From Candidatus Krumholzibacteriota bacterium (lineage in GTDB: Bacteria; Krumholzibacteriota; Krumholzibacteriia; JAJRXK01): a DNA stretch of 64,000 bases. Made by a program: the position numbers and the translations under genes. The DNA lies in the NCBI GenBank assembly GCA_024276305.1, contig JAJRXK010000062.1:1-64000 (forward strand). Reading direction: 5' to 3'. A model generated the notes under the pieces. The model saw only the letters and a program-made list of their open reading frames with translations, ran no database searches and was not told where the DNA came from. This document shows positions 1-64,000 of the stretch, one piece after another (position 1 is the stretch's first letter; the number at the start of each line of letters is the position of its first letter).

Positions 1-530
1 CACCGAGAGCCCACCTCCTCCTCGACCTGTCGCAGGGTCTTTCCCAGGACTCCGGCCCCGGCCGCCACCCGGGCCCCGATCACCTGGACCCGGCCATCGG
101 CTAATTCGTAGAGCTCGGTCGCGGCCGGTCGCAGAAGCAATTCGTGAATCTCCTCGACCACCACCCGGTCGGGGTTGATGACCCGGTCGATGCCCATGAG
201 GCTGGTCATTTCATCGTGGCAGTACTCCGGATTCCGCACTCTCGCCACCCGGGTGGCCACTCCCAGGTGGCCCGCCTGGATGCAGGCGAGCATGTTGATC
301 TCGTCGTGGTTGGTGACCGCGATGACGATGTCGGCCTTGTCCGCCTGGGCCTCCTTCAGCTTCTCGACCGTGGCTCCGTTGCCGCGGAGCACCAAGGCGT
401 CCAGTGACTGCTGGGCCTGGGTGGCGATGGTCTCGTCGGCCTCGATGAGAGTGACGTTGTGAAAGTCGCCGGCCAGGCGCTCGGCCACCAAGGACCCCAC
501 CGCCCCGGCTCCGACGATGACGATCTTCAT
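1..530 (-). CDS. trkA: TrkA-type potassium uptake NAD-binding protein (N-terminal part, cut by window edge)
   Basis: TrkA is the peripheral cytoplasmic regulator of Trk/Ktr potassium channels and binds NAD(H) through a Rossmann fold. Translation leftward from the ATG at 530 gives [13 protein letters not shown], the glycine-rich Rossmann loop, followed by an acidic residue at the end of the second strand (TLIEAD). About 176 residues are visible: a full TrkA_N domain (about 1-125) and the start of a TrkA_C domain (from about 150). The 3' part lies outside the window. Its start codon overlaps the stop of the upstream threonine aldolase gene by 4 bases (ATGA), which suggests cotranscription and translational coupling. 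TrkH was not seen and would have to lie beyond the window. Confidence 0.93.
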
Positions 531-1567
531 CGAGGCTCCTTCCTCCCGGGGTAGGCTCGATCCAGCCTCGCCAGGACCTCTTCGCAGTCCCCGTCATCGA
601 TTCCCAGGTGGGTCACGAGACGGACTCGGCGCTCGCCGAAGGCGCTGACCCGAATTCCCAACTCCCCGAGATCCGCGACCACCGCGGCCGACCCCGCCCC
701 GGAGAGGACATCGAAGAGGACGATATTCGTCTCCGGAGCCGCAGCGAGCCGGAGTCGGGGATGCTTCCACTCGCGGGCCAACCAGGCCGCCCTCCGATGG
801 TCCTCGGCCAGACGATCCACGTGGTGATCGAGAGCGTGGAGACCCGCCGCCGCGAGGAGCCCGGCTTGGCGCATTCCCCCTCCCCATTGCTTGCGGATCC
901 GGCGAGCCCTTTCGATCACCTCTCGCGATGCCACCAGAACACTACCCACCGGAGCTCCGAGTCCCTTGCTGAGGCAGAGACTCACCGAATCGAAGGGTGC
1001 CGTCCACTCCGCGATGGAAATCCCCGTGGCCGCCGCCGCATTCCACAGACGAGCACCGTCCAGGTGCACCCGCAACCCGGTGCTCCGGGCCCAATTCGCG
1101 GTTTCCACCAACTCGCCGTGATCCAGGATTCTCCCCCCGCATCGGTTGTGGGTGTTCTCGAAGGCCACCAAGGCCGCTCGAGCGCAGTGCAGATCGTCGG
1201 GGTTGCGGGCTTTCTCGATCTGCTCGCGGGAGATGGAGCCATCCGAAGATTCGAGGGTCGCGATCTGCAACCCGCTCAGTGCGGCGGGAGCCCCCGCCTC
1301 GTAACGGTAGATGTGGGCATCGCCATGGCAGAGGATTTGATCCCCCCAACGAGTCTGCGCGCGCAGCGCCAGCTGATTGCTCATGGTCCCACTGGGCACG
1401 AAGAGCGCGGTCTCCTTGGCAGTGAGGGCCGCCATGCGCTCCTGCAGCCGATGTACGGTGGGGTCTTCATCGAAAACATCATCCCCCACCACCGCGGTGG
1501 CGATGGCCTCCCGCATGGAAGCGGTGGGTTGAGTGACGGTGTCACTTCGTAGGTCGATGGTCTTCAT
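527..1567 (-). CDS. ltaE: Low-specificity L-threonine aldolase, PLP-dependent
   Basis: This cytoplasmic PLP enzyme cleaves L-threonine or L-allo-threonine to glycine and acetaldehyde. The 346-aa product begins [14 protein letters not shown], a hallmark N-terminus of the family. The PLP lysine is about residue 201 in [14 protein letters not shown], and the cofactor aspartate lies in [10 protein letters not shown]. Length is normal. An in-frame GTG at 1606 would add 13 residues and overlaps the stop of the HU gene (GTGA). The ATG at 1567 is chosen because it matches the family N-terminus, but the GTG cannot be excluded. The gene sits between hup and trkA in an apparent three-gene leftward unit with overlapping ends. 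Confidence 0.94.
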
Positions 1568-1602
1568 CGCCCGTCGAGAGGAGCTTCGCTCATCCTCTTC
1601 GA

Positions 1603-1881
1603 TCACTCGCCCGCGACGCGATCCTTGAGCATCTTGCTCACCTTGAATACCGGCACCCGCCGAGCCGGGACGGGAACGGTCTCCCCGGTCCGAGGATTAC
1701 GGGCCATTCGAGCCTTGCGCTCCTTCACCTTGAAGGTGCCAAAGCCACGGATCTCCAGATGCCCTCCCTCGACCAGGGTCTGGGAGACACGACTCAGAAA
1801 GCACTCCATCGCCTCGCCCACCTCTTTCTTCGTCAGTCCGGTGCGCAGAGCAATGTCTTCGACGATGTCCTGTTTGGTCAT
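1603..1881 (-). CDS. hup: HU/IHF-family DNA-binding protein
   Basis: This is a nucleoid-associated histone-like protein that bends DNA as a dimer. The 92-aa product starts [20 protein letters not shown]. It carries the [21 protein letters not shown] segment, in which the phenylalanine-rich strand leads into the flexible DNA-binding beta-arm. The reading frame extends upstream to 1950, but those extra residues (rich in R, A and P) do not match the family, so the ATG at 1881 is used. A good promoter candidate lies about 70 bases upstream. It is first in the unit with threonine aldolase and TrkA. Sequence alone does not separate HU from IHF. Confidence 0.93.
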
Positions 1882-1950
1882 AGGGAGACCCCTTGGATTC
1901 GCTGTTAAGGCTGGCCGCGGCTCCTCCGCCGATCGCGGTGCGTCGTGCAA

Positions 1951-1979
1951 GCGTTAACTCTCCACCAAACCCTTGTCAA
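1951..1979 (-). promoter_or_regulatory. Putative sigma-70 promoter of the hup-ltaE-trkA unit
   Basis: Reading leftward there is a perfect TTGACA -35 box (1974-1979). It is followed after 16-17 bases by TTAACG/TAACGC (1951-1957) as a weak -10. The predicted start site is about 60 bases ahead of the HU ATG at 1881. The -35 is seen directly; promoter activity is inferred. Confidence 0.5.
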
Positions 1980-2304
1980 TGGCGAACTTACTCCATATCT
2001 CGCGTCGCGATCTGCGGGATGGCATTGCAGAATTCACCATTCTTGCGCGTTGCCGGTCCGCCGCGGGTCCTCACGGGAAGCGACGGGAAGGAGGTCCGAA
2101 TCTTGAGATGGGCTGCGAATCGACGCCGAGACCGTCCGCTGCCCGGAGCCGATCTCGAGGTGGTACGCCTCTTGCCCTCGCCGGGTCAAGCACCTCGATA
2201 CGCACTGGAGCCCCGAATCGTATTGGGATCCGCCGCGGATCGAAACCAAACATCAACGACTTCTGTGTCCCTCGCACGGAAGGCACCTTCGGAGGTTTCT
2301 GGTC
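1980..2304. other. Intergenic region with no supported gene
   Basis: This is the only gap longer than 300 bases in the window (1882-2304, counting the hup promoter). It separates hup (leftward) from the FnIII lipoprotein (rightward). Short open frames exist on both strands but show no recognisable motif, no good ribosome binding site and no signal peptide. No tRNA-like arms, repeats or strong hairpins were found. It probably holds the rightward promoter for the lipoprotein, but no convincing -35/-10 pair was identified. Confidence 0.5.
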
Positions 2305-2757
2305 ATGGCGGTCAATCACGCCCCCAGGATTCTGTTCACCATCGTCGCCGTCCTCGCGCTCGCCGCTTTCGCGGGTTGCGGGAACGACAGCACCCCTGCC
2401 TCGCCCAACATCGATACCGCACCGCCCGCCGTTCCTTCGGGAGTGTCGGCCTGGGGCCAGATCGGTAGCGACGCCGAGATCACTCTCTCCTGGGATGCGA
2501 ACGTCACCGACGCAGACCTCGCGGGCTATGTTCTCTATCGGAGCATCCGTCCGGACGGTCCGTTCCACCAAGTGTCGAGCGACCTGATCAATTCCAACAG
2601 CTACACCGACCGCCGGGTCGACATGGGAAACCACTACTACTATCGGGTGGCCGCCCGAGACGCGAGTGGCAACGAGTCGGGTTTCTCCCAGCTCATCGAC
2701 ATCGCGCTGGATCCGAATTCCGGCCCGCTCCGCCTCGAGACCCTCCCCTCGGAGTAG
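2305..2757 (+). CDS. Secreted lipoprotein with one fibronectin type III domain
   Basis: The 150-aa product has a hydrophobic signal segment ending in a lipobox (LAAFAGC, Cys about residue 27), so it is probably lipid-anchored. Residues about 40-140 form a single FnIII-like beta-sandwich, with the typical ITLSWDANV, AGYVLYRS and YYYRVAARDASGNES strands. Such domains usually mediate protein or polysaccharide contacts, and no catalytic residues are visible. GGAGG lies 9 bases ahead of the ATG. It appears monocistronic and is followed by a strong hairpin. The specific function is unknown. Confidence 0.82.
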   Translation: MAVNHAPRILFTIVAVLALAAFAGCGNDSTPASPNIDTAPPAVPSGVSAWGQIGSDAEITLSWDANVTDADLAGYVLYRSIRPDGPFHQVSSDLINSNSYTDRRVDMGNHYYYRVAARDASGNESGFSQLIDIALDPNSGPLRLETLPSE

Positions 2758-2774
2758 ATTCCGACTCTCCTGAG

Positions 2775-2823
2775 AACCTCGCAACCGAGGTTGCCGAACG
2801 GCCCCGCACTCTCCGGGGCCGTT
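2775..2823 (+). terminator. Two consecutive hairpins, probable terminator
   Basis: A 7-bp stem (2775-2781 with 2786-2792, loop CAAC) is followed by a perfect 10-bp GC-rich stem (2797-2806 AACGGCCCCG with 2814-2823, 7-base loop). Only a weak T-rich stretch follows. They sit just after the lipoprotein stop and before the TPR gene, which fits transcription termination. Confidence 0.7.
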
Positions 2824-2909
2824 CTGGTACGTATTTCGCTCGGGAGCCGATGCGCCTGGCGCGAATTGCGAAAGATCGATCCTCTCAGCATCACCGTGGG
2901 GGTGCCTGA

Positions 2910-5900
2910 ATGGTCTCATGGGGCCTGGGCCACAATCTGGAGAAGAACCTGCAGAAGGCGCGCGCCCTCCGAGAGAAGGGCGAGGACCGCCAAGCGCTGG
3001 ATCTGCTCCTGAATTGGGCCGAAAAGCACGAGGACAGCCCTCACTATCTCTTCGAAGCGGCTCTGACCGCCTTCGATCTGGAAGATCCCGCTTCGGGACT
3101 CAATTCGATCAAGACCCTCCTGAGGAGGTTCCCGGACACCCGGGACAAGATCCTGGGCGCGTGTGGAGATCATTTCTCCCAGCGGCCGAATCTGCCGCTG
3201 GCGGAGTTCCTCATCGACGACCACGCCGCCGCCCGACGTCTGGTCGCCGCCTTCGAAGTCATCGACAAGGTGAGTCCCCGGGAAGTCGAGGTCTACGCCA
3301 AACGGGTCGCCATGCGCCACCAGAGCCTGGCCGCCACTCCGAATACCCCCGACGCCAAGGTATTGCAGATCCAGGTCTCCCGACTGGTGGCCGCACACGC
3401 CAATGGGGACGCCGCGATCTTCGCCGACGCGACCCGAGCCCTCCTCGATCTGGACCCGGAGTTGTCCGAGACTCTGAACGAACTCTGCGAAGCCGAGGAT
3501 CCCCGGCAGCGGCCCGAGATCGCCCTGGCCCGCGGTTGCTGCCGAGCCGCGGCGGGACAACTTCGCGCCGCCTGCCAGGACTGGACCCACGCTCTCCAAC
3601 AGAACTCCTCCCTGGCAGCCCAGGTCCGCGAACTCCTGGCCCCGGTGGACCCGCCCAAGAAGGAGCGGGGACGGTGGCTCGCCACTCGGGCACATGCATC
3701 GCTGGCCCTGGGCGAGAACGACTCGGCGGCCGATCTCTACAGCGAGGCCTGCGAGGCAGATGCTTCGCTGCGGGAGGAGATCCTCGAGACTCTCGTGCGC
3801 GCCGACGAAGAGACCCGGGATTCGGCCAGCTTGGCCAAACTGCGTCTACGACTCTTCGTCGTCCTTCACCAGGCCGAAGAAGCCGCTCAGTACTCGCGAG
3901 AACTGCGACAGAGTGGAGTGATCGAAGTCTCCGAAATCCGACGCCTCATGGTCGGCAGTGGCGACGAAGCCGAAGCGAGCGCGCTCACCACCGCATTGGC
4001 CGAAGCCGCGATCTTCGATCAGGACCTCGGTGGAGCGGCCGAACAGGCCAACGCGATCTCCGACCGCGACGTGGCCGCACTGCGAAGACTCCTCGACGCC
4101 ATCGACTCGGTGCGGTCGGACTGGCCCGAGGACACGCGAATCTCGCTCCTCTCCTTCGGTGCCGTCCTCGCGGCCCGCGCCAAGGACGGCGATCGCTGCA
4201 ACGAGATCCTGCGGGAGATCTGGGAACATCCCGAAGTCGATGCGACGACCGCGATCTCGGTCACCGGTCGTTGTCTCGAGGTCATCAAGGCTCAGCGGAG
4301 CTTTCTCCTCGCCGCCGGTCGGGCCCTGCTCGACCGAGACGCGGACGAAGTTCTCCGCGAGATCATCGATCGAATCTTCGGGACCGCCAAGAGCTCGGCG
4401 GTCAAGGCCGACCCGGCGCCGGCCATCGACGGCTTCCAGTCGGTCGACTTCGAAGACGCCCCCGAGGAAGGCCTCCAACTCGATGTCGATGGACTCGACC
4501 AAGAAGCTCACGAAGATCTCGAAGGGGTCTTCCTCCTGCTCGTCGAAGAAAAGAGTTCGAGGAGCCAGTGCCTGCTGCGGTGCATGGATGCCTGTGCGCC
4601 ATCGGTGGATGCGGCCCAACGATTCCGTCATCCCATTGCCTACGCCGCCCTCTTGGCCGGAGACTTCGACCGTGGCCTCTCCGAGCTGGCCGTGCTTCAA
4701 GTCACCGGCGGCGAGGACATGGCCGACACTTCGCGGCGCCACCTCGAAGCGGCGCTGCGCGAACATCCCGAGGCCGCAGTCCTCCGCGCCGCTCTGGCCG
4801 AATTGCTCATGGAAAGCGGAGACCTCCTCGGTGCGGGGACCCAGCTCGGGGAGGCCCTCCGACAGAATCCCGCGGCCTGCGACGAGCTCTGCTCCCAATT
4901 CGACCGACTCCTCGAAAGGGAGGTCGGTCCCGAAAGCGGAGCTCTGTGGATCACTTACGCCCAGGCTCTCTTCGACATCGGGCGCTTCGGCCCTCTCCGA
5001 GCGGTCTGCGAACGGGGCCGACCGGTCTGCGACGACAACGCCGCCTCCCGCCTCGAACTCCTGGCGACCCGAGTTCTGGTGGAAGAAGGGCGCCTCACCG
5101 AGGCTCTCCAAGCCGTCCAGCGACTCCTGCGGCGGACGGATGAGGACTCCGAACGAATCGTGAACATCCTCCAGGCGATTCTGGATTCCCACCCCGGAAG
5201 CGCCGGCGCCCACTTCCTGATGGGCGAGGCCTGTTATCGAGCCGGACGTCCGGCCGATGCGCTGGAGGCCTGGTCCCATGCGGCCAAGTGCGATGACTCC
5301 CTCTCCGCCCGGGTGGCCGAGAAGATCCAGGTCCTCGAAGCCCACCCCGCGGTGAGCGGCCACGACCTCTTTCGCATGGCTTGCTACCACGCCCAACGAC
5401 AGCAGTGGTCGGACGCAGCACGGCTCCTCGAACAAGCGGTCCGGGTGGACCCGGAGATCGCAGCCCGGATCCTGGGCGAGTTCGAAGCACAGGCCACCAC
5501 GGAGGAAGCGGATCTGGATCTGGTCTTGGCCCTGGCCGACGCCGCCCGGGTCGCCGGCCGCCCCGAATTCTCCTGCGAATTGCTCTCTCGGGTCGATCAA
5601 CACGACGGCGCACGGATCGAAGCCGTCCTCACCGGATTCCGCCGAGTGCGGGATGCCTATCGCGAAGACCTCGAAGCCGTGGTCTCCATGGCCCGAGTTC
5701 TCCTCCGGCATCGGATGATCGACGCCGCGGCTCTCTGCGTCTCGGAGGCAGGAGCCGACGCCCACTACGACCCCGACGCCCGCCGGTCGATGCTGGCCGA
5801 ATTCCACCGTCGCTGTCCCGACCAGACCCAGATCTCTCTGACCCTGGCCGAGCGCTGCGTCGAGAGCGAGCGATGGGAAGAGGCCCTCGAGATTCTGGAA

Positions 5901-6890
5901 GAGTCCATCACTCGCCGCGAAGCCGATGTGGATCGGGCCCACCGCATCGTCCAGCAGCTGCGGGCCGGGAATCCGGGCATGGCCCGGATCGCCCTTCTCG
6001 AACACGACTACCTTCTCCGGGCCGGCCGGGTCGAAGACGCTCTCCGCGCCCTCCCCCTGAGCGAAGCGGTCACCGGGGCCGAGCTCCACGAGCTCACTTC
6101 GCGCCTCGAAACCCATCGCGAGGTCGCCCGGCGTCATCTGAGCATCGCGGAGAACTACGGGCGCGCGCTGTGGAAGCAGGGACGTCACATGGATTCCCTC
6201 GACATCCTGCGGAGCGCGGTCCTCGAACTCCAGCCCGAAGCCACCGCCACCATCCGTTGGACCTTGGCGGAACTCCTGGTCCAGAGCGACCTGGCCGAGG
6301 AGGCGGGTCGAGTCCTGGCGCTCGACGATGCCGCATCGGAAGTACGGCGAAAGGCCTACCAACACCTGGCCGCGGCCCAGCTGGACCGTCTCGACGCCGA
6401 AATCGCCTCCCTCGAAGACCAGCGCCGACGCCATCCCGGCGCCGCCCACCTGGTGACCCGTCTCGCCCGACGGCTCTTGGACCGCGGGCGCTGCCGAGAA
6501 GCAGAGGAGGTCCTGATCGACCTCGAAGGGGACGACAAGGCCCAGATTCGGCGCGGAATCCTGCTCGCGGAGGCCCGGCTGGAACTCGGTCGAGCGGATC
6601 GGGCCGAAACCGCCCTGCGCGGACTGGCCCATCGACCGATGGAAGCGCGGCAGCAACAGCGCGTGGACCGTCTCTTGGCTCAATGCGCGGAGCGGCTGGT
6701 GCGCCCGGCCGAAGCCAGAGCCCGCTACCAAAAACTCGAATCCGAGAGCTCGTCGCCGACCACGACCTCCACGGCCGCTCGACAAGCCTATACCCACGAT
6801 TTGGCCGACGTCGCGGGAGAGTTCCGTGCCGTCCTCATCGGAGTCGGTGATCTCGACACCGACCTCCATCCCCTGCAGGAGCAGTCATGA
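2910..6890 (+). CDS. Very large TPR-type alpha-solenoid protein (1326 aa), function unknown
   Basis: The product consists almost entirely of short amphipathic helices rich in A, L, E and R, with repeated TPR-like signatures. Examples are GAHFLMGEACYRAGRPADAL (about 770), AELLMESGDLLGAGTQLGEA (about 630) and RGILLAEARLELGRADRAE (about 1215). I count well over 20 helix pairs, many degenerate. There is no signal peptide or membrane helix, so it should be cytoplasmic. No enzymatic domain is visible. The stop overlaps the start of the next gene (ATGA at 6887-6890), so the two proteins are probably made together and may form a scaffold. A GGGGGT motif lies about 7 bases ahead of the ATG. The family was not recognised; only the fold is inferred. 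Confidence 0.85.
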   Translation: MVSWGLGHNLEKNLQKARALREKGEDRQALDLLLNWAEKHEDSPHYLFEAALTAFDLEDPASGLNSIKTLLRRFPDTRDKILGACGDHFSQRPNLPLAEFLIDDHAAARRLVAAFEVIDKVSPREVEVYAKRVAMRHQSLAATPNTPDAKVLQIQVSRLVAAHANGDAAIFADATRALLDLDPELSETLNELCEAEDPRQRPEIALARGCCRAAAGQLRAACQDWTHALQQNSSLAAQVRELLAPVDPPKKERGRWLATRAHASLALGENDSAADLYSEACEADASLREEILETLVRADEETRDSASLAKLRLRLFVVLHQAEEAAQYSRELRQSGVIEVSEIRRLMVGSGDEAEASALTTALAEAAIFDQDLGGAAEQANAISDRDVAALRRLLDAIDSVRSDWPEDTRISLLSFGAVLAARAKDGDRCNEILREIWEHPEVDATTAISVTGRCLEVIKAQRSFLLAAGRALLDRDADEVLREIIDRIFGTAKSSAVKADPAPAIDGFQSVDFEDAPEEGLQLDVDGLDQEAHEDLEGVFLLLVEEKSSRSQCLLRCMDACAPSVDAAQRFRHPIAYAALLAGDFDRGLSELAVLQVTGGEDMADTSRRHLEAALREHPEAAVLRAALAELLMESGDLLGAGTQLGEALRQNPAACDELCSQFDRLLEREVGPESGALWITYAQALFDIGRFGPLRAVCERGRPVCDDNAASRLELLATRVLVEEGRLTEALQAVQRLLRRTDEDSERIVNILQAILDSHPGSAGAHFLMGEACYRAGRPADALEAWSHAAKCDDSLSARVAEKIQVLEAHPAVSGHDLFRMACYHAQRQQWSDAARLLEQAVRVDPEIAARILGEFEAQATTEEADLDLVLALADAARVAGRPEFSCELLSRVDQHDGARIEAVLTGFRRVRDAYREDLEAVVSMARVLLRHRMIDAAALCVSEAGADAHYDPDARRSMLAEFHRRCPDQTQISLTLAERCVESERWEEALEILEESITRREADVDRAHRIVQQLRAGNPGMARIALLEHDYLLRAGRVEDALRALPLSEAVTGAELHELTSRLETHREVARRHLSIAENYGRALWKQGRHMDSLDILRSAVLELQPEATATIRWTLAELLVQSDLAEEAGRVLALDDAASEVRRKAYQHLAAAQLDRLDAEIASLEDQRRRHPGAAHLVTRLARRLLDRGRCREAEEVLIDLEGDDKAQIRRGILLAEARLELGRADRAETALRGLAHRPMEARQQQRVDRLLAQCAERLVRPAEARARYQKLESESSSPTTTSTAARQAYTHDLADVAGEFRAVLIGVGDLDTDLHPLQEQS

Positions 6891-8323
6891 ACGACGCGAA
6901 TCACGAACTCGACAGTGCCCAGTCGGTCCTCGAAGCCGCCACCGAACTCGAGTCGGAAGACCCCAGACCCAGCTCCTCGGGATCGGCCAGCGAATCTCTG
7001 GTCTTCGGCGCCCTCGACAAATTGGCCCAGGCCACCGATCACATCTCCGAGCGCCTGGGCGAAAAGATCGACGCGGTCCACCATGACTTCGGGGCCGACC
7101 TGAAGCAAGCCCGGGAACGGATGGCCGAGGCTCAGGAAAAGGCCCTCGAGCGCATCGAGGAGAGCAGCCACGAGAGCGTGGCGGCCATCGAAAAGGTCCT
7201 CGAGGATGCGCGAAACCAGCAGGAATCGCGCGAGGCCAACCTGCGCAAGACCATCGCCGAAGGCCTCGACAATGTCGTCACCCAACAGGAGCGCCTGGTC
7301 ACCAAGGAGGCTTCGCGACTGCGAGAGGACCTCGACCGACTCCACGAGAAGGTGGACCGCTTCGACGAGCGATTCGAGTCTCTGCAGACTGCGATCTCGG
7401 ACCTACGCGAGGATTGGCAACAGGCGCAGGAGTCCCAGACCCAGGCTCGATCCGGAGCTCTGGACCAATTGCGGGAGTCCATTCTGGAGAGCCAACAGAA
7501 GGTCGTCTCGATTCTGGCCGAGGGAATGGGGCACTTCGAGCGGGACACCTGCGACCGTTTCGAGGCCACCGACGCCAAGATCGAGGAGGGATTCCGTGAC
7601 CACGCCGAAAAGAACGAATCCCTGCGCAGCTCCCTCCAGAAGGCCCTCGACCAGAGCCACCAGGACCAGGAGAAACGCTTCGAGCAATTCCAGAAGATCT
7701 TCGAGGAGGCTCGCGGGATCCTCGATGAGGAACGCGAACACCTGCGGGAGATTGCCGAAGAAGTGAAGAAGCAACACGCCAGTGTCGCCGAACAGGTGGA
7801 GCTCGAGCGCCAACGCAGCGAAGAGGCCGAGCGCCAACGGAAGATCGAACGCGCCCGCACTCTCAACAACGCCGGAGTGGCTCGCTACCACAGCGGGGAA
7901 TTCGCGCGGGCCAGGGAGATCTTCGAACAGGCCATCGAACTCGACCCCAATTCGGCCGAGACCTTCAACAACCTCGGGCTCGCCCTCACCGAGCTCGGCC
8001 AGCATGACGAGGCCACGGTGGCCTTCGAAACGGCGGCCGAACTCGACCCCGATCTGGCCGCGAGCTACAACAATCTGGGCTACGTGCTCTTCCGCCAGGA
8101 GAACTTCGAGGCCGCGGTCGAGATGTACAAGGAGGCCCTCGGGCGAACCCCCGATTCCAGCGCGGCGCACACGAATCTGGGCAACGCACTCCAGAAGCTG
8201 GGCCGCACCGACGAAGCGGTGGAAGCTTGGACCAAAGCGGTGGAGATCGACCCCCAGAACACGCGGGCCAAGCGTTACCTCGAACGCTTCACCGGCAGCG
8301 AGGGTCCCTCGGACGAGGACTGA
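6887..8323 (+). CDS. Coiled-coil protein with C-terminal TPR array (478 aa)
   Basis: Residues about 65-325 are a long, highly charged coiled coil (E, K, R, Q and D rich, e.g. EKALERIEESSHESVAAIEK). It resembles apolipoprotein- or chemoreceptor-like helical bundles. Residues about 328-470 are four clear TPR units of canonical sequence (ARYHSGEFARAREIFEQAIE, NLGLALTELGQHDEATVAFE, NLGYVLFRQENFEAAVEMYK, NLGNALQKLGRTDEAVEAW). No signal peptide or membrane helix is present. It overlaps the 3' end of the giant TPR gene by 4 bases, and its own 3' end overlaps the convergent heptosyltransferase gene by 35 bases. A structural or assembly role is inferred; no family name is assigned. Confidence 0.87.
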   Translation: MNDANHELDSAQSVLEAATELESEDPRPSSSGSASESLVFGALDKLAQATDHISERLGEKIDAVHHDFGADLKQARERMAEAQEKALERIEESSHESVAAIEKVLEDARNQQESREANLRKTIAEGLDNVVTQQERLVTKEASRLREDLDRLHEKVDRFDERFESLQTAISDLREDWQQAQESQTQARSGALDQLRESILESQQKVVSILAEGMGHFERDTCDRFEATDAKIEEGFRDHAEKNESLRSSLQKALDQSHQDQEKRFEQFQKIFEEARGILDEEREHLREIAEEVKKQHASVAEQVELERQRSEEAERQRKIERARTLNNAGVARYHSGEFARAREIFEQAIELDPNSAETFNNLGLALTELGQHDEATVAFETAAELDPDLAASYNNLGYVLFRQENFEAAVEMYKEALGRTPDSSAAHTNLGNALQKLGRTDEAVEAWTKAVEIDPQNTRAKRYLERFTGSEGPSDED

Positions 8324-9428
8324 GGCCGCCGCGCCCGTCGAGGACCGTCCACAGGGCCGCCTCGACTTCGTCGAGGTCGAGGCCGGACATCTCTCCGGTG
8401 GGCGATTGCAGGGCCACCAGAGCGGGAGAGGGAGGAGCCCACTCCTCTCGAGGGGTGGGACCGAAGAGAGCGACCGTCGCGACTCCCACCGCTCCTGCGA
8501 TGTGCATGATCCCGGTATCGTTGACTACCGCAGCGTCGCTTCGCTCGAGCACCGCGGCCACCGAGGCCACATCCACTCCCCGCAGCACTTCGCACTCCGT
8601 CGCCGTGGCCCGTTGAGTCTCGGCCACCGCGATGGCATCCGCCGGCCCCTCGATCAAGTAGGGCACTGCTCCCTGTTCTCGGAGGCGCTGCGCGATCGCG
8701 GCAAAGCGCTCCGGGGGCCAGCGATTGGCCTCTTTTCCCGCTCCCGGGTGCAAGGCCACGCGCAGTCCCGGCCCCAAGCGATCCAAGAAGTCCCGGGCTC
8801 GCCGGCGGGCCGCCGGTCCCGGGCAGAGTCGGGGCTGACGAGTGGGAATCTCGAAACCCACCTCCGCCAGAGAAGAGAGTCCATGATCGATTGCATGCCC
8901 CCGGAGCTCGGGCGAGGTGGGCATCTCCAGATTGTAGAGCCACTGCGAGAAGGACCAGCCGAAGGGAACACTGCTCCCACCCACCAAGTAGGGAGCTCCG
9001 CTGAGACTCGCGATCCAGGCCGAAGTGCTCGAGAAACTCACCGAATTCAGAACCACTGCCACCTCGGCTTCGAAGCTCCTCAGCGTCCGCAAGAACCGCC
9101 ACGCCCGGCGAGGAGACTTACGAAGGGCTCGCTTGTCGAAGAGCAGAACCGCGTCCACGGCCGGATGCCCCCGGACCACTCCGTCGTTGACCGGAGCGGT
9201 GACCAATAGGGTCTGCGCCCCATCGAAGGTGGCGGCCACCGCCTCGAAGGCGGGAGTCGCACAGAGCATGTCCCCCATCTGGTTGTGCTGGCGAACCAGA
9301 AGGACCCGGCGCGGGCGGGACTTCCGAATCTCCTCGAGGGAAAGCCGAGGGCGCGACAGGAAGGGGCGCAACGACCATTCCAGCCCTCGCTTCATCCACC
9401 GATCGCGGCGGCGATTGATGCGCCCCAT
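8289..9428 (-). CDS. Glycosyltransferase family 9 (ADP-heptose:LPS heptosyltransferase-like)
   Basis: GT9 enzymes transfer heptose from ADP-heptose onto the inner LPS core at the inner face of the cytoplasmic membrane. The 379-aa product has the N-terminal RRVLLVRQHNQMGDML segment, HPGAGKEANRWPPERFAAIA in the middle, and the C-terminal donor-site signature VNDTGIMHIAGAVGVATVAL followed by FGPT. These are characteristic of WaaF/WaaC/WaaQ-like proteins. The ATG at 9428 follows GGGAAAGG and GAGGAG purine runs; further upstream codons look non-coding. The 3' end overlaps the TPR gene on the other strand. The exact acceptor (heptosyltransferase I, II or III) cannot be read from the sequence. Confidence 0.9.
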   Translation of the reverse strand: MGRINRRRDRWMKRGLEWSLRPFLSRPRLSLEEIRKSRPRRVLLVRQHNQMGDMLCATPAFEAVAATFDGAQTLLVTAPVNDGVVRGHPAVDAVLLFDKRALRKSPRRAWRFLRTLRSFEAEVAVVLNSVSFSSTSAWIASLSGAPYLVGGSSVPFGWSFSQWLYNLEMPTSPELRGHAIDHGLSSLAEVGFEIPTRQPRLCPGPAARRRARDFLDRLGPGLRVALHPGAGKEANRWPPERFAAIAQRLREQGAVPYLIEGPADAIAVAETQRATATECEVLRGVDVASVAAVLERSDAAVVNDTGIMHIAGAVGVATVALFGPTPREEWAPPSPALVALQSPTGEMSGLDLDEVEAALWTVLDGRGGLSPRPRDPRCR

Positions 9429-9529
9429 CTCCTCAGACCTTTCCCCGACGAAGGAGCTCAAGCTTCCGGCCACGGGTGCCGATCTCCGCCCCAGATTCTG
9501 CCCCGCCCCCGATCTCAGGATGGCCACCC

Positions 9530-9802
9530 ATGTCCCACCTCCGTCGCGCCCTGCACCTCGGTCTGCTGGCGGGTGCCGTGGCCATCAGTCCCATCGTCCT
9601 CTACGAATTCGTCCAGAAGAGCTCCGAAATCCTCCCACCTCGACCGGGAATGCTCCGCCTCGGCGTCCGGGCCGAGGCCGAAACTCTGTGGCGGCCCCGA
9701 ACCGGCATCGCAGTGGTGGACCACGTGGTCCATGAGTGGAAGGAAAGCCAACGCTTCTACACCCTCGCACGACGTCGCATGAACGAACCTCGTCATCGCT
9801 GA
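9530..9802 (+). CDS. Small hypothetical membrane protein
   Basis: This 90-aa frame starts MSHLRRALHLGLLAGAVAIS and contains one hydrophobic segment (about residues 8-26). A short polar C-terminal domain follows (VVDHVVHEWKESQRFYTLAR). It fills the space between the start of the heptosyltransferase gene and the stop of rsgA, overlapping the latter by 10 bases. The positively charged residues before the hydrophobic stretch are consistent with a single-pass inner-membrane protein. No homologous family was recognised and the ribosome binding site is weak, so it may be spurious. Confidence 0.4.
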   Translation: MSHLRRALHLGLLAGAVAISPIVLYEFVQKSSEILPPRPGMLRLGVRAEAETLWRPRTGIAVVDHVVHEWKESQRFYTLARRRMNEPRHR

Positions 9803-10767
9803 CCCGGCAGGTCTCGCTCCCGCTCCGGGAGCTCCTGGAGAAGGGCAAGGTAGCTCTCGTATCGAGATGAGGCGATGCGGCCTTCGCGCACCGCATCGCG
9901 TACCGCGCAACTCGGTTCCTCGCGATGACGACAGTCGCGGAAGCGGCAGGCATCGGCGACATCTTCGATCTCGACGAAGCCCGCCGAGAGATCCTGCTGG
10001 ACCGCGCCGTAGAGACCGAACTCCCGCATCCCCGGGGTGTCCGCCACCCATGCCCCCAACTTCAGGCGGTAGAGCCGGCTCCCGGAGGTAGTGTGGCGCC
10101 CGTGTCCGTGCTTCTCGGCCACCGAGGCGACGGTGATCTCGAGCCCGGGCTCGAGCCGCCGGAGCAGGCTGCTCTTTCCCACCCCGGAGAGTCCTACGAA
10201 GGCGGCGATCCCTCCCCGCAACGCCCCGGCCAATTCCTCGAGTCCTGCCCCACTCTCGGCGGAGGTCGCCAGGACCGGATAGCCCAACTCTCCGTAGACT
10301 TCGATGAGGGGAGCGGGGTCACGGGCCTCGGCGAGGTCGCATTTGTTGAAGACGATCCCCGCCGGAACCTCCTGGAGGGCGGCCGCGGCCAGGATCCGAT
10401 CGAGGAATCGGAGGTTCAGGGGCGGAGTCGCGAGGGAGACGACGGTCCACAGCCGATCCACATTGGCCACCACCACCTGCTTCAATCTCTGCTGGCGCTG
10501 TCCAGAGGGGGCCAGGCGACCGATCTGATTGGTCCTGGGGAGGATCTTCTCGATCACCCCCTGGCCGGGAGCATCTTTCGACACCAGGAACTCCACTCGG
10601 TCCCCGATCACCGCCACCCTCACCTCATGGCGGCGCCCCTGCTGCAACCGACCCCGGAGGGTGCAGGCCCAGGGAGCGGGCATCCGACCGTCGAGCTCAT
10701 CTTCTTCTTGAACCACATAGCGGTTGGCGCCGTGTTGAATCACGAGGCCCTGGCGGCGATCAGTCAT
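9793..10767 (-). CDS. rsgA: Ribosome small subunit-dependent GTPase A
   Basis: RsgA is a circularly permuted GTPase that assists late 30S subunit maturation. The 324-aa product has an N-terminal OB-fold. The G motifs appear in permuted order: FNKCDLAE (G4), GLSGVGKSSLL (G1, Walker A) and DTPGMREFGL (G3). A C-terminal zinc motif follows (CRFRDCRHREEPSC). The ATG at 10767 is preceded by GAGGAG at 4 bases spacing, which favours it over the upstream codon at 10797. The gene is divergent from the PtsN-like operon. Confidence 0.95.
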   Translation of the reverse strand: MTDRRQGLVIQHGANRYVVQEEDELDGRMPAPWACTLRGRLQQGRRHEVRVAVIGDRVEFLVSKDAPGQGVIEKILPRTNQIGRLAPSGQRQQRLKQVVVANVDRLWTVVSLATPPLNLRFLDRILAAAALQEVPAGIVFNKCDLAEARDPAPLIEVYGELGYPVLATSAESGAGLEELAGALRGGIAAFVGLSGVGKSSLLRRLEPGLEITVASVAEKHGHGRHTTSGSRLYRLKLGAWVADTPGMREFGLYGAVQQDLSAGFVEIEDVADACRFRDCRHREEPSCAVRDAVREGRIASSRYESYLALLQELPERERDLPGQR

Positions 10768-10796
10768 GGGTCTCCTCGAGATCACGATTCCCTGCA

Positions 10797-10825
10797 TTGT
10801 CCGTTCGCGGAGCTTCTGTTAGATT
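10797..10825 (+). promoter_or_regulatory. Putative sigma-70 promoter of the PtsN-like operon
   Basis: TTGTCC (10797-10802) and TAGATT (10820-10825) are separated by exactly 17 bases in the divergent rsgA / EIIA intergenic region. This region is AT-richer than its surroundings. Transcription would start about 95 bases before the EIIA ATG, leaving a leader that contains the hairpin at 10834. Confidence 0.5.
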
Positions 10826-10833
10826 AGATCAGT

Positions 10834-10854
10834 TTTCCGTGAAGACCACGGAAA
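10834..10854 (+). promoter_or_regulatory. Perfect hairpin in the 5' leader of the EIIA operon
   Basis: TTTCCGTG (10834-10841) pairs perfectly with CACGGAAA (10847-10854) around a 5-base AAGAC loop. It lies immediately after the proposed -10 box. It could be an operator at DNA level or a 5' mRNA stabilising or protein-binding stem. No run of T follows, so termination is unlikely. Confidence 0.45.
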
Positions 10855-10925
10855 TCCCGGCCTGGCCGCTCACGGTTCGGGCGGCGGCCCACCCCTTCTC
10901 CTCCTACCGTGGACGGACCCGCTCG

Positions 10926-11393
10926 ATGAAGATCGACGAATTGATCAACCACATGAGCCCGGAACTCTTCGTCGGTGACCTGAAGGCCACCACCAAGGAC
11001 GAGGCCCTCGAAGAGCTCACGGATGCCGTCGTTGCAGGCTCTCAGATCAAGGACAAGCAGACGGTGCTGGAGATGCTCCGCAACCGGGAGAGTCTCGGCA
11101 GCACCGCCCTCGAAAAGGGTATCGCCTTTCCACACGGACGCTCTCTGGCCGTGAAGGAATTGACGATCCTGGTCGCGCGCAGCATGAAGGGCGTGGCCTT
11201 CGACAGTGAAGACGGCAAGCCCACCCACCTCTTCTTCCTACTCCTGGCCCCTCCTCAGGACACCGGAAACTACTATCTGCAAGCCCTCGGAAAGATTGCG
11301 GAACTCGTGCGGGCCGACAGCGTGTGCAACGCCATGATGGAAGTCCGCAACTTCGAAGAGCTCAGCTCGCTGCTTCGGGAGTCGGCGTCATGA
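10926..11393 (+). CDS. PTS EIIA type-2 domain protein (PtsN-like)
   Basis: This 155-aa protein is a stand-alone EIIA domain of the fructose/nitrogen-PTS type. Such domains are phosphorylated on histidine by HPr/NPr and usually act as regulators rather than sugar transporters. The phospho-acceptor motif is ALEKGIAFPHGRS, with the histidine near residue 66. The ATG at 10926 is chosen because the family begins just before LINHMSPE; upstream residues look non-coding. The stop overlaps the zinc-ribbon start (ATGA). No HPr or EI gene is in the window. Confidence 0.9.
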   Translation: MKIDELINHMSPELFVGDLKATTKDEALEELTDAVVAGSQIKDKQTVLEMLRNRESLGSTALEKGIAFPHGRSLAVKELTILVARSMKGVAFDSEDGKPTHLFFLLLAPPQDTGNYYLQALGKIAELVRADSVCNAMMEVRNFEELSSLLRESAS

Positions 11394-11740
11394 GCGACCG
11401 GAACCAAGCTCAGCTTCTCGTGGCCCTGCAGGACCTGCAGGAGATGATCCTCGAGGCAGAAGACCCCGCCCAGCGTCAGCAGCTCGAGTCCATGGGCTTC
11501 CCGGTCACCGGCATCGAGGAATTGCGCACCGCGCAACAGAAGCTCGAGGGTCTGATCCGACCCGCCATGTTGGGCAAGTATCGCCGACTCTACAAGCGAA
11601 GCGGCCGCGCAATCGTGCCGGTGGTGGATGCGACATGCACCGGCTGTTTCGCCGCAATCCCGACCTCCTTCACCAGCTCGGTGAACCGAGACAAGGTCAT
11701 GACCTGCGAGAGTTGTGGCCGGATGCTTTACTGGCCCTGA
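11390..11740 (+). CDS. C4-type zinc ribbon protein
   Basis: The 116-aa product has an N-terminal helical hairpin (LLVALQDLQEMILEAEDPAQ and LRTAQQKLEGLI). A C-terminal zinc ribbon follows with paired cysteines CTGC and CESCGRMLYW. This arrangement resembles the CdsZ/zf-RING_7 type family, a widespread small protein with a coiled coil and a DksA-like ribbon, though this one is shorter than usual and has one coiled-coil hairpin. The start overlaps the EIIA stop by 4 bases. A role in nucleic-acid or ribosome binding is suggested by the ribbon but not shown. Confidence 0.75.
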   Translation: MSDRNQAQLLVALQDLQEMILEAEDPAQRQQLESMGFPVTGIEELRTAQQKLEGLIRPAMLGKYRRLYKRSGRAIVPVVDATCTGCFAAIPTSFTSSVNRDKVMTCESCGRMLYWP

Positions 11741-11975
11741 TCATCCTGCCTCGCGAGGGAGTGACCGACCATTCCCTGACCGCGGCGGTCGAAAGTCGAC
11801 CGATGACGGCGGCTTGCGCCGAGGCGCGGGCCGCCGTTTCGAGTCCTGGCCCCCGAGCACAGCCTCTCTGCGGCCCCGATCGAATTGGCCCGCGGGTTGC
11901 AGTCCGTCCATTACCCCCGCCGAGGCGGCGCGCCTCGATCGGCGCCACCCCAACCGACGCAATCCTGGAGGAAGT

Positions 11976-12464
11976 ATGTTCGGCAACAAGGATCGTCCAT
12001 CGGATCCCACTCCCACCCCCCCGCAGAGCGCACCGGCGCGGCGGAATCCGAAGGCCGACGAGATCACGGCCTATCTCGGCCCCGATGTCTCCATCGAGGG
12101 CACGCTGCGCTTCGACCAATCCGTTCTCATCGAGGGCCGGGTCAAAGGGCAGATCCACAGCGAGAACGGCGTATTGGTGATCGGCGAGAAGGCGGAGGTC
12201 GAAGCGGAGATCCACGCCGGTTGTGTCACCGTACGAGGCCGGGTCGAAGGCACGATCACGGCCACCGAGAGAGTTCACCTTCAGAACGAGGGAACTCTGA
12301 TCGGAGAGCTCACCACCCCCTCGCTGCAGATGGACGAGAAGGTCACCTTCGATGGCAGCTGTTCGATGCCTCGCAAGGGAGAAGCGTCGAAGAAGAAGTC
12401 TTCCGGACATTCCAAGAATTCGGCCCAGAGCATCGTCGACGCCGTGGAATCGGCTGGCGTCTGA
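11976..12464 (+). CDS. Bactofilin-family cytoskeletal polymer protein
   Basis: Bactofilins are beta-helical proteins that self-assemble into filaments without nucleotide and organise cell envelope or shape functions. The 162-aa product has a disordered N-terminus rich in P, T and S (1-30). A central right-handed beta-helix domain follows with repeated turns (ITAYLGPDVSIEGTLRF, VLIEGRVKGQIHSENGVLVI, CVTVRGRVEGTITATERVHL). A basic KSSGHSKN-type tail ends it. GGAGG lies 5 bases ahead of the ATG. It is downstream of the zinc-ribbon gene by about 235 bases and followed by a perfect hairpin. Confidence 0.92.
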   Translation: MFGNKDRPSDPTPTPPQSAPARRNPKADEITAYLGPDVSIEGTLRFDQSVLIEGRVKGQIHSENGVLVIGEKAEVEAEIHAGCVTVRGRVEGTITATERVHLQNEGTLIGELTTPSLQMDEKVTFDGSCSMPRKGEASKKKSSGHSKNSAQSIVDAVESAGV

Positions 12465-12510
12465 GACCTCTGACCCGGATTCGATCGATCGGGTTCTGCA
12501 GGCGGAAATC

Positions 12511-12540
12511 GAGAAGGCCGGGCGATTGCCCGGCCTTCTC
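12511..12540. terminator. Strong symmetric hairpin between convergent genes
   Basis: A perfect 13-bp stem, GAGAAGGCCGGGC at 12511-12523 with its complement at 12528-12540, closes a GATT tetraloop. It lies between the bactofilin stop (12464) and the end of the convergent Clp-type gene (12564). There is no T tract, but its position and strength fit a bidirectional terminator. Confidence 0.8.
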
Positions 12541-12563
12541 GCATGCCCGAGAGCATTCACCGC

Positions 12564-13849
12564 TCACTCATCGAAGCCATGGGTGGTCTGCAGATATCGA
12601 TCCGACTCCGCGGACACGTCATGGACCTCGTCGACGATGCGGTTGGCCTCGCCCCCGTCGTCGATGCCATCGAGATCTCGCGACCGTTCCCGCTGCTCAC
12701 GCAGCGCCTCGAATTGCGCGATCTCCGCTGCGGTCATCGACCCCGCCTCCTTCTCGAAGAGGAATTCCCCGTCGGAGTACTCGACCGTCACCAGATCACC
12801 GCGGCGAATCTGACCACTGCAGATGAGATGACTCAAGGGGGTCACGAGATGGGCCTCGAGAGCGCGCTGCAGAGGCCTCGCTCCGAACTTGGGATCCGTA
12901 CCCACCCGTACGAGCTCGTCCTTGGCCGACTGCTGGAGTTGCAACAGGAAGGGCTCGGTGCAATCGATGCTCCGGATGTGCAGATTCGAGACGAGATTCT
13001 CCAGAATACGGTAGAGGTGATCCTCCTTGAGCGTCTGGTAGGTGATCAGCTCGTCGAAACGGTTGAGGAATTCGTAGGGGAAGATCTTGCGAGCCTCGCG
13101 CTGCGCGGCCTCGTCGAGATCACGATCCACCTGATCGGTCTCGAATCCGCCCTGGAAACCGATTCCCTCGGTGGAAAGGTGGATTCCCATCGAACGGCTC
13201 CCGACATTCGTGGTCAGTACGATGATCGATCGAGTGAAGTCCACTTCCTCGTTGTTGCCCAAGACCAACACGCCGTCTTCGAGGATCCCCAACAGCAGAT
13301 TCCACAACTTGGGGTGCGCCTTTTCGACCTCGTCGAAGAGGACGAGTGAAACGTATTTCTCGTCGTCGGGAGACAGCCGAGCCACCTTCGAAAGTTGCTC
13401 GTTGAACATCCCCCGCCCCTCCTCGAGGGCATGTTTGTGGTGGCGCTCGAGATTCTCCTGTCCGAGCAGAGGCTTGATCTCGCCCCCCACGTAGCCGGGG
13501 GGGCTGCCCAGCAGCTTGGAGAGGTTGTAGTGCGCCGAGTATTCCTGACAATTGATGCGAGTGAAGGCCCGGCGGCTGCCGAAGAGAGCCTCCGCCAGAC
13601 AGCGACCGTCTCCGTCTTTCCCACGCCGGTCGGGCCCATCAGCATCAGAGTGAGAATGGGGCTCTCAGGATCGCCGACGCCGGCCAGCACCCGACTGAAG
13701 GAGTTGGTGACGGCTTCGATGGCATCGGGCTGGCCAACGACCATGTGCTCCATGAGCTGTCGAAACTGGGTGATCTGTGGATTCCGGGTGTTGGGGTCCA
13801 ACCGGACCCTCTCGCTGTCTCGGAGTTCGCAGAGCTGGGGCAGAGACAT
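12564..13849 (-). pseudogene. Single-AAA Clp/Hsp100-type ATPase (ClpA/ClpB D2-like), disrupted by a 1-base frameshift
   Basis: Two frames together encode about 428 residues of a single AAA+ module of the ClpA/ClpB D2 class. The N-terminal frame (ATG at 13849, AAGGA 7 bases upstream) reads MSLPQLCELRDSERVRLDP and MVVGQPDAIEAVTN, and reaches Walker A GPTGVGKTETV. Homology then continues in another frame: CLAEALFGSRRAFTRINCQE, LGSPPGYVGGE, Walker B LVLFDEVEKAH, sensor 1 VLTTNVGS, arginine-finger region FLNRFDE and sensor 2 GARPLQRALEAH. The shift lies near 13601-13606; one base appears to be missing. All ATPase motifs are present and no other decay is seen, so a sequencing error is as likely as a true pseudogene. 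No N-domain or D1 ring is encoded, which is unusual for a ClpB. Confidence 0.88.
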
Positions 13850-14055
13850 GTGAGATCCTTGCGAGGAGGCCGTGACCGGCACTCGTGAGGGTTCTGACGC
13901 ACGCCCGAGGGTAGTGTGCCCCGATGGAGAGGGCCGAGGACCAAGAGGCCCAGGATCCTGTTGCCATGCAAGGTATCGACCGAATTCCCACGGACTTGAG
14001 AGGGTAGATGCTGCCGTGGAGGGACGCTCGGACCCAGGGCTGGAACTACGAGAAA

Positions 14056-14081
14056 GGGCCATCCCTCACGAGGAATGGCCC
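14056..14081 (-). terminator. Probable terminator of the 22.8-14.1 kb leftward unit
   Basis: GGGCCAT (14056-14062) pairs with ATGGCCC (14075-14081), with further pairing inside the loop. Reading leftward the stem is followed by TTTCTCG, a short U-rich tail. It lies 26 bases beyond the stop of the 5'-nucleotidase gene, the last gene of the leftward unit. Confidence 0.65.
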
Positions 14082-14106
14082 ACCATCATGAGGACTCCGA
14101 TCGACT

Positions 14107-15795
14107 TCAGTTGGGAGAGGCCAGACGCAGATAATCCGCCTGCTCTCCGCCCTCCTCCTCGCGGTAGCGATCGTCGGCCACGAAGCGGACCGGCGAGTTC
14201 TGCCGGAGATAGCGGGCAACTGCGTCCCTCGTGACCACCTCCGTGAACTCGATGTCATCCTCGTCCAGGGTGGTGAGCAGATTGTAGCCACTATTGCCTT
14301 CGAGCAGGTAGTCGGTGGTCACCACCCGGTAGATGCGATTCGGGTCCAGAGGCTGTCCTCCGATCTCGCATTGGAGGATCCTCGATCCTCGCTCCGCCTT
14401 GGGATCCGCCACGATCCGAGCCCCGCTCTGGTAGAGGCCTCCGCTCCGGGAACTCGCCTTGAGTTCGAAGATGTCTCGGAGCATCGAACCCCGCACTCGC
14501 AGGACTACCAGAGTGTTGCCGAAGGGCAAGAGCTCCTGCAGGTCACGCAATCGAATGTCGCCGGCCGAGATGTCGGTGCGCAATCCCCCGGTGTTGGTGA
14601 AGGCCAGGTCCGCATCGAAGGCCGCCCGCATGCACTCGGTGACGAAATTGCCCATGGGGTTGTTGGACCGTCCCTGACGATTCAGGTTGGTCAGCGTCCG
14701 TCCCACGACCTCGCTGAGCTGCGCCTCGACGTGTTGGACGTAGGGATCGAGGATGGCGTCCATCTCGGGATCGGGCCAATACTGATCCTCGAAGAGCGAG
14801 ATCAAAGTGCGATCACGCTCGGGCATTTCGTAACCCACGACCGTTCCAGTGGCACGATCGATCTCCAGAGTCACATTGCCGACCGCAGTGCCCCGAGCGT
14901 AGGGCTCGAAGAAGGTGACGTGAGTATAGGGGTCCACCCAGGGCTCGTTATAACCCTGGTGGGTGTGTCCCCCGAACATCACTGGAATCTCGGGAAGCGC
15001 GTGCGCCAGTTCGAGTCCACTGGCGGCATGCTCGAAGAAGTCCGGATCGGTTCGGGCCTCTTCCTGAACTTCCTCCCACTCCTCGTCGAAATTGGAACGA
15101 TGCGGCAGGCCCTCGTGCACCACCAGGAACACGACATCGCAGTTCTTCTCTTCCTTGAGGATGCGCGCGTACTTGCGCGCCTGGGGGGCAATCGGTACGA
15201 ATTCGATCCCCCGAATGTTCTCCTCGAAGGCCATGTGGGCCGTCCCCGTGGTGATGGCACCGATGACCCCAATGCGCAAGCCCTGTCGTTCGAAGATGCG
15301 ATAGGGTTCCACCCAATCCACGAGTTCGCCGGTGCCCTTCTTCATCGTGTTGCAGCTCACCATGAGCTGGTCGAGAGAACGGGAGAAGTCACGGGCAGTC
15401 TGCCATCCCTTGTCGAATTCGTGGTTCCCCATGGCCACGAAATCGAAGTGAAGGGCGTTGTAATACTCGGTGACGACCTTTCCCTCGGTGAGCGTCCCCA
15501 CCGGCGATCCCTGCCAACAATCCCCCGCGTCGAGGAGCAGGGGAGCGACTCCCTCTTCGGCCTCGAGCCGGGCGGTCACCTTCTTGATGTAGGTCGCAGC
15601 GCTCGCGGCTCCCCCGATGGGCGGCGGAAAGTTGGGGTTCATCCATGTCGCCGGAAACTTGCCCACATAACCGTGGATGTCCGCTGTGAACAGGATGTGC
15701 AACCGAACCACGGAGTCATCCTCGGCTGCTCGCACCCCGGAGAAGGAACCGCCTTGGATCAGGATCGCAAGTAGAAGAATGGAGAGCTGCTTCAT
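14107..15795 (-). CDS. Secreted 5'-nucleotidase / UshA-like metallophosphoesterase
   Basis: This family hydrolyses extracellular or periplasmic nucleotides (and sometimes UDP-sugars) to nucleosides and phosphate. The 562-aa product has a signal peptide (MKQLSILLLAILIQGG, cleavage near VRAAE). The dinuclear metal site motifs are FTADIHGYVG, LLLDAGDCWQGSP, AMGNHEFDKGW and MFGGHTHQGY. The C-terminal substrate domain has FVTECMRAAFDADLAFTNTG and VVTTDYLLEGNSGYN. It is the last gene of a five-gene leftward unit of exported proteins, 25 bases downstream of a FadL-like barrel. The position suggests that it processes nucleotides released outside the cell. Substrate specificity is inferred from the family only. 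Confidence 0.92.
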   Translation of the reverse strand: MKQLSILLLAILIQGGSFSGVRAAEDDSVVRLHILFTADIHGYVGKFPATWMNPNFPPPIGGAASAATYIKKVTARLEAEEGVAPLLLDAGDCWQGSPVGTLTEGKVVTEYYNALHFDFVAMGNHEFDKGWQTARDFSRSLDQLMVSCNTMKKGTGELVDWVEPYRIFERQGLRIGVIGAITTGTAHMAFEENIRGIEFVPIAPQARKYARILKEEKNCDVVFLVVHEGLPHRSNFDEEWEEVQEEARTDPDFFEHAASGLELAHALPEIPVMFGGHTHQGYNEPWVDPYTHVTFFEPYARGTAVGNVTLEIDRATGTVVGYEMPERDRTLISLFEDQYWPDPEMDAILDPYVQHVEAQLSEVVGRTLTNLNRQGRSNNPMGNFVTECMRAAFDADLAFTNTGGLRTDISAGDIRLRDLQELLPFGNTLVVLRVRGSMLRDIFELKASSRSGGLYQSGARIVADPKAERGSRILQCEIGGQPLDPNRIYRVVTTDYLLEGNSGYNLLTTLDEDDIEFTEVVTRDAVARYLRQNSPVRFVADDRYREEEGGEQADYLRLASPN

Positions 15796-15820
15796 GATTC
15801 CTCCGTCGCCGGATCGGCCT

Positions 15821-17119
15821 CTAGAAATCGCGGGACACGCCCAGGGTCAGCCGAATACCGCTGTCTTCGACCTTGGGAGTGACTCCCGGATTGGGAACGC
15901 CAGAGGCTCCCGAACCGAAGAGGAAATCCTGGCGCGTGGTCTGGCGCGTGTACTGGCCCGTGATGTCGACGTGGAGGTCCTCGAAGGCATAGCCGGTCCC
16001 GGCCGAGAACACCACCCGGTCGCTGTCTCGGTCCGCATAGTTTTCTACGAATCGGAAGCCAAAACGTGCCGGCATCCCGTTGTAGAAGAGGTGCTCCACC
16101 CCGAGGCGGAAGTCCCAGGTGTTACGCAATCCCAAATTGGTCACAGTACTGGCGGCCTCCGACACTGCGTCGGCCCAACTGTCATTGAGTTTCTCCCAAA
16201 AACGACGCCGCGCTTCGATGGTGAACACGGTGCGGAGCTTGTTCTGCGGCCGGTAAGCGAATCCAAAAGCCACGGTCGTCGGATACTCGATTTCGTAGTC
16301 TCCCAGGGCCGGCGCTCCCGCGTCCGGCACGAAGGCGGTACCGTCGAAGGCGCGCTGCGAGTGGGCCCCACTCACCTTGACCGGGCCCTCCACGCTCACT
16401 CCCAACTCCAAGCGCTCGTATCCCTCCACGTGCAGACCCACGGTCCAACCCCAACCCGCGAGGTCTCTCTTGAAGCGATTCCGAGTTGGAGTGCCGGTCA
16501 CCGGAATCTCTTCCCGCACCGAAGTGTAGGTGCCAAAGTAGCGATGCGCGGCCAGGCCCAAGTGGACCGATGGCAGAACCTCTCGGCCGTAGCCAAAGCT
16601 CAAAGAGCGCAGACGACCGTCCGACGCGATGCGATTGAACTGCTCGAGGTCGTCGGTGGTCGTGGACCGTACGTCCTCCCGATAGTCGAAGTCCGTGTCA
16701 TAGCGCTCGAAGAGCCCGACCGACAGCGCTCCTTGGCCCTCTCCTGGCAAGCGAAACACCAGGCCACCTTGACCCGAAGCGTAAGAATTGCGGTTGAGCG
16801 CATAGGCGGTCTCGGCCACGAAATCGTCGAAGGTGTCGTAGAGAGGAACGAATCGGTCCTCGTTCGCCTCTCGGATCCCCACCTGGAAGTCCAGATGAGC
16901 TTTGCCCTCGAAGGTCGCGAGCAGGGCGGGATTCTGCACCATCGCCGACGATCCCATGAAGGTCGCCACTCCAGCGAGACCCATGGCCAGAGACCGAGCC
17001 GAGGCTCCGTCTTCGGGACTGCCGTAACGCGCGTCGAGAGCCGTATCGGCCATCGCCGCGGTCGCCACGGTCAAGGCGAGAAGACTGATTGCAAGAACGT
17101 TGAGCTTGTTCATCGTCAT
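15821..17119 (-). CDS. Outer-membrane beta-barrel, PorV/FadL-like
   Basis: The 432-aa product has a signal peptide (NVLAISLLALTVATAAMA). It then shows the PorV/UPF0164 type N-terminus, DGASARSLAMGLAGVATFMG and SAMVQNPALLAT. Long alternating beta strands follow, ending in a terminal aromatic residue (LGVSRDF), typical of outer-membrane barrels. The AMG...NPA pattern is shared with the barrel two genes upstream, so they are paralogues. In the FCB group such proteins can act as shuttle or anchor proteins for type IX-like secretion or as small-molecule channels. The gene lies 11 bases downstream of the HhH barrel gene in the same unit. The transported substrate is unknown. Confidence 0.82.
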   Translation of the reverse strand: MTMNKLNVLAISLLALTVATAAMADTALDARYGSPEDGASARSLAMGLAGVATFMGSSAMVQNPALLATFEGKAHLDFQVGIREANEDRFVPLYDTFDDFVAETAYALNRNSYASGQGGLVFRLPGEGQGALSVGLFERYDTDFDYREDVRSTTTDDLEQFNRIASDGRLRSLSFGYGREVLPSVHLGLAAHRYFGTYTSVREEIPVTGTPTRNRFKRDLAGWGWTVGLHVEGYERLELGVSVEGPVKVSGAHSQRAFDGTAFVPDAGAPALGDYEIEYPTTVAFGFAYRPQNKLRTVFTIEARRRFWEKLNDSWADAVSEAASTVTNLGLRNTWDFRLGVEHLFYNGMPARFGFRFVENYADRDSDRVVFSAGTGYAFEDLHVDITGQYTRQTTRQDFLFGSGASGVPNPGVTPKVEDSGIRLTLGVSRDF

Positions 17120-17130
17120 GGATCCGTTCC

Positions 17131-19638
17131 TCAGAACGTGTAATCGAGTTGGAGGCGGAAGGCGGTCTCGTTGCCACGAACCTCATCGCCGATCGGTACG
17201 CTCCGACCGTAGACGATGTTGGTTCCGCTGAGCGAATTGTCATGGGACATCTTGAATCGCAGGAGCAGATTGGGGCTCAACCGGCTGCGGATGAGCAACC
17301 AGTTCCTGAAGCCCTTGCCGTCGAGGAGCACGAACTCGTTGTCCTCGAAATTCCAGAGAAAGCCGTCGTAGACCAAGGACGAGAACATCACCATCAGGTT
17401 CCGATTCACATTGTGGCGGAACTGGGCTTGCAGGGCGTGCCCGGGGCTTCCCGCTTGGGGCAGCGGACTGTCTCCGCCCGGATTGTTCGGCGGCTCGGAA
17501 AGCCGGGGCCGCGGCGCAAACTGAGTGCTGGTAGCACTGTAGAGGAAACGCATCTCGTCGTAGGAACTCAATCGAAGCCGGGCTTCGAGGCGAGTGTCCC
17601 AGCTCTTGAAGGCCCGCACATCGTCGGTGATCTGTTCGGCCCGGCTGCTGAAGCGCTGACGGAGACGGAACCGCAGAGGGAAGATCGGCTGATACTCCAT
17701 GCGAAGGGTGTACCGTCGCATGTCCTGGCCATCCGATACTCGGGTCCATTGATCGAAGTCGAGGCCGGTGATCGTGAGACGCCGCGAGATGCGATAACGG
17801 GAGGTGATGAAGAGCCCTCGTTCGGGTTTCATCTGCGGCGTATTCACTTCGAGATAACTGAGCAATTCGTTGTTCAGCCGGAAGGGGTCGCCGACGAGAG
17901 TCTGCTCGTAACGAGTATCATTACTGAAGGCACGCGCATAGGGATTGTCGAATCCGATTCCGTAATTGCGGTAGAGAGCGAAGAGATTGAAGTCTCCGTA
18001 CTGCACATAACCATTCAACACGAAGGCCTCGGGTGCGGCCGAAAACACCCCTTCCAAGAAGTCGTTCTTCTTGCTGGCGTCGAGCTTGGCATACTCGCCC
18101 TGGAGTGCCACGTTCTCGTACACGGCCTGGAATTCCGCTCCCACCACCCGGCGAAAATTCCCGATTCCGGCCGACGAGTAATCTCGGAAGAGTTCTGAGT
18201 CCCGAGCCTGAAGCAAATCGGGGCGGGTGAACAGAGCCGTGGTCTGGGGATCGAAGGGCTTGTCGTAGCGCGCTTCGTAACCGGACACCCCGACATAGGT
18301 TCCGGGAAAGAGCGAGAACTTGAGGTTGCCGCCGCGGATCGTCTCTTCGAAGGCGTCGCGCCGAATGCTCCCCCCGAAGGTGCCGTTGTTCGCGTCGAGC
18401 ACCTCCTGCTCGAAACGGGGAGTCAAGAGGATGTAACGGTTGATGCTGTCCGGCTGACCGTCCCCATCGAGATCGCCGTTCATCACCGCATCCTTGCGAT
18501 CCCGGCTGACGAATCCGACCGCGTGAAGGCGTCCCAGATCGAATTCCAGCGCCGCGCCCCGCAGCGCGAACTCATCGGTGCGGGAGAGGTCGCCAAAGAC
18601 GGTCTGGGGTCGCTTGTTCCAGCCATAACCCGTCTTGCGAGGCAGGAAGAAGTCGGTGTTGTCCATCACCAGACCCTGCCCAAAAGCGACTCGGTAGTTG
18701 CCGAGGATGACCTTGATCCTCGACCCCCAAGAACCCAGCTTCCGACGGTCGCTGCGGTAGGAGACATATCCCTTCACTGTCTCCGTCAGGTCCGCCTCGC
18801 CCACCTGACGATGGGTCAGCACTCCTGCCTTCAGCGTCCTCCCGAGCCTCAGACGCAGCTTGGTGAGAACGGCCGGATTGGGAGATGTGAGCACCTCGGC
18901 TCCCTGCTGGAAGAACTGTCCCCCCAGGAGAATCTCCTGCTCGTCACCCGCCCGGTTGTAGGGCGTGTTGAAGGTCAGGTATTCGAGATCTCCGTGAATC
19001 TCACGCTTCTGCGACGGCGGCGAATAGACGATGAAGTCCCGCAGATTCCGGTAACCCCAATAGCTCAGGCCTGGAGCGTTGCGCAGTTGACGATCCCCTT
19101 CGATGCGTCCCAGGCGATCCCGATTGCGCAGGATCGCCACCGCATCCACCGGCGACACGTTCTGGTAGCTCATGAGCTCGTAGATGGTCATGTCATTGAT
19201 GTCCGAGGGCTCGCGCAACTGGTCGAGGAGCTCGTCGGCCAACTCTTCGCTCGCACCCTCCTGGCTCAGGAAGCGCTCGACCTGCCGAAACCCTTTGTCG
19301 TAGCGCTGCAAGGCGTCGTCGCGGGCCTCCGGAGGCAAGGTGGCCACCAAAGACCGCAGGCGGGCCATGACCTCGGGAGTCATGCCCTTCACCTTTCGCA
19401 ATTCGAAGAAGTTCTCGAAGTAGCCCTGGTACTCGCGGTATTCGACGATGGCCTCCGCCAGGTCCCGGGAGATCGGTAGCCTGGAGATCTCCCCCAGCGA
19501 GGCCGAGTTGAGGTCAAGGCGCTCCTCCACCGCGACCACTGGCTCCGCCGACACCGAATCGGAGACCCGGAGCAGCACGGAACCCGCGAGGGCAACCGCG
19601 ATGGTTGCAAGACGAAGGGCGCGGGCCGGGATGCTCAC
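17131..19638 (-). CDS. Helix-hairpin-helix domain protein fused to a large outer-membrane beta-barrel
   Basis: The 835-aa product has a signal segment (ALRLATIAVALAGSVLLRV). ComEA-like HhH regions follow: LDLNSASLGEISRLPISRDL / YREYQGYFENFFELRKVKGM (about 39-100) and DINDMTIYELMSYQNVSPVD / LRNAPGLSYWGYRNLRDFI (about 150-212). The remaining 600 residues are amphipathic beta strands ending in LQLDYTF, an outer-membrane barrel signature. HhH motifs of this type bind DNA non-specifically in ComEA. The start is a GTG at 19638 that overlaps the stop of the preceding gene (GTGA) and has AAAGGAG 8 bases upstream. The function is not established. A surface DNA receptor or translocation pore is possible, but the HhH could also be a protein contact. 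Confidence 0.83.
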   Translation of the reverse strand: MSIPARALRLATIAVALAGSVLLRVSDSVSAEPVVAVEERLDLNSASLGEISRLPISRDLAEAIVEYREYQGYFENFFELRKVKGMTPEVMARLRSLVATLPPEARDDALQRYDKGFRQVERFLSQEGASEELADELLDQLREPSDINDMTIYELMSYQNVSPVDAVAILRNRDRLGRIEGDRQLRNAPGLSYWGYRNLRDFIVYSPPSQKREIHGDLEYLTFNTPYNRAGDEQEILLGGQFFQQGAEVLTSPNPAVLTKLRLRLGRTLKAGVLTHRQVGEADLTETVKGYVSYRSDRRKLGSWGSRIKVILGNYRVAFGQGLVMDNTDFFLPRKTGYGWNKRPQTVFGDLSRTDEFALRGAALEFDLGRLHAVGFVSRDRKDAVMNGDLDGDGQPDSINRYILLTPRFEQEVLDANNGTFGGSIRRDAFEETIRGGNLKFSLFPGTYVGVSGYEARYDKPFDPQTTALFTRPDLLQARDSELFRDYSSAGIGNFRRVVGAEFQAVYENVALQGEYAKLDASKKNDFLEGVFSAAPEAFVLNGYVQYGDFNLFALYRNYGIGFDNPYARAFSNDTRYEQTLVGDPFRLNNELLSYLEVNTPQMKPERGLFITSRYRISRRLTITGLDFDQWTRVSDGQDMRRYTLRMEYQPIFPLRFRLRQRFSSRAEQITDDVRAFKSWDTRLEARLRLSSYDEMRFLYSATSTQFAPRPRLSEPPNNPGGDSPLPQAGSPGHALQAQFRHNVNRNLMVMFSSLVYDGFLWNFEDNEFVLLDGKGFRNWLLIRSRLSPNLLLRFKMSHDNSLSGTNIVYGRSVPIGDEVRGNETAFRLQLDYTF

Positions 19639-20543
19639 TCGCCTTCTCCTTTCGGCCCGAAGCGCACGGTCAGACCGAACTGATGCGACTCGTCGAGAGT
19701 GCCTCCTCCGGTGGAGAAGCCATAGTCGAGGCTGAGTAGCTGCGGCAACCGCACTCCGAAGCCCCCCGTGAGCTTGGCCGGATCCGTCTCGATCCCCGCT
19801 CGCAGCTGGAAGACCTCCGTGATCGCCCATTCGGCCCCTCCGTGGAAACGGAATTCCTGGCCGAGCTCACTGCGAATGTCAAAAGCAGTGATCACTCCGT
19901 CGAAGGGCTCGTAGGACAGGCCCGCGGCAACGAGCTGCCGCAACTCCTCCTGATCCTCTCCGATCGTGGGATTGTTGAGGTTGCGGGTGTAGAAACCGGC
20001 TCGAGTCCGGTCGTAGAGCTTGACGCTCGCACCCACGTCCAATCCCCAGGTCCACGCCGACCCCGGAGTCTCTCCGCCGACGCTCCGCCCGAAGTCCAAG
20101 TTGTAGAAGTTCAGCGCCCACCCGATCTGGGCAGTGGAGGTGGCGTCTTCGTAGAGCGAGAAACCGTGAGCGAAAGTGAGAGTCTGTTCGCGGGTGAGGT
20201 TGGCGTTCTTGAAGTCCACGCTCCAGTGCCGAAACCCGACCGAAATCCCTCCTCCATTGCCGGGGAGCGGAATCACCGCGGCCCAACCGTTGAGGCGAAA
20301 CGCATCGACCCCATTGGGTTCGACGGTCGAAGATCCCAGCTCGACTTCATCGATCTGCGCCAGCAGAGCGGGGTTCTGGGTGAAACTCCAGACGTCACCG
20401 GATACGGCAACCGAAGCCTCTCCCATCGCCCGGGCTCGTGGACTGAGGGTCTGGCCCTCGAAAGCAGCCTGTGAGGTTCCGATGCCGGTGCCGAGCACCA
20501 GTCCCAGGACCGTAGCGACCGCGATGTTGCGTGTTGTCGTCAT
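19635..20543 (-). CDS. PorV/PorQ-like outer-membrane protein
   Basis: The 302-aa product has a signal peptide (NIAVATVLGLVLGTGIGT) and the PorV-family pattern LSPRARAMGEASVAVSGDVW and FTQNPALLAQ. A beta-barrel of about 12-14 strands follows, closing with FGLTVRFG. PorV/PorQ proteins hold or shuttle exported cargo at the outer membrane in type IX secretion. Here the upstream neighbour has a FlgD-like C-terminal domain that could be cargo. Of two in-frame ATGs, 20543 is preferred because GAGGAGG lies 6-7 bases upstream; 20549 is too close. It is translationally coupled to the HhH barrel. Confidence 0.8.
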   Translation of the reverse strand: MTTTRNIAVATVLGLVLGTGIGTSQAAFEGQTLSPRARAMGEASVAVSGDVWSFTQNPALLAQIDEVELGSSTVEPNGVDAFRLNGWAAVIPLPGNGGGISVGFRHWSVDFKNANLTREQTLTFAHGFSLYEDATSTAQIGWALNFYNLDFGRSVGGETPGSAWTWGLDVGASVKLYDRTRAGFYTRNLNNPTIGEDQEELRQLVAAGLSYEPFDGVITAFDIRSELGQEFRFHGGAEWAITEVFQLRAGIETDPAKLTGGFGVRLPQLLSLDYGFSTGGGTLDESHQFGLTVRFGPKGEGE

Positions 20544-20554
20544 CGTCATCCTCC

Positions 20555-22816
20555 TCACCGCTGCATCCGTGCGGCCACGACGACCGGCATCTGGAGTTCC
20601 TGGGTCTTGCCGGTCAGCCGGTCCACCACTCGCATGTGAGCTATGTAGGTGCCGGCGGGAACGCGCTCGGCGAATTCGTCGCGCCCGTCCCACTCCACGG
20701 TATGCGTCTGGTCGGAGAAGTCGGTTCCGGGAGATTCGAATCGGCTGTCGTAGAGTGTCGCCTTCAACCGCCCTTGGAGGTCGAAGATTCGCAGTAGCAA
20801 CTCGCCACCGAAACTTCCACCCGAGGCGATATTGCTCGAAACGCCCATGGTGATCGGATAGGTCTCACCCTCCCGGGGCAGGAAGGTCCGCGCGGGTCCG
20901 TCGAGCACGAAATCGACGGCGGGGGCATTGGACACTCGCACCGTCTGTGGCGCGGTCATTCGATTGCCCAACTGATCCGCGACACCCCGCACCTCAACCT
21001 CCCAATCATCAATGGTCTCGATGATCCGATCGAGGTTGAGCAGAACCTGCGAAGCCTGGTCGACGAATGCCGCAACCACCCCGGCGGTCGTGTTCGCATT
21101 GCGGACCGTGTAGTTGCCGGGATTGGTGGCGCTGGTCTCTTCGACCGCCTCGTTGAAGCGAAGGGTGACCTGATCGGCGCGGCTCAGATAGGCCATGAGC
21201 AACCGGGGGGGAGATTGATCCGAGAAGGGCGCGGTCTGAATGTCGCTGACGTTGCCCACGAGAACCTGGAAGGTCTGCTGGAATTGGCTCCCGGCTCCAC
21301 GGGCATAGATCTTCTGCCCGGTGCTGAAGGTCAGCCCGAGAGTGTCCGCCACCCGCACCGTGAGGGTCTGTCCACTCCCATCGGAGACCGTGTAGTTCGC
21401 GGCTCCACCCGCGCTGCTCTGCGAGATGATATCTCCCTCGACCTCGATGTAGGTGCCTTCCCAATCCGAACTATTGGCCTGCTTCAGGGTGAGCTTGGTC
21501 GCGGGGACCGGCGGATTGCCGGTGCTGAGCACCTGCACTCCGGTCACATTGACCAATTCCACCGTGCTGAAGAAGAGATCCACCGTGCCGGTGAGTCGAA
21601 CCTTGGCCGTGATATCCTGAAGGGCGGGAACATCCGACCCGTTGCCGAAGAGATTGATTCCCCGTCCGGAGTCGTCCTGGATATAGCCACTGGTCGTCGA
21701 CCCACGGTAATTGGTGGGGATGTAGACCTGCCCTTCCACCGTGACCGTCTGCCCCTGGAATCCGCTCACGTCGGACTGGATGTCCGCAATCGGGGTGATC
21801 GTTCCTCCGCCACCACCGCCACCACCGCCGCCTCCGCTGGATTCGATGTCGGTGGGCAGACCCACGTTGATCTGGAAATCGCTCCCGAACTGTCCTCCTG
21901 CCCCCCGAGCAGTCACGGTGGCTCCGTCGGCGATCACTGCGACCCCCAAGGCGTCGACCACCCGGACCACGACTCCGCCCGATCCGTCGTCCACGATGTA
22001 GTTGCGGCCCGGTCCCCCGACGGAGGAACTCTGCACCGTTCCGGTCACCTCGATGAAGGTGCCCTCCCAGTCCGACGAGTTGGCCGCGGCAGTGGTGATC
22101 TGCTGTGGGCTCAGCTTCGAATTGCCGGTGCTGAGCGTCTGCACCGAAGTGATGTTCGTCAGCTCCACCGTGCTGAAGAAGAGCGACACCGTCCCGGTGA
22201 CCCGCACGACCGCGGTCAGGTCCCGTAGAGCGGGAACGTCCGCTTCGCTGCCGAATACGTTGATCCCCCGACCTGATCCATCCTGGATGTAGCCGCTGAT
22301 CGTCGTGCCCCGGTAATTCGAGGGGATGTAGACCTGGCCTTCGACCGTGACCATCTGCCCGTCGAAGCCGGCCGGATCCGCCTGAATGGTCGCGATCGGG
22401 GTCACGCTTCCGGTGAAGGGTGCATCGAAGGTCACCGCGCTCAAGGAACTGCCCGGCCCTCCCCCGAGGGCTTGGATCCCCTGACTGCGCAAGGTGTAGT
22501 TCACACCTCCGGTGAGGGCGCTGCCCAGAGTCAACGTTGCGGTCGGTCCAGCCACCGCGACCGAAGAGACCGCGAAGGAGTTGGTCGGCGCGTCACTCTG
22601 AAAGACTTGATAGCGGGTCGTCACCGATGCGCTGACCGGGTCGATGTCCTGGTCGAAGGTGACCGCGACGGTGAGTTCGTCGCTCGCGGTGACCGAAGTC
22701 ACCGCAGGCTGCGCGACCGCGAAGGCCGGCAGGAGCAACAGCCCCCACAGCAGTGCGGCGTTTAGAGCTCGGAGCGGAGAGAACAAGACAGGTCTCCTGT
22801 TCGAAGCGGTTGGCAA
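20555..22816 (-). CDS. Exported multi-domain protein: Ig-like, two duplicated OB-fold modules, polyglycine linker, FlgD-like C-terminal domain
   Basis: The 753-aa product begins with a signal peptide (ALLWGLLLLPAFAVAQ). Domains in order are an SbsA/Big_5-like Ig (about 38-135); module A of two OB-folds (139-326); 11 consecutive glycines (328-338); module B (341-528), closely matching A; a second Ig-like domain (535-630); and a FlgD-like Ig (about 645-753), with FDLQGRLKATLYD and VEWDGRDEFAERVPAGTYIA. OB-folds of this layout (VTVEGQVYIP, GYIQDGSGRGINVFG) occur in exported nucleases and nucleic-acid-binding proteins such as the YhcR/DUF5689 class. No nuclease motif is seen. It is the first gene of the leftward unit, 11 bases ahead of the PorV-like gene. 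Surface attachment through the C-terminal domain is inferred. Confidence 0.85.
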   Translation of the reverse strand: MPTASNRRPVLFSPLRALNAALLWGLLLLPAFAVAQPAVTSVTASDELTVAVTFDQDIDPVSASVTTRYQVFQSDAPTNSFAVSSVAVAGPTATLTLGSALTGGVNYTLRSQGIQALGGGPGSSLSAVTFDAPFTGSVTPIATIQADPAGFDGQMVTVEGQVYIPSNYRGTTISGYIQDGSGRGINVFGSEADVPALRDLTAVVRVTGTVSLFFSTVELTNITSVQTLSTGNSKLSPQQITTAAANSSDWEGTFIEVTGTVQSSSVGGPGRNYIVDDGSGGVVVRVVDALGVAVIADGATVTARGAGGQFGSDFQINVGLPTDIESSGGGGGGGGGGGTITPIADIQSDVSGFQGQTVTVEGQVYIPTNYRGSTTSGYIQDDSGRGINLFGNGSDVPALQDITAKVRLTGTVDLFFSTVELVNVTGVQVLSTGNPPVPATKLTLKQANSSDWEGTYIEVEGDIISQSSAGGAANYTVSDGSGQTLTVRVADTLGLTFSTGQKIYARGAGSQFQQTFQVLVGNVSDIQTAPFSDQSPPRLLMAYLSRADQVTLRFNEAVEETSATNPGNYTVRNANTTAGVVAAFVDQASQVLLNLDRIIETIDDWEVEVRGVADQLGNRMTAPQTVRVSNAPAVDFVLDGPARTFLPREGETYPITMGVSSNIASGGSFGGELLLRIFDLQGRLKATLYDSRFESPGTDFSDQTHTVEWDGRDEFAERVPAGTYIAHMRVVDRLTGKTQELQMPVVVAARMQR
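21233..21796 (-). repeat. OB-fold module copy B of an intragenic tandem duplication
   Basis: This copy encodes residues about 341-528. High similarity to copy A throughout, at protein level and visibly in the DNA, indicates a relatively recent duplication or continued gene conversion. Confidence 0.85.
21839..22402 (-). repeat. OB-fold module copy A of an intragenic tandem duplication
   Basis: This copy encodes residues about 139-326 of the exported OB-fold protein. It aligns end to end with the copy at 21233-21796, sharing for example VTVEGQVYIP, SGYIQD, SGRGIN, LFFSTVEL, NSSDWEGT and ARGAG. The two copies are separated by a polyglycine-coding tract. Confidence 0.85.
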
Positions 22817-22984
22817 TCACCCACTCTCCATCAATCGGAGAGAGCGGGCATCGGGATCGACGACTAGATCGGTCCAACGGGGCCGGGTAGAGTAGCACCG
22901 GGTCGCCCCGACGAAAAGGACCGATCTCATGCGACAAAGTGATGTGCTACGGTCCCGGATCGACGACCGAGGCCCGCCAGTTGC

Positions 22985-24064
22985 CTATTCTCCGGCCGCC
23001 GCGGTGGCCGAGCCTCTCTCGAGAAAGGCGACCAATCCTGCGGCGCAGCGGTGGAAAGCCCGCGCAGGGGGGCTGTCGGGGTGATCGAGAAGGACCGGAC
23101 GTCCCTGATCGCCCCCTTCCCGCACCCTCGGATCGATGGGAATCCCGCTCAGGTAGGGAACCCCGTATCGCAAAGCCATTTCCTCGCCTCCTCCCTTGCC
23201 GAAAATCTCGGTTTCCTCTCCGCAGCAAGGACAGACGAAGCCGTTCATGTTCTCGATGAGGCCGGCGATAGGCACCTGAGTCTGTTCGAACATCTGGACG
23301 CCCCGCACCACATCCACCAGGGCCACCGCCTGCGGCGTGGTCACCATGACCACCGCCGACAACGGAACCTGCTGCACCAAGGTCAGTTGGGCATCGCCGG
23401 TGCCCGGCGGCAGATCCACGACCAGTACATCGAGCTCGCCCCACTGGACGTCTCGGAGCAGCTGCTGCACCGCACCCATCACCATCGGTCCCCGCCAGAT
23501 CAGCGCCTTTTCCGAGGGAACGAGCAAGCCAATGGAGATGAGCTTCAGGCCCTCCTTCTCCACGGGAACGATCTTTCGATCGCCGGTGATGGTCGGGCTC
23601 TCGCGAAGATCGAACATCGTGGGAATGCTCGGACCATAGATGTCGGCATCGAGAAGTCCGACCTTCCACCCCCGATCGCGGAGGGCCAGAGCCAGATTCG
23701 TAGCCACCGTGCTCTTGCCCACCCCACCTTTGGCGCTGGCCACCGCCACGACGTGGCGCACTCCGGGAATCCCCCCCGCCGGAGTCAGCGGCGCCGGCGC
23801 GGGCTGGGATTCCCCCTTGCGGCGCAGCACCACATCGACCCGAGCCGCTCCCTCGAGGCTCTCGATCGCCTGAGCCGAGTCCCGGCGAATCCTCTCCACG
23901 ACCCCGGCGTCGGAGATGTTGTGCTCGATCACGACCGCGACATCTCCGTTGTCCGCCACGCGAATCTCGGATATCAGACCGAAGGAGACGATGCTGCGGG
24001 TGAAACCGGGATAGCTGACCCCCGCCAGCGCTTGCTCCACTTGGTCTCGGGTGATGGTGGTCAT
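22985..24064 (-). CDS. mrp: Mrp/NBP35-family P-loop ATPase, iron-sulfur cluster carrier (ApbC-like)
   Basis: Mrp proteins bind and transfer Fe-S clusters to apo-proteins in the cytoplasm. The 359-aa product has an N-terminal DUF59/MIP18-like domain (1-85) and a deviant Walker A (SAKGGVGKSTVATNLA, 111-126). It also has switch motifs LLDADIYGPSIPTMFD and VVDLPPGTGDAQLT, and the cluster-bridging cysteines NGFVCPCCGEE (278-281). Length is normal. The ATG at 24064 fits the DUF59 start. It is divergent from the GT2 gene. No SUF or ISC genes are nearby. Confidence 0.95.
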   Translation of the reverse strand: MTTITRDQVEQALAGVSYPGFTRSIVSFGLISEIRVADNGDVAVVIEHNISDAGVVERIRRDSAQAIESLEGAARVDVVLRRKGESQPAPAPLTPAGGIPGVRHVVAVASAKGGVGKSTVATNLALALRDRGWKVGLLDADIYGPSIPTMFDLRESPTITGDRKIVPVEKEGLKLISIGLLVPSEKALIWRGPMVMGAVQQLLRDVQWGELDVLVVDLPPGTGDAQLTLVQQVPLSAVVMVTTPQAVALVDVVRGVQMFEQTQVPIAGLIENMNGFVCPCCGEETEIFGKGGGEEMALRYGVPYLSGIPIDPRVREGGDQGRPVLLDHPDSPPARAFHRCAAGLVAFLERGSATAAAGE

Positions 24065-24212
24065 GCAGAACCTCGGTCCGTTGGGAGAGTCAAGGAATCG
24101 ACGGCGTTGACGTAGGGACCGGTCCCCCAACATAATCCGTCTCCGGCACCCCCACAGAAAACCCCAACCCGGTCAATCCGCAATCTCCTCCGCGAAAGCG
24201 AGCCTCGATCGC

Positions 24213-24989
24213 ATGCATCTCTCGGTGGCCATGACCGTGCGCAACGAGGAAGCTCGGATCGACGCCGCGCTCCGCAGCTGTGAGGGGCTTGCCGACGAGA
24301 TCGTGGTGGTCGACACCGGGAGCGAAGACCAGACCATCGAGAGAGCTCGGGCTCACCCTCGTACTCGAGTGCTGCAACGGGACTTTGCGGAATTCAGCGC
24401 CGCCAAGGAGGCCGCCCTCTCCGCCTGCACCGGAGACTGGGTCCTCGTCCTGGACGCCTACGAGAGAGTGAGCCCCGAATTGCGACGGAAGATCGAAGCT
24501 CTCGAACGCAATGGCCAACTCGACCACGCCGGAGGCTACCGGATCAGGAGGCGGAATTGGGTCCTGGGCCGCGAAATGCGGAGCATGGGCCTCGATCGCG
24601 ACTACCCCCTGCGATTGGTACGAAGAGAAGGTGCCCACTACAATTCACGCCCCGTCCACGAGGCCATCGAGATCGCCCCCGGTCGTGCCATCGGCCAACT
24701 CGAGGAGCCCCTCGAGCACCATACCTTTTGGGGAGTGGACCACTACTTGCGCAAGATCGATCTCTACACTCGCCTCGAACTCCAGGAACATCCCCGCCGC
24801 CACTCGGATCTTCATCTGATCACGGTGTGGCCTTCGACCTTCTGGAGATATTTCGTGTCACGCCGAGGGTGGACCGACGGCTTCGCGGGATTCGTGTGGG
24901 CCGCTTTCACCGCCACTGGTCGCTTCGTCCGGGACATGAAAGTCTGGATTGCCGACCAACCGCCCCGTCCCCCGGTGGACCACAGCTGA
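24213..24989 (+). CDS. Glycosyltransferase family 2, WaaE/KdtX-like, with altered DxD motif
   Basis: This 258-aa protein belongs to the GT2 group that adds a sugar, usually glucose, to the LPS inner core. It starts MHLSVAMTVRNEEARIDAAL, with the nucleotide-binding IVVVDTGSEDQT. At residues 81-84 the family metal-binding motif DADE is DAYE: Asp83 is replaced by Tyr (codon TAC at 24459-24461). Downstream features are normal (LRLVRREGAHYNSRPVHEAI, HHTFWGVDHYLRKIDLYTRL). Loss of the second aspartate should impair Mn2+/sugar-nucleotide binding. The gene is either an inactive variant, a divergent enzyme or carries a one-base sequence error. It is convergent with the STAS gene, with a 2-base gap. 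Confidence 0.88.
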   Translation: MHLSVAMTVRNEEARIDAALRSCEGLADEIVVVDTGSEDQTIERARAHPRTRVLQRDFAEFSAAKEAALSACTGDWVLVLDAYERVSPELRRKIEALERNGQLDHAGGYRIRRRNWVLGREMRSMGLDRDYPLRLVRREGAHYNSRPVHEAIEIAPGRAIGQLEEPLEHHTFWGVDHYLRKIDLYTRLELQEHPRRHSDLHLITVWPSTFWRYFVSRRGWTDGFAGFVWAAFTATGRFVRDMKVWIADQPPRPPVDHS

Positions 24990-24991
24990 GG

Positions 24992-25336
24992 TCAGTCCCC
25001 GCCGAAACTGGCCAGAGCTTCTTTTTCGTCAGTAAAGGTCTCGAAGATCAGCTCGAGCTGGGTGACATGGAGAATGTTGTCGATCCGCTCGCTGACCTCG
25101 GCGATCTTCATCCGTCCACCGTTCTTCACCAGAGTGGTGTAGGCGGAGACGAGCAAGCCCAGACCGGTACTGTTGATCCACTTCACCTTCGACATGTTGA
25201 GCAGAATATCGACATGACCCTCTTCGATGAGCTTCTCGATGGTGGAGCGGAAGAGATCGAAGTCGTCTCCACCCATGATCTTCCCAGAGAGATCGAGAAT
25301 CATCACCTCGTCCGTCGCGCGTCGCTTGATCTTCAC
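24992..25336 (-). CDS. STAS-domain anti-anti-sigma factor-like protein
   Basis: The 114-aa product is a single STAS domain of the SpoIIAA/RsbV type, which regulates by phospho-dependent binding of an anti-sigma kinase. The conserved phospho-serine region is KVKWINSTGLGLLVSAY. The start is GTG at 25336, preceded by AGGAG at about 7 bases. The frame stays open upstream to 25660, but that part is an arginine- and proline-rich shadow of the neighbouring gene. No anti-sigma kinase or sigma factor is adjacent, so partners must be elsewhere. Confidence 0.9.
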   Translation of the reverse strand: MKIKRRATDEVMILDLSGKIMGGDDFDLFRSTIEKLIEEGHVDILLNMSKVKWINSTGLGLLVSAYTTLVKNGGRMKIAEVSERIDNILHVTQLELIFETFTDEKEALASFGGD

Positions 25337-25556
25337 CTGATACTCCTGTGCGGCGCTCCACTGAAGGAGCGCGTCCTCGATGGCGGGGGGAGCGTGGAAT
25401 GCGTGTCCGCACAGCCTAACCGTGGCCCGCCCCCCTGACAAGGCCGCCGATGGGGGTGGTACGGAGCCTGCAAGTCCCTGGCACCGCCCTCGATCCAGGA
25501 CCACCGTCGTGCACCACCCGCCTGCTCCACCTCTCGCTCCTGAGGCACCCTCTCCC

Positions 25557-26975
25557 ATGATCACCGCGGCCAGGGGGCTGCGAATCGCGGTCGGCGTGGG
25601 ATTGGGGTTGGCTCTGGTCCTCTTCCTCCAGCTTCGAGGTGGCCAGGTCCAGCCCGTCACCGCTCACTACCGAGTGCAGATCGAGAGTCCGGAAGAGGGC
25701 ATCGTGCACGTCCGACTGGACCTGGAGGGGCACGAGGCCTCGCGTCTCTTCTTGGGATTCTCGGCCAATGCCGTCGCGAAGTCGGCGCCGGTCAGCAAGT
25801 TTCGAGTCCGCCGGGCCGTTGACGCGCAGGGACGAGAGCTGGCCATCAGCCGGGACCGAGGACGGTGGGTGATCGAGCGATCGAAGGGAGCCATCACCGT
25901 CGAATACGAGACTCACCTCCTGGGCCAACGTGACTCCGACTACGCTCGCGAGGTCCTGAGCCGTCTCGACGCAGAGGGCGGACGCCTGCTGGGCAGCGAC
26001 ATCTTTCTCTTCCCGGTGGGCCGGTCGGTCACGGACCTGAAGGTGACCTTCGAATTGCCGCCGGGATGGGCTCTCTTCCATCCCTTCCAGACCGCGGACT
26101 TCGAGGCCGCGCCCCCCACGGTGCGATCTCTCTACAACAGCGCGATCGCGGTGGGACCCTACCGCAGCACCCGGCGTCAGATCGAAGGCATCGACGTCGT
26201 ACTCGCAGTACAGGGGCGTTTCGCCTTCGGCGACGACGATCTGACCGAAGTGATCAGCGAGGTCGTGTCCCAACAGATTCGACGCTTCGGGATGCCCAAG
26301 CGATCCCGATACGTCTTCGTGGTCAACGAACACCCCGACCAGAAGGATCCCGATCTGCTCCACTACTTCGGGCTGCACTTCGACGGCAGCATGGTGGTGC
26401 TCATCGACCCCCGCACGGACCGCAGGCGGCTCCGCCGCGAGCCCGCCTCCCTCTGCGCGCACGAGTTCTTCCACAATTGGCTGGGAGAACTGGTGCGGCA
26501 GAAGGGCTACGAGATGAACTGGTTCGTCGAGGGCGTCACCACCTGGTACGCCTACCAGTCGCTCATCGCCACCCGCATGCTCGACCGCGGATCCTTCGCC
26601 CAGGAAGTGCGAAAACGCTACCGCCGAATCGCTCCTCGGTTGGACAGCAACGAACGCATCAGCGTCGCCTCCGCGGGGCAGCAGGTCCTCCAGGACCCCT
26701 CGACCACCCAAATGCTCTACAGTGGCGGCCTCTTCGTCGCGATCGCGCTGGACGAGGCCATCCGTCGTAGCAGCGGGGGCCAGGAATCCCTCGAAGACCT
26801 CCTGGCCATGCTCTTCGAAGAGGCCCGACGAGATGCCGACGGGGTGTTCACGCGGGACGCACTCGAGGCCGCGCTGGGAAAGCTGACCGGACAGGACTGG
26901 AGGACCTGGCTCGAAGCCTACGCCTATGGCGAGGATCCCCTCGATTTTCCGGATTTCGTGACCGGGGCCCGCTGA
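25557..26975 (+). CDS. M61-family metallopeptidase, membrane-anchored
   Basis: The 472-aa product has an N-terminal hydrophobic anchor or signal (IAVGVGLGLALVLFLQL) and an M61/M1-type gluzincin fold. The zinc motif is HEFFHNW (302-306), with the third ligand Glu325 in WFVEGVTTWYA, the 18-residue spacing typical of the clan. The beta-sandwich N-terminal domain of M61 is recognisable (VHVRLDLEGHEASRLFLGFS). The C-terminal PDZ domain found in many M61 glycyl aminopeptidases is missing, so this is a minimal form. Peptidase activity outside the cytoplasmic membrane is inferred; the substrate is unknown. Confidence 0.85.
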   Translation: MITAARGLRIAVGVGLGLALVLFLQLRGGQVQPVTAHYRVQIESPEEGIVHVRLDLEGHEASRLFLGFSANAVAKSAPVSKFRVRRAVDAQGRELAISRDRGRWVIERSKGAITVEYETHLLGQRDSDYAREVLSRLDAEGGRLLGSDIFLFPVGRSVTDLKVTFELPPGWALFHPFQTADFEAAPPTVRSLYNSAIAVGPYRSTRRQIEGIDVVLAVQGRFAFGDDDLTEVISEVVSQQIRRFGMPKRSRYVFVVNEHPDQKDPDLLHYFGLHFDGSMVVLIDPRTDRRRLRREPASLCAHEFFHNWLGELVRQKGYEMNWFVEGVTTWYAYQSLIATRMLDRGSFAQEVRKRYRRIAPRLDSNERISVASAGQQVLQDPSTTQMLYSGGLFVAIALDEAIRRSSGGQESLEDLLAMLFEEARRDADGVFTRDALEAALGKLTGQDWRTWLEAYAYGEDPLDFPDFVTGAR

Positions 26976-26990
26976 ATCCGAACCCTCGCT

Positions 26991-27281
26991 TCAGTTCCTC
27001 GCCTCTTCGGTGTCGATGTCGAAGATCGTCTCCAGATCGAAATTGCTGTGGACGCGGAATGCGACCAAGGTTTCGCTGGAAGTGATGCCATCCACTTCGA
27101 GGATGGAACGCGTGACGAGGTCGGCCATGGCCTCGTTCGATGGGACGCGCAAGAGGGCGATGAGATCGTACTTGCCGGCCACCGAGTAGACCTCCGTCAC
27201 TCCGGAGATATCCACGAGCAATTCCGCCACTTCGTTGACGGCATCTCTCTCGGTGTTGATCAGCACCAGGGCAGTGACCAT
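26991..27281 (-). CDS. Stand-alone Lrp/AsnC ligand-binding (RAM) domain protein
   Basis: This 96-aa protein starts MVTALVLINTERDAVNEVAE and consists only of the alpha/beta RAM domain of Lrp/AsnC regulators, with GVTEVYSVAGKYDLIALLRV and SSETLVAFRV. It lacks the DNA-binding HTH. Such stand-alone RAM proteins form dimers or octamers, bind amino acids and modulate other proteins. AAGGAG lies 7 bases ahead of the ATG. It follows the aldo/keto reductase by 14 bases on the same strand and is probably cotranscribed with it. The ligand is unknown. Confidence 0.9.
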   Translation of the reverse strand: MVTALVLINTERDAVNEVAELLVDISGVTEVYSVAGKYDLIALLRVPSNEAMADLVTRSILEVDGITSSETLVAFRVHSNFDLETIFDIDTEEARN

Positions 27282-27295
27282 GGCGAATCTCCTTC

Positions 27296-28327
27296 TCAAT
27301 CCAGATCGTCGATACGCCGGGCGAGGTAAGCGCTCTGCATGAACTCGAGGTAGTTCTCCGCACCCGCGGACAGCGATTCGAGGCGTTCGAGCTGCTCGTC
27401 TTCGAATTCGACCTCGAGGGCGCTGAAGCAGTCCTCGAGTTGGCCCAGATCGCGCGGACCGATGATGGCGGCACAGACCGTCGGTTGCTCGAGGACCCAA
27501 CCCAAGCTCACCGCGGCGGCCGAACGACCGATCTCTTCGGCCACTTCTTTCACTCCGTCGACGATATCGAAGCAGTGCTCGGTGAAGTAGCGCTGCTTCC
27601 ACTTGGCCATCACGTCGTCTTCGTGCAGGTCATTGAGGCGAGACCCCTTCGGACCCGCGGCCCGCTGTCGATCGTACTTCCCGGCGAGGATGCCGAAGGC
27701 CAGCGGACTCCACGCCAGGATTCCCACGTCGAGAGCATCCGCGGCGGGCATCACTTCGACCTCGATGTCCCGGCACAGAAGGTTGTACTGCGGTTGCACC
27801 GTGACCATCGTCTCGAGGCCCAGAGCCCGGCCTCGCTCCACCGCCTGGGTGAGTTGCCAACCCGTGTAGTTGCAGCACCCAACATAGTGCACCAGACCCT
27901 CGCGGACGAAGTCCGAAAGGGTCCTCAGGGTCTCTTCCACCGGAGTCAGGGGATCGTGAATGTGGAGCTGGTAGAGATCGATCCAATCGGTCTGGAGCCG
28001 CTCGAGACTGGCCTCGAGCTGCGCACGAAGGTTTCGCCGAGTATTGCCCGTGCAGTTGGTGTCACCGCCCAAGGGGAAATAACCCTTGGTGGCCAGAACC
28101 ACATCCGGTCGGCGGCCTCGGAGAGCCCGCCCGAGAATCTCTTCGCTCACTCCCCCCGAGTAGACATTGGCAGTGTCGACGAAGTTGCCGCCGAGCTCGA
28201 GGTAGCGGTCGAGAATGGCGACCGAAGTCGCTTCGTCGCAGCCCCAACTGCCGTTGCCGAAATTCATGGTGCCCAAACAGAGGGGGCTGACTTTCACTCC
28301 TGTACGGCCCAGCAGGCGGTAGTGCAT
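27296..28327 (-). CDS. Aldo/keto reductase
   Basis: This NADPH-dependent oxidoreductase has a (beta/alpha)8 fold and is cytoplasmic. The 343-aa product begins MHYRLLGRTGVKVSPLCLG. The catalytic tetrad is visible as Asp and Tyr in NFVDTANVYSGG, Lys in VLATKGYFPLG and His in LYQLHIHDP. The cofactor region includes SLGWVLEQP and CAAIIGPRDLGQLED. It resembles the AKR11/12 (YajO/YhdN-like) groups. GGAG lies 6 bases upstream of the ATG at 28327. The physiological substrate cannot be inferred. Confidence 0.93.
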   Translation of the reverse strand: MHYRLLGRTGVKVSPLCLGTMNFGNGSWGCDEATSVAILDRYLELGGNFVDTANVYSGGVSEEILGRALRGRRPDVVLATKGYFPLGGDTNCTGNTRRNLRAQLEASLERLQTDWIDLYQLHIHDPLTPVEETLRTLSDFVREGLVHYVGCCNYTGWQLTQAVERGRALGLETMVTVQPQYNLLCRDIEVEVMPAADALDVGILAWSPLAFGILAGKYDRQRAAGPKGSRLNDLHEDDVMAKWKQRYFTEHCFDIVDGVKEVAEEIGRSAAAVSLGWVLEQPTVCAAIIGPRDLGQLEDCFSALEVEFEDEQLERLESLSAGAENYLEFMQSAYLARRIDDLD

Positions 28328-28474
28328 GTGCCGCTCCGATCTCCTCGAGGCTCTGATCTGCGTCGGTCGATGGTAGACCTCAGCGCGAGGCCGGTCCACC
28401 CGAAGCTTGGCTTCGAGGCCACCACCCGAGGAGCCGGATTCGCGGCCCCCTCCCGAAGAAGGGACGGGGGGCGA

Positions 28475-30742
28475 TCAGCGGCCCACCGTCGATCGGCTGG
28501 GTCCCGCCTCCTCGAGGGCATCGAGGACGAGTTTCTGAGTGATGAGCTCGGGCAGGACGATGGGGGCGTCGAGTCGGCCGGCCGGGAACACCGCGTAGAA
28601 TGGCACCCCACTGCGCCCGAACTTGCGAAGGACCTTGGTGATCTCTTCGTCGCGGTTGGTCCAGTCTCCCTGGAGGGTGACCACCTGGAGCTCGTCGAGC
28701 TTCTGCTCGACGACCTCGGTGCGGAGCACCGTGGCCTCGTTCACTTTGCAGGTCGTGCACCAGGCCGCAGTGAAATCGAGGAATACGGTGCGGCCCGCCG
28801 CCACTTCCCTCTCCAGGGTGGCCACCGAGAACGGCTCCCACCGCCCTTCGCTCCGCTGCGACGCGGAGGCAGCGGACACCACTGCCTCCGATGACAAGGG
28901 CTCCCGCAGGAATTGCCACCAACCACCGCCCACCAGGGCGACCATCAAGGACCAGATCAAGGCCCTCCGTCCCCGGGAGGCTCCGAGCCCCAAGAAGGCC
29001 CCGTAGAGCCACAACGCGGCCGCCAGCACCACGAGGAAGGCCATGGTGGCAATCACTCCGTCCGCGCCGATTTGCTGGCCGAGCACCCAGAGCAACCACA
29101 CCAGGGTCGCCATGAGCAAGAAGCCCATGCCCTGTTTGAAGCGGTCCATCCAGGCCCCCGGCTTGGGCACGAAACGCAACCACGCCGGATTCGAACTGAG
29201 CACTACATAGGGCAAGGACAGTCCCACCCCGATGGTGAGAAAGATCGCCAGGATGGCCGCCGACGACTGGGTGAATGCGAATCCCAAGGCGGTCCCCAGG
29301 AAGGGAGCGGTGCAGGGAGTCGCCAAGGCCGTGGCCAGAATCCCGTTGAGAAAACTCTCCGCGTAGGCCCCCGCGTGACCCGTGCCGGTGGAGAGGTTCA
29401 GGGGCAGGATGATCTCGTAGACTCCGAAGAGACTGAGGCCGAAGGCGAAGACCACCGCCGCCATCGCCACCACGAAGACCGGGTTCTGGAACTGAAAGCC
29501 CCAACCGAGTTGGTCGCCGGCCGCCTGCAGACCGATGACCACCAGACCCAGGGCCAGAAAAGAGGCCAATACCCCCAGGGCAAAGGTCAACCCCAGGCGC
29601 AACTGCACCCCACGATCCTCCTGCGAATGGTTCACGAAACCCATGACCTTCAGCGAGAGCACCGGCAATACGCAGGGCATGACATTCAGGATGAGCCCTC
29701 CCACCAGGGCCAGAAACAGATAGTAGATCAGGCTGCGATGCGGAGTCTCCTGCCCCTCGAAGGACTGGTCGAAGAGCCCCCCCCCACCCAAGAGCTTCGC
29801 AAAAACCTCCGCGTTCTGGGGCACGATGGCTTCCTTCGCCGCGGCCACCGGTACCGGGAGACTCACCCCCACATAATAGCTTCGGCTCCCGACCTCGAGC
29901 TGGAGAACTCCACCCCAATCCAGAGTCTCACCCGGCACCGCGGTGGCTTCGAGCTCGAAGGGGAAGTGCACCCAGAGCCGGTCCTCCCACAGCTTCACGG
30001 CCTCCCGGTGGGGGAAGAGAGAATCCTGCTCGTAGGGAAACCACGTCCACTTCACCGATGCCGGATCGCCGAGGCCAGCAACCTCCACCGCGCCGTGCGC
30101 GATCTGTCCTGGAGGCACGACACTCAGGTCCCGCAGCGCCCGCACCTGGAATGCGTCGAACTCTTCTGAGGGAGTCGGCCACCGCATGCGCGCGGCAGAA
30201 AGAAGAGTGTTGTCCCTCTCGGAGGGGTTCGGGACCGAGGACCCCACCTCCAAGCTCAGAGAGACCTCCGCGTCGCCCGGAATACAGAGCTCCTTGCACA
30301 TGAGCCAGTTCACCGCCGCGTCGATGCGATGCTCGCCCCGGGGCGCAGAGCTGGGGACTCGGATCTCCGCCATCAAGACCACGTCGCCCTCGTAACCGTA
30401 GGTGACGAGATCTCCCACCTCCACCTGCCGCTCGGGAGTGGGCCAATGCAATTCGCCCACCTCCCACCCCTCCGGGAGAGTCCATTCGACTTCGGTGGGC
30501 AAACCGGAGTCTCCGCCATTGCGCCAGTAAGTGTGCCAGCCCTCGTCCTGATGGAGGTGCACGCCCACCCAGAAGGTCTCGCCGGGAGCTACGGAAAGGC
30601 GGTCGGAAATCAATCGCGCCTGGACCGCGTCGGTCCGGACGCCCTCGTCGTCGAGGCCCAGATCCGGGGGGCCAGCGCTCACCGCAGTGGCAACGGCGAC
30701 TCCAGCCAGAGCGAGAAGAAGAAGGAGCGATGATGTCTTCAT
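28475..30742 (-). CDS. dsbD: DsbD-family thiol:disulfide interchange protein
   Basis: DsbD carries reducing power from cytoplasmic thioredoxin across the inner membrane to periplasmic thiol proteins. The 755-aa product has a signal peptide (SSLLLLLALAGVAVATAVSA). An N-terminal alpha-like domain carries the cysteines of MCKELCIPGDAEVS. The CcdA-type membrane domain has 8 hydrophobic segments and the two core cysteine motifs LNVMPCVLPVLSLK and LATPCTAPFLG. A C-terminal thioredoxin-like domain carries FTAAWCTTCKVNEA. The N-terminal domain and overall size resemble the ScsB subgroup. AGGA lies 7 bases ahead of the ATG. It lies between SLC13 and the aldo/keto reductase, all leftward. Confidence 0.93.
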   Translation of the reverse strand: MKTSSLLLLLALAGVAVATAVSAGPPDLGLDDEGVRTDAVQARLISDRLSVAPGETFWVGVHLHQDEGWHTYWRNGGDSGLPTEVEWTLPEGWEVGELHWPTPERQVEVGDLVTYGYEGDVVLMAEIRVPSSAPRGEHRIDAAVNWLMCKELCIPGDAEVSLSLEVGSSVPNPSERDNTLLSAARMRWPTPSEEFDAFQVRALRDLSVVPPGQIAHGAVEVAGLGDPASVKWTWFPYEQDSLFPHREAVKLWEDRLWVHFPFELEATAVPGETLDWGGVLQLEVGSRSYYVGVSLPVPVAAAKEAIVPQNAEVFAKLLGGGGLFDQSFEGQETPHRSLIYYLFLALVGGLILNVMPCVLPVLSLKVMGFVNHSQEDRGVQLRLGLTFALGVLASFLALGLVVIGLQAAGDQLGWGFQFQNPVFVVAMAAVVFAFGLSLFGVYEIILPLNLSTGTGHAGAYAESFLNGILATALATPCTAPFLGTALGFAFTQSSAAILAIFLTIGVGLSLPYVVLSSNPAWLRFVPKPGAWMDRFKQGMGFLLMATLVWLLWVLGQQIGADGVIATMAFLVVLAAALWLYGAFLGLGASRGRRALIWSLMVALVGGGWWQFLREPLSSEAVVSAASASQRSEGRWEPFSVATLEREVAAGRTVFLDFTAAWCTTCKVNEATVLRTEVVEQKLDELQVVTLQGDWTNRDEEITKVLRKFGRSGVPFYAVFPAGRLDAPIVLPELITQKLVLDALEEAGPSRSTVGR

Positions 30743-30883
30743 GATCCAGTCCTGGGATCGAGATCGCGGCCCGGGGACGACTGTCTTCGATGTCGAGTCG
30801 AAGCACCCCCGAATCAGTCTACGCATGGTCGACTCTACGCCCACGTCGCAAGAGTGTGAACTCTAGCTCGCCCGTCCCCGGAC

Positions 30884-32656
30884 CTAGAGGGGCCAGAAAT
30901 GGAGGATCAGAGGAAGCGCCACCAGGATCACCAATACCGAGAGGGGAGCCCCCACACGGAGGTAATCCGTGAATCGATAGCCTCCGGGGCCCAGGACCAA
31001 GGTATTGCACTGGTGTCCGATCGGGGTCAGAAAACAGCTCGACGCCCCCACCGAAACCGCCATGAGGAAGGTGTCCGGGGACCGCCCCAAATCCACCGCC
31101 AGAGTATAGGCAATGGGAGCCATCATCACGACCGTGGCCGCGTTGTTCACCACGTTGGAGAGCAGCATGGTCACCACCAGGAGAGCTCCGACGATCGACC
31201 ACGCGGGCCAACCCTGGGTACCCGCAATCACCGAGCGGGCCAGCGTCTCCGCACCTCCACTGTGCTCGAGGGCTGCTCCCATACAAATGGTCGACCCGAG
31301 CAGGATGACCACCGGCCAATCCACGGCGTGAATGGCCTGCCGAGTGTTGAGCACGCTGGTCAGGACCAGCAACAACGCGGCCGCGAGGAAGGTGATCCCC
31401 AGGGGGAATAGGCCCAACGCCACCAACGTCACCGCGGAACCGAAGATGAACAGAGTTACCAGGAGCCGACTGATCGAGGGCGTCGGGTGATCCTCGTCCC
31501 CCAAGCGGTAGCACTTGAATTGGTGAAGAATGTCGGAGAAGGCCTCTTGGCGCACCTGAATCACCAACACGTCGCCGGCGCGGAATCGAACGTCGGGAAT
31601 CCTTCGCATGATCCGCGCACCCTGCCGGGAGATCGCCAGCAGATTCACCCCGAAGCGCCAACGCATCCTCAATCCGGCCGCACTTCTCCCGATCAGCGGA
31701 GACCGCGGAGCGATCACGATCTCGCGCAGTACCACGTCTCGAGTCTCGAACTGCTCCGGCCGCACCCCCCCCGCAGAGGTGACATCGCGCAAGTCGGTGC
31801 GGTGGAGAAGCTCCTGCAAGGCACCGCCGTCGGCTTCCACCAAGAGGACGTCCCCGTCCAGAATCGGCTCTTCGGCCAGTGGAGCCACCATCCGGTTCTC
31901 CTCTCGCGCGATCCCCACGACATTCACATCGAGGTCGAGCTCCGAGAAATCCCGAAGCGTTCGGCCACTCAACTCGCTTCCGACGGGAACCTCGAGTTCG
32001 GAAAAATATCGGTCCATTCCCAGGAGCCGCTCGGTCACCAATGAACCTCGGCGGGGGGGCAGAAGACGCCATCCGATGGTGGACAAGAAGATCCAACCCA
32101 CCACCGCGACTCCGATGCCCACCGGCGAAAAATCCAGCAGCGCGTAGGCCTCACCCAGGTGCTCCTGGCGAAACGACGACACCAAGATGTTGGGAGGAGT
32201 GCCGATCAGGGTGATCAATCCCCCGAGCAGAGACGCGAAGGCCAAAGGCATGAGCAGCGCCGAAGCCAGACGATGGGTCGCCCTGGACATGTGAACCGCG
32301 ACGGGAAGAAAGACGGCCAGTGCCCCCGTGTTGTTCATCACCGCCGAGAAGAACATCACGGTTCCATTGATCGCGAAGGTCTGGGCCAGAACTCCCCGCG
32401 ACTTCAGCAGCAGGGCGGCAAATGGCTCGGTGGCTCCCGCCAGGCGCACCGCGCGGCCCACCACCATCACCGCCACCACCGAGAGCACCGCGTCGTTGGC
32501 GAATCCACGGAAGACCGTGGCCGAAGGCAACTGTCCACCGAAAACCAGGACCATCGTGGCCACGAGACCGACCACGTCGTAGCGAACCCTCCCGCTCATG
32601 AAGAGGGCGAAGGCGATCCCGACCACCGCGAATACGAATCCCTGTCCGAGTTCCAA
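30884..32656 (-). CDS. SLC13-type anion:Na+ symporter with two central RCK_C/TrkA_C domains
   Basis: The 590-aa integral membrane protein has about 11-12 hydrophobic segments split by a soluble insert of about 190 residues. The insert contains two TrkA_C-like domains (about 205-385), as in CitT/SAC1-type putative sulfate or dicarboxylate permeases. Conserved SLC13 features are MNNTGALAVFLPVAVHMSR, LITLIGTPPNILVSS, LLSNVVNNAATVVMMAPIAY and TPIGHQCNTLVLGPGGY, the SNT-like substrate and Na+ sites. The anion is not determined by sequence; sulfate is a reasonable guess because a sulfotransferase lies 5 kb away. It is divergent from the glycosyltransferase-TPR gene. Confidence 0.92.
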   Translation of the reverse strand: MELGQGFVFAVVGIAFALFMSGRVRYDVVGLVATMVLVFGGQLPSATVFRGFANDAVLSVVAVMVVGRAVRLAGATEPFAALLLKSRGVLAQTFAINGTVMFFSAVMNNTGALAVFLPVAVHMSRATHRLASALLMPLAFASLLGGLITLIGTPPNILVSSFRQEHLGEAYALLDFSPVGIGVAVVGWIFLSTIGWRLLPPRRGSLVTERLLGMDRYFSELEVPVGSELSGRTLRDFSELDLDVNVVGIAREENRMVAPLAEEPILDGDVLLVEADGGALQELLHRTDLRDVTSAGGVRPEQFETRDVVLREIVIAPRSPLIGRSAAGLRMRWRFGVNLLAISRQGARIMRRIPDVRFRAGDVLVIQVRQEAFSDILHQFKCYRLGDEDHPTPSISRLLVTLFIFGSAVTLVALGLFPLGITFLAAALLLVLTSVLNTRQAIHAVDWPVVILLGSTICMGAALEHSGGAETLARSVIAGTQGWPAWSIVGALLVVTMLLSNVVNNAATVVMMAPIAYTLAVDLGRSPDTFLMAVSVGASSCFLTPIGHQCNTLVLGPGGYRFTDYLRVGAPLSVLVILVALPLILHFWPL

Positions 32657-32850
32657 TCCGCCTCCCTTCGCGTCAAACCCGATCCCGAGAAGTCCAGCCT
32701 AACCTCTGCGCCAGCGGCCTCCAACCCCGGAAGCGATCCATGGAATGAATATTGTACCGTCCTGGCCACAGACGGCGGAGGCGGTCGAATCGTCCCCAAA
32801 ACCGGACGAGTTCGTGGCATGCCGTCCAGACTTCGACCAGGGAGCCAGCG

Positions 32851-34743
32851 ATGGGCAGATCCAGAGAGCGCAGAACCGAAGAACCCGCCAGCGGATCGAG
32901 CGAGGCGCGGTGGGCAGGTCACGAGAAGCTCCGGATTCTCGTCGGGCCTTACATTCTGGAGGAGCACTGCGCCTACATGGCCCACGCCTTCGACGACTTC
33001 GACATCCTCACTTTCGGACTCTACGAAGGCGCAGACATCCGCCTCGAAGGGCTCTACACCCTCGAGACTCTGCTCGACGCCCTGCCCGAGGGGTGGGCCC
33101 CGGACCTGATGCTCCTGTGGCGTCCAGAGTACACCACCATGCCAGTCGGAATCGAAGGGGCGGACTTTCCGGTGGCCATGCTCATCAGCGACTGGTATGT
33201 GGCCTTCACTCCGTGCATGGAAGTCGCCCGATTCGTCAATGCAGTGGTGACCGGGAGCCGGGGCCATCGGGTCTACCGAGCCGCCGGCTTCGATCACATT
33301 CTGAACATGCCCATGTTGGGGTACCAACGCGGCTTCGACGGGGCCTACGTCAGCGGAGTCCGAGACATCGACGTGCTCTGCGCGGGCAATCCGAATTGGA
33401 ATGTGCACCGGGAACGGGAGCGCGTGGTGCACACCCTCCTGTCGCTTCCTCCGGAGGTCCGCTTCTTCCACAGTCCGATGGTCTCTCGGGAGGACTACAA
33501 TCGCCTCCTCGGTCGCACCAAGATCTTCGTGAATCAAACTGTCATCGGCGAAATCAACATGAAGTGCTATGAGGTGCCCGCCGCAGGGGCCTGCCTCTTC
33601 GTCGAAGAGGACAATCTCGACATCCGCAACTACCTCGTGCCCGACGAGTCGGTAGTGCTCTTCCGCCGCGACAATCTCAACGAACGCATCCTCTACTACC
33701 TGCGTCACGAGGAGGAACGGCGAGCGATTGCCGCGGCGGGCCACGAAGCCATGCATGAGCGCAGCTACCGGGCCAACATGTTCGACATCGTCGAGAAGCT
33801 TCGACAGATCGGCCGTGATCGACTCCTGTCCATGGGACGAGAGATCTTGCGGGCCGAGCCCAGGATTCGGGCGGCCCACTACCTCGGATATGCAGCCCGA
33901 TTCACCGGATTCGGCCTCGACGATGCTCTGGCCCTGGCCCACCAACTCCCCGATGAAATCGGGAGCGGAAAGGCGTTGCTCCAGGGAACCCTTCAATTCA
34001 CGGCCCGGTCCGCGCCCTACGACACCCGGACCGGCCACCCCTGGCGGGGAATGTGGTCGTTGCAGGAGATCCTCGACTACTTGCGCTCAGCTTGGCAGAG
34101 CTGCGAAGACGATCTCTGCCTCAATCTGGCCTGGGCCCAGATCGTCAGTGGAGTCGGGAGCGCGGAGGAAATCTCCGCCGCCTTCGACCGACTGCTCCGC
34201 CAGCTCGAATCCGGCTGCCGAATTCCACTCGGCGGAACCCATCTCTATACCCTGCCTCAGGCCCAGCGCTTTCCCTTCGAGCGCCGAGCCTGGGAGCAGG
34301 TGGAACGGGGAGTCCCGCCCGACGGAGTCCTCCGCGAGATGCTCCTGGAATTCGCCTACGACCTCCTGGCCCGGCATCAGGCCAAACAGGGCAACCGCCG
34401 GGAAGCGGTCCAATCGCTGCGCGAGGCCGTGGCCGCCAATCCCACCAGCCAACTCACCCGGCCCAAGCTGGTCGAAGAACTCATCGCAGTCGGTGAGTAC
34501 GAGGAGGCCCTGAGCGTGGGCCGCGCTCACCTCGAACAGGCCCCCCTGGACGTGGCGATCAGAGTGCGGCTCCTGGAGAGCGAGGTCCGGCGGGGCGACG
34601 TGGAGTCGGCCCGCCAACTACTCCGTGAGGCCCGGCGCATCGCCGAGGTCTTCTGCGAGAAGGAGCTCCAGGCTCGTCTGAGCACGATCGACCGAAAACT
34701 CTCCGAGGCGGGGATGGCCGCGGCCCAAGCGCAGCCGGCCTGA
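32851..34743 (+). CDS. CgeB-like glycosyltransferase fused to a helical/TPR C-terminal domain
   Basis: Residues about 25-310 of this 630-aa protein look like a GT-B glycosyltransferase of the CgeB/Glyco_trans_1_2 type: LRILVGPYILEEHCAYMAHA, VFVNQT-like IFVNQTVIGEINMKCYEVPA, AGACLFVEEDN and the RSYRANMFDIVEKL tail. Residues about 320-620 are helical with TPR-like units near the end (LLARHQAKQGNRREAVQSLR, LVEELIAVGEYEEALSVGRA). No signal peptide. GGGAG lies 7 bases ahead of the ATG at 32851. The acceptor and sugar are unknown. TPR-linked transferases often modify proteins such as flagellin or surface proteins, but that is only analogy. Confidence 0.82.
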   Translation: MGRSRERRTEEPASGSSEARWAGHEKLRILVGPYILEEHCAYMAHAFDDFDILTFGLYEGADIRLEGLYTLETLLDALPEGWAPDLMLLWRPEYTTMPVGIEGADFPVAMLISDWYVAFTPCMEVARFVNAVVTGSRGHRVYRAAGFDHILNMPMLGYQRGFDGAYVSGVRDIDVLCAGNPNWNVHRERERVVHTLLSLPPEVRFFHSPMVSREDYNRLLGRTKIFVNQTVIGEINMKCYEVPAAGACLFVEEDNLDIRNYLVPDESVVLFRRDNLNERILYYLRHEEERRAIAAAGHEAMHERSYRANMFDIVEKLRQIGRDRLLSMGREILRAEPRIRAAHYLGYAARFTGFGLDDALALAHQLPDEIGSGKALLQGTLQFTARSAPYDTRTGHPWRGMWSLQEILDYLRSAWQSCEDDLCLNLAWAQIVSGVGSAEEISAAFDRLLRQLESGCRIPLGGTHLYTLPQAQRFPFERRAWEQVERGVPPDGVLREMLLEFAYDLLARHQAKQGNRREAVQSLREAVAANPTSQLTRPKLVEELIAVGEYEEALSVGRAHLEQAPLDVAIRVRLLESEVRRGDVESARQLLREARRIAEVFCEKELQARLSTIDRKLSEAGMAAAQAQPA

Positions 34744-34762
34744 AACGAGAGCGGCTACCCCC

Positions 34763-34791
34763 TTGCCCCGCGTCCGCGCCCCCCCTACACT
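34763..34791 (+). promoter_or_regulatory. Putative sigma-70 promoter ahead of the zincin-metG genes
   Basis: TTGCCC (34763-34768) and TACACT (34786-34791) are separated by exactly 17 bases, 30 bases before the ATG at 34821. Both hexamers match four of six consensus positions. Activity is inferred. Confidence 0.5.
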
Positions 34792-34820
34792 CCGAGCACC
34801 TCAACAAGGAGTGTCGCCGG

Positions 34821-35678
34821 ATGACCTCGGACCCACCGCCCCCGGAGAATCCCACCCACGAATGCGAAGAGGTGCTCGCGGGGTTGGCCGATCTCTGGGA
34901 TGCGCTCGAGGAGGGCGACACCGAAACCGCTCTGGAGATGGGCTACGAGCTCTGTCGGGACCACCCCGAGAGCGGCAATGCCCACCTCGGGCTGGCCGCA
35001 GTGCTCTACGAAGTGGGAGCCGTCCAGCCCTGCCTCGACAGCGTGGAGCGTGCGGGAGAGCTGGGAGTCAACGACCCTCCTCTGCAGCGGTGGTATCTGG
35101 CCGCCTGCGCCCACTACCTCTGGGACTTCGAGCGCGCCCGGGAGATCTTGGACGAGATCCTGCGCGACCACGCGGATTTCGGGGAAGCCTGGTACTTGCT
35201 GGCTCAGGTCTGCGAGATGCAGGGGGACGAGATCGGTGCCCGCCGCGGCTTCGAGACGGCCTTTCGGTGCGAGCCCGATCGCTTTCCCCGTCCCCACCGT
35301 ATCGACGACGAAGCCCTCGACAAGGCGATCCACGCCGCACGCGACGCCTTGCCGGAAGCCTACCAGGAAGTGCTCGACCACGCCGCGCTGATTCTCGACG
35401 ATCTCCCCCGCGAAGAGCTCGCCGAGCCCGAGACCGAGGATGGAGTGCCCCTTCCTCCGGACATCCTCGGTCTCTTCGTCGGACCCAACCCGCTGGAGAG
35501 CAGCGTCTTCGACCCTGGCGAGGAGACGCCGAAGATCTATCTCTTTCGTCGGAACCTCGAGCGAGTCTGTCCCAACGCAGAAGTCTTGGTCGAGGAGATC
35601 CGGACCACGATCTGGCACGAGCTGGCCCATGCCCTGGGATTCGACGAAGAACAGGTGGCCGACCTGGGGCTGGAATAG
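34821..35678 (+). CDS. TPR protein with C-terminal minimal zincin metallopeptidase domain
   Basis: The 285-aa product has two or three TPR-like helix pairs (about 15-150; e.g. LAQVCEMQGDEIGARRGFET). A C-terminal zincin-like domain of the DUF1025/MMP-like family ends the protein, with EIRTTIWHELAHALGFDEEQ: HExxH at 266-270 and a downstream acidic residue. The domain is normally a stand-alone cytoplasmic protein of about 120 aa, so the TPR fusion is less usual. AAGGAG precedes the ATG. The gene ends 39 bases before metG and is probably cotranscribed with it. The substrate is unknown. Confidence 0.85.
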   Translation: MTSDPPPPENPTHECEEVLAGLADLWDALEEGDTETALEMGYELCRDHPESGNAHLGLAAVLYEVGAVQPCLDSVERAGELGVNDPPLQRWYLAACAHYLWDFERAREILDEILRDHADFGEAWYLLAQVCEMQGDEIGARRGFETAFRCEPDRFPRPHRIDDEALDKAIHAARDALPEAYQEVLDHAALILDDLPREELAEPETEDGVPLPPDILGLFVGPNPLESSVFDPGEETPKIYLFRRNLERVCPNAEVLVEEIRTTIWHELAHALGFDEEQVADLGLE

Positions 35679-35717
35679 GGCCCTCTCTGCCAAGGCACCG
35701 AATCTCGAACTCTGGAC

Positions 35718-37418
35718 GTGACCGTGAATGCCCCCGCCTTTCAGCGCACCCTCGTTACCGCGGCGCTCCCCTACGCCAACGGCCCCATTCACCTCGGCCA
35801 CCTCGCCGGGGTCTATGTGCCGGCCGACATCTACGTGCGTTTTCTGCGGCTGATGGGCGAAGAGGTTCTGTTCATCTGCGGAAGCGACGAGCACGGGGTG
35901 CCGATCACCCTCACCGCCGAGCGCGAGGGTATCGATCCCAAGACCCTCGTCGACCGCAACTACGAAGGAATCCGTCAGAGCTTCGCCCAGCTCGGAGTGA
36001 AGTTCGACAACTACAGTCAGACCAGTCGCGACATCCATCGGCGCACCAGTCAGGAGTTCTTCCTCGATCTCCATCGCCAGGGCGTCCTCCGCCAAGGAAG
36101 CAGCCTGCAGTACTTCAGCGAAGAGACCGGACGCTTCTACCCGGATCGCTATGTGGAGGGCACCTGTCCCAACTGTCAGAATCCGGCCCGCGGAGACCAG
36201 TGCGAATCCTGCGGCAGTCAGATCGAAGCCGAAGAACTGATCGACCCGCACAGTGTCACCGACAATGCCCCCATCGTGCTCAAGGAGAGCCGCCACTGGT
36301 TTCTTCCGATGGGCGATCTGCAGGAGTGGCTCCAGCCCTGGATCGAATCGAAGACCGAGTGGCGGGACAATGTGCTCAACTACTGCCGGGGCTGGTTCGA
36401 TGTGGGCTTGGGCGACCGCGCGGTCACCCGCGATCTGCACTGGGGGGTTCCCGTACCCCTCGAGGGCCACGAGGGCAAGGTGCTCTACGTCTGGTTCGAG
36501 GCCCCCATCGGATACATCTCCTCGACCCGGGAATGGGCGGAGGCCCAGGGCGATCCCGAACTCTGGCGTCGGTGGTGGCAGGATCCCAGCACCCGACTCC
36601 TGCATTTCATCGGAAAGGACAACATCGTCTTCCACGCTCTGTTGTTCCCGGCCATGCTCCACGCTCACAGTGAGAGCTACATCGTTCCCGACAATGTTCC
36701 CGCCAACGAGTTCCTGAATCTCGAGGGACAGAAGCTCTCGACCAGCCGGGGATACGCGGTCTGGCTGCCCGACTATCTGGATCACTTCCCCCCGGACAGC
36801 CTCCGCTACTGCCTGGCTCGGAATCTTCCCGAAGCCCGGGACACGAACTTCGCCTGGGACGAGTTCCAGGCCCGACACAACCACGAACTCGCCGACATCC
36901 TGGGAAATTTCATCAACCGAAGCCTGACCTTCACCGAGAAGTACTTCGAAGGCCGAGTCCCTCCCCGTGGCCGATTGCTCGACCAGGACCAAGCCGCTCT
37001 CGACGGCATTCTCGAAGCAGCCCAGAAGGTCGAGGAGCAGATGCGAGGATTCCAGATCCGAGGCGCAACCGAGACCTTGTTGCTCCTGTCGAAGCGAGCC
37101 AACCGCTACTTCGACGAGGCCCAGCCCTGGGCTACCCGCAAGACGGACATGGATCGCTGCGGCACGTCGCTCTATGTGTGTTGCCAGTACGTCCGGGCTT
37201 TCGCCGGGATGTGGTCGATGGTCCTGCCCTTCGCAATGCAGCAACTGTGGACTGCTCTGGGAGTGGAAGGAGAGCTGGGCCACGAGGGTTGGCCCCGCAC
37301 CGACCGGTGGCTCGAGGAAGGGCATCCCGTGTCCAGACCTCCCATTCTCTTCTCCAAGCTCGACGACGAGCTGATCGAAGCCGAGAAGTCGCGACTCGTC
37401 GATCTGGACCCCAGCTGA
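35718..37418 (+). CDS. metG: Methionyl-tRNA synthetase
   Basis: This essential class I aminoacyl-tRNA synthetase charges tRNA-Met. The 566-aa product has the HIGH motif as HLGH (25-28, PYANGPIHLGHLAGVYVPAD) and the zinc knuckle CPNC...CESC (about 145-165). The KMSKS loop is KLSTSRG, and the anticodon-binding helical domain contains NFINRSLTFTEKYF. The C-terminal tRBD/EMAP dimerisation domain found in many bacterial MetG is absent. The start is GTG at 35718; no in-frame ATG fits. It lies downstream of the TPR-zincin gene. Confidence 0.96.
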   Translation: MTVNAPAFQRTLVTAALPYANGPIHLGHLAGVYVPADIYVRFLRLMGEEVLFICGSDEHGVPITLTAEREGIDPKTLVDRNYEGIRQSFAQLGVKFDNYSQTSRDIHRRTSQEFFLDLHRQGVLRQGSSLQYFSEETGRFYPDRYVEGTCPNCQNPARGDQCESCGSQIEAEELIDPHSVTDNAPIVLKESRHWFLPMGDLQEWLQPWIESKTEWRDNVLNYCRGWFDVGLGDRAVTRDLHWGVPVPLEGHEGKVLYVWFEAPIGYISSTREWAEAQGDPELWRRWWQDPSTRLLHFIGKDNIVFHALLFPAMLHAHSESYIVPDNVPANEFLNLEGQKLSTSRGYAVWLPDYLDHFPPDSLRYCLARNLPEARDTNFAWDEFQARHNHELADILGNFINRSLTFTEKYFEGRVPPRGRLLDQDQAALDGILEAAQKVEEQMRGFQIRGATETLLLLSKRANRYFDEAQPWATRKTDMDRCGTSLYVCCQYVRAFAGMWSMVLPFAMQQLWTALGVEGELGHEGWPRTDRWLEEGHPVSRPPILFSKLDDELIEAEKSRLVDLDPS

Positions 37419-37584
37419 TCCTTTGGCCCTCCGTTGGCCGGAATCCGCCCACCCTGGTCCAGAATCGAGCCGCTGGCCGGCGGAGACCCGGCCCCAGACC
37501 GAGCCAAAGGCCGCAAAGGCCCCCGCTTTCGGTGGCAGGCGCCTTGCCAGGGCAATCCGAGAAACCCCGCCCTCGGGAGGCCCC

Positions 37585-38397
37585 ATGAACAAGCTCATCG
37601 TATTCGGACGCGGTCGCTCTGGCACCACCGTCCTCGCGGACTTACTCGACCACCATCCGCAGATCCACCTGACCATGCAATTCGCACAATTCGAAGGATT
37701 CGGCCGGTCCTTGATCGAGCCCTTCGCCCAGACCGCCCTCCCCGAGGTCGCCGACGCGGCCGACCAAATACGTGCGAGCAGTACCCTGCTTCCCTACGAC
37801 TGGTGGACCCTGCGCGAGGGCCTCCCGCCCCGAGCTCGAGCCTACGACCGCTATCTCGACGAACTCGAGGACTGGGCGGCCACCGAGCCGGAGGTGCGCT
37901 ATGTGGGATTCAAGATCATCGACAATCAAATGACCGAACGCGGGACCCTGCTCGCGACACTGGTGCGGCGCGGCTATCGCATCGTCCACATTCGGCGGCG
38001 CAATCTCCTGCGACACGCATTGAGCGGACTCATCGCCCAACAACGCGGGGTCTTCAACGCCCGCCACTACGAAGTCCCGAACGACAAGTACACCATCGAT
38101 CCCAAGGAACTGCTCCTGGCCATGCGTCACATTTCCATCTGTGCCCAGAAGTGGGACCTGACCCTCAATACCTGCGGTGCCCCGGTGATCCGCACCGTAT
38201 ACGAGGAGTTTCTGGCCGACAAAGGGGCCTTTTTCGCGCCGATCTTCGACTTCCTGGGACTCGAGCACGTGGATCTTCCCGATTCGGACTTCACCAAGAT
38301 GACTCCGCGCAACCTCTCCGAGATCATCGCGAATTACGGCGATCTCCAGATCACCGCTCAACACCTCGGGATGGAGACCTCGCTGGCCGAAGCCTGA
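37585..38397 (+). CDS. Sulfotransferase family protein
   Basis: The 270-aa product has the 5'-phosphosulfate binding loop of PAPS-dependent sulfotransferases near its N-terminus (VFGRGRSGTTVLADLLDHHP). A 3'-phosphate-binding type segment follows (YRIVHIRRRNLLRHALSGLI). It also has the helical region TVYEEFLADKGAFFAPIFDF seen in carbohydrate sulfotransferase-like bacterial proteins. GGGAGG lies 4 bases ahead of the ATG. Upstream in-frame codons to 37423 look non-coding. It is rightward, about 165 bases after metG, and ends 1 base before the convergent adenosine deaminase. The acceptor, perhaps a surface glycan or lipid, is unknown. Confidence 0.85.
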   Translation: MNKLIVFGRGRSGTTVLADLLDHHPQIHLTMQFAQFEGFGRSLIEPFAQTALPEVADAADQIRASSTLLPYDWWTLREGLPPRARAYDRYLDELEDWAATEPEVRYVGFKIIDNQMTERGTLLATLVRRGYRIVHIRRRNLLRHALSGLIAQQRGVFNARHYEVPNDKYTIDPKELLLAMRHISICAQKWDLTLNTCGAPVIRTVYEEFLADKGAFFAPIFDFLGLEHVDLPDSDFTKMTPRNLSEIIANYGDLQITAQHLGMETSLAEA

Positions 38398-38398
38398 A

Positions 38399-39379
38399 CT
38401 AGGGGAGAGGGTTGGCGAAGCGGGCTCGACAGGCGTCTCGCTCGATGCGATCGAAGCCTTCGTCGTCCACCCCCCACTCCTCGAGAAGCGCCGCCTCCCG
38501 GCTCAGACTGCACTCGAAGAATGCGGGATCGTCGCTTCCCACCACCACTCGAACTCCCGCTTCGATCAGAGGAATCACCGGATGAACCCCCGCATCGGGA
38601 CTCCACACTCCGGTTCGGCGGTTGGAAGTGGGACAGACCTCGAGAACGATGCCTTCGTCCGCCAGTTCGCGCAGGAGCTGAGGGTCCTCCACCGCGGCCA
38701 CTCCGTGACCCACCCGCTGCACTCTCAGCTCCTCGACCACCGAGCGCACCGACTCCGCGGTGGTGCCTTCGCCAGCGTGACAACTCAAGCCCAACCCTGC
38801 CGCTCGGGCTCGACGGTAGATCTCGCGAAACTCGCGAGCGGCCAGGCTCCACTCGTCACCGCCCATGGAATAGCCCACGATCCTCTGCTCCTGAAGATCG
38901 AGCGCTGCATCGAGGACTCGCTCGGCTTCGCGGACCCCCCACTGTCGGGTCGCATCCGCAATGAAGTGGATGGTCGGTCCCCCTTCGTCGTCGATCTCCT
39001 GGGCCCGCCGGGCCAAACCTGGCAGGATGGATCTCGGGTCCACTCCGGCCCGACGCATCTGCCCGAAGGCCACGAAGAGCTCCGCTCGCTCCACTCCATC
39101 GTCCCGCAGACTTCGAACGAGATCGTCGAAGACCAGCAGATACGAAGCTTCGTCGACCAATAGTCGGGTGCCCCAACCGAAACAGCGCAGGAAGGATCCG
39201 AGGTCGTCATAGGCCCACCGCGCCTCGGAACCCCCGCCCGTCACCGCGCCGGCCGGGGGCGAAGGCACACCCTTTGCAGCAGAGGCCAGTGCGAGAGCGC
39301 GTGCCGCGGTGAGAGCGCCTTCGAGATGAAGGTGGAGCTCTGTCCGCAGTCGGGACTGGGAAGATTTTTCCGCGCTCAT
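38399..39379 (-). CDS. Adenosine deaminase family hydrolase
   Basis: The family deaminates adenosine and deoxyadenosine to inosine, or adenine/aminodeoxyfutalosine in some subgroups, using a Zn2+ site. The 326-aa product has the metal motif ELHLHLEGAL, then LSCHAGEGTT, VCPTSNRRTG and GSDDPAFFE, i.e. all zinc and catalytic residues of a functional enzyme. The start at 39379 has GGGAG/GAGG upstream. Its ATG overlaps the divergent gspE ATG (shared bases at 39378-39379). It ends 1 base from the convergent sulfotransferase stop. Adenosine versus adenine or aminofutalosine specificity cannot be decided by eye. Confidence 0.92.
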   Translation of the reverse strand: MSAEKSSQSRLRTELHLHLEGALTAARALALASAAKGVPSPPAGAVTGGGSEARWAYDDLGSFLRCFGWGTRLLVDEASYLLVFDDLVRSLRDDGVERAELFVAFGQMRRAGVDPRSILPGLARRAQEIDDEGGPTIHFIADATRQWGVREAERVLDAALDLQEQRIVGYSMGGDEWSLAAREFREIYRRARAAGLGLSCHAGEGTTAESVRSVVEELRVQRVGHGVAAVEDPQLLRELADEGIVLEVCPTSNRRTGVWSPDAGVHPVIPLIEAGVRVVVGSDDPAFFECSLSREAALLEEWGVDDEGFDRIERDACRARFANPLP

Positions 39380-41189
39380 GACCTCTCCCTGCGACCTCGA
39401 ATCCGTGGAGCATGCGGTGGCATCTCGGTTCCTACAAGCGGTACTCGACGCAGCCCTCCTCGACGAAGAGGTCGTCCGCGCCGAGGCCAAGGAATCCCGA
39501 ACCGATTCCGAACTCCTCGAAGCCCTGATCAAGGCATCTCCCTCCCAAGCCTCCTCGCTTCTCGACCTGCGTGCGAAACAATTGGGCATGACCGCGGTGG
39601 AGATCAACCCCTACAGCATCGACGAGGCGGTGGTGAGCACCATCTCCGAGGAGCATGCCCGCCGCTACCTGGCCATCCCCCTCTTTCGAATCGGCAACGA
39701 CCTCACTCTCGCCATGGCCGATCCGACCGATCTGGTGGCCATCGATCAGATCGCCGAGGGCTCCGGCTGCGACATTCTCCCGGTCCTCGCCAGCCGAGCC
39801 AATGTCGAAGACGCGATCAACCGCTTCTACGGCATCGATCCCATTCTGAAATCTCTGATCTCCGAAGCCCAGCGCAGCGAAGCTCAGGTCGAGGTGATCG
39901 AATCCGACGACGAGATCAACCTCAATGACCTGGCCAAGGACGAATCGCCGATCATCCGGATGGTGAACGTCATCATTCTCAAGGCGGTTCGGCAAGGGGC
40001 CAGCGACATCCACATCGAACCCGACCACGATCTCTTGAGAGTTCGCTACCGCATCGACGGCCGGCTGGGAGAGGAGCAACACATTCCGCTCACCCTCCAC
40101 GCGGGATTGACCAGTCGCATCAAGATCCTCGCCGACCTCGACCTGGCCCAGAAGCGACTCCCCCAAGATGGCCGAATCAGCCTCCAGGCGGAGGGCCGCC
40201 GCATCGACCTCCGGGTGAGCACCCTCCCCACGGTGAGCGGAGAAAAGATCGTTCTGCGCCTGCTCGACAATCAGCAGTCCTTGGCTTCGCTTCTGGACCT
40301 CGGACTGCGCGACTCGATTCGCCAGACCTGGGAAGAGCTGATTCGTCTTCCCCACGGGATCGTCCTCGTGACGGGACCCACCGGCAGCGGCAAGACCACC
40401 ACGCTCTACGCCTCTCTGGCCCAGATCAACACCCCCGACACCAACATCGTGACCGTCGAGGATCCGGTGGAGTTCGACTTCCCGATCATCAATCAGGTGC
40501 AGGTGCATCCCAAGGCCGGGCTCGAATTCAGTTCCGCTCTGCGGAGCATTCTACGGCAGGATCCCAACGTGATCATGGTGGGCGAGATTCGAGATCGAGA
40601 GACCGCCCAAATCACTGTACGCGCCGCTCTGACGGGACACCTCGTTCTCTCGACCCTCCACACCAATGACGCCTCGAGCGCCGCGACCCGTCTCATCGAC
40701 ATGGGAGTGGAACCCTACCTGGTCGCCAGCGCACTCAAGGGCGTCCTGGCTCAGCGTCTCGTGCGACGCATCTGTCCCAGTTGCATTCGCCAGGTGGACG
40801 TCGATCCCGACCACCTCCCACCCTAGGTCTGGCAGCGAATCACCCGGTCGGGAATCCGGCTCTCGGAGGGAAAAGGATGCCGTCACTGCAACGGTACCGG
40901 CTACCGTGGCCGTGTCGCCCTCCACGAATTGATGCCCGTGGGAGAAGAGATCGAGCGGGAGATCGTGCGGCAGCTTCCCTCGTCGGAGATCGACGCCACG
41001 GCGCGGCGCTTGGGGATGGAGAGCCTCTTCGAAGACGGGCTGGCGAAGATCCAGTCCGGAGAGACCACCCTCGCCCAGGTCCTCCTCGCCACCCACATGT
41101 CCGAAGAGCTGCCCCCCAACGGGCCTCTCTCCGATCCGGCGGCGACCCGCGAGATCGTCGACGCCATCGGCACCGCGGAAAGGCTCTAG
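39378..41189 (+). pseudogene. gspE: GspE/PilB-type secretion ATPase, reading frame interrupted by an in-frame amber codon
   Basis: This hexameric ATPase powers pseudopilus or pilus assembly. The frame spans 603 codons. Domains are the N-terminal T2SSE_N regions (1-155), Walker A GPTGSGKTTTLYA (333-345), Asp box VTVEDPVEFDF, Walker B VIMVGEIRDRETA (398-410) and the His box LSTLHTNDASS. The first zinc CxxC is CPSC (466-469). A TAG at 40824-40826 (codon 483) follows LPP. The same frame then continues as VWQRITRSG and GCRHCNGTGYRGRVALHE, carrying the second CxxC (501-504) and a complete C-terminal domain. A single GAG-to-TAG change explains it. With the downstream operon intact, this may be a sequence error, readthrough or recent inactivation. 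gspF starts directly after its TAG stop. Confidence 0.92.
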
Positions 41190-42401
41190 ATGCCCCGCTT
41201 CGCTTACAGCGCTCTCGACTCCACCGGCAAGGAGATCCTCGGAGAGGTCGAAGCTCCGGACGCCGACTGGGTGAGCCAGCAACTCTCGGACGACCAACTC
41301 ATCCCTCTCGAGATCGCCGAGAGCGTGGCCACGGAACACTGGGGCGACATCCTGCGCAAGCACTTGCCGATCGGCGTGGATGACCTCTCGCTCTTCAGCA
41401 GTCAGTTCGCGATCATGCTCGACACCGGTCTGCCCATCGTGGCCTCGCTGGAATTGTTGGCGGAGAGTTCGCCCAAACTCAAGATGCGCACCGCGCTGGC
41501 GGAGGCCGTCGCTCAAGTCCGAGAGGGAAGCCCCCTCCACACCGCCCTGGAGAAGGTCGGCCCCTTTCCTCCGATCTACATCAACATGGTTCGCGCCGGC
41601 GAGACCAGCGGAACGTTGGTCGAGGTCCTGCAACAGCTGGCCTCCTATCTCGATCGCAATGCCGAACTCCAGGGAAGGCTGAAGGGCGCCATCGTCTATC
41701 CCATCTTCCTGGTGGTGCTCAGCCTTGCGGTGGTGACCTTTCTCATGGTGGCGATCATTCCCAAGTTCACCGCCATGCTCACCAAGCTCGGAGTCGAACT
41801 GCCCCTGCCCACCCGAGCCCTCATCGCCATGAGCAACTTCTTCGTCGGGAACTGGATGTGGATCCTGCTGGGAATCTCCGCGGTGGCCGGCACGATCTAC
41901 TGGATTCTGCGCGACCCCCAGATGCAGCGCAGACTCGACGCCACCCTGCTGAATCTTCCCCTTCTGGGGGAAGTGATTTCCAAGAACAGTCTGGCCCGCT
42001 TCTGCTTCGTCCTGGGATCGCTCCTCCACGGCGGCATTGCCATCGTGGACGCGCTGGAGATCTCCGGACGGACCGCGGGGAATCGGGAGGTGAGCGCCAC
42101 CATCTCCGACGCCCGCCGACAGATCATCGCCGGGCGCGGGATCTCCGACGCCCTCTCGAGCGCGGGCACGATTCCTGCGCTCGTTCGTCAGATGATCAAG
42201 ATCGGCGAAGCGACGGGGAATCTCGACACGGTTCTCCTGCGCATCGCCGAGATCTACGACCAACAGGTTCGCCGGACGATGGACGTTCTCGTCCGTCTGA
42301 TCGAACCGGCAATGATCGTCGTGTTGGGAGGCATCGTGGGATTCATCGCAATCTCCCTGGTGCTGCCCATGGTAAAGGCAGTGGCCTCCTACGGGGGCTG
42401 A
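41190..42401 (+). CDS. gspF: GspF/PilC-type inner-membrane platform protein
   Basis: This polytopic protein connects the ATPase to the growing pseudopilus. The 403-aa product has two T2SSF domains (about 65-190 and 268-390), e.g. FSSQFAIMLDTGLPIVASLE and RFCFVLGSLLHGGIAIVDAL. Each is followed by hydrophobic segments (IFLVVLSLAVVTFLMVAIIP, WILLGISAVAGTIYWIL and the C-terminal AMIVVLGGIVGFIAISLVLP). The N-terminal MPRFAYSALDSTGKEILGEV is typical. Length is standard. It starts with no gap after the gspE stop. Confidence 0.96.
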   Translation: MPRFAYSALDSTGKEILGEVEAPDADWVSQQLSDDQLIPLEIAESVATEHWGDILRKHLPIGVDDLSLFSSQFAIMLDTGLPIVASLELLAESSPKLKMRTALAEAVAQVREGSPLHTALEKVGPFPPIYINMVRAGETSGTLVEVLQQLASYLDRNAELQGRLKGAIVYPIFLVVLSLAVVTFLMVAIIPKFTAMLTKLGVELPLPTRALIAMSNFFVGNWMWILLGISAVAGTIYWILRDPQMQRRLDATLLNLPLLGEVISKNSLARFCFVLGSLLHGGIAIVDALEISGRTAGNREVSATISDARRQIIAGRGISDALSSAGTIPALVRQMIKIGEATGNLDTVLLRIAEIYDQQVRRTMDVLVRLIEPAMIVVLGGIVGFIAISLVLPMVKAVASYGG

Positions 42402-42430
42402 CCCTGGAACCTCGTCAAAGGAAAGGCTCC

Positions 42431-42958
42431 ATGCTTCGATTCTCGACCAACTCCCGCGGCTTCAGTCTGGCGGAGGTACTCATTGTCATCGCGTTGCTGG
42501 GCATCCTGTCCTCCATCGTGCTCCTGAATCTGGGGGGCAGCGATACGGCCGCCAAGGAGCGGACCCTCAAGGGCAACCTTCAGGCTTTGCGCTCCGCAGT
42601 GAAGATGTACCACTCCGACCACGGACGTTATCCGTGCTCGACCGGAGACTACTACTACCCCTGCACCGATGCGCAGTTCCGTTACAAGTTGACGCGATAC
42701 TCGCGGGCCGATGGGGCCACGAGCGCCACCAAGACTGCACAGTACACCTACGGTCCCTACCTCGACGACTTCCCCGTCGAGCCCTTCAGCGCCAGTGATT
42801 CCCTGACCTGGTCTCTGGGCACCGAGCGCCTGAAAGCCACCATTGCGAATATCGTGGACGGCAGCGGTGGCAACGGAGGCTGGTACTACGAGCCCGAGAG
42901 CGGGAACATCACCGCGAACCTGGGATCGGCGTACCCCAATGAGTACGCGGGGTTCTGA
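42431..42958 (+). CDS. Type II secretion/type IV pilin-like major pseudopilin (GspG-like)
   Basis: The 175-aa prepilin has a short basic leader and the processing site SRG/FSLAEVLIVIALLGILS, with Phe at +1 and Glu at +5 as needed for prepilin peptidase cleavage and assembly. The globular part has a GspG-like segment (GNLQALRSAVKMYHSDHGRY) and a glycine-, tyrosine- and serine-rich C-terminus. GGAAAGG precedes the ATG. It overlaps the next pseudopilin gene by 20 bases. It is called the major subunit from position after GspF and the GspG-like helix; calcium-binding residues were not identified with certainty. Confidence 0.88.
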   Translation: MLRFSTNSRGFSLAEVLIVIALLGILSSIVLLNLGGSDTAAKERTLKGNLQALRSAVKMYHSDHGRYPCSTGDYYYPCTDAQFRYKLTRYSRADGATSATKTAQYTYGPYLDDFPVEPFSASDSLTWSLGTERLKATIANIVDGSGGNGGWYYEPESGNITANLGSAYPNEYAGF

Positions 42959-43322
42959 TCGCTGCAGAAGCTGCGCCGGTTTCAGTCTGGCGGAAGTGCT
43001 GCTCGCCATCTTCCTGCTCGGCATGATCGCCGTGGGCATCTCTGCGCTCCTGGGACAACTCGTCGGAAGCAACGATACCGACTTGGCGAGGCTCCAGAGC
43101 CGAACCCAGGCGGTGGCGGTCATGGAGAGCCTCCTGACTCAGGACTACTCTCAACTCGGCCTCGGAACGGTGTCGGATTCCTCTCCCTCGGGCATGAGCT
43201 GGACCATCACCGTATCGCAGGAGGCGCCAGGTCTGAGGAAGTTGGTCGTCGTATCGACCGCCCAGGGGGAGAGCTGCCGGCTCGAAAGCATGACCGCGGA
43301 CCGGCTCGGAGGACTTCCATGA
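42939..43322 (+). CDS. Minor pseudopilin (GspI/PilV-like)
   Basis: The 127-aa product has a class III prepilin signal, CRSCAG/FSLAEVLLAIFLLGM, with Glu at +5 and a hydrophobic helix. A small globular domain of 90 residues (SQLGLGTVSDSSPSGMSWTI) follows, similar in size to GspI/PilV. The ATG at 42939 lies inside the end of the major pseudopilin gene, and the 3' end overlaps the following pseudopilin by 4 bases. Assignment to GspI rather than GspH is tentative. Confidence 0.82.
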   Translation: MSTRGSDRCRSCAGFSLAEVLLAIFLLGMIAVGISALLGQLVGSNDTDLARLQSRTQAVAVMESLLTQDYSQLGLGTVSDSSPSGMSWTITVSQEAPGLRKLVVVSTAQGESCRLESMTADRLGGLP

Positions 43323-43807
43323 GAGTGAGGCAGAATTCGGGATTCTCGCTGGTGGAAGTTCTCATCGCCATCTCCCTCACCGGCATCGTCGGAGCGGCGG
43401 TCTTCTTCCTGCTGGACGTCGGGCTGAAGGCCCATGACAGCGCTCGAGAACTGAGCATGGATGTGGTCGGAGCCTCGGAGACGGCCACTCGGTTGAGGGC
43501 AGATCTGGCTCGTTCGTCGTCGGTGGCCTACGCGGGACCGGACTCTCTCGAGCTGGCCCTGCCCAATGGAGATGCGGTGGCCTACGCCTCCCGCCTCGGC
43601 TCGGTCGGCGTGGAGCTCTACCGATCGATTCGTTCCGGGGGTCAGTGGAAGGAGAATCCGATGCGTCCGCTCGCTCTTCTCTCCGATGGCCACGGCGAAT
43701 CGGGCCGAATCGATTTCGAGGCGGTGGGAAGCCAGAGGGTCCGGGCTCGGATCTGGACCAACGGCCGACCCTTCGTGGTCGAAGGATCCCTGTGGAGGAC
43801 GCCGTGA
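43319..43807 (+). CDS. Minor pseudopilin (GspJ/PilW-like)
   Basis: The 162-aa product has the prepilin motif NSG/FSLVEVLIAISLTGIVGA with Glu at +5. A globular domain resembling GspJ follows (SETATRLRADLARSSSVAYA, SLELALPNGDAVAYA). It starts on ATGA overlapping the previous stop and ends on GTGA overlapping the next gene. It probably belongs to the tip complex of the pseudopilus. Confidence 0.82.
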   Translation: MRVRQNSGFSLVEVLIAISLTGIVGAAVFFLLDVGLKAHDSARELSMDVVGASETATRLRADLARSSSVAYAGPDSLELALPNGDAVAYASRLGSVGVELYRSIRSGGQWKENPMRPLALLSDGHGESGRIDFEAVGSQRVRARIWTNGRPFVVEGSLWRTP

Positions 43808-44298
43808 ATCCAGGGCGCGTGCACCGGGGTTTCCTCGACCATTCCGGGAGTGCCATGGCCCTCGCGCTCCTGGCTCTCCTCATCCTGTCGGGAGTTGCCC
43901 TCTCCCTCGGCAGCCTCAGTCTCTTGAATCACGAATCGGCGGTCCGCGATGCGAACCTCACTCGCGCGGCCTACATCGCTCGGGCCGCGATGGAGCGCGC
44001 CACCGCAGAAATCCTGACTCAGACCGCAGACTGGGCCACCCTCAGTCCGGGAGACCTCTACCTCGGCGAGGCCTTTGCGGGGGGGACCTATGATGTGCAG
44101 CTCCTGGCTTCCAACCAGAACGCCGCCGTGCTCCACGTCACCGCCACCGTCGACGGCCAGACCTCTGAATTCGAGACTCTGGTCCGACGGCGCACCGACG
44201 CGGGTGGAGGGGTGGGAACCACCATGGGGGCTTCGTTCGAGCGCTTGGTCGATCTGCGCCTCGATCCCACCGCCTCGAGCCTCGCTTCAACCCTCTGA
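43804..44298 (+). CDS. PilX/GspK-like minor pilin component
   Basis: The 164-aa product begins at a GTG overlapping the GspJ-like stop. It has a PilX_N/GspK-like N-terminus, HSGSAMALALLALLILSGVA, a long hydrophobic helix preceded by glycine and serine with no Glu at +5 (as in GspK/PilX). A short domain follows (AYIARAAMERATAEILTQTA) that resembles the alpha-domain start of PilX. It is much shorter than GspK (about 300 aa), so PilX-like is the better label. The position fits the pilus-tip subunits. Confidence 0.7.
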   Translation: MNPGRVHRGFLDHSGSAMALALLALLILSGVALSLGSLSLLNHESAVRDANLTRAAYIARAAMERATAEILTQTADWATLSPGDLYLGEAFAGGTYDVQLLASNQNAAVLHVTATVDGQTSEFETLVRRRTDAGGGVGTTMGASFERLVDLRLDPTASSLASTL

Positions 44299-44341
44299 GG
44301 ATGTCGATGACCATGAAGACGACGAGCACGAGGACTGATCC

Positions 44342-46114
44342 ATGACCCATCGCGCCCTCGAATGGTTGGTCCATCCTCGCCTGCGCAAGCATCAGGTCCT
44401 GGGGATGGATATCGGAACCGATGCGGTGCGTCTGGCGCTGGTCGAACGTGAGGGGCGGAAGGCCGTGGTCCGGTGGGTGCACGAGGAGTCCCTCACCGCT
44501 CTCCAGGGATTCGCCGATTACGACTCCGTCGCCCCTCTCCTCGAATCCGTTCTGAGCGGTCGCTTCGACCGTCGCATCGACGTCGCCACCGTACCCCCGT
44601 GGAGTTCGGCCCGGGTCACGGTGCAGGAATTCCCGGCCATGGACGACGCGCGATTCGCCAAGGCGGCAACCTGGCACTTCCAACGCAATCCGGTCGACGA
44701 CATGGTTCGTCCCCTGCACCATGCGATTCCTCAGGCGCAACGGAACAATCCCGAAGGCCACGAGGTCATGGACGGAGTCATGATCTCGATGGACCAAGTC
44801 ATGGTGGAAGGTCTCGAAGAACTCTGTTCCGGCCTTCGTCTCCGACTCAAGTCCCTCCTGCCGAGGGCCCTCTGCTTCGTCCCCCTCGTGGTCGAGCAAT
44901 TCGGCACCTCCCACTCTCTGGTCAACGTCGACATCGGCGCGGGCCAGACCCGCCTCACCTTCATCGTGGACGGAAGCGTGCGCCTGGTACGGAGGATCAA
45001 GCCCTGCGCCAACGACGTGGTACGCCATATCTGCGACTCCGACGGCCTGTCCTGGGAAGACGCCAACCTCGCCCTGATGGCTCACTCCGGGGTGGGCCCT
45101 TTGGCCGAAGACGATCCCGAAGGAATCCTGGCCCGAAGCCAGGCCTCCACGGAGCGGTTCTTGGACCGCCTGGCGACCCAGCTCACCGGCGAGATCGAAC
45201 GCAGCATCGCCTATGTCGAGGCCCGGCACGCAACCCCCATCTCCCAGATCAGTCTGAGCGGAGGGCTGGCCGGGTCTCCCTATCTCCTGGCCGAATTGAG
45301 TCAGGGCCTCAGCCACGAGGTCGTCCTCCTCGATCCCCACGATCTCTCCGCCGCAGATCTCGAGGTGAGTCCGGGAACCCGGGCGCACTTCAGCCTGGCC
45401 ATCGGAGCTGCGACCGAAGCATTGATGGGCGATGGGCGTCGAAACATCCTCCACTCGCGGCACCATTCGGGGTCGGAGGGAGGGACGATGCCCTCCACCG
45501 CGGGGATGGCTCCCCGGCTACGCATGGCGGCCATCGCTCTCGGGGCCGGCCTCGTCTTGGGTTTGGGGGCCCACGACCTCTATCGGGCCCGACACCTCCA
45601 CGAGCTCGTCGTCGCTCAGGAACGAGCTGACCACCGACTGTACCGGTTGAGCGCCGAAGCCGACAGCCTCGGCAACCAGCGAGACCTCTTCGATCTAGCG
45701 GATCGGATCGAGGCCCTCCGGGATCTCTACGACCAACGGCGTCTCTACACGCCCTTCCTCGATCAGGTAGTCCGCAGCCTTCCCGAGGAAGTCTGGTTGA
45801 CCCAACTCTCCGTCCGCGAAGTCCCCTGCGAAGGAAAGCCAGCGGAAGAAGGACCTGAGACCTTCGGATCGCCCACTCCTGACCCTGTCCATCGGATCCG
45901 CATCGCCGGCCGGAGCGACGCGGTGGACGAGATCGGTCGAGCGGTGCTCCAGCTCGAGCAAGCGCAGATCCTCGATCGCATCGAAGTCCTCAACATCACC
46001 GAGGTGGAATCCGACCGCACCAACGTCGCCCGATTCCAATTCGAAATCGAGGGCATCCCCCGGATCCCTCGACGACCCGAGCGCACCGATGAGGTCGTGG
46101 AGGTGGCTCGATGA
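44342..46114 (+). CDS. PilM-PilN fusion protein of the pilus/secretion inner-membrane complex
   Basis: The 590-aa product combines two normally separate proteins. Residues about 15-370 are a PilM actin-like ATPase: VLGMDIGTDAVRLALVE, VTVQEFPAMDDARFAKAATW, VNVDIGAGQTRLTFIVDGSV and LSGGLAGSPYL. Residues about 392-590 are PilN: one membrane helix (MAAIALGAGLVLGLGAHDLY), a coiled coil and a ferredoxin-like domain (VVRSLPEEVWLTQLSV ... RFQFEIEGI). In T4P, PilM binds the cytoplasmic N-terminal tail of PilN, so fusion is mechanistically sensible. In T2SS, GspL is an analogous fusion. ATGA overlap with pilO follows. Confidence 0.88.
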   Translation: MTHRALEWLVHPRLRKHQVLGMDIGTDAVRLALVEREGRKAVVRWVHEESLTALQGFADYDSVAPLLESVLSGRFDRRIDVATVPPWSSARVTVQEFPAMDDARFAKAATWHFQRNPVDDMVRPLHHAIPQAQRNNPEGHEVMDGVMISMDQVMVEGLEELCSGLRLRLKSLLPRALCFVPLVVEQFGTSHSLVNVDIGAGQTRLTFIVDGSVRLVRRIKPCANDVVRHICDSDGLSWEDANLALMAHSGVGPLAEDDPEGILARSQASTERFLDRLATQLTGEIERSIAYVEARHATPISQISLSGGLAGSPYLLAELSQGLSHEVVLLDPHDLSAADLEVSPGTRAHFSLAIGAATEALMGDGRRNILHSRHHSGSEGGTMPSTAGMAPRLRMAAIALGAGLVLGLGAHDLYRARHLHELVVAQERADHRLYRLSAEADSLGNQRDLFDLADRIEALRDLYDQRRLYTPFLDQVVRSLPEEVWLTQLSVREVPCEGKPAEEGPETFGSPTPDPVHRIRIAGRSDAVDEIGRAVLQLEQAQILDRIEVLNITEVESDRTNVARFQFEIEGIPRIPRRPERTDEVVEVAR

Positions 46115-46665
46115 ACTTCCTGAGGGGATTGAGCCCTTTCACTCGTCTGCTCGCAGTCGCGGTCCTCGTGGGGGCAGCCGGATCGGGCTATTGGAAGCTC
46201 CGGGTCTCTCCTCTCCTGTCGGAGACCCACCGGGTGGAGAAGGAGCTGCGCGAGGTGCGCAAGCAGATCCGCCACGCGAAGACCCGAGTCGAAGAACTGC
46301 GGCGGGAAGCCGCATCCAGCCAACGCTGGGCGAATTACGCCAGCGTGCTCAAAGAGCAGTCCACGGGCAAGTCTCTCCGAGACATCCTCGCCACTTGCGG
46401 AACCGAGGCAGGCCCCCAAGTCCAGGTCCGCGGCCTACGCTTCGAGCGAGGAAAGGAAGCCGACGGATTCCTCTCCATCGCGGTCACCTTCCACCTCGAG
46501 GGCCGCTACAACGAGCTCATGCAGTTGCTCCACGAACTCGACACTGCCTTTCCTCCCATCGAGATCACCAGTGCCGACTTGCGCGTGCCGGACTCCGAAG
46601 AACCCGAGGGGTCGCGGCAGTGGATCAGCGCCGATCTCAAGGGGGTCGTCCATGAACCCCTCTGA
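46111..46665 (+). CDS. pilO: PilO-like alignment subcomplex protein
   Basis: The 184-aa single-pass membrane protein has an N-terminal helix (LLAVAVLVGAAGSGYWKL), a coiled coil (EKELREVRKQIRHAKTRVEE) and a ferredoxin-like periplasmic domain (FLSIAVTFHLEGRYNELMQL). These are standard for PilO (GspM-like). It overlaps the PilMN stop by 4 bases and the PilP gene by 14 bases. It should pair with the PilN part of the upstream fusion. Confidence 0.88.
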   Translation: MNFLRGLSPFTRLLAVAVLVGAAGSGYWKLRVSPLLSETHRVEKELREVRKQIRHAKTRVEELRREAASSQRWANYASVLKEQSTGKSLRDILATCGTEAGPQVQVRGLRFERGKEADGFLSIAVTFHLEGRYNELMQLLHELDTAFPPIEITSADLRVPDSEEPEGSRQWISADLKGVVHEPL

Positions 46666-47104
46666 CCACCGTTGGCGAGGCCGGGTCGGAACCTTCCTGG
46701 GAATCGCATTGATCCTCTCGGGCTGCGCTCGGAAATCTTCCGAGCCGCAGCCGCCGCCTCAGGATCGCTCTCGCATCGTAGAAGCGGAGTTCTCTCCCCT
46801 GCCGGAGTTCCACCGCTATGTCGTCGGCGCTCTCGAGGCCCCGGACGTCGGTCTGCGCGATCCCTTCCGGGAGGGAAAACGGATCGAAGAGTCCTCTGCG
46901 GTCCCCAGTCATCGAGGGTCGAAGCCCGGTCCCACGCGCTTTTCGCTCTTGGGCATCGTCGAGCGCGACGGTCATCGCACCGCGCTATTCCGTCGAGGTT
47001 CGGTCCGCGTCGGAGAGAGTCTGGCGGGATGGAGGGTGATCGAGATCGCCGAACGCAAAGTCATCCTCGAACGCAATGGTCGAACGCGCCGTTTGAGTCT
47101 CTGA
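46652..47104 (+). CDS. pilP: PilP-like lipoprotein linking inner-membrane complex to secretin
   Basis: The 150-aa product has a signal with lipobox (FLGIALILSGCARK, lipid Cys near residue 25). The C-terminal domain is a PilP/GspC HR-type beta-sandwich: LRDPFREGKRI, FSLLGIVERDGHRTALFRRG and VGESLAGWRVIEIAERKVIL. PilP contacts the N0 domain of the secretin. The gene lies between pilO (overlap) and the secretin gene (46 bases). Confidence 0.85.
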   Translation: MNPSDHRWRGRVGTFLGIALILSGCARKSSEPQPPPQDRSRIVEAEFSPLPEFHRYVVGALEAPDVGLRDPFREGKRIEESSAVPSHRGSKPGPTRFSLLGIVERDGHRTALFRRGSVRVGESLAGWRVIEIAERKVILERNGRTRRLSL

Positions 47105-47150
47105 TCTTCCGGCCTCCTCCGGAGACCGGTGCGCAGAAAGTAGGATGGGA

Positions 47151-48431
47151 ATGAACAAGCCAACGAGTCTTGTGGCGCTTCTGTTCATCGCAGGAGTCAC
47201 TCTCCTCGCTCGACCAAGTCACGCCGAGGAAGAGGCGCCGACCTATGACATGGAGTTCCGGACCACGCCCATCGACGACATCCTTCGCGTGCTCGCCGAC
47301 CGATACCAGGTCAATATTGCCATCAATGGGAAGATCGGAGAGACAGTCAGCGTCAACTTTTCCGGGATGAGAGTGGAGGAGGCCCTCGACGTACTTCTCG
47401 AAGGGAGTCAGTGGACTTGGCGCTTCGAAGGCCAGAACGGACAGGTCTATCGCATTCTTCCCTCGAGCACCCCCACCACCGAGATCTTCGAGCTGGCCTT
47501 CACCGAGGCCAGCGCCCTCGCTGCGGTCATCACCGCTCAGGTCCCCGACGTGACAGTGAACCCCGAATCCCACAGCAACAGCCTGCTGGTTTCGGGCTCT
47601 CTTGAGGACGTGCGAGAAGTCGGCTGGCTGGTGGATACGGTGGACCGCTATCGTGCGCAGGTGAGCATCCGCGCGGAGATGGTCGAGGTCACCCTCAACG
47701 AAGACGACACCCGCGGCGTCGACCTTTCGGCGATCCTCGGCGGCACGGACGGTGACGGAGCCCTCTCGACAAGCTTCTCCGATGGAAACGAGACCTCCAC
47801 TCTGGACGTACACACCCTCCAGGGCGACTTCGACATCCGAGGAGTGGTGGCCGCGCTGAACGAGCAGCGGGAGTCACGTCTTCTGAGCAGTCCCACCATT
47901 ACGACTCTGGACAATCAACCCGCAAAGATCCACGTGGGAGAGCGGGTTCCCTACCAACGCGCCACCATCGAAACCCAGACCGGCGCCACCCTGGCGGAGG
48001 TCGAATTCGTGGACGTGGGAGTGAAGCTCGAGGTCACCCCAACCATCTCCGAAGACGAAATGCTCTACCTGTCGATCCACAGCGAAGTGAGCGAGGTTCT
48101 CGAACAGAGTGTGCAGAATGTCCCCCGCATCGGAACCCGTGAGGCGGACACCCGGGTCATGGTTCGTGCGGGTGATACCGTGGTGATCGGCGGATTGATC
48201 AAGGACAACTACGCCACGGTGGTCAAGAAGGTCCCCTTCCTCGGAGACATTCCTCTCCTGGGCCGACTCTTCCGGCGCGAAACCCTCAAATCGGAGAAGA
48301 CGGAGTTCTTGGTCTTCATTCGCCCGCTCCTCCTTCACGATCCGTCCCAAATGCGACCGGGAAGCGCCGCCCAGGACACCCGGCGTCGCTTCCGCGAGGC
48401 CCCAGAGTTGATCGGTGCCACCAAGCCCTGA
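47151..48431 (+). CDS. Secretin, PilQ/GspD-family outer-membrane channel
   Basis: Secretins form the gated outer-membrane channel of T2SS and T4P. The 426-aa product has a signal peptide (SLVALLFIAGVTLLARPSHA) and an STN/N0-like domain (YDMEFRTTPIDDILRVLADR). One N1-like domain follows (AVITAQVPDVTVNPESHSNS), then the secretin core (LLSSPTITTLDNQPAKIHVG, VEFVDVGVKLEVTPTISEDE, DTVVIGGLIKDN, PFLGDIPLLGRLFRRE). It is short for the family (often 600-750 aa), with few N-domains and no AMIN domain. The second ATG (47151), preceded by AGGATGGGA, is preferred over 47145. It is the last gene of the operon. Confidence 0.93.
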   Translation: MNKPTSLVALLFIAGVTLLARPSHAEEEAPTYDMEFRTTPIDDILRVLADRYQVNIAINGKIGETVSVNFSGMRVEEALDVLLEGSQWTWRFEGQNGQVYRILPSSTPTTEIFELAFTEASALAAVITAQVPDVTVNPESHSNSLLVSGSLEDVREVGWLVDTVDRYRAQVSIRAEMVEVTLNEDDTRGVDLSAILGGTDGDGALSTSFSDGNETSTLDVHTLQGDFDIRGVVAALNEQRESRLLSSPTITTLDNQPAKIHVGERVPYQRATIETQTGATLAEVEFVDVGVKLEVTPTISEDEMLYLSIHSEVSEVLEQSVQNVPRIGTREADTRVMVRAGDTVVIGGLIKDNYATVVKKVPFLGDIPLLGRLFRRETLKSEKTEFLVFIRPLLLHDPSQMRPGSAAQDTRRRFREAPELIGATKP

Positions 48432-48444
48432 ATCCGGCGAGCTT

Positions 48445-50418
48445 CTACTTGGTGAGCACCAAACCCTGGCTCCGCCAGCCGAACTCCGTCTGCAGCAGGG
48501 CACGGTAGTTTCCGCTGGCGAGGAGCTGACCCCGGTCGTCCCGGCCATCGAAGTCGATACGAATCTCTCCCGGTCCACCCACGGACTGCACCAGAGTGCG
48601 GACCCGTCGACCCCGAGCGTCGAAGATGACCAATCGGTATTGCAGACGACGGGGAAGGTCGAATCGGAGAGTGGTCCGGGGATTGAAGGGATTGGGGCTG
48701 GCCGAGTAGAATCTCAACCGTGACGGGGTGGCGGGACCGACCTCGAAGCGCTGTTGGCGTGCGCCGAATTCATCCTCCCACACCAACTCGGCCTGCTCCA
48801 CCCCTGCGAGCTGGTCGGCAGGCAGCCGTACCACCCACATGCCGTCGACCTTCAGAAAATCACTCCCCCACCGAGCGAGCACCCGTTGCGAAGCGTCGGC
48901 CACCCGCAGCTGGGCGAAACGCAAACGCTCCCCGATCCCCTCGAAGTGGAGCTCGACACTGCCATCCCGGTCCTTCCGAATGACCCGCAATTGACGGACG
49001 GGCACCGCGCCACTTCCACTGCCCATGATGGCCGCAGCCCCTTGCACGATGTTGGAGGGATCGTTGGCCCGCGGCGAACCGATCAGGAAATCATCCCGCC
49101 CATCACCATCGAGATCGCCGCCGAGTGCAGAGAGAGACTGGCCGAAGAGATCTCCCGACTCGCTGCCGCTACCCCAGCCATTGACCGGGATCACGTCCGT
49201 GGGCAGGGAGAGGGTCCCCGAGAAGAGGTAGACTCGCCCCGCGTCCTGCGCGATTTCGTCGCGCAGAGGAGCCCCCACTGCGAAGTCGTCGCCGCCAATA
49301 CCATCATGATTCCCGACGTCGCAGACCGCCTCACCGAAGCGATCGCCGCCGGTCTCTCCGTTGAGGGTGAGATTCGCGGCGGTCGACGCCACCGTGGCGG
49401 AGGGAGTGGCATCGCCGTAGAAGACTTTCGCGTAGCCACGGTCTCCGAAGGCTCCCGGCGCCCCGATGATCAGGTCATCGCGCGAAGCGCTGGCGATGCG
49501 GCCGGCCCGGCTGAGTGCGAAGCCGAAGAGCTCGTTGGCCACCGCGTTGGTGAAGGTGGTCCCCGCCGCGAGAGAGGGATCCTGCCCCGCGGTCGATGCG
49601 GCGAAGAAGAGGTAGGCACGTCCGATGGTGCCGCCGTAGTAGGGTGCACCCACCGCGACCGAAGCCTGAGCGTCTCCGCGATAGCCGCTGAGGTCGGTGA
49701 CGCAGAATCCGAAACCGGCTCCACTGATGAAGGGGGGACTTCCACTGCCCCCGGGCTCGCCGACCCAACGCAGATCGAAGGTCGAGGCGGGGCCGCCGAT
49801 TCCGCCGTAGAACAGGTAGACCGCCCCCACATCGAGACCGGCAGCGTCGGCCCAGGGTGCGCCCACCACGAAGTCGTCGCGTCCGTCTCGGTTCATGTCT
49901 CCGGCCCGCGACACCGACCACCCGAAGCGATCGTCCGCAGTCTCGCCATGGAGAACGAGGTCCACCCCGGTGTCGGGCGTACTGCCCCCAAAAAACACAT
50001 AGACCGCGCCGGCTTCGGCTCCGATGTCGTCGTTGAGCGGAGCACCGATCGCAATGTCATCGAAACCATCGGCGTTGACGTCGCCGATGCCGGCAACGCT
50101 GTATCCGAATTGGTCTCCGGCGTTGCCGACGGAGAAGACCAGGTCTGCCGCACGTTGCAATCCCAGACCCCCGAACCAGAGGAAGGCTCTTCCGCGAGAC
50201 AGACCTCCGGTGTCATCGAGGGGTGCGCCCACCAAGATGTCCGGACGACCATCCCCGTTGAAGTCTCCGGCATCGCGAACACTCCGGCCGAATTCCCCCC
50301 CGGGTTCACTTCCGAAGACCAGGGTCGAAACGGAGGCGAAAGCGGCGGTGGAAGCCGAGGCCAGCAGGCAGGCTCCACCAACCATCACTGCAAAACGCCC
50401 CCAGAACGTGTTGATCAC
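48445..50418 (-). CDS. Exported FG-GAP (integrin-like) beta-propeller protein with FlgD-like C-terminal domain
   Basis: The 657-aa product has a signal peptide (FAVMVGGACLLASASTAAFA) and about seven FG-GAP blades. These carry calcium-binding loops (DAGDFNGDGRPDILVGAPLD, GIGDVNADGFDDIAIGAPLN, RAGDMNRDGRDDFVVGAPWA, DLDGDGRDDFLIGSPRA). The C-terminus carries SASPNPFNPRTTLRFDLP, IFDARGRRVRTLV and FDGRDDRGQLLASGNYRALL, the FlgD-like domain that marks type IX-like or surface-anchored proteins in FCB-related phyla. It is convergent with the secretin gene (13 bases apart). A surface-exposed adhesive or ligand-binding role is likely; ligands are unknown. Confidence 0.9.
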   Translation of the reverse strand: MINTFWGRFAVMVGGACLLASASTAAFASVSTLVFGSEPGGEFGRSVRDAGDFNGDGRPDILVGAPLDDTGGLSRGRAFLWFGGLGLQRAADLVFSVGNAGDQFGYSVAGIGDVNADGFDDIAIGAPLNDDIGAEAGAVYVFFGGSTPDTGVDLVLHGETADDRFGWSVSRAGDMNRDGRDDFVVGAPWADAAGLDVGAVYLFYGGIGGPASTFDLRWVGEPGGSGSPPFISGAGFGFCVTDLSGYRGDAQASVAVGAPYYGGTIGRAYLFFAASTAGQDPSLAAGTTFTNAVANELFGFALSRAGRIASASRDDLIIGAPGAFGDRGYAKVFYGDATPSATVASTAANLTLNGETGGDRFGEAVCDVGNHDGIGGDDFAVGAPLRDEIAQDAGRVYLFSGTLSLPTDVIPVNGWGSGSESGDLFGQSLSALGGDLDGDGRDDFLIGSPRANDPSNIVQGAAAIMGSGSGAVPVRQLRVIRKDRDGSVELHFEGIGERLRFAQLRVADASQRVLARWGSDFLKVDGMWVVRLPADQLAGVEQAELVWEDEFGARQQRFEVGPATPSRLRFYSASPNPFNPRTTLRFDLPRRLQYRLVIFDARGRRVRTLVQSVGGPGEIRIDFDGRDDRGQLLASGNYRALLQTEFGWRSQGLVLTK

Positions 50419-50644
50419 CGCGATTCTCCTCTCTCACCGGCTATCATCGGGTCGCATCGGAAACCCAATCATACCAAGGATTTGCCTGCTGCACCTAGCG
50501 TGCCGTTCCCCCCACTCCCCCCGCGATGCCCGTTGGTACGACCCTGGCATGGATCCTTGCCTGGGCCGCTCGATGCCACTACTCTGACCCCTCGGCTGAG
50601 CTAACCCGCTGTCAGGTTTCGATATAGAGATCGGGGAATCCCAC

Positions 50645-52048
50645 ATGCCACGTTATGCATCGATCGGCCTCAGCCTCGTCGCCCTCGGCCTGATCTACTG
50701 GAGCCTGGGTGGCTTCGACCCGGCCGCCCCGGACAGCGGACAGCCGGTGGCGGTCCAAGAGCTACCGACCCCGACCACCGTGGTGCGGAGCGACGTGCCT
50801 CCGGCCGACCCGGCCCAAGGGGGCCCCGACGATGGCCCCACCTTCCTCACCTCGGATTCCGAGCCGGGTTTCCGCACCGAGACCCCGCGTGAGGCCAGAA
50901 TCCGTTTGGCCGACTGGGAGGAGATCCGTATCCGGCGCGGAGAGAGCTTCTACGTGGCGCTGCGCCGAGTGGGCCTCGACCACGCGACCATCATGTCGTT
51001 GGTGAAGGCCTGTCAGCCCCACACCAATCTCAAGCGAGTCCAACGCGGAGACCGCTTCCTCCTGTCGCGGCCCGAGGGACAGTTCTCCGCCCTCCGTTTC
51101 GACCTCGCCCGGGAGCGCTATCTGATTCTTTCGCGCGACGAGGACGGAATCGTCGCCGAAGTGGAACGCTATCCCATCGAGGAATCCACGCGGGCGGCAC
51201 GGGGGATCATCGAGACCAATCTCTTCGATGCGCTCAAGGCCCAGGGCGCCGACCCGGCCCTCGCCGATCAGATGGCAGAGATTCTGGGCTGGAAGATCGA
51301 CTTCTTCCGAGACCTTCGCCGCGGAGACTCCTTCGTGGTGGTCTACCAGGAGTATCTCCACGAGGACGACACGGTGCGCGATCCCGTGGTCCTGGCGGTG
51401 AGCTTCCGCAATCGGGGTCACCTCCACGAGGCCTATCGTTTCACCAACGAATTGGGATTGCCGGCCTATTACAGTCCGGACGGGACCTCCCTCGAACGCC
51501 AGTTCCTTCGAGCCCCGCTCAAGTACACCCGGATCTCCAGCGGCTTCACTTACCGCCGCCTGCATCCGGTGACCAAGCGCTACCAACCGCATTGGGGAGT
51601 GGACTACGTCGCTCCCACCGGAACGCCGATCATGGCCACCGCCGACGGGACGGTGATCCGCCGGGCCTATGATCGTGCGAGCGGCAATACGGTGGGGCTG
51701 CGACATGGCAACGGATACGAGAGCTACTATTTGCACCTCTCCAAGTACCCTCGGGGATTGAAGGTCGGCGCCCGGGTGAAACAGGGAGACATCATCGGCT
51801 ACGTGGGATCCACGGGTTGGGCAACGGCCCCGCACCTGGACTACCGCATCAAGATGAATGGGAAATGGGTCAACCCCAAGAAGCTCTCTCTGCCACCGGC
51901 CGATCCGGTCACCGAAGAGCGACGCGATGCCTTCGCAGCCCGCGTTGCGCAATTGCACGCCCTGATCGAAGGGATCCCGGAGGGAGCGACCACCGTGGTC
52001 CTCGAGCGAAAGACTCTCCTGGGCGAGAGTGCATCGACGCTGCGCTGA
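50645..52048 (+). CDS. M23-family peptidoglycan endopeptidase with LysM/OapA-like domain (MepM-like)
   Basis: The 467-aa protein has an N-terminal membrane anchor or signal (ASIGLSLVALGLIYWSLGGF) and a proline- and threonine-rich linker. An OapA/LysM-like module follows (IRRGESFYVALRRVGLDHAT), then a C-terminal M23 domain (about 290-430). Zinc ligands appear as HWGVDY (HxxxD). In the second motif APHLDYRIK the usual HxH is HxD. That variant occurs in this subgroup and could still bind metal, but activity is not certain. A role in periplasmic cell-wall cleavage is inferred. It lies 65 bases upstream of the dikinase gene. Confidence 0.9.
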   Translation: MPRYASIGLSLVALGLIYWSLGGFDPAAPDSGQPVAVQELPTPTTVVRSDVPPADPAQGGPDDGPTFLTSDSEPGFRTETPREARIRLADWEEIRIRRGESFYVALRRVGLDHATIMSLVKACQPHTNLKRVQRGDRFLLSRPEGQFSALRFDLARERYLILSRDEDGIVAEVERYPIEESTRAARGIIETNLFDALKAQGADPALADQMAEILGWKIDFFRDLRRGDSFVVVYQEYLHEDDTVRDPVVLAVSFRNRGHLHEAYRFTNELGLPAYYSPDGTSLERQFLRAPLKYTRISSGFTYRRLHPVTKRYQPHWGVDYVAPTGTPIMATADGTVIRRAYDRASGNTVGLRHGNGYESYYLHLSKYPRGLKVGARVKQGDIIGYVGSTGWATAPHLDYRIKMNGKWVNPKKLSLPPADPVTEERRDAFAARVAQLHALIEGIPEGATTVVLERKTLLGESASTLR

Positions 52049-52112
52049 AGCCATCCGATCCCCGCGGGAGACCGACTCCGTCTGCTCGGCCTCCCCCTCC
52101 GAAAGGCAAGCC

Positions 52113-54191
52113 GTGAATGCGGCACCACTCTGGCACCTCCTCTCGGAGATCGCGACCGACCGGTCCCGATTCGGGAACAAGGCGGTGCGCCTGGCCCAGG
52201 CCCTGCGTCAAGGGGCCCGGGTCGTGCCCGGATGGGTCCTGGACGTCCCCCGGGGGGAGGAGATTCTCGGAGATCCAGTTCCACGGGCCCGCGCGGCAAA
52301 GGAGCTGCTCTCGATCGACCCGGCGGTGAAGAAGTGGCTCCTGCGTTCCTCGAGTCCGGCAGAAGACCAGGCGGGCTCGAGCGCGGCCGGCCTCTTCGCC
52401 AGTGAGATCGCCTCGCCCACGCCGGCCGACCTCGAGCGGGGGCTCCGGACCGTGATCGAGAGCGTTCTCGACCCCGCTCTCCCCCGACTCCTGGGATCGT
52501 CGCGCCCCACCGTCGCGGTCCTCGCCCAACCCCTCCTCCACTTCGATCGGTGGTGCACGGTGGAGGTCGATTCCGACTCCGACCAAGTCTGGCTCGAGGG
52601 ATGGATCACGGAAGGCGACGGGACCGAGCCTTGGCAAATGATCGGAACTCTCCGGGAGCTGGACCTCGGTCCAGCCCGAGAGGCCCTCCTCCGCGGCATC
52701 GCTCTGGCCACCTCGATCGTGGGGGGGGCCTGCTTGATGGAATGCGGGACCCGGCAGAACGAGGCCTGGCTGTTGCAGTTGCGGCCCGCTCCCTCTCGCC
52801 GACCCTCTCCCCCCCCTCGGGTCGAAAGCGAAGAAGGCGAAGCCCCGGTCCTCGGCCGGGGGTGGGGCCTGCGGGTCCATCCCCAGGATTCCCGGTGCCA
52901 ATGGCGGTGGGACTCCGAGCACTCCCCCACCCCGGTGGCGCCGCTCCTCGCCGGTCTCTTCGGAGAATGGATCGCATCCTCCCCGGAGGCCTCGGCCAGT
53001 CGGCTCCACCACGGATACTGGTTCGATCCGGTGCAACCTCCGTCTCCGACCGAGGACTTCGACCTCGAAGCAGCCCTGGCCCAGGTCGACCGAGAGCAGG
53101 AAGAACTGAGGGCCGGGCTGCGCCGCCTGGAATCCCTGCTCCCTTCGTCTCCCGAAGACTCTGCACCGGCCCGGAGATTCTGCCGAGCATGGATCCAATG
53201 GCAGGCGGCCTACTTCGCCCGGTCCACCCGCGGGGTGCGGGCCTGGATCCGCCGCGAGCGGAGGATCCAAGCTCGGCTGACCACCACCGCAGCCGCCCAG
53301 CGGGAGCGACGATGGCACTCTCTCGCGGCCCGCCTCCAGACCGAGCTGCCCGAACTCCCCCCTCAGGCCCAGGCTCTTGCGGCCTGGATCGAGGCGAATC
53401 CGGGGCATCCTCTCGGCAGAGCCCTTCTCGACGAAGCCCGGCGTTGCGCCCATCTCTCGGCCCATCCCTACGACGGCCGAGGGCGTTTCTGGGGGGAGGA
53501 TCCCTGGCCCCTCTGGCGAGAGATCTCGCGACGACGAGGAAGGACTCCTCCCCCCCCGAAGCCGACGGAAACGACCCCCGCCGAAGGGCTGATCACCGCG
53601 GCCGAGAACGACAACGAGGCCCTCTTCCAGAGCTATTGGCTCTTCCGGCGTGCGCTCCAAGGACTGGCCCCCTCCTTGCACCTCCGCCGGGGGGAAGAAC
53701 TCGTGGATCTGCTGCCCGAGGAGCTCTGGGAAGCCCTCGACCACTCCGATCCCCTCCGGTGGAAGCGGGCTCGGCAACGGGGTCGCGCTCTGTCCCTGCA
53801 GTGGCACCTCCACCATCCGGGAAAGGCGGTCTCCGGGACCTCGATTCTCCGCGGGGAAGCCGCGGCTCCTGGTCGTTGCCGCGCCCCTCTGTGGGTGGGT
53901 TCGACCTTGGCGGATCTGGACCGATCCCCACCGCCGATCGCCGTGGTCCCCACCGTGACCCCGGCCGACGCCATTTACTTCGACCGCATCGAGGGTCTGG
54001 TGTGCGAGGGAGGCGATGCGCTGGGACATGCATCGATTCTTGCCAGAGAACACGGGCTCCCCTGCCTGGTTCGAGTCGGCGCCGTGGAAGGGCAGCTGAG
54101 TGCCTATTCCCACGGCCTGCTCGACGCCGATGCTGGCGAACTCCACCTCCTCCCCGGTCCCGAGGTAGGAAGTGAGGTTGCCAACTCCTAG
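52113..54191 (+). CDS. PEP-utilising dikinase-like protein with rifampin-phosphotransferase-type architecture
   Basis: The 692-aa product has an ATP-grasp N-terminal module (GNKAVRLAQALRQGARVVPG; LRSSSPAEDQAGSSAAGLFA; closing with LLQLRP). A long helical middle region (about 290-600) follows, then a C-terminal swivelling phosphohistidine domain (VCEGGDALGHASILAREHGL). The PEP/pyruvate TIM barrel of PPDK and PEP synthase is absent. This order (ATP-grasp, acceptor domain, His domain) is that of rifampin phosphotransferases and related antibiotic or small-molecule dikinases. The middle region is not obviously the rifampin-binding domain, so the acceptor is unknown. The start is GTG at 52113, with AAAGG 6 bases upstream; an ATG at 52029 overlaps the M23 gene and looks non-coding before residue 29. 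Confidence 0.8.
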   Translation: MNAAPLWHLLSEIATDRSRFGNKAVRLAQALRQGARVVPGWVLDVPRGEEILGDPVPRARAAKELLSIDPAVKKWLLRSSSPAEDQAGSSAAGLFASEIASPTPADLERGLRTVIESVLDPALPRLLGSSRPTVAVLAQPLLHFDRWCTVEVDSDSDQVWLEGWITEGDGTEPWQMIGTLRELDLGPAREALLRGIALATSIVGGACLMECGTRQNEAWLLQLRPAPSRRPSPPPRVESEEGEAPVLGRGWGLRVHPQDSRCQWRWDSEHSPTPVAPLLAGLFGEWIASSPEASASRLHHGYWFDPVQPPSPTEDFDLEAALAQVDREQEELRAGLRRLESLLPSSPEDSAPARRFCRAWIQWQAAYFARSTRGVRAWIRRERRIQARLTTTAAAQRERRWHSLAARLQTELPELPPQAQALAAWIEANPGHPLGRALLDEARRCAHLSAHPYDGRGRFWGEDPWPLWREISRRRGRTPPPPKPTETTPAEGLITAAENDNEALFQSYWLFRRALQGLAPSLHLRRGEELVDLLPEELWEALDHSDPLRWKRARQRGRALSLQWHLHHPGKAVSGTSILRGEAAAPGRCRAPLWVGSTLADLDRSPPPIAVVPTVTPADAIYFDRIEGLVCEGGDALGHASILAREHGLPCLVRVGAVEGQLSAYSHGLLDADAGELHLLPGPEVGSEVANS

Positions 54192-54250
54192 GCCTCCGCG
54201 GAGAATGCAACGCGGATCGGCCCGATTTCGGATCTCTACGGAGGATGATC

Positions 54251-54802
54251 ATGAAACGAGTGATGGCGCTGATGGGCGCTTCCTTACTGCTCCTGACTCT
54301 GGTCGCCAGCGCGGGGGCTCAGACGCGTCTCGCGGTGGAAGTGGGAAGTCTCGTGCCCACCGGGAATTTCTCCAATGCGGTCGATGCCAGTCCCTGGTTC
54401 GGGGCCCGCATCGAATACCAGCCTTCCAATCCCCTCGGTCAGGTGGCCAATCTGGGCCTTTATGTCCGAGGCGCCTACTCCGATCTGCAGAACTCTTCGA
54501 TGCTGGCATCACAGATTCTCGGCATGAACCGCGACGACTCGACCTCCTATGTCGAAGGTGGAGTGGGAGCCCGCGTCTATTCGATCGTCCTCCCCTTCTT
54601 TCTCTCGGCGGAGGCCAACTACGCCCGCCTCGACACCGGCGTCGACAGCCAGAATGCCTTCTCGCCCTCGATCGGGCTGGGGCTCAACTTCGGATTGGCG
54701 GGAGTGTTCGTGGAGGCAGAGGCGCGAGGCCATGCCTTCATGGGCGACGGCGACACCCTCAACTTCCTCACCTTCAACGTGGCGGCGGGCCTGCCCTTCT
54801 GA
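54251..54802 (+). CDS. Small outer-membrane beta-barrel protein
   Basis: The 183-aa product has a signal peptide (VMALMGASLLLLTLVASAGA, cleavage near AQT). Alternating strands form what looks like an eight-stranded OmpA/OmpW-like barrel (GVGARVYSIVLPFFLSAEAN), ending in AAGLPF. The second ATG (54251) is preferred because GGAGG is 6 bases upstream. It is convergent with the DUF4340 gene (13 bases apart). No specific function can be assigned. Confidence 0.78.
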   Translation: MKRVMALMGASLLLLTLVASAGAQTRLAVEVGSLVPTGNFSNAVDASPWFGARIEYQPSNPLGQVANLGLYVRGAYSDLQNSSMLASQILGMNRDDSTSYVEGGVGARVYSIVLPFFLSAEANYARLDTGVDSQNAFSPSIGLGLNFGLAGVFVEAEARGHAFMGDGDTLNFLTFNVAAGLPF

Positions 54803-54815
54803 CCGCGAGCGAAGG

Positions 54816-56210
54816 TCAGGGGTCCAGGAGTCCGGCGATCAGGCCGACTCCGCGCAGGCTGACATAGAGACCGCGATCGATCTGGTAGAGTTCGCGGCGG
54901 AAGGGGATGGCGAGCCAATGGCGCTCGCCCCTCCCTTTCCATCCCAGCAGAACCACCACCCGGTCGCCTCCACGCCGGTACAGCCAGATGCGCGCCGCAA
55001 TGTGGTCGAGGACCGCTTCGGTCTCCTCGCCCTCCGGCACCAGCCAGGTCTGCAGCGAGGGCACGGTTTCCAATTGGACGACGAAGTTCTTGGCCGCGAG
55101 GTTCATGGTCTCCTCCTCTGCCCTCCACTTCGCGGTCGGTCCCAGAACCCTCCAGTCGTGACCTCTGCGACGGAGGCGGAGATGTCTCCCGCCGGCCCAG
55201 ACCAGAGTGATCGAGTCCACTCGTGCGAAGTTCAGACGAAGGGGGTTGAGATCGAGGAGAGAGTCGACCGGAGTCTCGGCGTGTCGCAGGAGGAGCGGAG
55301 CCAGACGAAGGAGGTCGGGACTGCGATCGCGGCGGGCGAAGACCGAGTTCTCCTCCGCATCGTTGCCCAACTCCACTTCACCGCTTCTGCCCTCTTCACT
55401 CCACCACCGGATGCTGGCATAGGGAGGATCGAGCCCCCAGGCCCTCCACTCGCTCCCCTCGGGCCGGCGATCGAAGGCTCGGATGCCAGTGTTGGCCAAG
55501 TCGTAGGTGATGTCGCGAAGCCGGCGGCGAGAGAGAGGTCGTCCCTGGCCGTCGGTCCACATTCCCTCCGCGTCTCGACGGGCAGACCAGGACTGGCGCG
55601 GTCCCTCGACCTCCAGGCGGGTGATCATCGAGTCTGCGATTTCGAAGAGCCCCACCCGGCGGAAGCCACTGACCCGGCTCCAGGAGAGTTGGTGAAGATT
55701 CCTTTCGGCCATCAAGAGTCGGTCCGTTCCTCCCGGTCGGACATAAGTGAATCCGCCCCCGGGAGTTTCGTTGCCCACGTGCAGCACCTGCACCGACCCG
55801 TCGTCGAGGGTGATCCGCAGATCCCTCCGTCCCCGTTCGGGAGAAGCCAAGCCGTAGAAGGCCCAGTCTTCGGTGGAGATGGAATCGGCCAGGACTCGGA
55901 CCGCTTCGGCCCGAGAGAGTTGGGCCAGTTGTTCCTCGACCGCGTCGGCGAGGGCGGGCTCCCGCAGTGGGTGCAGGATCGCCCAGCCCTCGGGCTGCCG
56001 AGCCAGGACAACGGACTCTCCCTGGCGCCAGTACTGAAGGGTGTCGACTTCCTCCGGCCGGAAATCGAAGAGCTTCAGATCCTCCTCGAGATCCGATTCG
56101 CTCTGCTTCTCCCGCGGCAGCTCGATGCCGAAGAGAATCCCCCCCATCACCAGGGCCAGGGCCAGAAGAATCCACAGTCTCGTCCTCAAACCCACTGCCT
56201 CCTCCGCCAT
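54816..56210 (-). CDS. DUF4340 domain protein of the GldFG-type ABC cluster
   Basis: The 464-aa product has one N-terminal membrane helix (LRTRLWILLALALVMGGILF) and a mostly beta, repetitive periplasmic region with DUF4340 features. Examples are FDFRPEEVDTLQYWRQGE, YGLASPERGRRDLRITLDDG, LLMAERNLHQLSWSRV and LRDITYDLANTGIRAFDR. DUF4340 proteins are regularly encoded next to GldG-like proteins. It overlaps the 3' end of the gldG-like gene by 25 bases, which supports coupled expression. The molecular role is unknown; it is probably an accessory of the ABC complex. Confidence 0.87.
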   Translation of the reverse strand: MAEEAVGLRTRLWILLALALVMGGILFGIELPREKQSESDLEEDLKLFDFRPEEVDTLQYWRQGESVVLARQPEGWAILHPLREPALADAVEEQLAQLSRAEAVRVLADSISTEDWAFYGLASPERGRRDLRITLDDGSVQVLHVGNETPGGGFTYVRPGGTDRLLMAERNLHQLSWSRVSGFRRVGLFEIADSMITRLEVEGPRQSWSARRDAEGMWTDGQGRPLSRRRLRDITYDLANTGIRAFDRRPEGSEWRAWGLDPPYASIRWWSEEGRSGEVELGNDAEENSVFARRDRSPDLLRLAPLLLRHAETPVDSLLDLNPLRLNFARVDSITLVWAGGRHLRLRRRGHDWRVLGPTAKWRAEEETMNLAAKNFVVQLETVPSLQTWLVPEGEETEAVLDHIAARIWLYRRGGDRVVVLLGWKGRGERHWLAIPFRRELYQIDRGLYVSLRGVGLIAGLLDP

Positions 56211-57682
56211 GCCACCGCGACTCCCACTCCCAGCAGAGCGAGAGGCAGCACCGCCAACGACAACACTCGCAGCCAGAAGGTCTGCCGCTGAGTGAGCACG
56301 ATTGGGTCGGAGAGGTCTGGAGGCGGAGCGATCGCAATGCGATTCTCTTGGTCCGCCAGCCACAGGGCACAGGCCAGGAAGAACTGGGAATTCCCTTGAG
56401 CCCGCAGATTCGCATTGTTCACGAAATCCACATCTCCGATCACCACCAACCTTGCCTGCTCGGGAGGGGCCTCGCGCAGGACTTCGTCGCCGAAGTGCAC
56501 GGTGTCCACCGCGGTGGTGTCGCGAAAGTCGACATTGCCCTGGAGACGGAGCCCCAGGGAAGTGAGGGTGGCCCGCTCATGCCGATCCAGCTGAAAGTCT
56601 CTCAACTGCACCGTCGCCGCGAAGGCCAGACCGATCGGACCGGGAACGTCCACTCCCTCGTCGTAGCGGGGTCGACCTGCACCGAGAGTCGCGGCATCCA
56701 TCTCTCTCCAACTCTCGGGCTGAGTCTCCAGAAGACGGTGCGCCTGGACTCCGGGAGGAGGTGGCTGCTCGAGGTGAAGTCCCCGCGCGACGGGGAAGAT
56801 CACCGGCAGATCGAATCCGTTGGTGATGGAGTGCCCGGGGCGCCCCCCCAGCGCCAATGCGAATCGCGGATTGTCCGATGCGGTGAGATTCTGCTGCTCC
56901 GGGCTGGAATCGGCCACGAAACCCGGCTCCGCGATGATTCCGAAACGGGCCAGAAGAGTATCGGCGGAGGCTGAGCCATAGGGTTCGACCATCGCCAGCA
57001 GACGTCCCCCATCGAGGAGATAGTTCGTCAGCTGCGCCAGTTCCTCGTCGGTGAATTCGGATTCGGGAGAGGCCAGGACCACCAAATCGGCATCTGCGGG
57101 GATGCGACGGGTCACCTTGGTATGAAGAATCCTCAGATCGAAGTTCTGCCGGGCCAGCACCGCGGCCATGTCGCGGATCCCCGCCCGGGACTCGTCCTCG
57201 ATCGAAGCTTCTCCATGACCCTCCACGAAGTAGACCCGCGAGGGCCGTCCCGAGGTGGCCCTCACGATCGCTCCCAGAAGCTCCGCTTCCCCCGGAGCCA
57301 CGGTGCGCAGACGAAGGTCTCCGCTCTCGACCACCACGGTGCGGTTCACGGTGACCCCATATTCCTCGGCCTGTTCCGGATGACGATCGAGGTCGACGAA
57401 GTCCAACCGCAGCTCGAGCGCGAAGTCCCGGAATCGGTCCACGAGGTCGCGCAGGAGTTGCTGCTCCTGGGGAAGATCCGCGTAGAAGGCCACGAGGCGC
57501 AGGGGGGTCTTCAGGTTCGCGAGAACCCTCCGAGTCTGGGGCGCGAGACTGCGACGATGCCCCTGAGTGAAGTCGTGCTGAAAATCATGGCGCATGAGGA
57601 GGAGGCTCGCCAGCAGGAATACCAGCAGGAGCGCCGCTCCCGTTGCCCACCGCAACGCAGTCACTCGCATCCTTGGCGCCAC
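56186..57682 (-). CDS. GldG-like ABC transporter auxiliary protein
   Basis: The 498-aa product has an N-terminal helix (GAALLLVFLLASLLLM) and an ABC_transp_aux (IFT52/GIFT-like) periplasmic domain: RSLAPQTRRVLANLKTPLRL, VYFVEGHGEASIEDESRAGI, ADLVVLASPESEFTDEELAQ and VVIGDVDFVNNANL. A C-terminal membrane helix (LRVLSLAVLPLALLGVGVAV) follows. This is the GldG architecture. The GTG start at 57682, with GAGGAG 8 bases upstream, lies 2 bases after the permease stop. In Flavobacteria GldFG with GldA is linked to gliding; elsewhere the substrate is unknown. Confidence 0.9.
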   Translation of the reverse strand: MAPRMRVTALRWATGAALLLVFLLASLLLMRHDFQHDFTQGHRRSLAPQTRRVLANLKTPLRLVAFYADLPQEQQLLRDLVDRFRDFALELRLDFVDLDRHPEQAEEYGVTVNRTVVVESGDLRLRTVAPGEAELLGAIVRATSGRPSRVYFVEGHGEASIEDESRAGIRDMAAVLARQNFDLRILHTKVTRRIPADADLVVLASPESEFTDEELAQLTNYLLDGGRLLAMVEPYGSASADTLLARFGIIAEPGFVADSSPEQQNLTASDNPRFALALGGRPGHSITNGFDLPVIFPVARGLHLEQPPPPGVQAHRLLETQPESWREMDAATLGAGRPRYDEGVDVPGPIGLAFAATVQLRDFQLDRHERATLTSLGLRLQGNVDFRDTTAVDTVHFGDEVLREAPPEQARLVVIGDVDFVNNANLRAQGNSQFFLACALWLADQENRIAIAPPPDLSDPIVLTQRQTFWLRVLSLAVLPLALLGVGVAVAWRRRQWV

Positions 57683-57684
57683 TC

Positions 57685-58464
57685 TCAGGACTCCTCGTGC
57701 CAGCGACGTCGGGCCAAGAGGGCCGACGCACAGTAGAGATAGAAGACGATCAAACCCACGAAGAAGAAGACGCTCGATGCGCGCAACACCCCGTAGGAGA
57801 AGTGGCCCACGTGACCGGTGAAGTTGAGGTAGCGCAGAACCGCATCGAAGGGCGGATCCACGCGGATCCCCCAGAACCCGATGAGCAGGAGGAGCAATTG
57901 GGCCAGAAGAGTGGCCGCAAAGGCCAAGATCTGATTCTCACTCCAGGCGCTGAAGACCAGGCCGAGAGCCAGTACACTCAGGCCGTAGAGGAATAGACCC
58001 GAGGCGCCCAACCACACCACATCGACTTCCAAATGGCCCACGAGGCCCAGAGCCATCACTTCGGCCGTGCCGAGGCAGACCATCACCCAGACCACGAATC
58101 CCGACGCGAAGAACTTTCCCAGAATGATCTGAGCTTCGGAGAGAGGATAACTCATCAATAGATCGAGAGTCCCGCTGCGACTCTCCTCGGAGATCTGCCG
58201 CATGGTGAGAGCGGGGAGCAGAAGGATGAACAGGAGAGTGTCGCCGACGAGCAGCGATCGACACACTCGGTCCACGAGGGTGAAGTCGGGCAGAGAGCGC
58301 CCCGAAGTCAGCATCTGGAAAGAGAGAGCGCTGTACTCCTCGACCAATTGCACGAAGAACAAGCCGTGGGCGAAGAGATAGATGGCCAGCACCACCCAGG
58401 CGATGGGTTGGCGCCACGCGCTTCTCAGTTCCCTCTCGCAAACGGCCCAGATTCCGCGGATCAC
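57685..58464 (-). CDS. GldF-like ABC transporter permease
   Basis: The 259-aa ABC-2 type permease has six hydrophobic segments (e.g. PIAWVVLAIYLFAHGLFFVQ, TLLFILLLPALTMRQISEE, ILAFAATLLAQLLLLLIGFW). It carries the conserved MRQISEESRSGTLDLLMSYP motif of the NosY/GldF class. It overlaps the ATPase stop by 4 bases. Together with the GldA-like ATPase and GldG-like protein it forms one export complex. Confidence 0.92.
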   Translation of the reverse strand: MIRGIWAVCERELRSAWRQPIAWVVLAIYLFAHGLFFVQLVEEYSALSFQMLTSGRSLPDFTLVDRVCRSLLVGDTLLFILLLPALTMRQISEESRSGTLDLLMSYPLSEAQIILGKFFASGFVVWVMVCLGTAEVMALGLVGHLEVDVVWLGASGLFLYGLSVLALGLVFSAWSENQILAFAATLLAQLLLLLIGFWGIRVDPPFDAVLRYLNFTGHVGHFSYGVLRASSVFFFVGLIVFYLYCASALLARRRWHEES

Positions 58465-59399
58465 TTGGAAGCCTCCGGTGAAGGATCTTCGTGCACGAGC
58501 TGGAGAAACACTTCCTCCAACCCCGCGCGGCGCGGACGAACTTCCTCCACGCTCAATCCCTGCGATACCAGGAAAGCCACCGCATCTCCGATTCGATCCG
58601 ACTTCGTCAATCTCAGCCTCAGTCGAGTCATCGTCCGAATCGCGATCTGTTCCACCACGTCGAAGGGCGCCCCCGACCAGTCCACATGCGAGGGCAGGTC
58701 ATCGACCACCACCTCGACATCACTCTCCTGATGGAGACCCTCCGCCAAGCGGTCGAGTTCGTCGAATCCCACGCACCGTCCATGGTTGAGGATCAGAACC
58801 TTGTCGCAGAGTCGACTCGCCTCGGGCAGAATATGCGTACTCAGGATCACGGCTCGATCTCGGGCCAACTCGGCAATCACTTGGCGCACGTCCGCAATCT
58901 GCGCCGGATCCAGACCGACCGTGGGTTCGTCGAGGACCAACGCCGGCGGATCACCCACTAGAACCTGGGCCAGTCCGATGCGCTGGCGGTAGCCCCGGCT
59001 GCAGTATCCGATGATGCGGTTGCGCACCATTTCCAAACCCGTGACCGGGACCACCCGATCCGCCTCCGACCAAGCCTGGGCTCGGGACAGTCCCCGGGCC
59101 CGGCCCACGAATCGCAAGAACTCGATCACCGTGAGGTCGAGATAGAGGGAGACATTCTCCGGCAAGAATCCCAGGCAGCGCCGGGCCTCGAGAGGGGAAC
59201 GCGCCAGGTCGAAACCGGCAATGCGTACCCTTCCGGCGGTGGGAGTGAGCAGTCCCGCGATGCTCCGCAGGGTGGTCGATTTGCCCGCCCCATTGGGCCC
59301 CAGGAGTCCGACCAACTGCCCGCGTTCCACCCGCAGACTGAGCCCGTCGACCGCAGTCACCGGGCCGTAGCGATGAGTCAGACCCTCGACTTCGATCAT
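58461..59399 (-). CDS. ABC transporter ATP-binding protein (GldA-like)
   Basis: The 312-aa ATPase has Walker A GLLGPNGAGKSTTLRS, Q-loop region CLGFLPENVSLY, a signature written as YCSRGYRQRIGLAQVLVG (LSGGQ changed to CSRGY), Walker B PPALVLDEPTVGLDP and the H-loop STHILPEA. The SRGY/KGY-type signature is usual in the NatA/GldA subfamily. A C-terminal domain of about 90 residues follows. The ATG at 59399 fits the family start. It is 8 bases downstream of fabH. Confidence 0.93.
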   Translation of the reverse strand: MIEVEGLTHRYGPVTAVDGLSLRVERGQLVGLLGPNGAGKSTTLRSIAGLLTPTAGRVRIAGFDLARSPLEARRCLGFLPENVSLYLDLTVIEFLRFVGRARGLSRAQAWSEADRVVPVTGLEMVRNRIIGYCSRGYRQRIGLAQVLVGDPPALVLDEPTVGLDPAQIADVRQVIAELARDRAVILSTHILPEASRLCDKVLILNHGRCVGFDELDRLAEGLHQESDVEVVVDDLPSHVDWSGAPFDVVEQIAIRTMTRLRLRLTKSDRIGDAVAFLVSQGLSVEEVRPRRAGLEEVFLQLVHEDPSPEASK

Positions 59400-59407
59400 G
59401 GCGGCGC

Positions 59408-60424
59408 TCAGTCGCCCAGGACCCATCGCAGGACGGCTCCACCCCAGGTGAAACCGGCCCCGAAGGTCGTGGCCAAGACCAGATCTCCCTTGGCGAGGCG
59501 CCCTTCCTCATGGGCGATGCAGAGACTCGATGGGATCGTAGCCGCCGTGGTATTGCCGAAGCGGTCGATGGTGACCATCACTTTCTCCGGAGCAAGCTTG
59601 GCCTTCTTGGCCGCGTAATTGATGATGCGGAGGTTGGCCTGATGCGGGACGAACAAGGCAACCTCCTCCGCGGTGACGCCGGCTTGGTCCAGCACATTCA
59701 GCGTCACTTGGGCCATTCCCTGGACTGCGGCGCGGAAGACCGACTGACCATCCTGCACCACGTAGTGCTCGCGATTGGCCACCGTCTCCGCACTCGCGGG
59801 CTTCGCACTTCCCCCGGCCGCCATGTAGAGGAACTCTCCCCCACTGCCATCGGCACCGAGCTCCAGGGCCAGCATTCCCTCTTCCCCCTCGGGGAGTCGC
59901 TCGAAGAGAGTCGCTCCGGCGCCATCTCCGAAAAGGATGCAGGTATTGCGGTCGGTCATGTCGATGATCGAGGTCATCACGTCGACCCCGACCACCATGA
60001 CTCGCCGAGCCGCTCCACTGCGAATCATGGAGTCCGCGACCGATGCCGCGTAGACCCAGCCGCTGCAGGCCGCGCTCAGGTCGAAGGCCCAGCAGCGTCC
60101 CGCCCCCAGCTTTTGCTGCAACACACATCCCGAAGAGGGAAACATCATGTCCGGCGTGACCGTGGCCACGATGATCCCATCGAGTTCGTCGGCCTTCACT
60201 CCCGCCATGTCCAAGGCCTGTCGACAGGCGTGCACCGCGAGATCCGTCGACGTGACTCCGGGATCTGCGAAACGACGCTCATGAATCCCGGTGCGTTCCA
60301 CGATCCAGTCGTGGTTGGTGTCGACGATCTTCTCCAAGTCGTGATTGGTAACCGCACGATCGGGAAAGTATTTTCCCACTCCGGTGATTCCCGACTCGAA
60401 TCCCTGCCCTCTCGTCTGCGTCAT
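59408..60424 (-). CDS. fabH: 3-oxoacyl-ACP synthase III
   Basis: FabH starts fatty acid elongation by condensing acyl-CoA with malonyl-ACP. The 338-aa product has the thiolase-fold catalytic triad: Cys120 (FDLSAACSGWVYA), His in LFVPHQANLRII, and Asn in DRFGNTTAATIP. It also has the glycine-rich C-terminus LATTFGAGFTWGGAVLRW. All are intact and length is standard. It overlaps the upstream aminotransferase gene by 4 bases and leads into the ABC genes. Other fab genes are not in the window, so a role in a specialised acyl product is possible. Confidence 0.93.
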   Translation of the reverse strand: MTQTRGQGFESGITGVGKYFPDRAVTNHDLEKIVDTNHDWIVERTGIHERRFADPGVTSTDLAVHACRQALDMAGVKADELDGIIVATVTPDMMFPSSGCVLQQKLGAGRCWAFDLSAACSGWVYAASVADSMIRSGAARRVMVVGVDVMTSIIDMTDRNTCILFGDGAGATLFERLPEGEEGMLALELGADGSGGEFLYMAAGGSAKPASAETVANREHYVVQDGQSVFRAAVQGMAQVTLNVLDQAGVTAEEVALFVPHQANLRIINYAAKKAKLAPEKVMVTIDRFGNTTAATIPSSLCIAHEEGRLAKGDLVLATTFGAGFTWGGAVLRWVLGD

Positions 60425-61602
60425 GCTTCCTCCACCGCCCGCCGGAAGTAGGTCTCGATCTCTTCGAGGCCTCCGCGCAGGACTGCTTCATCCACCCCAA
60501 AACCCAAACGGAACGCCGATGGCGTCTCGAAGAAGGCCCCGGGAACGAGTTGTACGTCTTTCTCCCTCCGAAGGTCTGCGATCCATCGATGGGAGGAATC
60601 CTCGCGGCCATCGAGGCCGAAACCGAATCTCGACTCTCCTCCACGTCGGCGCAAGCCCTCGAGCACTCGAGCGTGAAGCTCCGCTCTCAGCTCCGGAAAG
60701 CAAATGATCCCGGCCCCCGGAAGAGGGGCCTCCAGGAGATCGGCGACCCCAACCAACCACTCGGCCACGATCGCCCTCCCCCGGGCAGAGGTGTGCCGGG
60801 CCCGATTCCAGAGCGACTCCCGCTGATCCCACACTCGGAGGGCGAAGGCATGGCTCGGCGCGGGCAGAGCTACCGGCCCATGATCGGTGAGGACGGCCGC
60901 GGCGTCGATCCAATCTCGATCCCCAGCCACGATCGTACAACGCATCCCTCCCAGGCCGAATACCTTGGTGAAGCTGCGCAGAATGACCCCACCGGGAATC
61001 CGGTGGAGGAGCGAAGCCGCCTCCGGATTCTCGAGGAATTCCAAGTAGACTTCGTCGGAGATCACCGCGCAGCCGCTGCGCCGAGAGAATTCCGCCAGCC
61101 CCTGGACTTCCTCTTCCGTGAGCTGAGCCCCGCTGGGATTGTGCGGGTGACTCAGGAGGAGAACCGAGGGCCGAGCTTCTTCCAGCGATTCCAGCGCCGA
61201 CAGGTCCAGAGCGTATCCCTTCGCACGGGGACGGGGGAGTCGAAGCACCGTGGCCCCCATCGCTTCGGGAATCCTGATCAATGGTTCGTAGGCGGGCGAT
61301 TCGACGATCACCGGCCCCGGCTGTGCGCGCAGCCGAGCGTTGAGCAGCAGTCCGATCGAATAGTGAGTCCCCGGCTGGATCAGTACCGCATCCGGCGAGA
61401 CGCGGAGTTCCTCGGCCACCCGATGGGCCAAGGGGGGGTGGTCCGAGGCCAGGAAGCCCACCATTTCATCGGGGGTCGGCATGTCGAAGGTGGTGGCGGG
61501 GGGCGCAGTCATCCCACTCAAGATGAGATTGTAGGCCGCGTGCGGCGGCTCGGCCTGGGCACGGGCCCAACGCAGATACTCGATTCGGGGTGAAGGCGAC
61601 AT
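60421..61602 (-). CDS. PLP-dependent class I/II aminotransferase
   Basis: This 393-aa fold-type I aminotransferase has SHPHNPSGAQLTEEE (cofactor and substrate loop), CAVISDEVYLEFL (PLP aspartate) and the Schiff-base lysine K213 in LRSFTKVFGLGGMR. Arg in FRLGFGV lies near the C-terminus. Similarity is general to aspartate/aromatic aminotransferases. The ATG at 61602 is preferred to an upstream TTG. It is the first gene of a six-gene leftward run (aminotransferase, fabH, gldA-, gldF-, gldG-like, DUF4340). The amino donor is unknown. Confidence 0.9.
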   Translation of the reverse strand: MSPSPRIEYLRWARAQAEPPHAAYNLILSGMTAPPATTFDMPTPDEMVGFLASDHPPLAHRVAEELRVSPDAVLIQPGTHYSIGLLLNARLRAQPGPVIVESPAYEPLIRIPEAMGATVLRLPRPRAKGYALDLSALESLEEARPSVLLLSHPHNPSGAQLTEEEVQGLAEFSRRSGCAVISDEVYLEFLENPEAASLLHRIPGGVILRSFTKVFGLGGMRCTIVAGDRDWIDAAAVLTDHGPVALPAPSHAFALRVWDQRESLWNRARHTSARGRAIVAEWLVGVADLLEAPLPGAGIICFPELRAELHARVLEGLRRRGGESRFGFGLDGREDSSHRWIADLRREKDVQLVPGAFFETPSAFRLGFGVDEAVLRGGLEEIETYFRRAVEEA

Positions 61603-61654
61603 GGCGCTCAAGGTAGCACCGCCTCCCCACCGCGGCGAGCGTGGATCCCCTCCC

Positions 61655-63226
61655 TCAACCCTCCCCTGGAAGCTCGAAGCGGGTTTCTGGATAGATGGCG
61701 TACCAGGCGAACCAGAAGGCCGACATCGACGGCACCCAGGCCAGGCGACGGCCCTTGAGAGGACCGGATACCGCGACCCCCTCCATGGTCCAGAGGCTGG
61801 GCTCGGAAGAGTCGTCCCGGTAGAGTCTCAAACCGCGAAACATCGCCCGGGTCTCGGAAAAGCGCATGGGCGCGCCGGTCAGGGGATGCCGTCGCTCCAG
61901 CGCGATCGCGATCCCGCTCTGGAGGAAGACCACCACATCGATTCCCGCCACCGAGGTGTGATGGACGAAGTCTTCCCGGCTCATGGGGATCGCCACGGGA
62001 TCGGTGCCCCCGAGAATCCCCAGGACGTGCTCCTTGTTCTTCAGCCGGGAGTCTTCGTGGGCAACCGGTGCGCGCAGCTCCTCGTGGAAGCGCCAGTAGA
62101 GAGAGTAGGGATTGTCCCTCCGCACCCAATCGAATTCCTCCGCGAGTTTGGTGTCCCCATTGAGAATCCAGGTCTCGGGGTGAAGTCTGATCCAGACACT
62201 ACTGTCCACCTGATAGGAGGGAAGGGCTCGGAGACAACGATTCACATCCGGTCCGGCAAAGGCAAAGCCCAACATCTGGTTGTAGGGCGAAGGCTCGATC
62301 AAGGTCCGGCCCTTGACTCCGACCGAGAGGTTCGAATTGAAGAGCCCGGCCGGAGTGTAGAACATGGCCTTGCCCAGATTGTCCGGATCGAAGCCGGTGT
62401 CGAAGAGCAGAGCCGTGTCGGTCAGCGGGCAGTAGGACAGAGCCGTCTGGAGGGAACCCATTCGCTGATTCGACACCTCGTTCCACAACATGATCGCCAG
62501 CGGGAAGAAGTAGTACTGGCCCTCCCACTCCACCCCCACTCCCTGCGTCACCCCGGCCGCGTTGCCCAGGATGGATCCACCCCCCACCCGCCTCCAATCG
62601 GGATTGCGGATGTCCTCGAAGGGGAAACTCCCGGCCAGAGTGGCCTGATCCTCCGCGCCGTCGAGCACCCGCCGACTGTCGCCGGCGCAGGGGATCTCCT
62701 GCGAAAGCGGGGGCCAATCGGGCCACTCGAAGTCGATCACGATGGGCTGAGCGCTCACCACGAGGGACTCATTCGCTCCGCCCGCGGGAATCAGGAGGGA
62801 ATCCCCCTCGGCCTGAGCCTCCAGGAAGTAGACCAGCGCCTCTCCGTCGCCACGGATGGGCAACTTCACCTCCCAGCGTCGGAAACCACGATTCCCCTCC
62901 TCGCTCACCGCGCTGAGGGCCAGAGTGCCGTAGCTCAGAGCGCCGGGGTCGAAACCCGGTTTGGAGAGCTCGGTCTGGGAGACTCCTGTGAAGTGGAGGA
63001 GAATCGCCGAAGCGTCTCGAGCCGTGACCCAGGCCACGGCCTCCTGGAGGGGAGAGGGGTCATCGGGGCTGAGGCCGAATTCGCGAACCGACAGGCCGCG
63101 CTCGACCGGGAGCACCCGGAAGGATTGGTCATCGCCTCCGCAGGCGACGAGACCGAGAAGAAAGGCCAGACACAACAGGGGAGACCGGCGTGCGAGAGCG
63201 TTGAACGCCCGGACTTGTTGTTTCAT
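61655..63226 (-). CDS. DUF3179 domain lipoprotein
   Basis: The 523-aa product has a lipoprotein signal (PLLCLAFLLGLVACGGDD, lipid Cys in LVAC). The DUF3179 domain occupies the C-terminal two thirds: IMLWNEVSNQRMGSLQTALS / YCPLTDTALLFD, LIEPSPYNQMLGFAFAGP, RRHPLTGAPMRF and GPLKGRRLAWVPSMSAFWFA. The first 150 residues are beta-rich (WEVKLPIRGDGEALVYFLEA). DUF3179 proteins are exported and of unknown function. A hairpin and a promoter candidate lie upstream. Confidence 0.9.
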   Translation of the reverse strand: MKQQVRAFNALARRSPLLCLAFLLGLVACGGDDQSFRVLPVERGLSVREFGLSPDDPSPLQEAVAWVTARDASAILLHFTGVSQTELSKPGFDPGALSYGTLALSAVSEEGNRGFRRWEVKLPIRGDGEALVYFLEAQAEGDSLLIPAGGANESLVVSAQPIVIDFEWPDWPPLSQEIPCAGDSRRVLDGAEDQATLAGSFPFEDIRNPDWRRVGGGSILGNAAGVTQGVGVEWEGQYYFFPLAIMLWNEVSNQRMGSLQTALSYCPLTDTALLFDTGFDPDNLGKAMFYTPAGLFNSNLSVGVKGRTLIEPSPYNQMLGFAFAGPDVNRCLRALPSYQVDSSVWIRLHPETWILNGDTKLAEEFDWVRRDNPYSLYWRFHEELRAPVAHEDSRLKNKEHVLGILGGTDPVAIPMSREDFVHHTSVAGIDVVVFLQSGIAIALERRHPLTGAPMRFSETRAMFRGLRLYRDDSSEPSLWTMEGVAVSGPLKGRRLAWVPSMSAFWFAWYAIYPETRFELPGEG

Positions 63227-63251
63227 GGCAACCTGGAGGGATATGTGCAGC

Positions 63252-63279
63252 GGCGGGGTGACAGATCTGCCACCCCGCC
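63252..63279 (-). promoter_or_regulatory. Perfect 9-bp hairpin between rplQ and the DUF3179 gene
   Basis: GGCGGGGTG (63252-63260) pairs with CACCCCGCC (63271-63279), and the loop contains a CAGATCTG palindrome. It lies 26 bases ahead of the DUF3179 start and about 135 bases past the rplQ stop. There is no T tract. It could be a terminator remnant for the ribosomal operon or a structured 5' leader or operator. Confidence 0.45.
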
Positions 63280-63318
63280 ACGGACACCCTCATCCCCCTG
63301 TTGTGAGGATGCAAAGGC

Positions 63319-63346
63319 AATATACCCCAGCCCAAGGACTGCGAAA
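63319..63346 (-). promoter_or_regulatory. Putative promoter of the DUF3179 gene
   Basis: Leftward TTTCGC (63341-63346) and TATATT (63319-63324) are spaced by 16 bases, in the only AT-rich patch of the gap. The -10 is good and the -35 weak. The hairpin at 63252 would be within the transcript leader. Confidence 0.35.
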
Positions 63347-63414
63347 GTGTGATAGGTCACATCGGGGTGGGAGTTGACGAGATCGTAACGTCCGTCCCCC
63401 GATCCGCCCCGAAA

Positions 63415-63933
63415 TCAGTCCTGAGGCTCTTTTTCGTCAGAAGAGCCCTCGTCGGGAGTCTCCTCCCCGACCTCCGTCACGGCCTCCTCGACCTCCGGCT
63501 CCGGCGGGGTGGCAGGCGCCGCTTGGGCCGCGGGCTGGGCCTTCCGGGCCGAACGCTTGCGGTCCGGCCGATCCCCATCCTGGACGAATTCGACCAAGGA
63601 CATTTCCGCCGCATCGCCCCGACGCAGCTTGCCGAACTTGAGGACTCGGGTGTAGCCCCCGTTACGGTTGGCGTAGCGCGGTCCGATCTCGTCGAAGAGC
63701 TTCTTCACTGCATCCTTGTCGTTGAGGATGCTGGCCACGTGCCGCCGCGCCGCCAGATCGCCCTTCTTCGCGAAGGTCACCATCCGCTCGGCCAGACGCC
63801 GAGCTTCCTTCGCCTTCGGCGTGGTGGTCCGGATTCGGCCGTGAGTGATCAAGGAGATCACCAGATTGCGGTAGAGGGCACGACGATGGGTTGCCGTCCG
63901 TCCCAGTTTGCGCCCGTCAACATTGTGTCGCAT
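63415..63933 (-). CDS. rplQ: 50S ribosomal protein L17 (bL17) with acidic C-terminal tail
   Basis: The 172-aa product begins [20 protein letters not shown] and continues with [20 protein letters not shown] and [20 protein letters not shown], fully typical of bL17. After about residue 120 there is an extra tail of about 50 residues. It starts basic ([20 protein letters not shown]) and becomes very acidic ([20 protein letters not shown]). In most bacteria rplQ ends the rpsM-rpsK-rpsD-rpoA operon; here transcription enters from beyond the window edge. Confidence 0.97.
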
Positions 63934-63945
63934 GACTCTTGTCCC

Positions 63946-64000
63946 CTAGATGGGCCGCGAGGACCCGTCGTGTTCTTCGCAAGACGGCAATCCGTCCGAA
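63946..64000 (-). CDS. Possible 3' end of the upstream gene (rpoA expected)
   Basis: One leftward frame is open from the window edge to a TAG at 63946-63948, 12 bases before the rplQ ATG, giving a polar 17-residue end (SDGLPSCEEHDGSSRPI). By gene order this would be the RNA polymerase alpha C-terminus, but the visible residues are not diagnostic. Confidence 0.3.
   Translation of the reverse strand, partial: SDGLPSCEEHDGSSRPI

Follow-up and report, generated by a model that had tools for sequence, protein, structure and literature searches.

A co-inherited surface protein, PorV-like barrel and helix-hairpin-helix barrel as candidates for nucleic-acid capture at the outer membrane of Krumholzibacteriota and WOR-3

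An open question about FCB-group bacteria is how DNA or RNA passes their outer membrane without a classical pilus secretin. Here we ask whether a five-gene locus of a Candidatus Krumholzibacteriota bacterium bears on it. The window, the whole stretch of 64,000 nucleotides analysed here, lies on contig C46 of a 3.5 Mb genome (G000; 119 contigs, 97.9% complete). The original prediction had read the five genes as a system that binds extracellular nucleic acid. Based on our results, the locus may encode an outer-membrane complex capturing extracellular nucleic acid, a reading that we hold with about as much belief as doubt. The locus supplies defined, co-inherited candidates in two uncultured phyla, namely an OB-fold surface protein, a PorV paralogue and a helix-hairpin-helix (HhH) barrel. 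This surface assembly is previously undescribed, and we found no further papers on the trio.

The five leftward genes (Table 1) are spaced by 5, -4, 11 and 25 bases, so the tight packing first described, with gaps of 25 bases or less, is confirmed. The PorV-like gene and the HhH-barrel gene overlap by GTGA at 19635-19638. Improved start codons are TTG 22786 for the OB gene, which stands behind AGGAG, ATG 20549 for the PorV-like gene and GTG 19638 for the HhH barrel. The signal peptides of the five products were assessed by eye. Beyond the fifth gene, an AAA (ClpB-like) gene at 12564-14062 (-) is read in two frames, with the break just past Walker A (GPTGVGKT). Since its reading is split, this gene is frameshifted or mis-assembled; in relatives it forms a single frame, with 495 aa in G003 and 466 aa in G002.

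Table 1. Features of the locus and of related WOR-3 proteins.
Feature	Position	Strand	Basis
Surface protein (gene 1)	20555..22786	-	Pfam/NCBIfam domains, AlphaFold2 OB model, CTD profile
Tandem double-OB modules of the surface protein	21845-22405 and 21239-21799	-	AlphaFold2 model
Big_5 Ig-like domain	in the surface protein	-	over cut-off
Further Ig-like domain	surface protein, between OB modules and CTD		
FlgD-like specialised C-terminal domain (CTD), ending PVVVAARMQR	20558-20872	-	profile from window protein and relatives
PorV1, dedicated PorV/PorQ-family outer-membrane barrel	19635..20549	-	family profile, PDB match, synteny
Large HhH outer-membrane barrel, ~24 predicted strands	17131..19638	-	HHH_3 and predicted structure
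FadL-family barrel (gene D), nearest BamG/TodX	15821..17119	-	profile matches
Exported UshA-type 5'-nucleotidase/metallophosphatase (gene E)	14107..15795	-	Metallophos and 5_nucleotid_C, PDB match
UshA-HhH fusions (WOR-3)	L206:7755-9473, L207:7338-9146, L210:8081-9748		

The order of surface protein, PorV1, HhH barrel, FadL and UshA is found in 21 of 21 Krumholzibacteriota loci examined, including one (L038) in which the contig end cuts UshA. Most neighbors in these loci overlap or lie less than 60 bases apart, except at a metallo-beta-lactamase (MBL) insertion in G002 and G003. On every related contig of sufficient length the AAA gene follows downstream, and many loci have Mrp on the upstream side. 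The order is also kept in part of WOR-3/Caldifarciminota. With all 20 related loci retaining it at ~29-55% protein identity, and a second phylum as well, we regard it as not due to chance, and the expected co-occurrence in relatives is borne out.

The HhH barrel occurs in 41 of 80 Krumholzibacteriota genomes, which belong to two families, f1 (3/4) and f5 (38/38). In the other six families none was found, save one weak ComEA-like match, and the barrel is missing from G001, a genome of the same genus as that of the window. In the WOR-3-containing phylum labelled Caldifarciminota, 71 of 147 genomes carry it (E <= 1e-30). In a tree of 62 barrels, those of Krumholzibacteriota form one fully supported group, a pattern that fits vertical descent following an ancient split.

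We notice that the five genes do not persist equally. The PorV1 gene is the direct neighbor of the HhH-barrel gene in 57 of 62 loci. Among 41 WOR-3 loci, PorV1 precedes the barrel in 36, while an adjacent OB-CTD gene is seen in 15, FadL in 17 and UshA in 13. Some WOR-3 lineages (such as L181, L182 and L190) keep the PorV1-barrel pair alone amid housekeeping genes, and one lineage (L192-L196) retains the barrel without the others. These reduced lineages indicate that PorV1 and the barrel are the core, with the other genes accessory or unlinked. The co-inherited core is a trio of surface protein, PorV-like protein and HhH barrel; UshA, FadL and the nucleases are accessories that a locus can do without. 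Thus the five-gene system as originally drawn is a real conserved unit, but two of its members, UshA and FadL, lie outside the core.

The C-terminal domain of the surface protein explains why an unlinked gene can be counted in this trio. The FlgD-like domain claimed at first is supported by a profile built from the window protein and its relatives. The window protein scores 15.9 bits against FlgD_ig, for which the cut-off is 27; its WOR-3 orthologues exceed that cut-off, and Por_Secre_tail stays below its own. The specialised CTD adds a further conserved end to the FlgD-like part (PVVVATRL and PIIVSTKLK in relatives). In most of these genomes its profile also picks up generic CTD proteins by the dozen, up to ~63 bits. 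Each of 11 barrel-bearing genomes, however, has one outstanding full-length match of 70-125 bits, with the next best at 45-63, and the barrel-less G001 has no outstanding match to the profile. In six WOR-3 genomes (G103, G111, G154, G155, G164 and G169), none of which contributed to the profile, gene 1 is unlinked from the barrel; in G155 the barrel contig stops just upstream of PorV1, and the call rests on the partner being on another contig. The unlinked specialised-CTD protein carries tandem OB modules, of DUF5689 type, in all six. None were seen in the generic-CTD proteins examined, over the part inside the fetched loci (~500 residues). This pairing of specialised CTD and OB modules in the unlinked genomes is the strongest evidence that surface protein, PorV1 and barrel form one unit.

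PorV1 itself scores 54.6 bits against the PorV/PorQ family NF033709, under the curated cut-off of 90, and its best PDB match is PorV 6h3i, a weak one (E 0.0097). Ten of ten PorV1 orthologues match PorV_fam at E<=1e-3. SprA (TIGR04189) is over cut-off in G000 and in every one of the 11 relatives searched, as well as in two WOR-3 genomes. Since SprA is present, export of the CTD protein by a type IX secretion system (T9SS) and docking on PorV1 would be the natural model.

What the surface protein may bind is suggested by its OB modules. The OB folds and FlgD-like end of the window protein fall under curated profile cut-offs, and an AlphaFold2 model of the double-OB repeat (187 aa) shows two OB barrels with a pLDDT of 88.6, in agreement with the tandem OB folds proposed for it. 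All top 50 folds from a Foldseek comparison with the PDB are OB proteins, nearly all of them nucleic-acid binders. The nearest are HIN-200 (IFI16, p202), Teb1, RPA, telomere-end protein and AsnRS, at a TM of ~0.30-0.47; these values are low and the OB fold is a generic one, which counts against a nucleic-acid reading. Relatives of the surface protein match DUF5689 and an OB nucleic-acid-binding family; the window protein has no direct match to DUF5689 (PF18942), and two unlinked counterparts are over cut-off (L233 47 bits, L237 50.7 bits). In family f5, lamin-tail-domain (LTD) repeats replace the OB modules and the same C-terminal domain is retained. This swap leaves another polymer as a possible ligand. 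The modules were also expected to be basic, an expectation that the data contradict in part. By net charge count, which is not a measure of surface electrostatics, the OB modules range from -8 to -13, with -2 and -1 for the two HhH regions of the barrel.

The N-terminus of the barrel contains HHH_3 in two stretches (E 1.3e-16; residues ~42-100 and ~148-205), followed in the predicted structure by ~24 strands at moderate confidence (pLDDT 71, pTM 0.68). As to membership of a known barrel family, Foldseek against the PDB returned generic large barrels alone (FimD, SlpA, MtrB and receptors), with TM <= 0.33 by query length. The ComEA-like HhH of the original prediction is present as a domain, with degenerate DNA-binding features. 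In both phyla, the first hairpin reads LPI.. versus LPGIG in ComEA, and none of the inspected barrel proteins has the DNA-binding GxG there. At the second hairpin, GIG is usually replaced by GMT, GVT, GVD or similar, with exceptions such as L200 (GVG) and L202 (GIG). The ComEA of G000 itself has both hairpins intact and is arginine-rich. Because the barrel hairpins are degenerate and slightly acidic, unlike this ComEA, direct DNA binding by the HhH regions is doubtful. We also observed a second, shorter HhH-barrel family (~600 aa) in L214 (~13106-15154 on G000 contig C2), L208, L209 and L211-L213. In G000 it comes after a protein with a lamin-tail-like region and a FlgD-like end.

The accessory genes encode a barrel and enzymes. 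Profile matches support both FadL/PorV-like barrels and the UshA-type nucleotidase as first described. The closest NCBIfam family to gene D is BamG (NF053685, 62.8 bits versus a cut-off of 250), and BamG is among its PDB matches. Gene E exceeds the cut-offs of Metallophos (36.3 bits) and 5_nucleotid_C (126.9 bits), stays below that of the UshA equivalog (172 of 600 bits) and best matches Nucleotidase 3ivd in the PDB (E 1.5e-46). The adjacent nuclease that the original prediction looked for in relatives has likely counterparts. In G002 and G003 the inserted gene between FadL and UshA encodes a lipoprotein-like MBL whose best PDB matches are ComEC domains. Seven WOR-3 loci have one or two short exported PLD genes at the same place, with endonuclease Nuc 1byr as best PDB match and NucT 6ehi matched too. 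By sequence similarity, these inserted MBL and PLD proteins are likely nucleases. In other WOR-3 genomes, one protein joins a UshA-type metallophosphatase to a C-terminal canonical ComEA-like HhH with intact GIG hairpins (Table 1). In L171 (4074-5420) and L172 (14171-15490), the gene directly after UshA encodes a secreted PHP-domain-like protein that bears a T9SS-like CTD, and the next gene is again PorV-like.

The original prediction saw no nuclease motif in the five genes and expected a partner nuclease. Pfam gives no catalytic nuclease domain in the surface protein, and the ExeM/NucH-type profile is matched partially (27 of 300 bits). No partner was found in G000 as a stand-alone PLD or ComEC-type MBL nuclease. 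The PLD and ComEC matches there are a single full-length ComEC and a PLD protein with two domains, the size of a cardiolipin synthase, and we rejected both as a hidden partner of these two types.

Computation shows a co-inherited trio in a set order, the folds of its parts, and nuclease-type genes close by in relatives. How the surface protein is exported, whether the parts form a complex that binds and transports nucleic acid, and to what end, we infer as follows. The type IX system would be the most likely exporter of the tandem-OB surface protein, whose specialised CTD would dock on the dedicated PorV1. PorV1 would sit beside the large HhH barrel, a putative conduit or receptor, in which the periplasmic HhH repeats may act as a plug or protein-docking element. 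UshA, together with the ComEC-type MBL lipoprotein or Nuc/NucT-type PLD of relatives, could cut the polymer to nucleosides and phosphate; alternatively, these enzymes may trim it during import. Nucleic acid as the ligand is supported by the OB fold, the nuclease-type neighbors and Riemerella genetics, and it is weakened by the acidic OB modules, the degenerate HhH and the OB-to-LTD swap. The UshA-HhH fusions of other WOR-3 genomes also favor the proposed complex; against it stand the separate PilQ, ComEA and ComEC of G000, the failure to find a partner nuclease of PLD or stand-alone MBL type there, and a barrel model of moderate quality with generic matches. More tentatively, and with less confidence than in capture itself, we propose an FCB-group nucleic-acid import machine. 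It would combine a T9SS-exported tandem-OB receptor, held on a dedicated PorV paralogue by a CTD of its own type, with an HhH-barrel conduit and interchangeable nucleases. By homology or analogy, it would correspond to the step, as yet unexplained, at which DNA enters through the outer membrane during transformation in Bacteroidota.

The end use may be nutrition or DNA uptake, and we keep both since G000 has ComEA, type IV pilus PilQ and full-length ComEC. A rather unlikely alternative narrows this to natural transformation, with the trio as an outer-membrane DNA-uptake apparatus equivalent to a DUF5689-protein/barrel pair of Riemerella anatipestifer, feeding ComEA/ComEC, and with the phosphoesterases as accessories. 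Those are the only tested neighbors of this kind; markerless deletion of either the DUF5689 gene or the adjacent barrel gene abolished natural transformation, which also requires a separate HhH protein (PMC8459023). In some WOR-3 lineages the core persists although UshA, FadL and nucleases are missing from the locus, which fits this alternative as well and argues that degradation is not the core job. Within Krumholzibacteriota, only families that have a full-length ComEC carry the barrel, and f3, f4, f6, f7 and f8 have short ComEC matches without the C-terminal metallo-beta-lactamase part. This link, however, involves few families, and in WOR-3 short and full ComEC both occur with and without the barrel, so we do not take ComEC co-occurrence as main evidence. 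Moreover, G000 already has ComEA, and both it and most barrel-bearing relatives already have PilQ. The presence of PilQ excludes, for G000, the barrel as a PilQ replacement. A secretin-type match (PilQ profile, below cut-off) also occurs in the window at 47793-48332 (+).

The PLD superfamily contains phospholipases, and UshA-type enzymes accept many phosphoesters. With a FadL/TodX-like gene in the locus and OB modules that are acidic and replaceable by LTD, the assembly could instead serve other phosphoesters or lipids, its FadL barrels, PLD and UshA phosphatases releasing and importing products from phospholipids or organic phosphates while OB or LTD bind other polymers. We consider this improbable, as the PLD proteins are nearest to Nuc, with NucT matched, the MBL is nearest to ComEC in sequence, and tandem OB of this shape is closest to DNA binders. 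An equally small probability falls to a machine that displays or assembles one surface protein, as BamA-BamG-BamH or SprA-PorV do, with the HhH barrel and PorV1 exporting or holding the CTD protein and importing nothing; the one-to-one co-inheritance of specialised CTD, PorV1 and barrel even across the OB-to-LTD swap and the BamG likeness of gene D favor it, but it leaves the repeated linkage with exported phosphodiesterases and nucleotidases unexplained.

Capture of nucleic acid, our preferred reading, can be compared with several known systems. ExeM-type proteins, which also carry LTD, resemble the locus, as do NucH and B. subtilis YhcR, in having OB modules on a secreted protein and a nucleotidase nearby; here, in contrast, the surface protein has no nuclease domain and the functions lie on separate genes. 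The barrel shares with ComEA the HHH_3 tandem helix-hairpin-helix domain, but its HhH is attached to a barrel, has lost the hairpin glycines and is acidic. The PorV-family barrel, the FlgD-like CTD and SprA in the genome are like the T9SS, whereas the CTD has a conserved extra C-terminal stretch, and the dedicated PorV paralogue lies below the family cut-off. We know of no T9SS that has an HhH barrel as a part. The Bacteroidota BAM (BamA-BamG-BamH; PMC12611786, PMC12578637) likewise joins a large barrel, a FadL-family partner, to which gene D is near, and a surface protein. The present locus, however, has no BamA, its partner barrel is HhH-linked, and gene D remains far under the BamG cut-off.

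A further likeness is to Riemerella, whose paper is the only literature on DUF5689 that we found. RA0C_RS04920/RA0C_RS04915 encode a DUF5689 surface protein beside a predicted outer-membrane barrel (PMC8459023), and this DUF5689 is the tandem-OB family to which relatives of gene 1 also show matches. The pair differs in its other extra domains and in a barrel that carries a carboxypeptidase-regulatory-like domain, not HhH; no PorV or UshA neighbors are described, and the likeness is drawn from descriptions, not sequences. With a candidate trio, a specialised CTD through which one substrate is matched to a single PorV, and this link to Riemerella transformation genes, the question of nucleic-acid entry at the outer membrane becomes directly testable.
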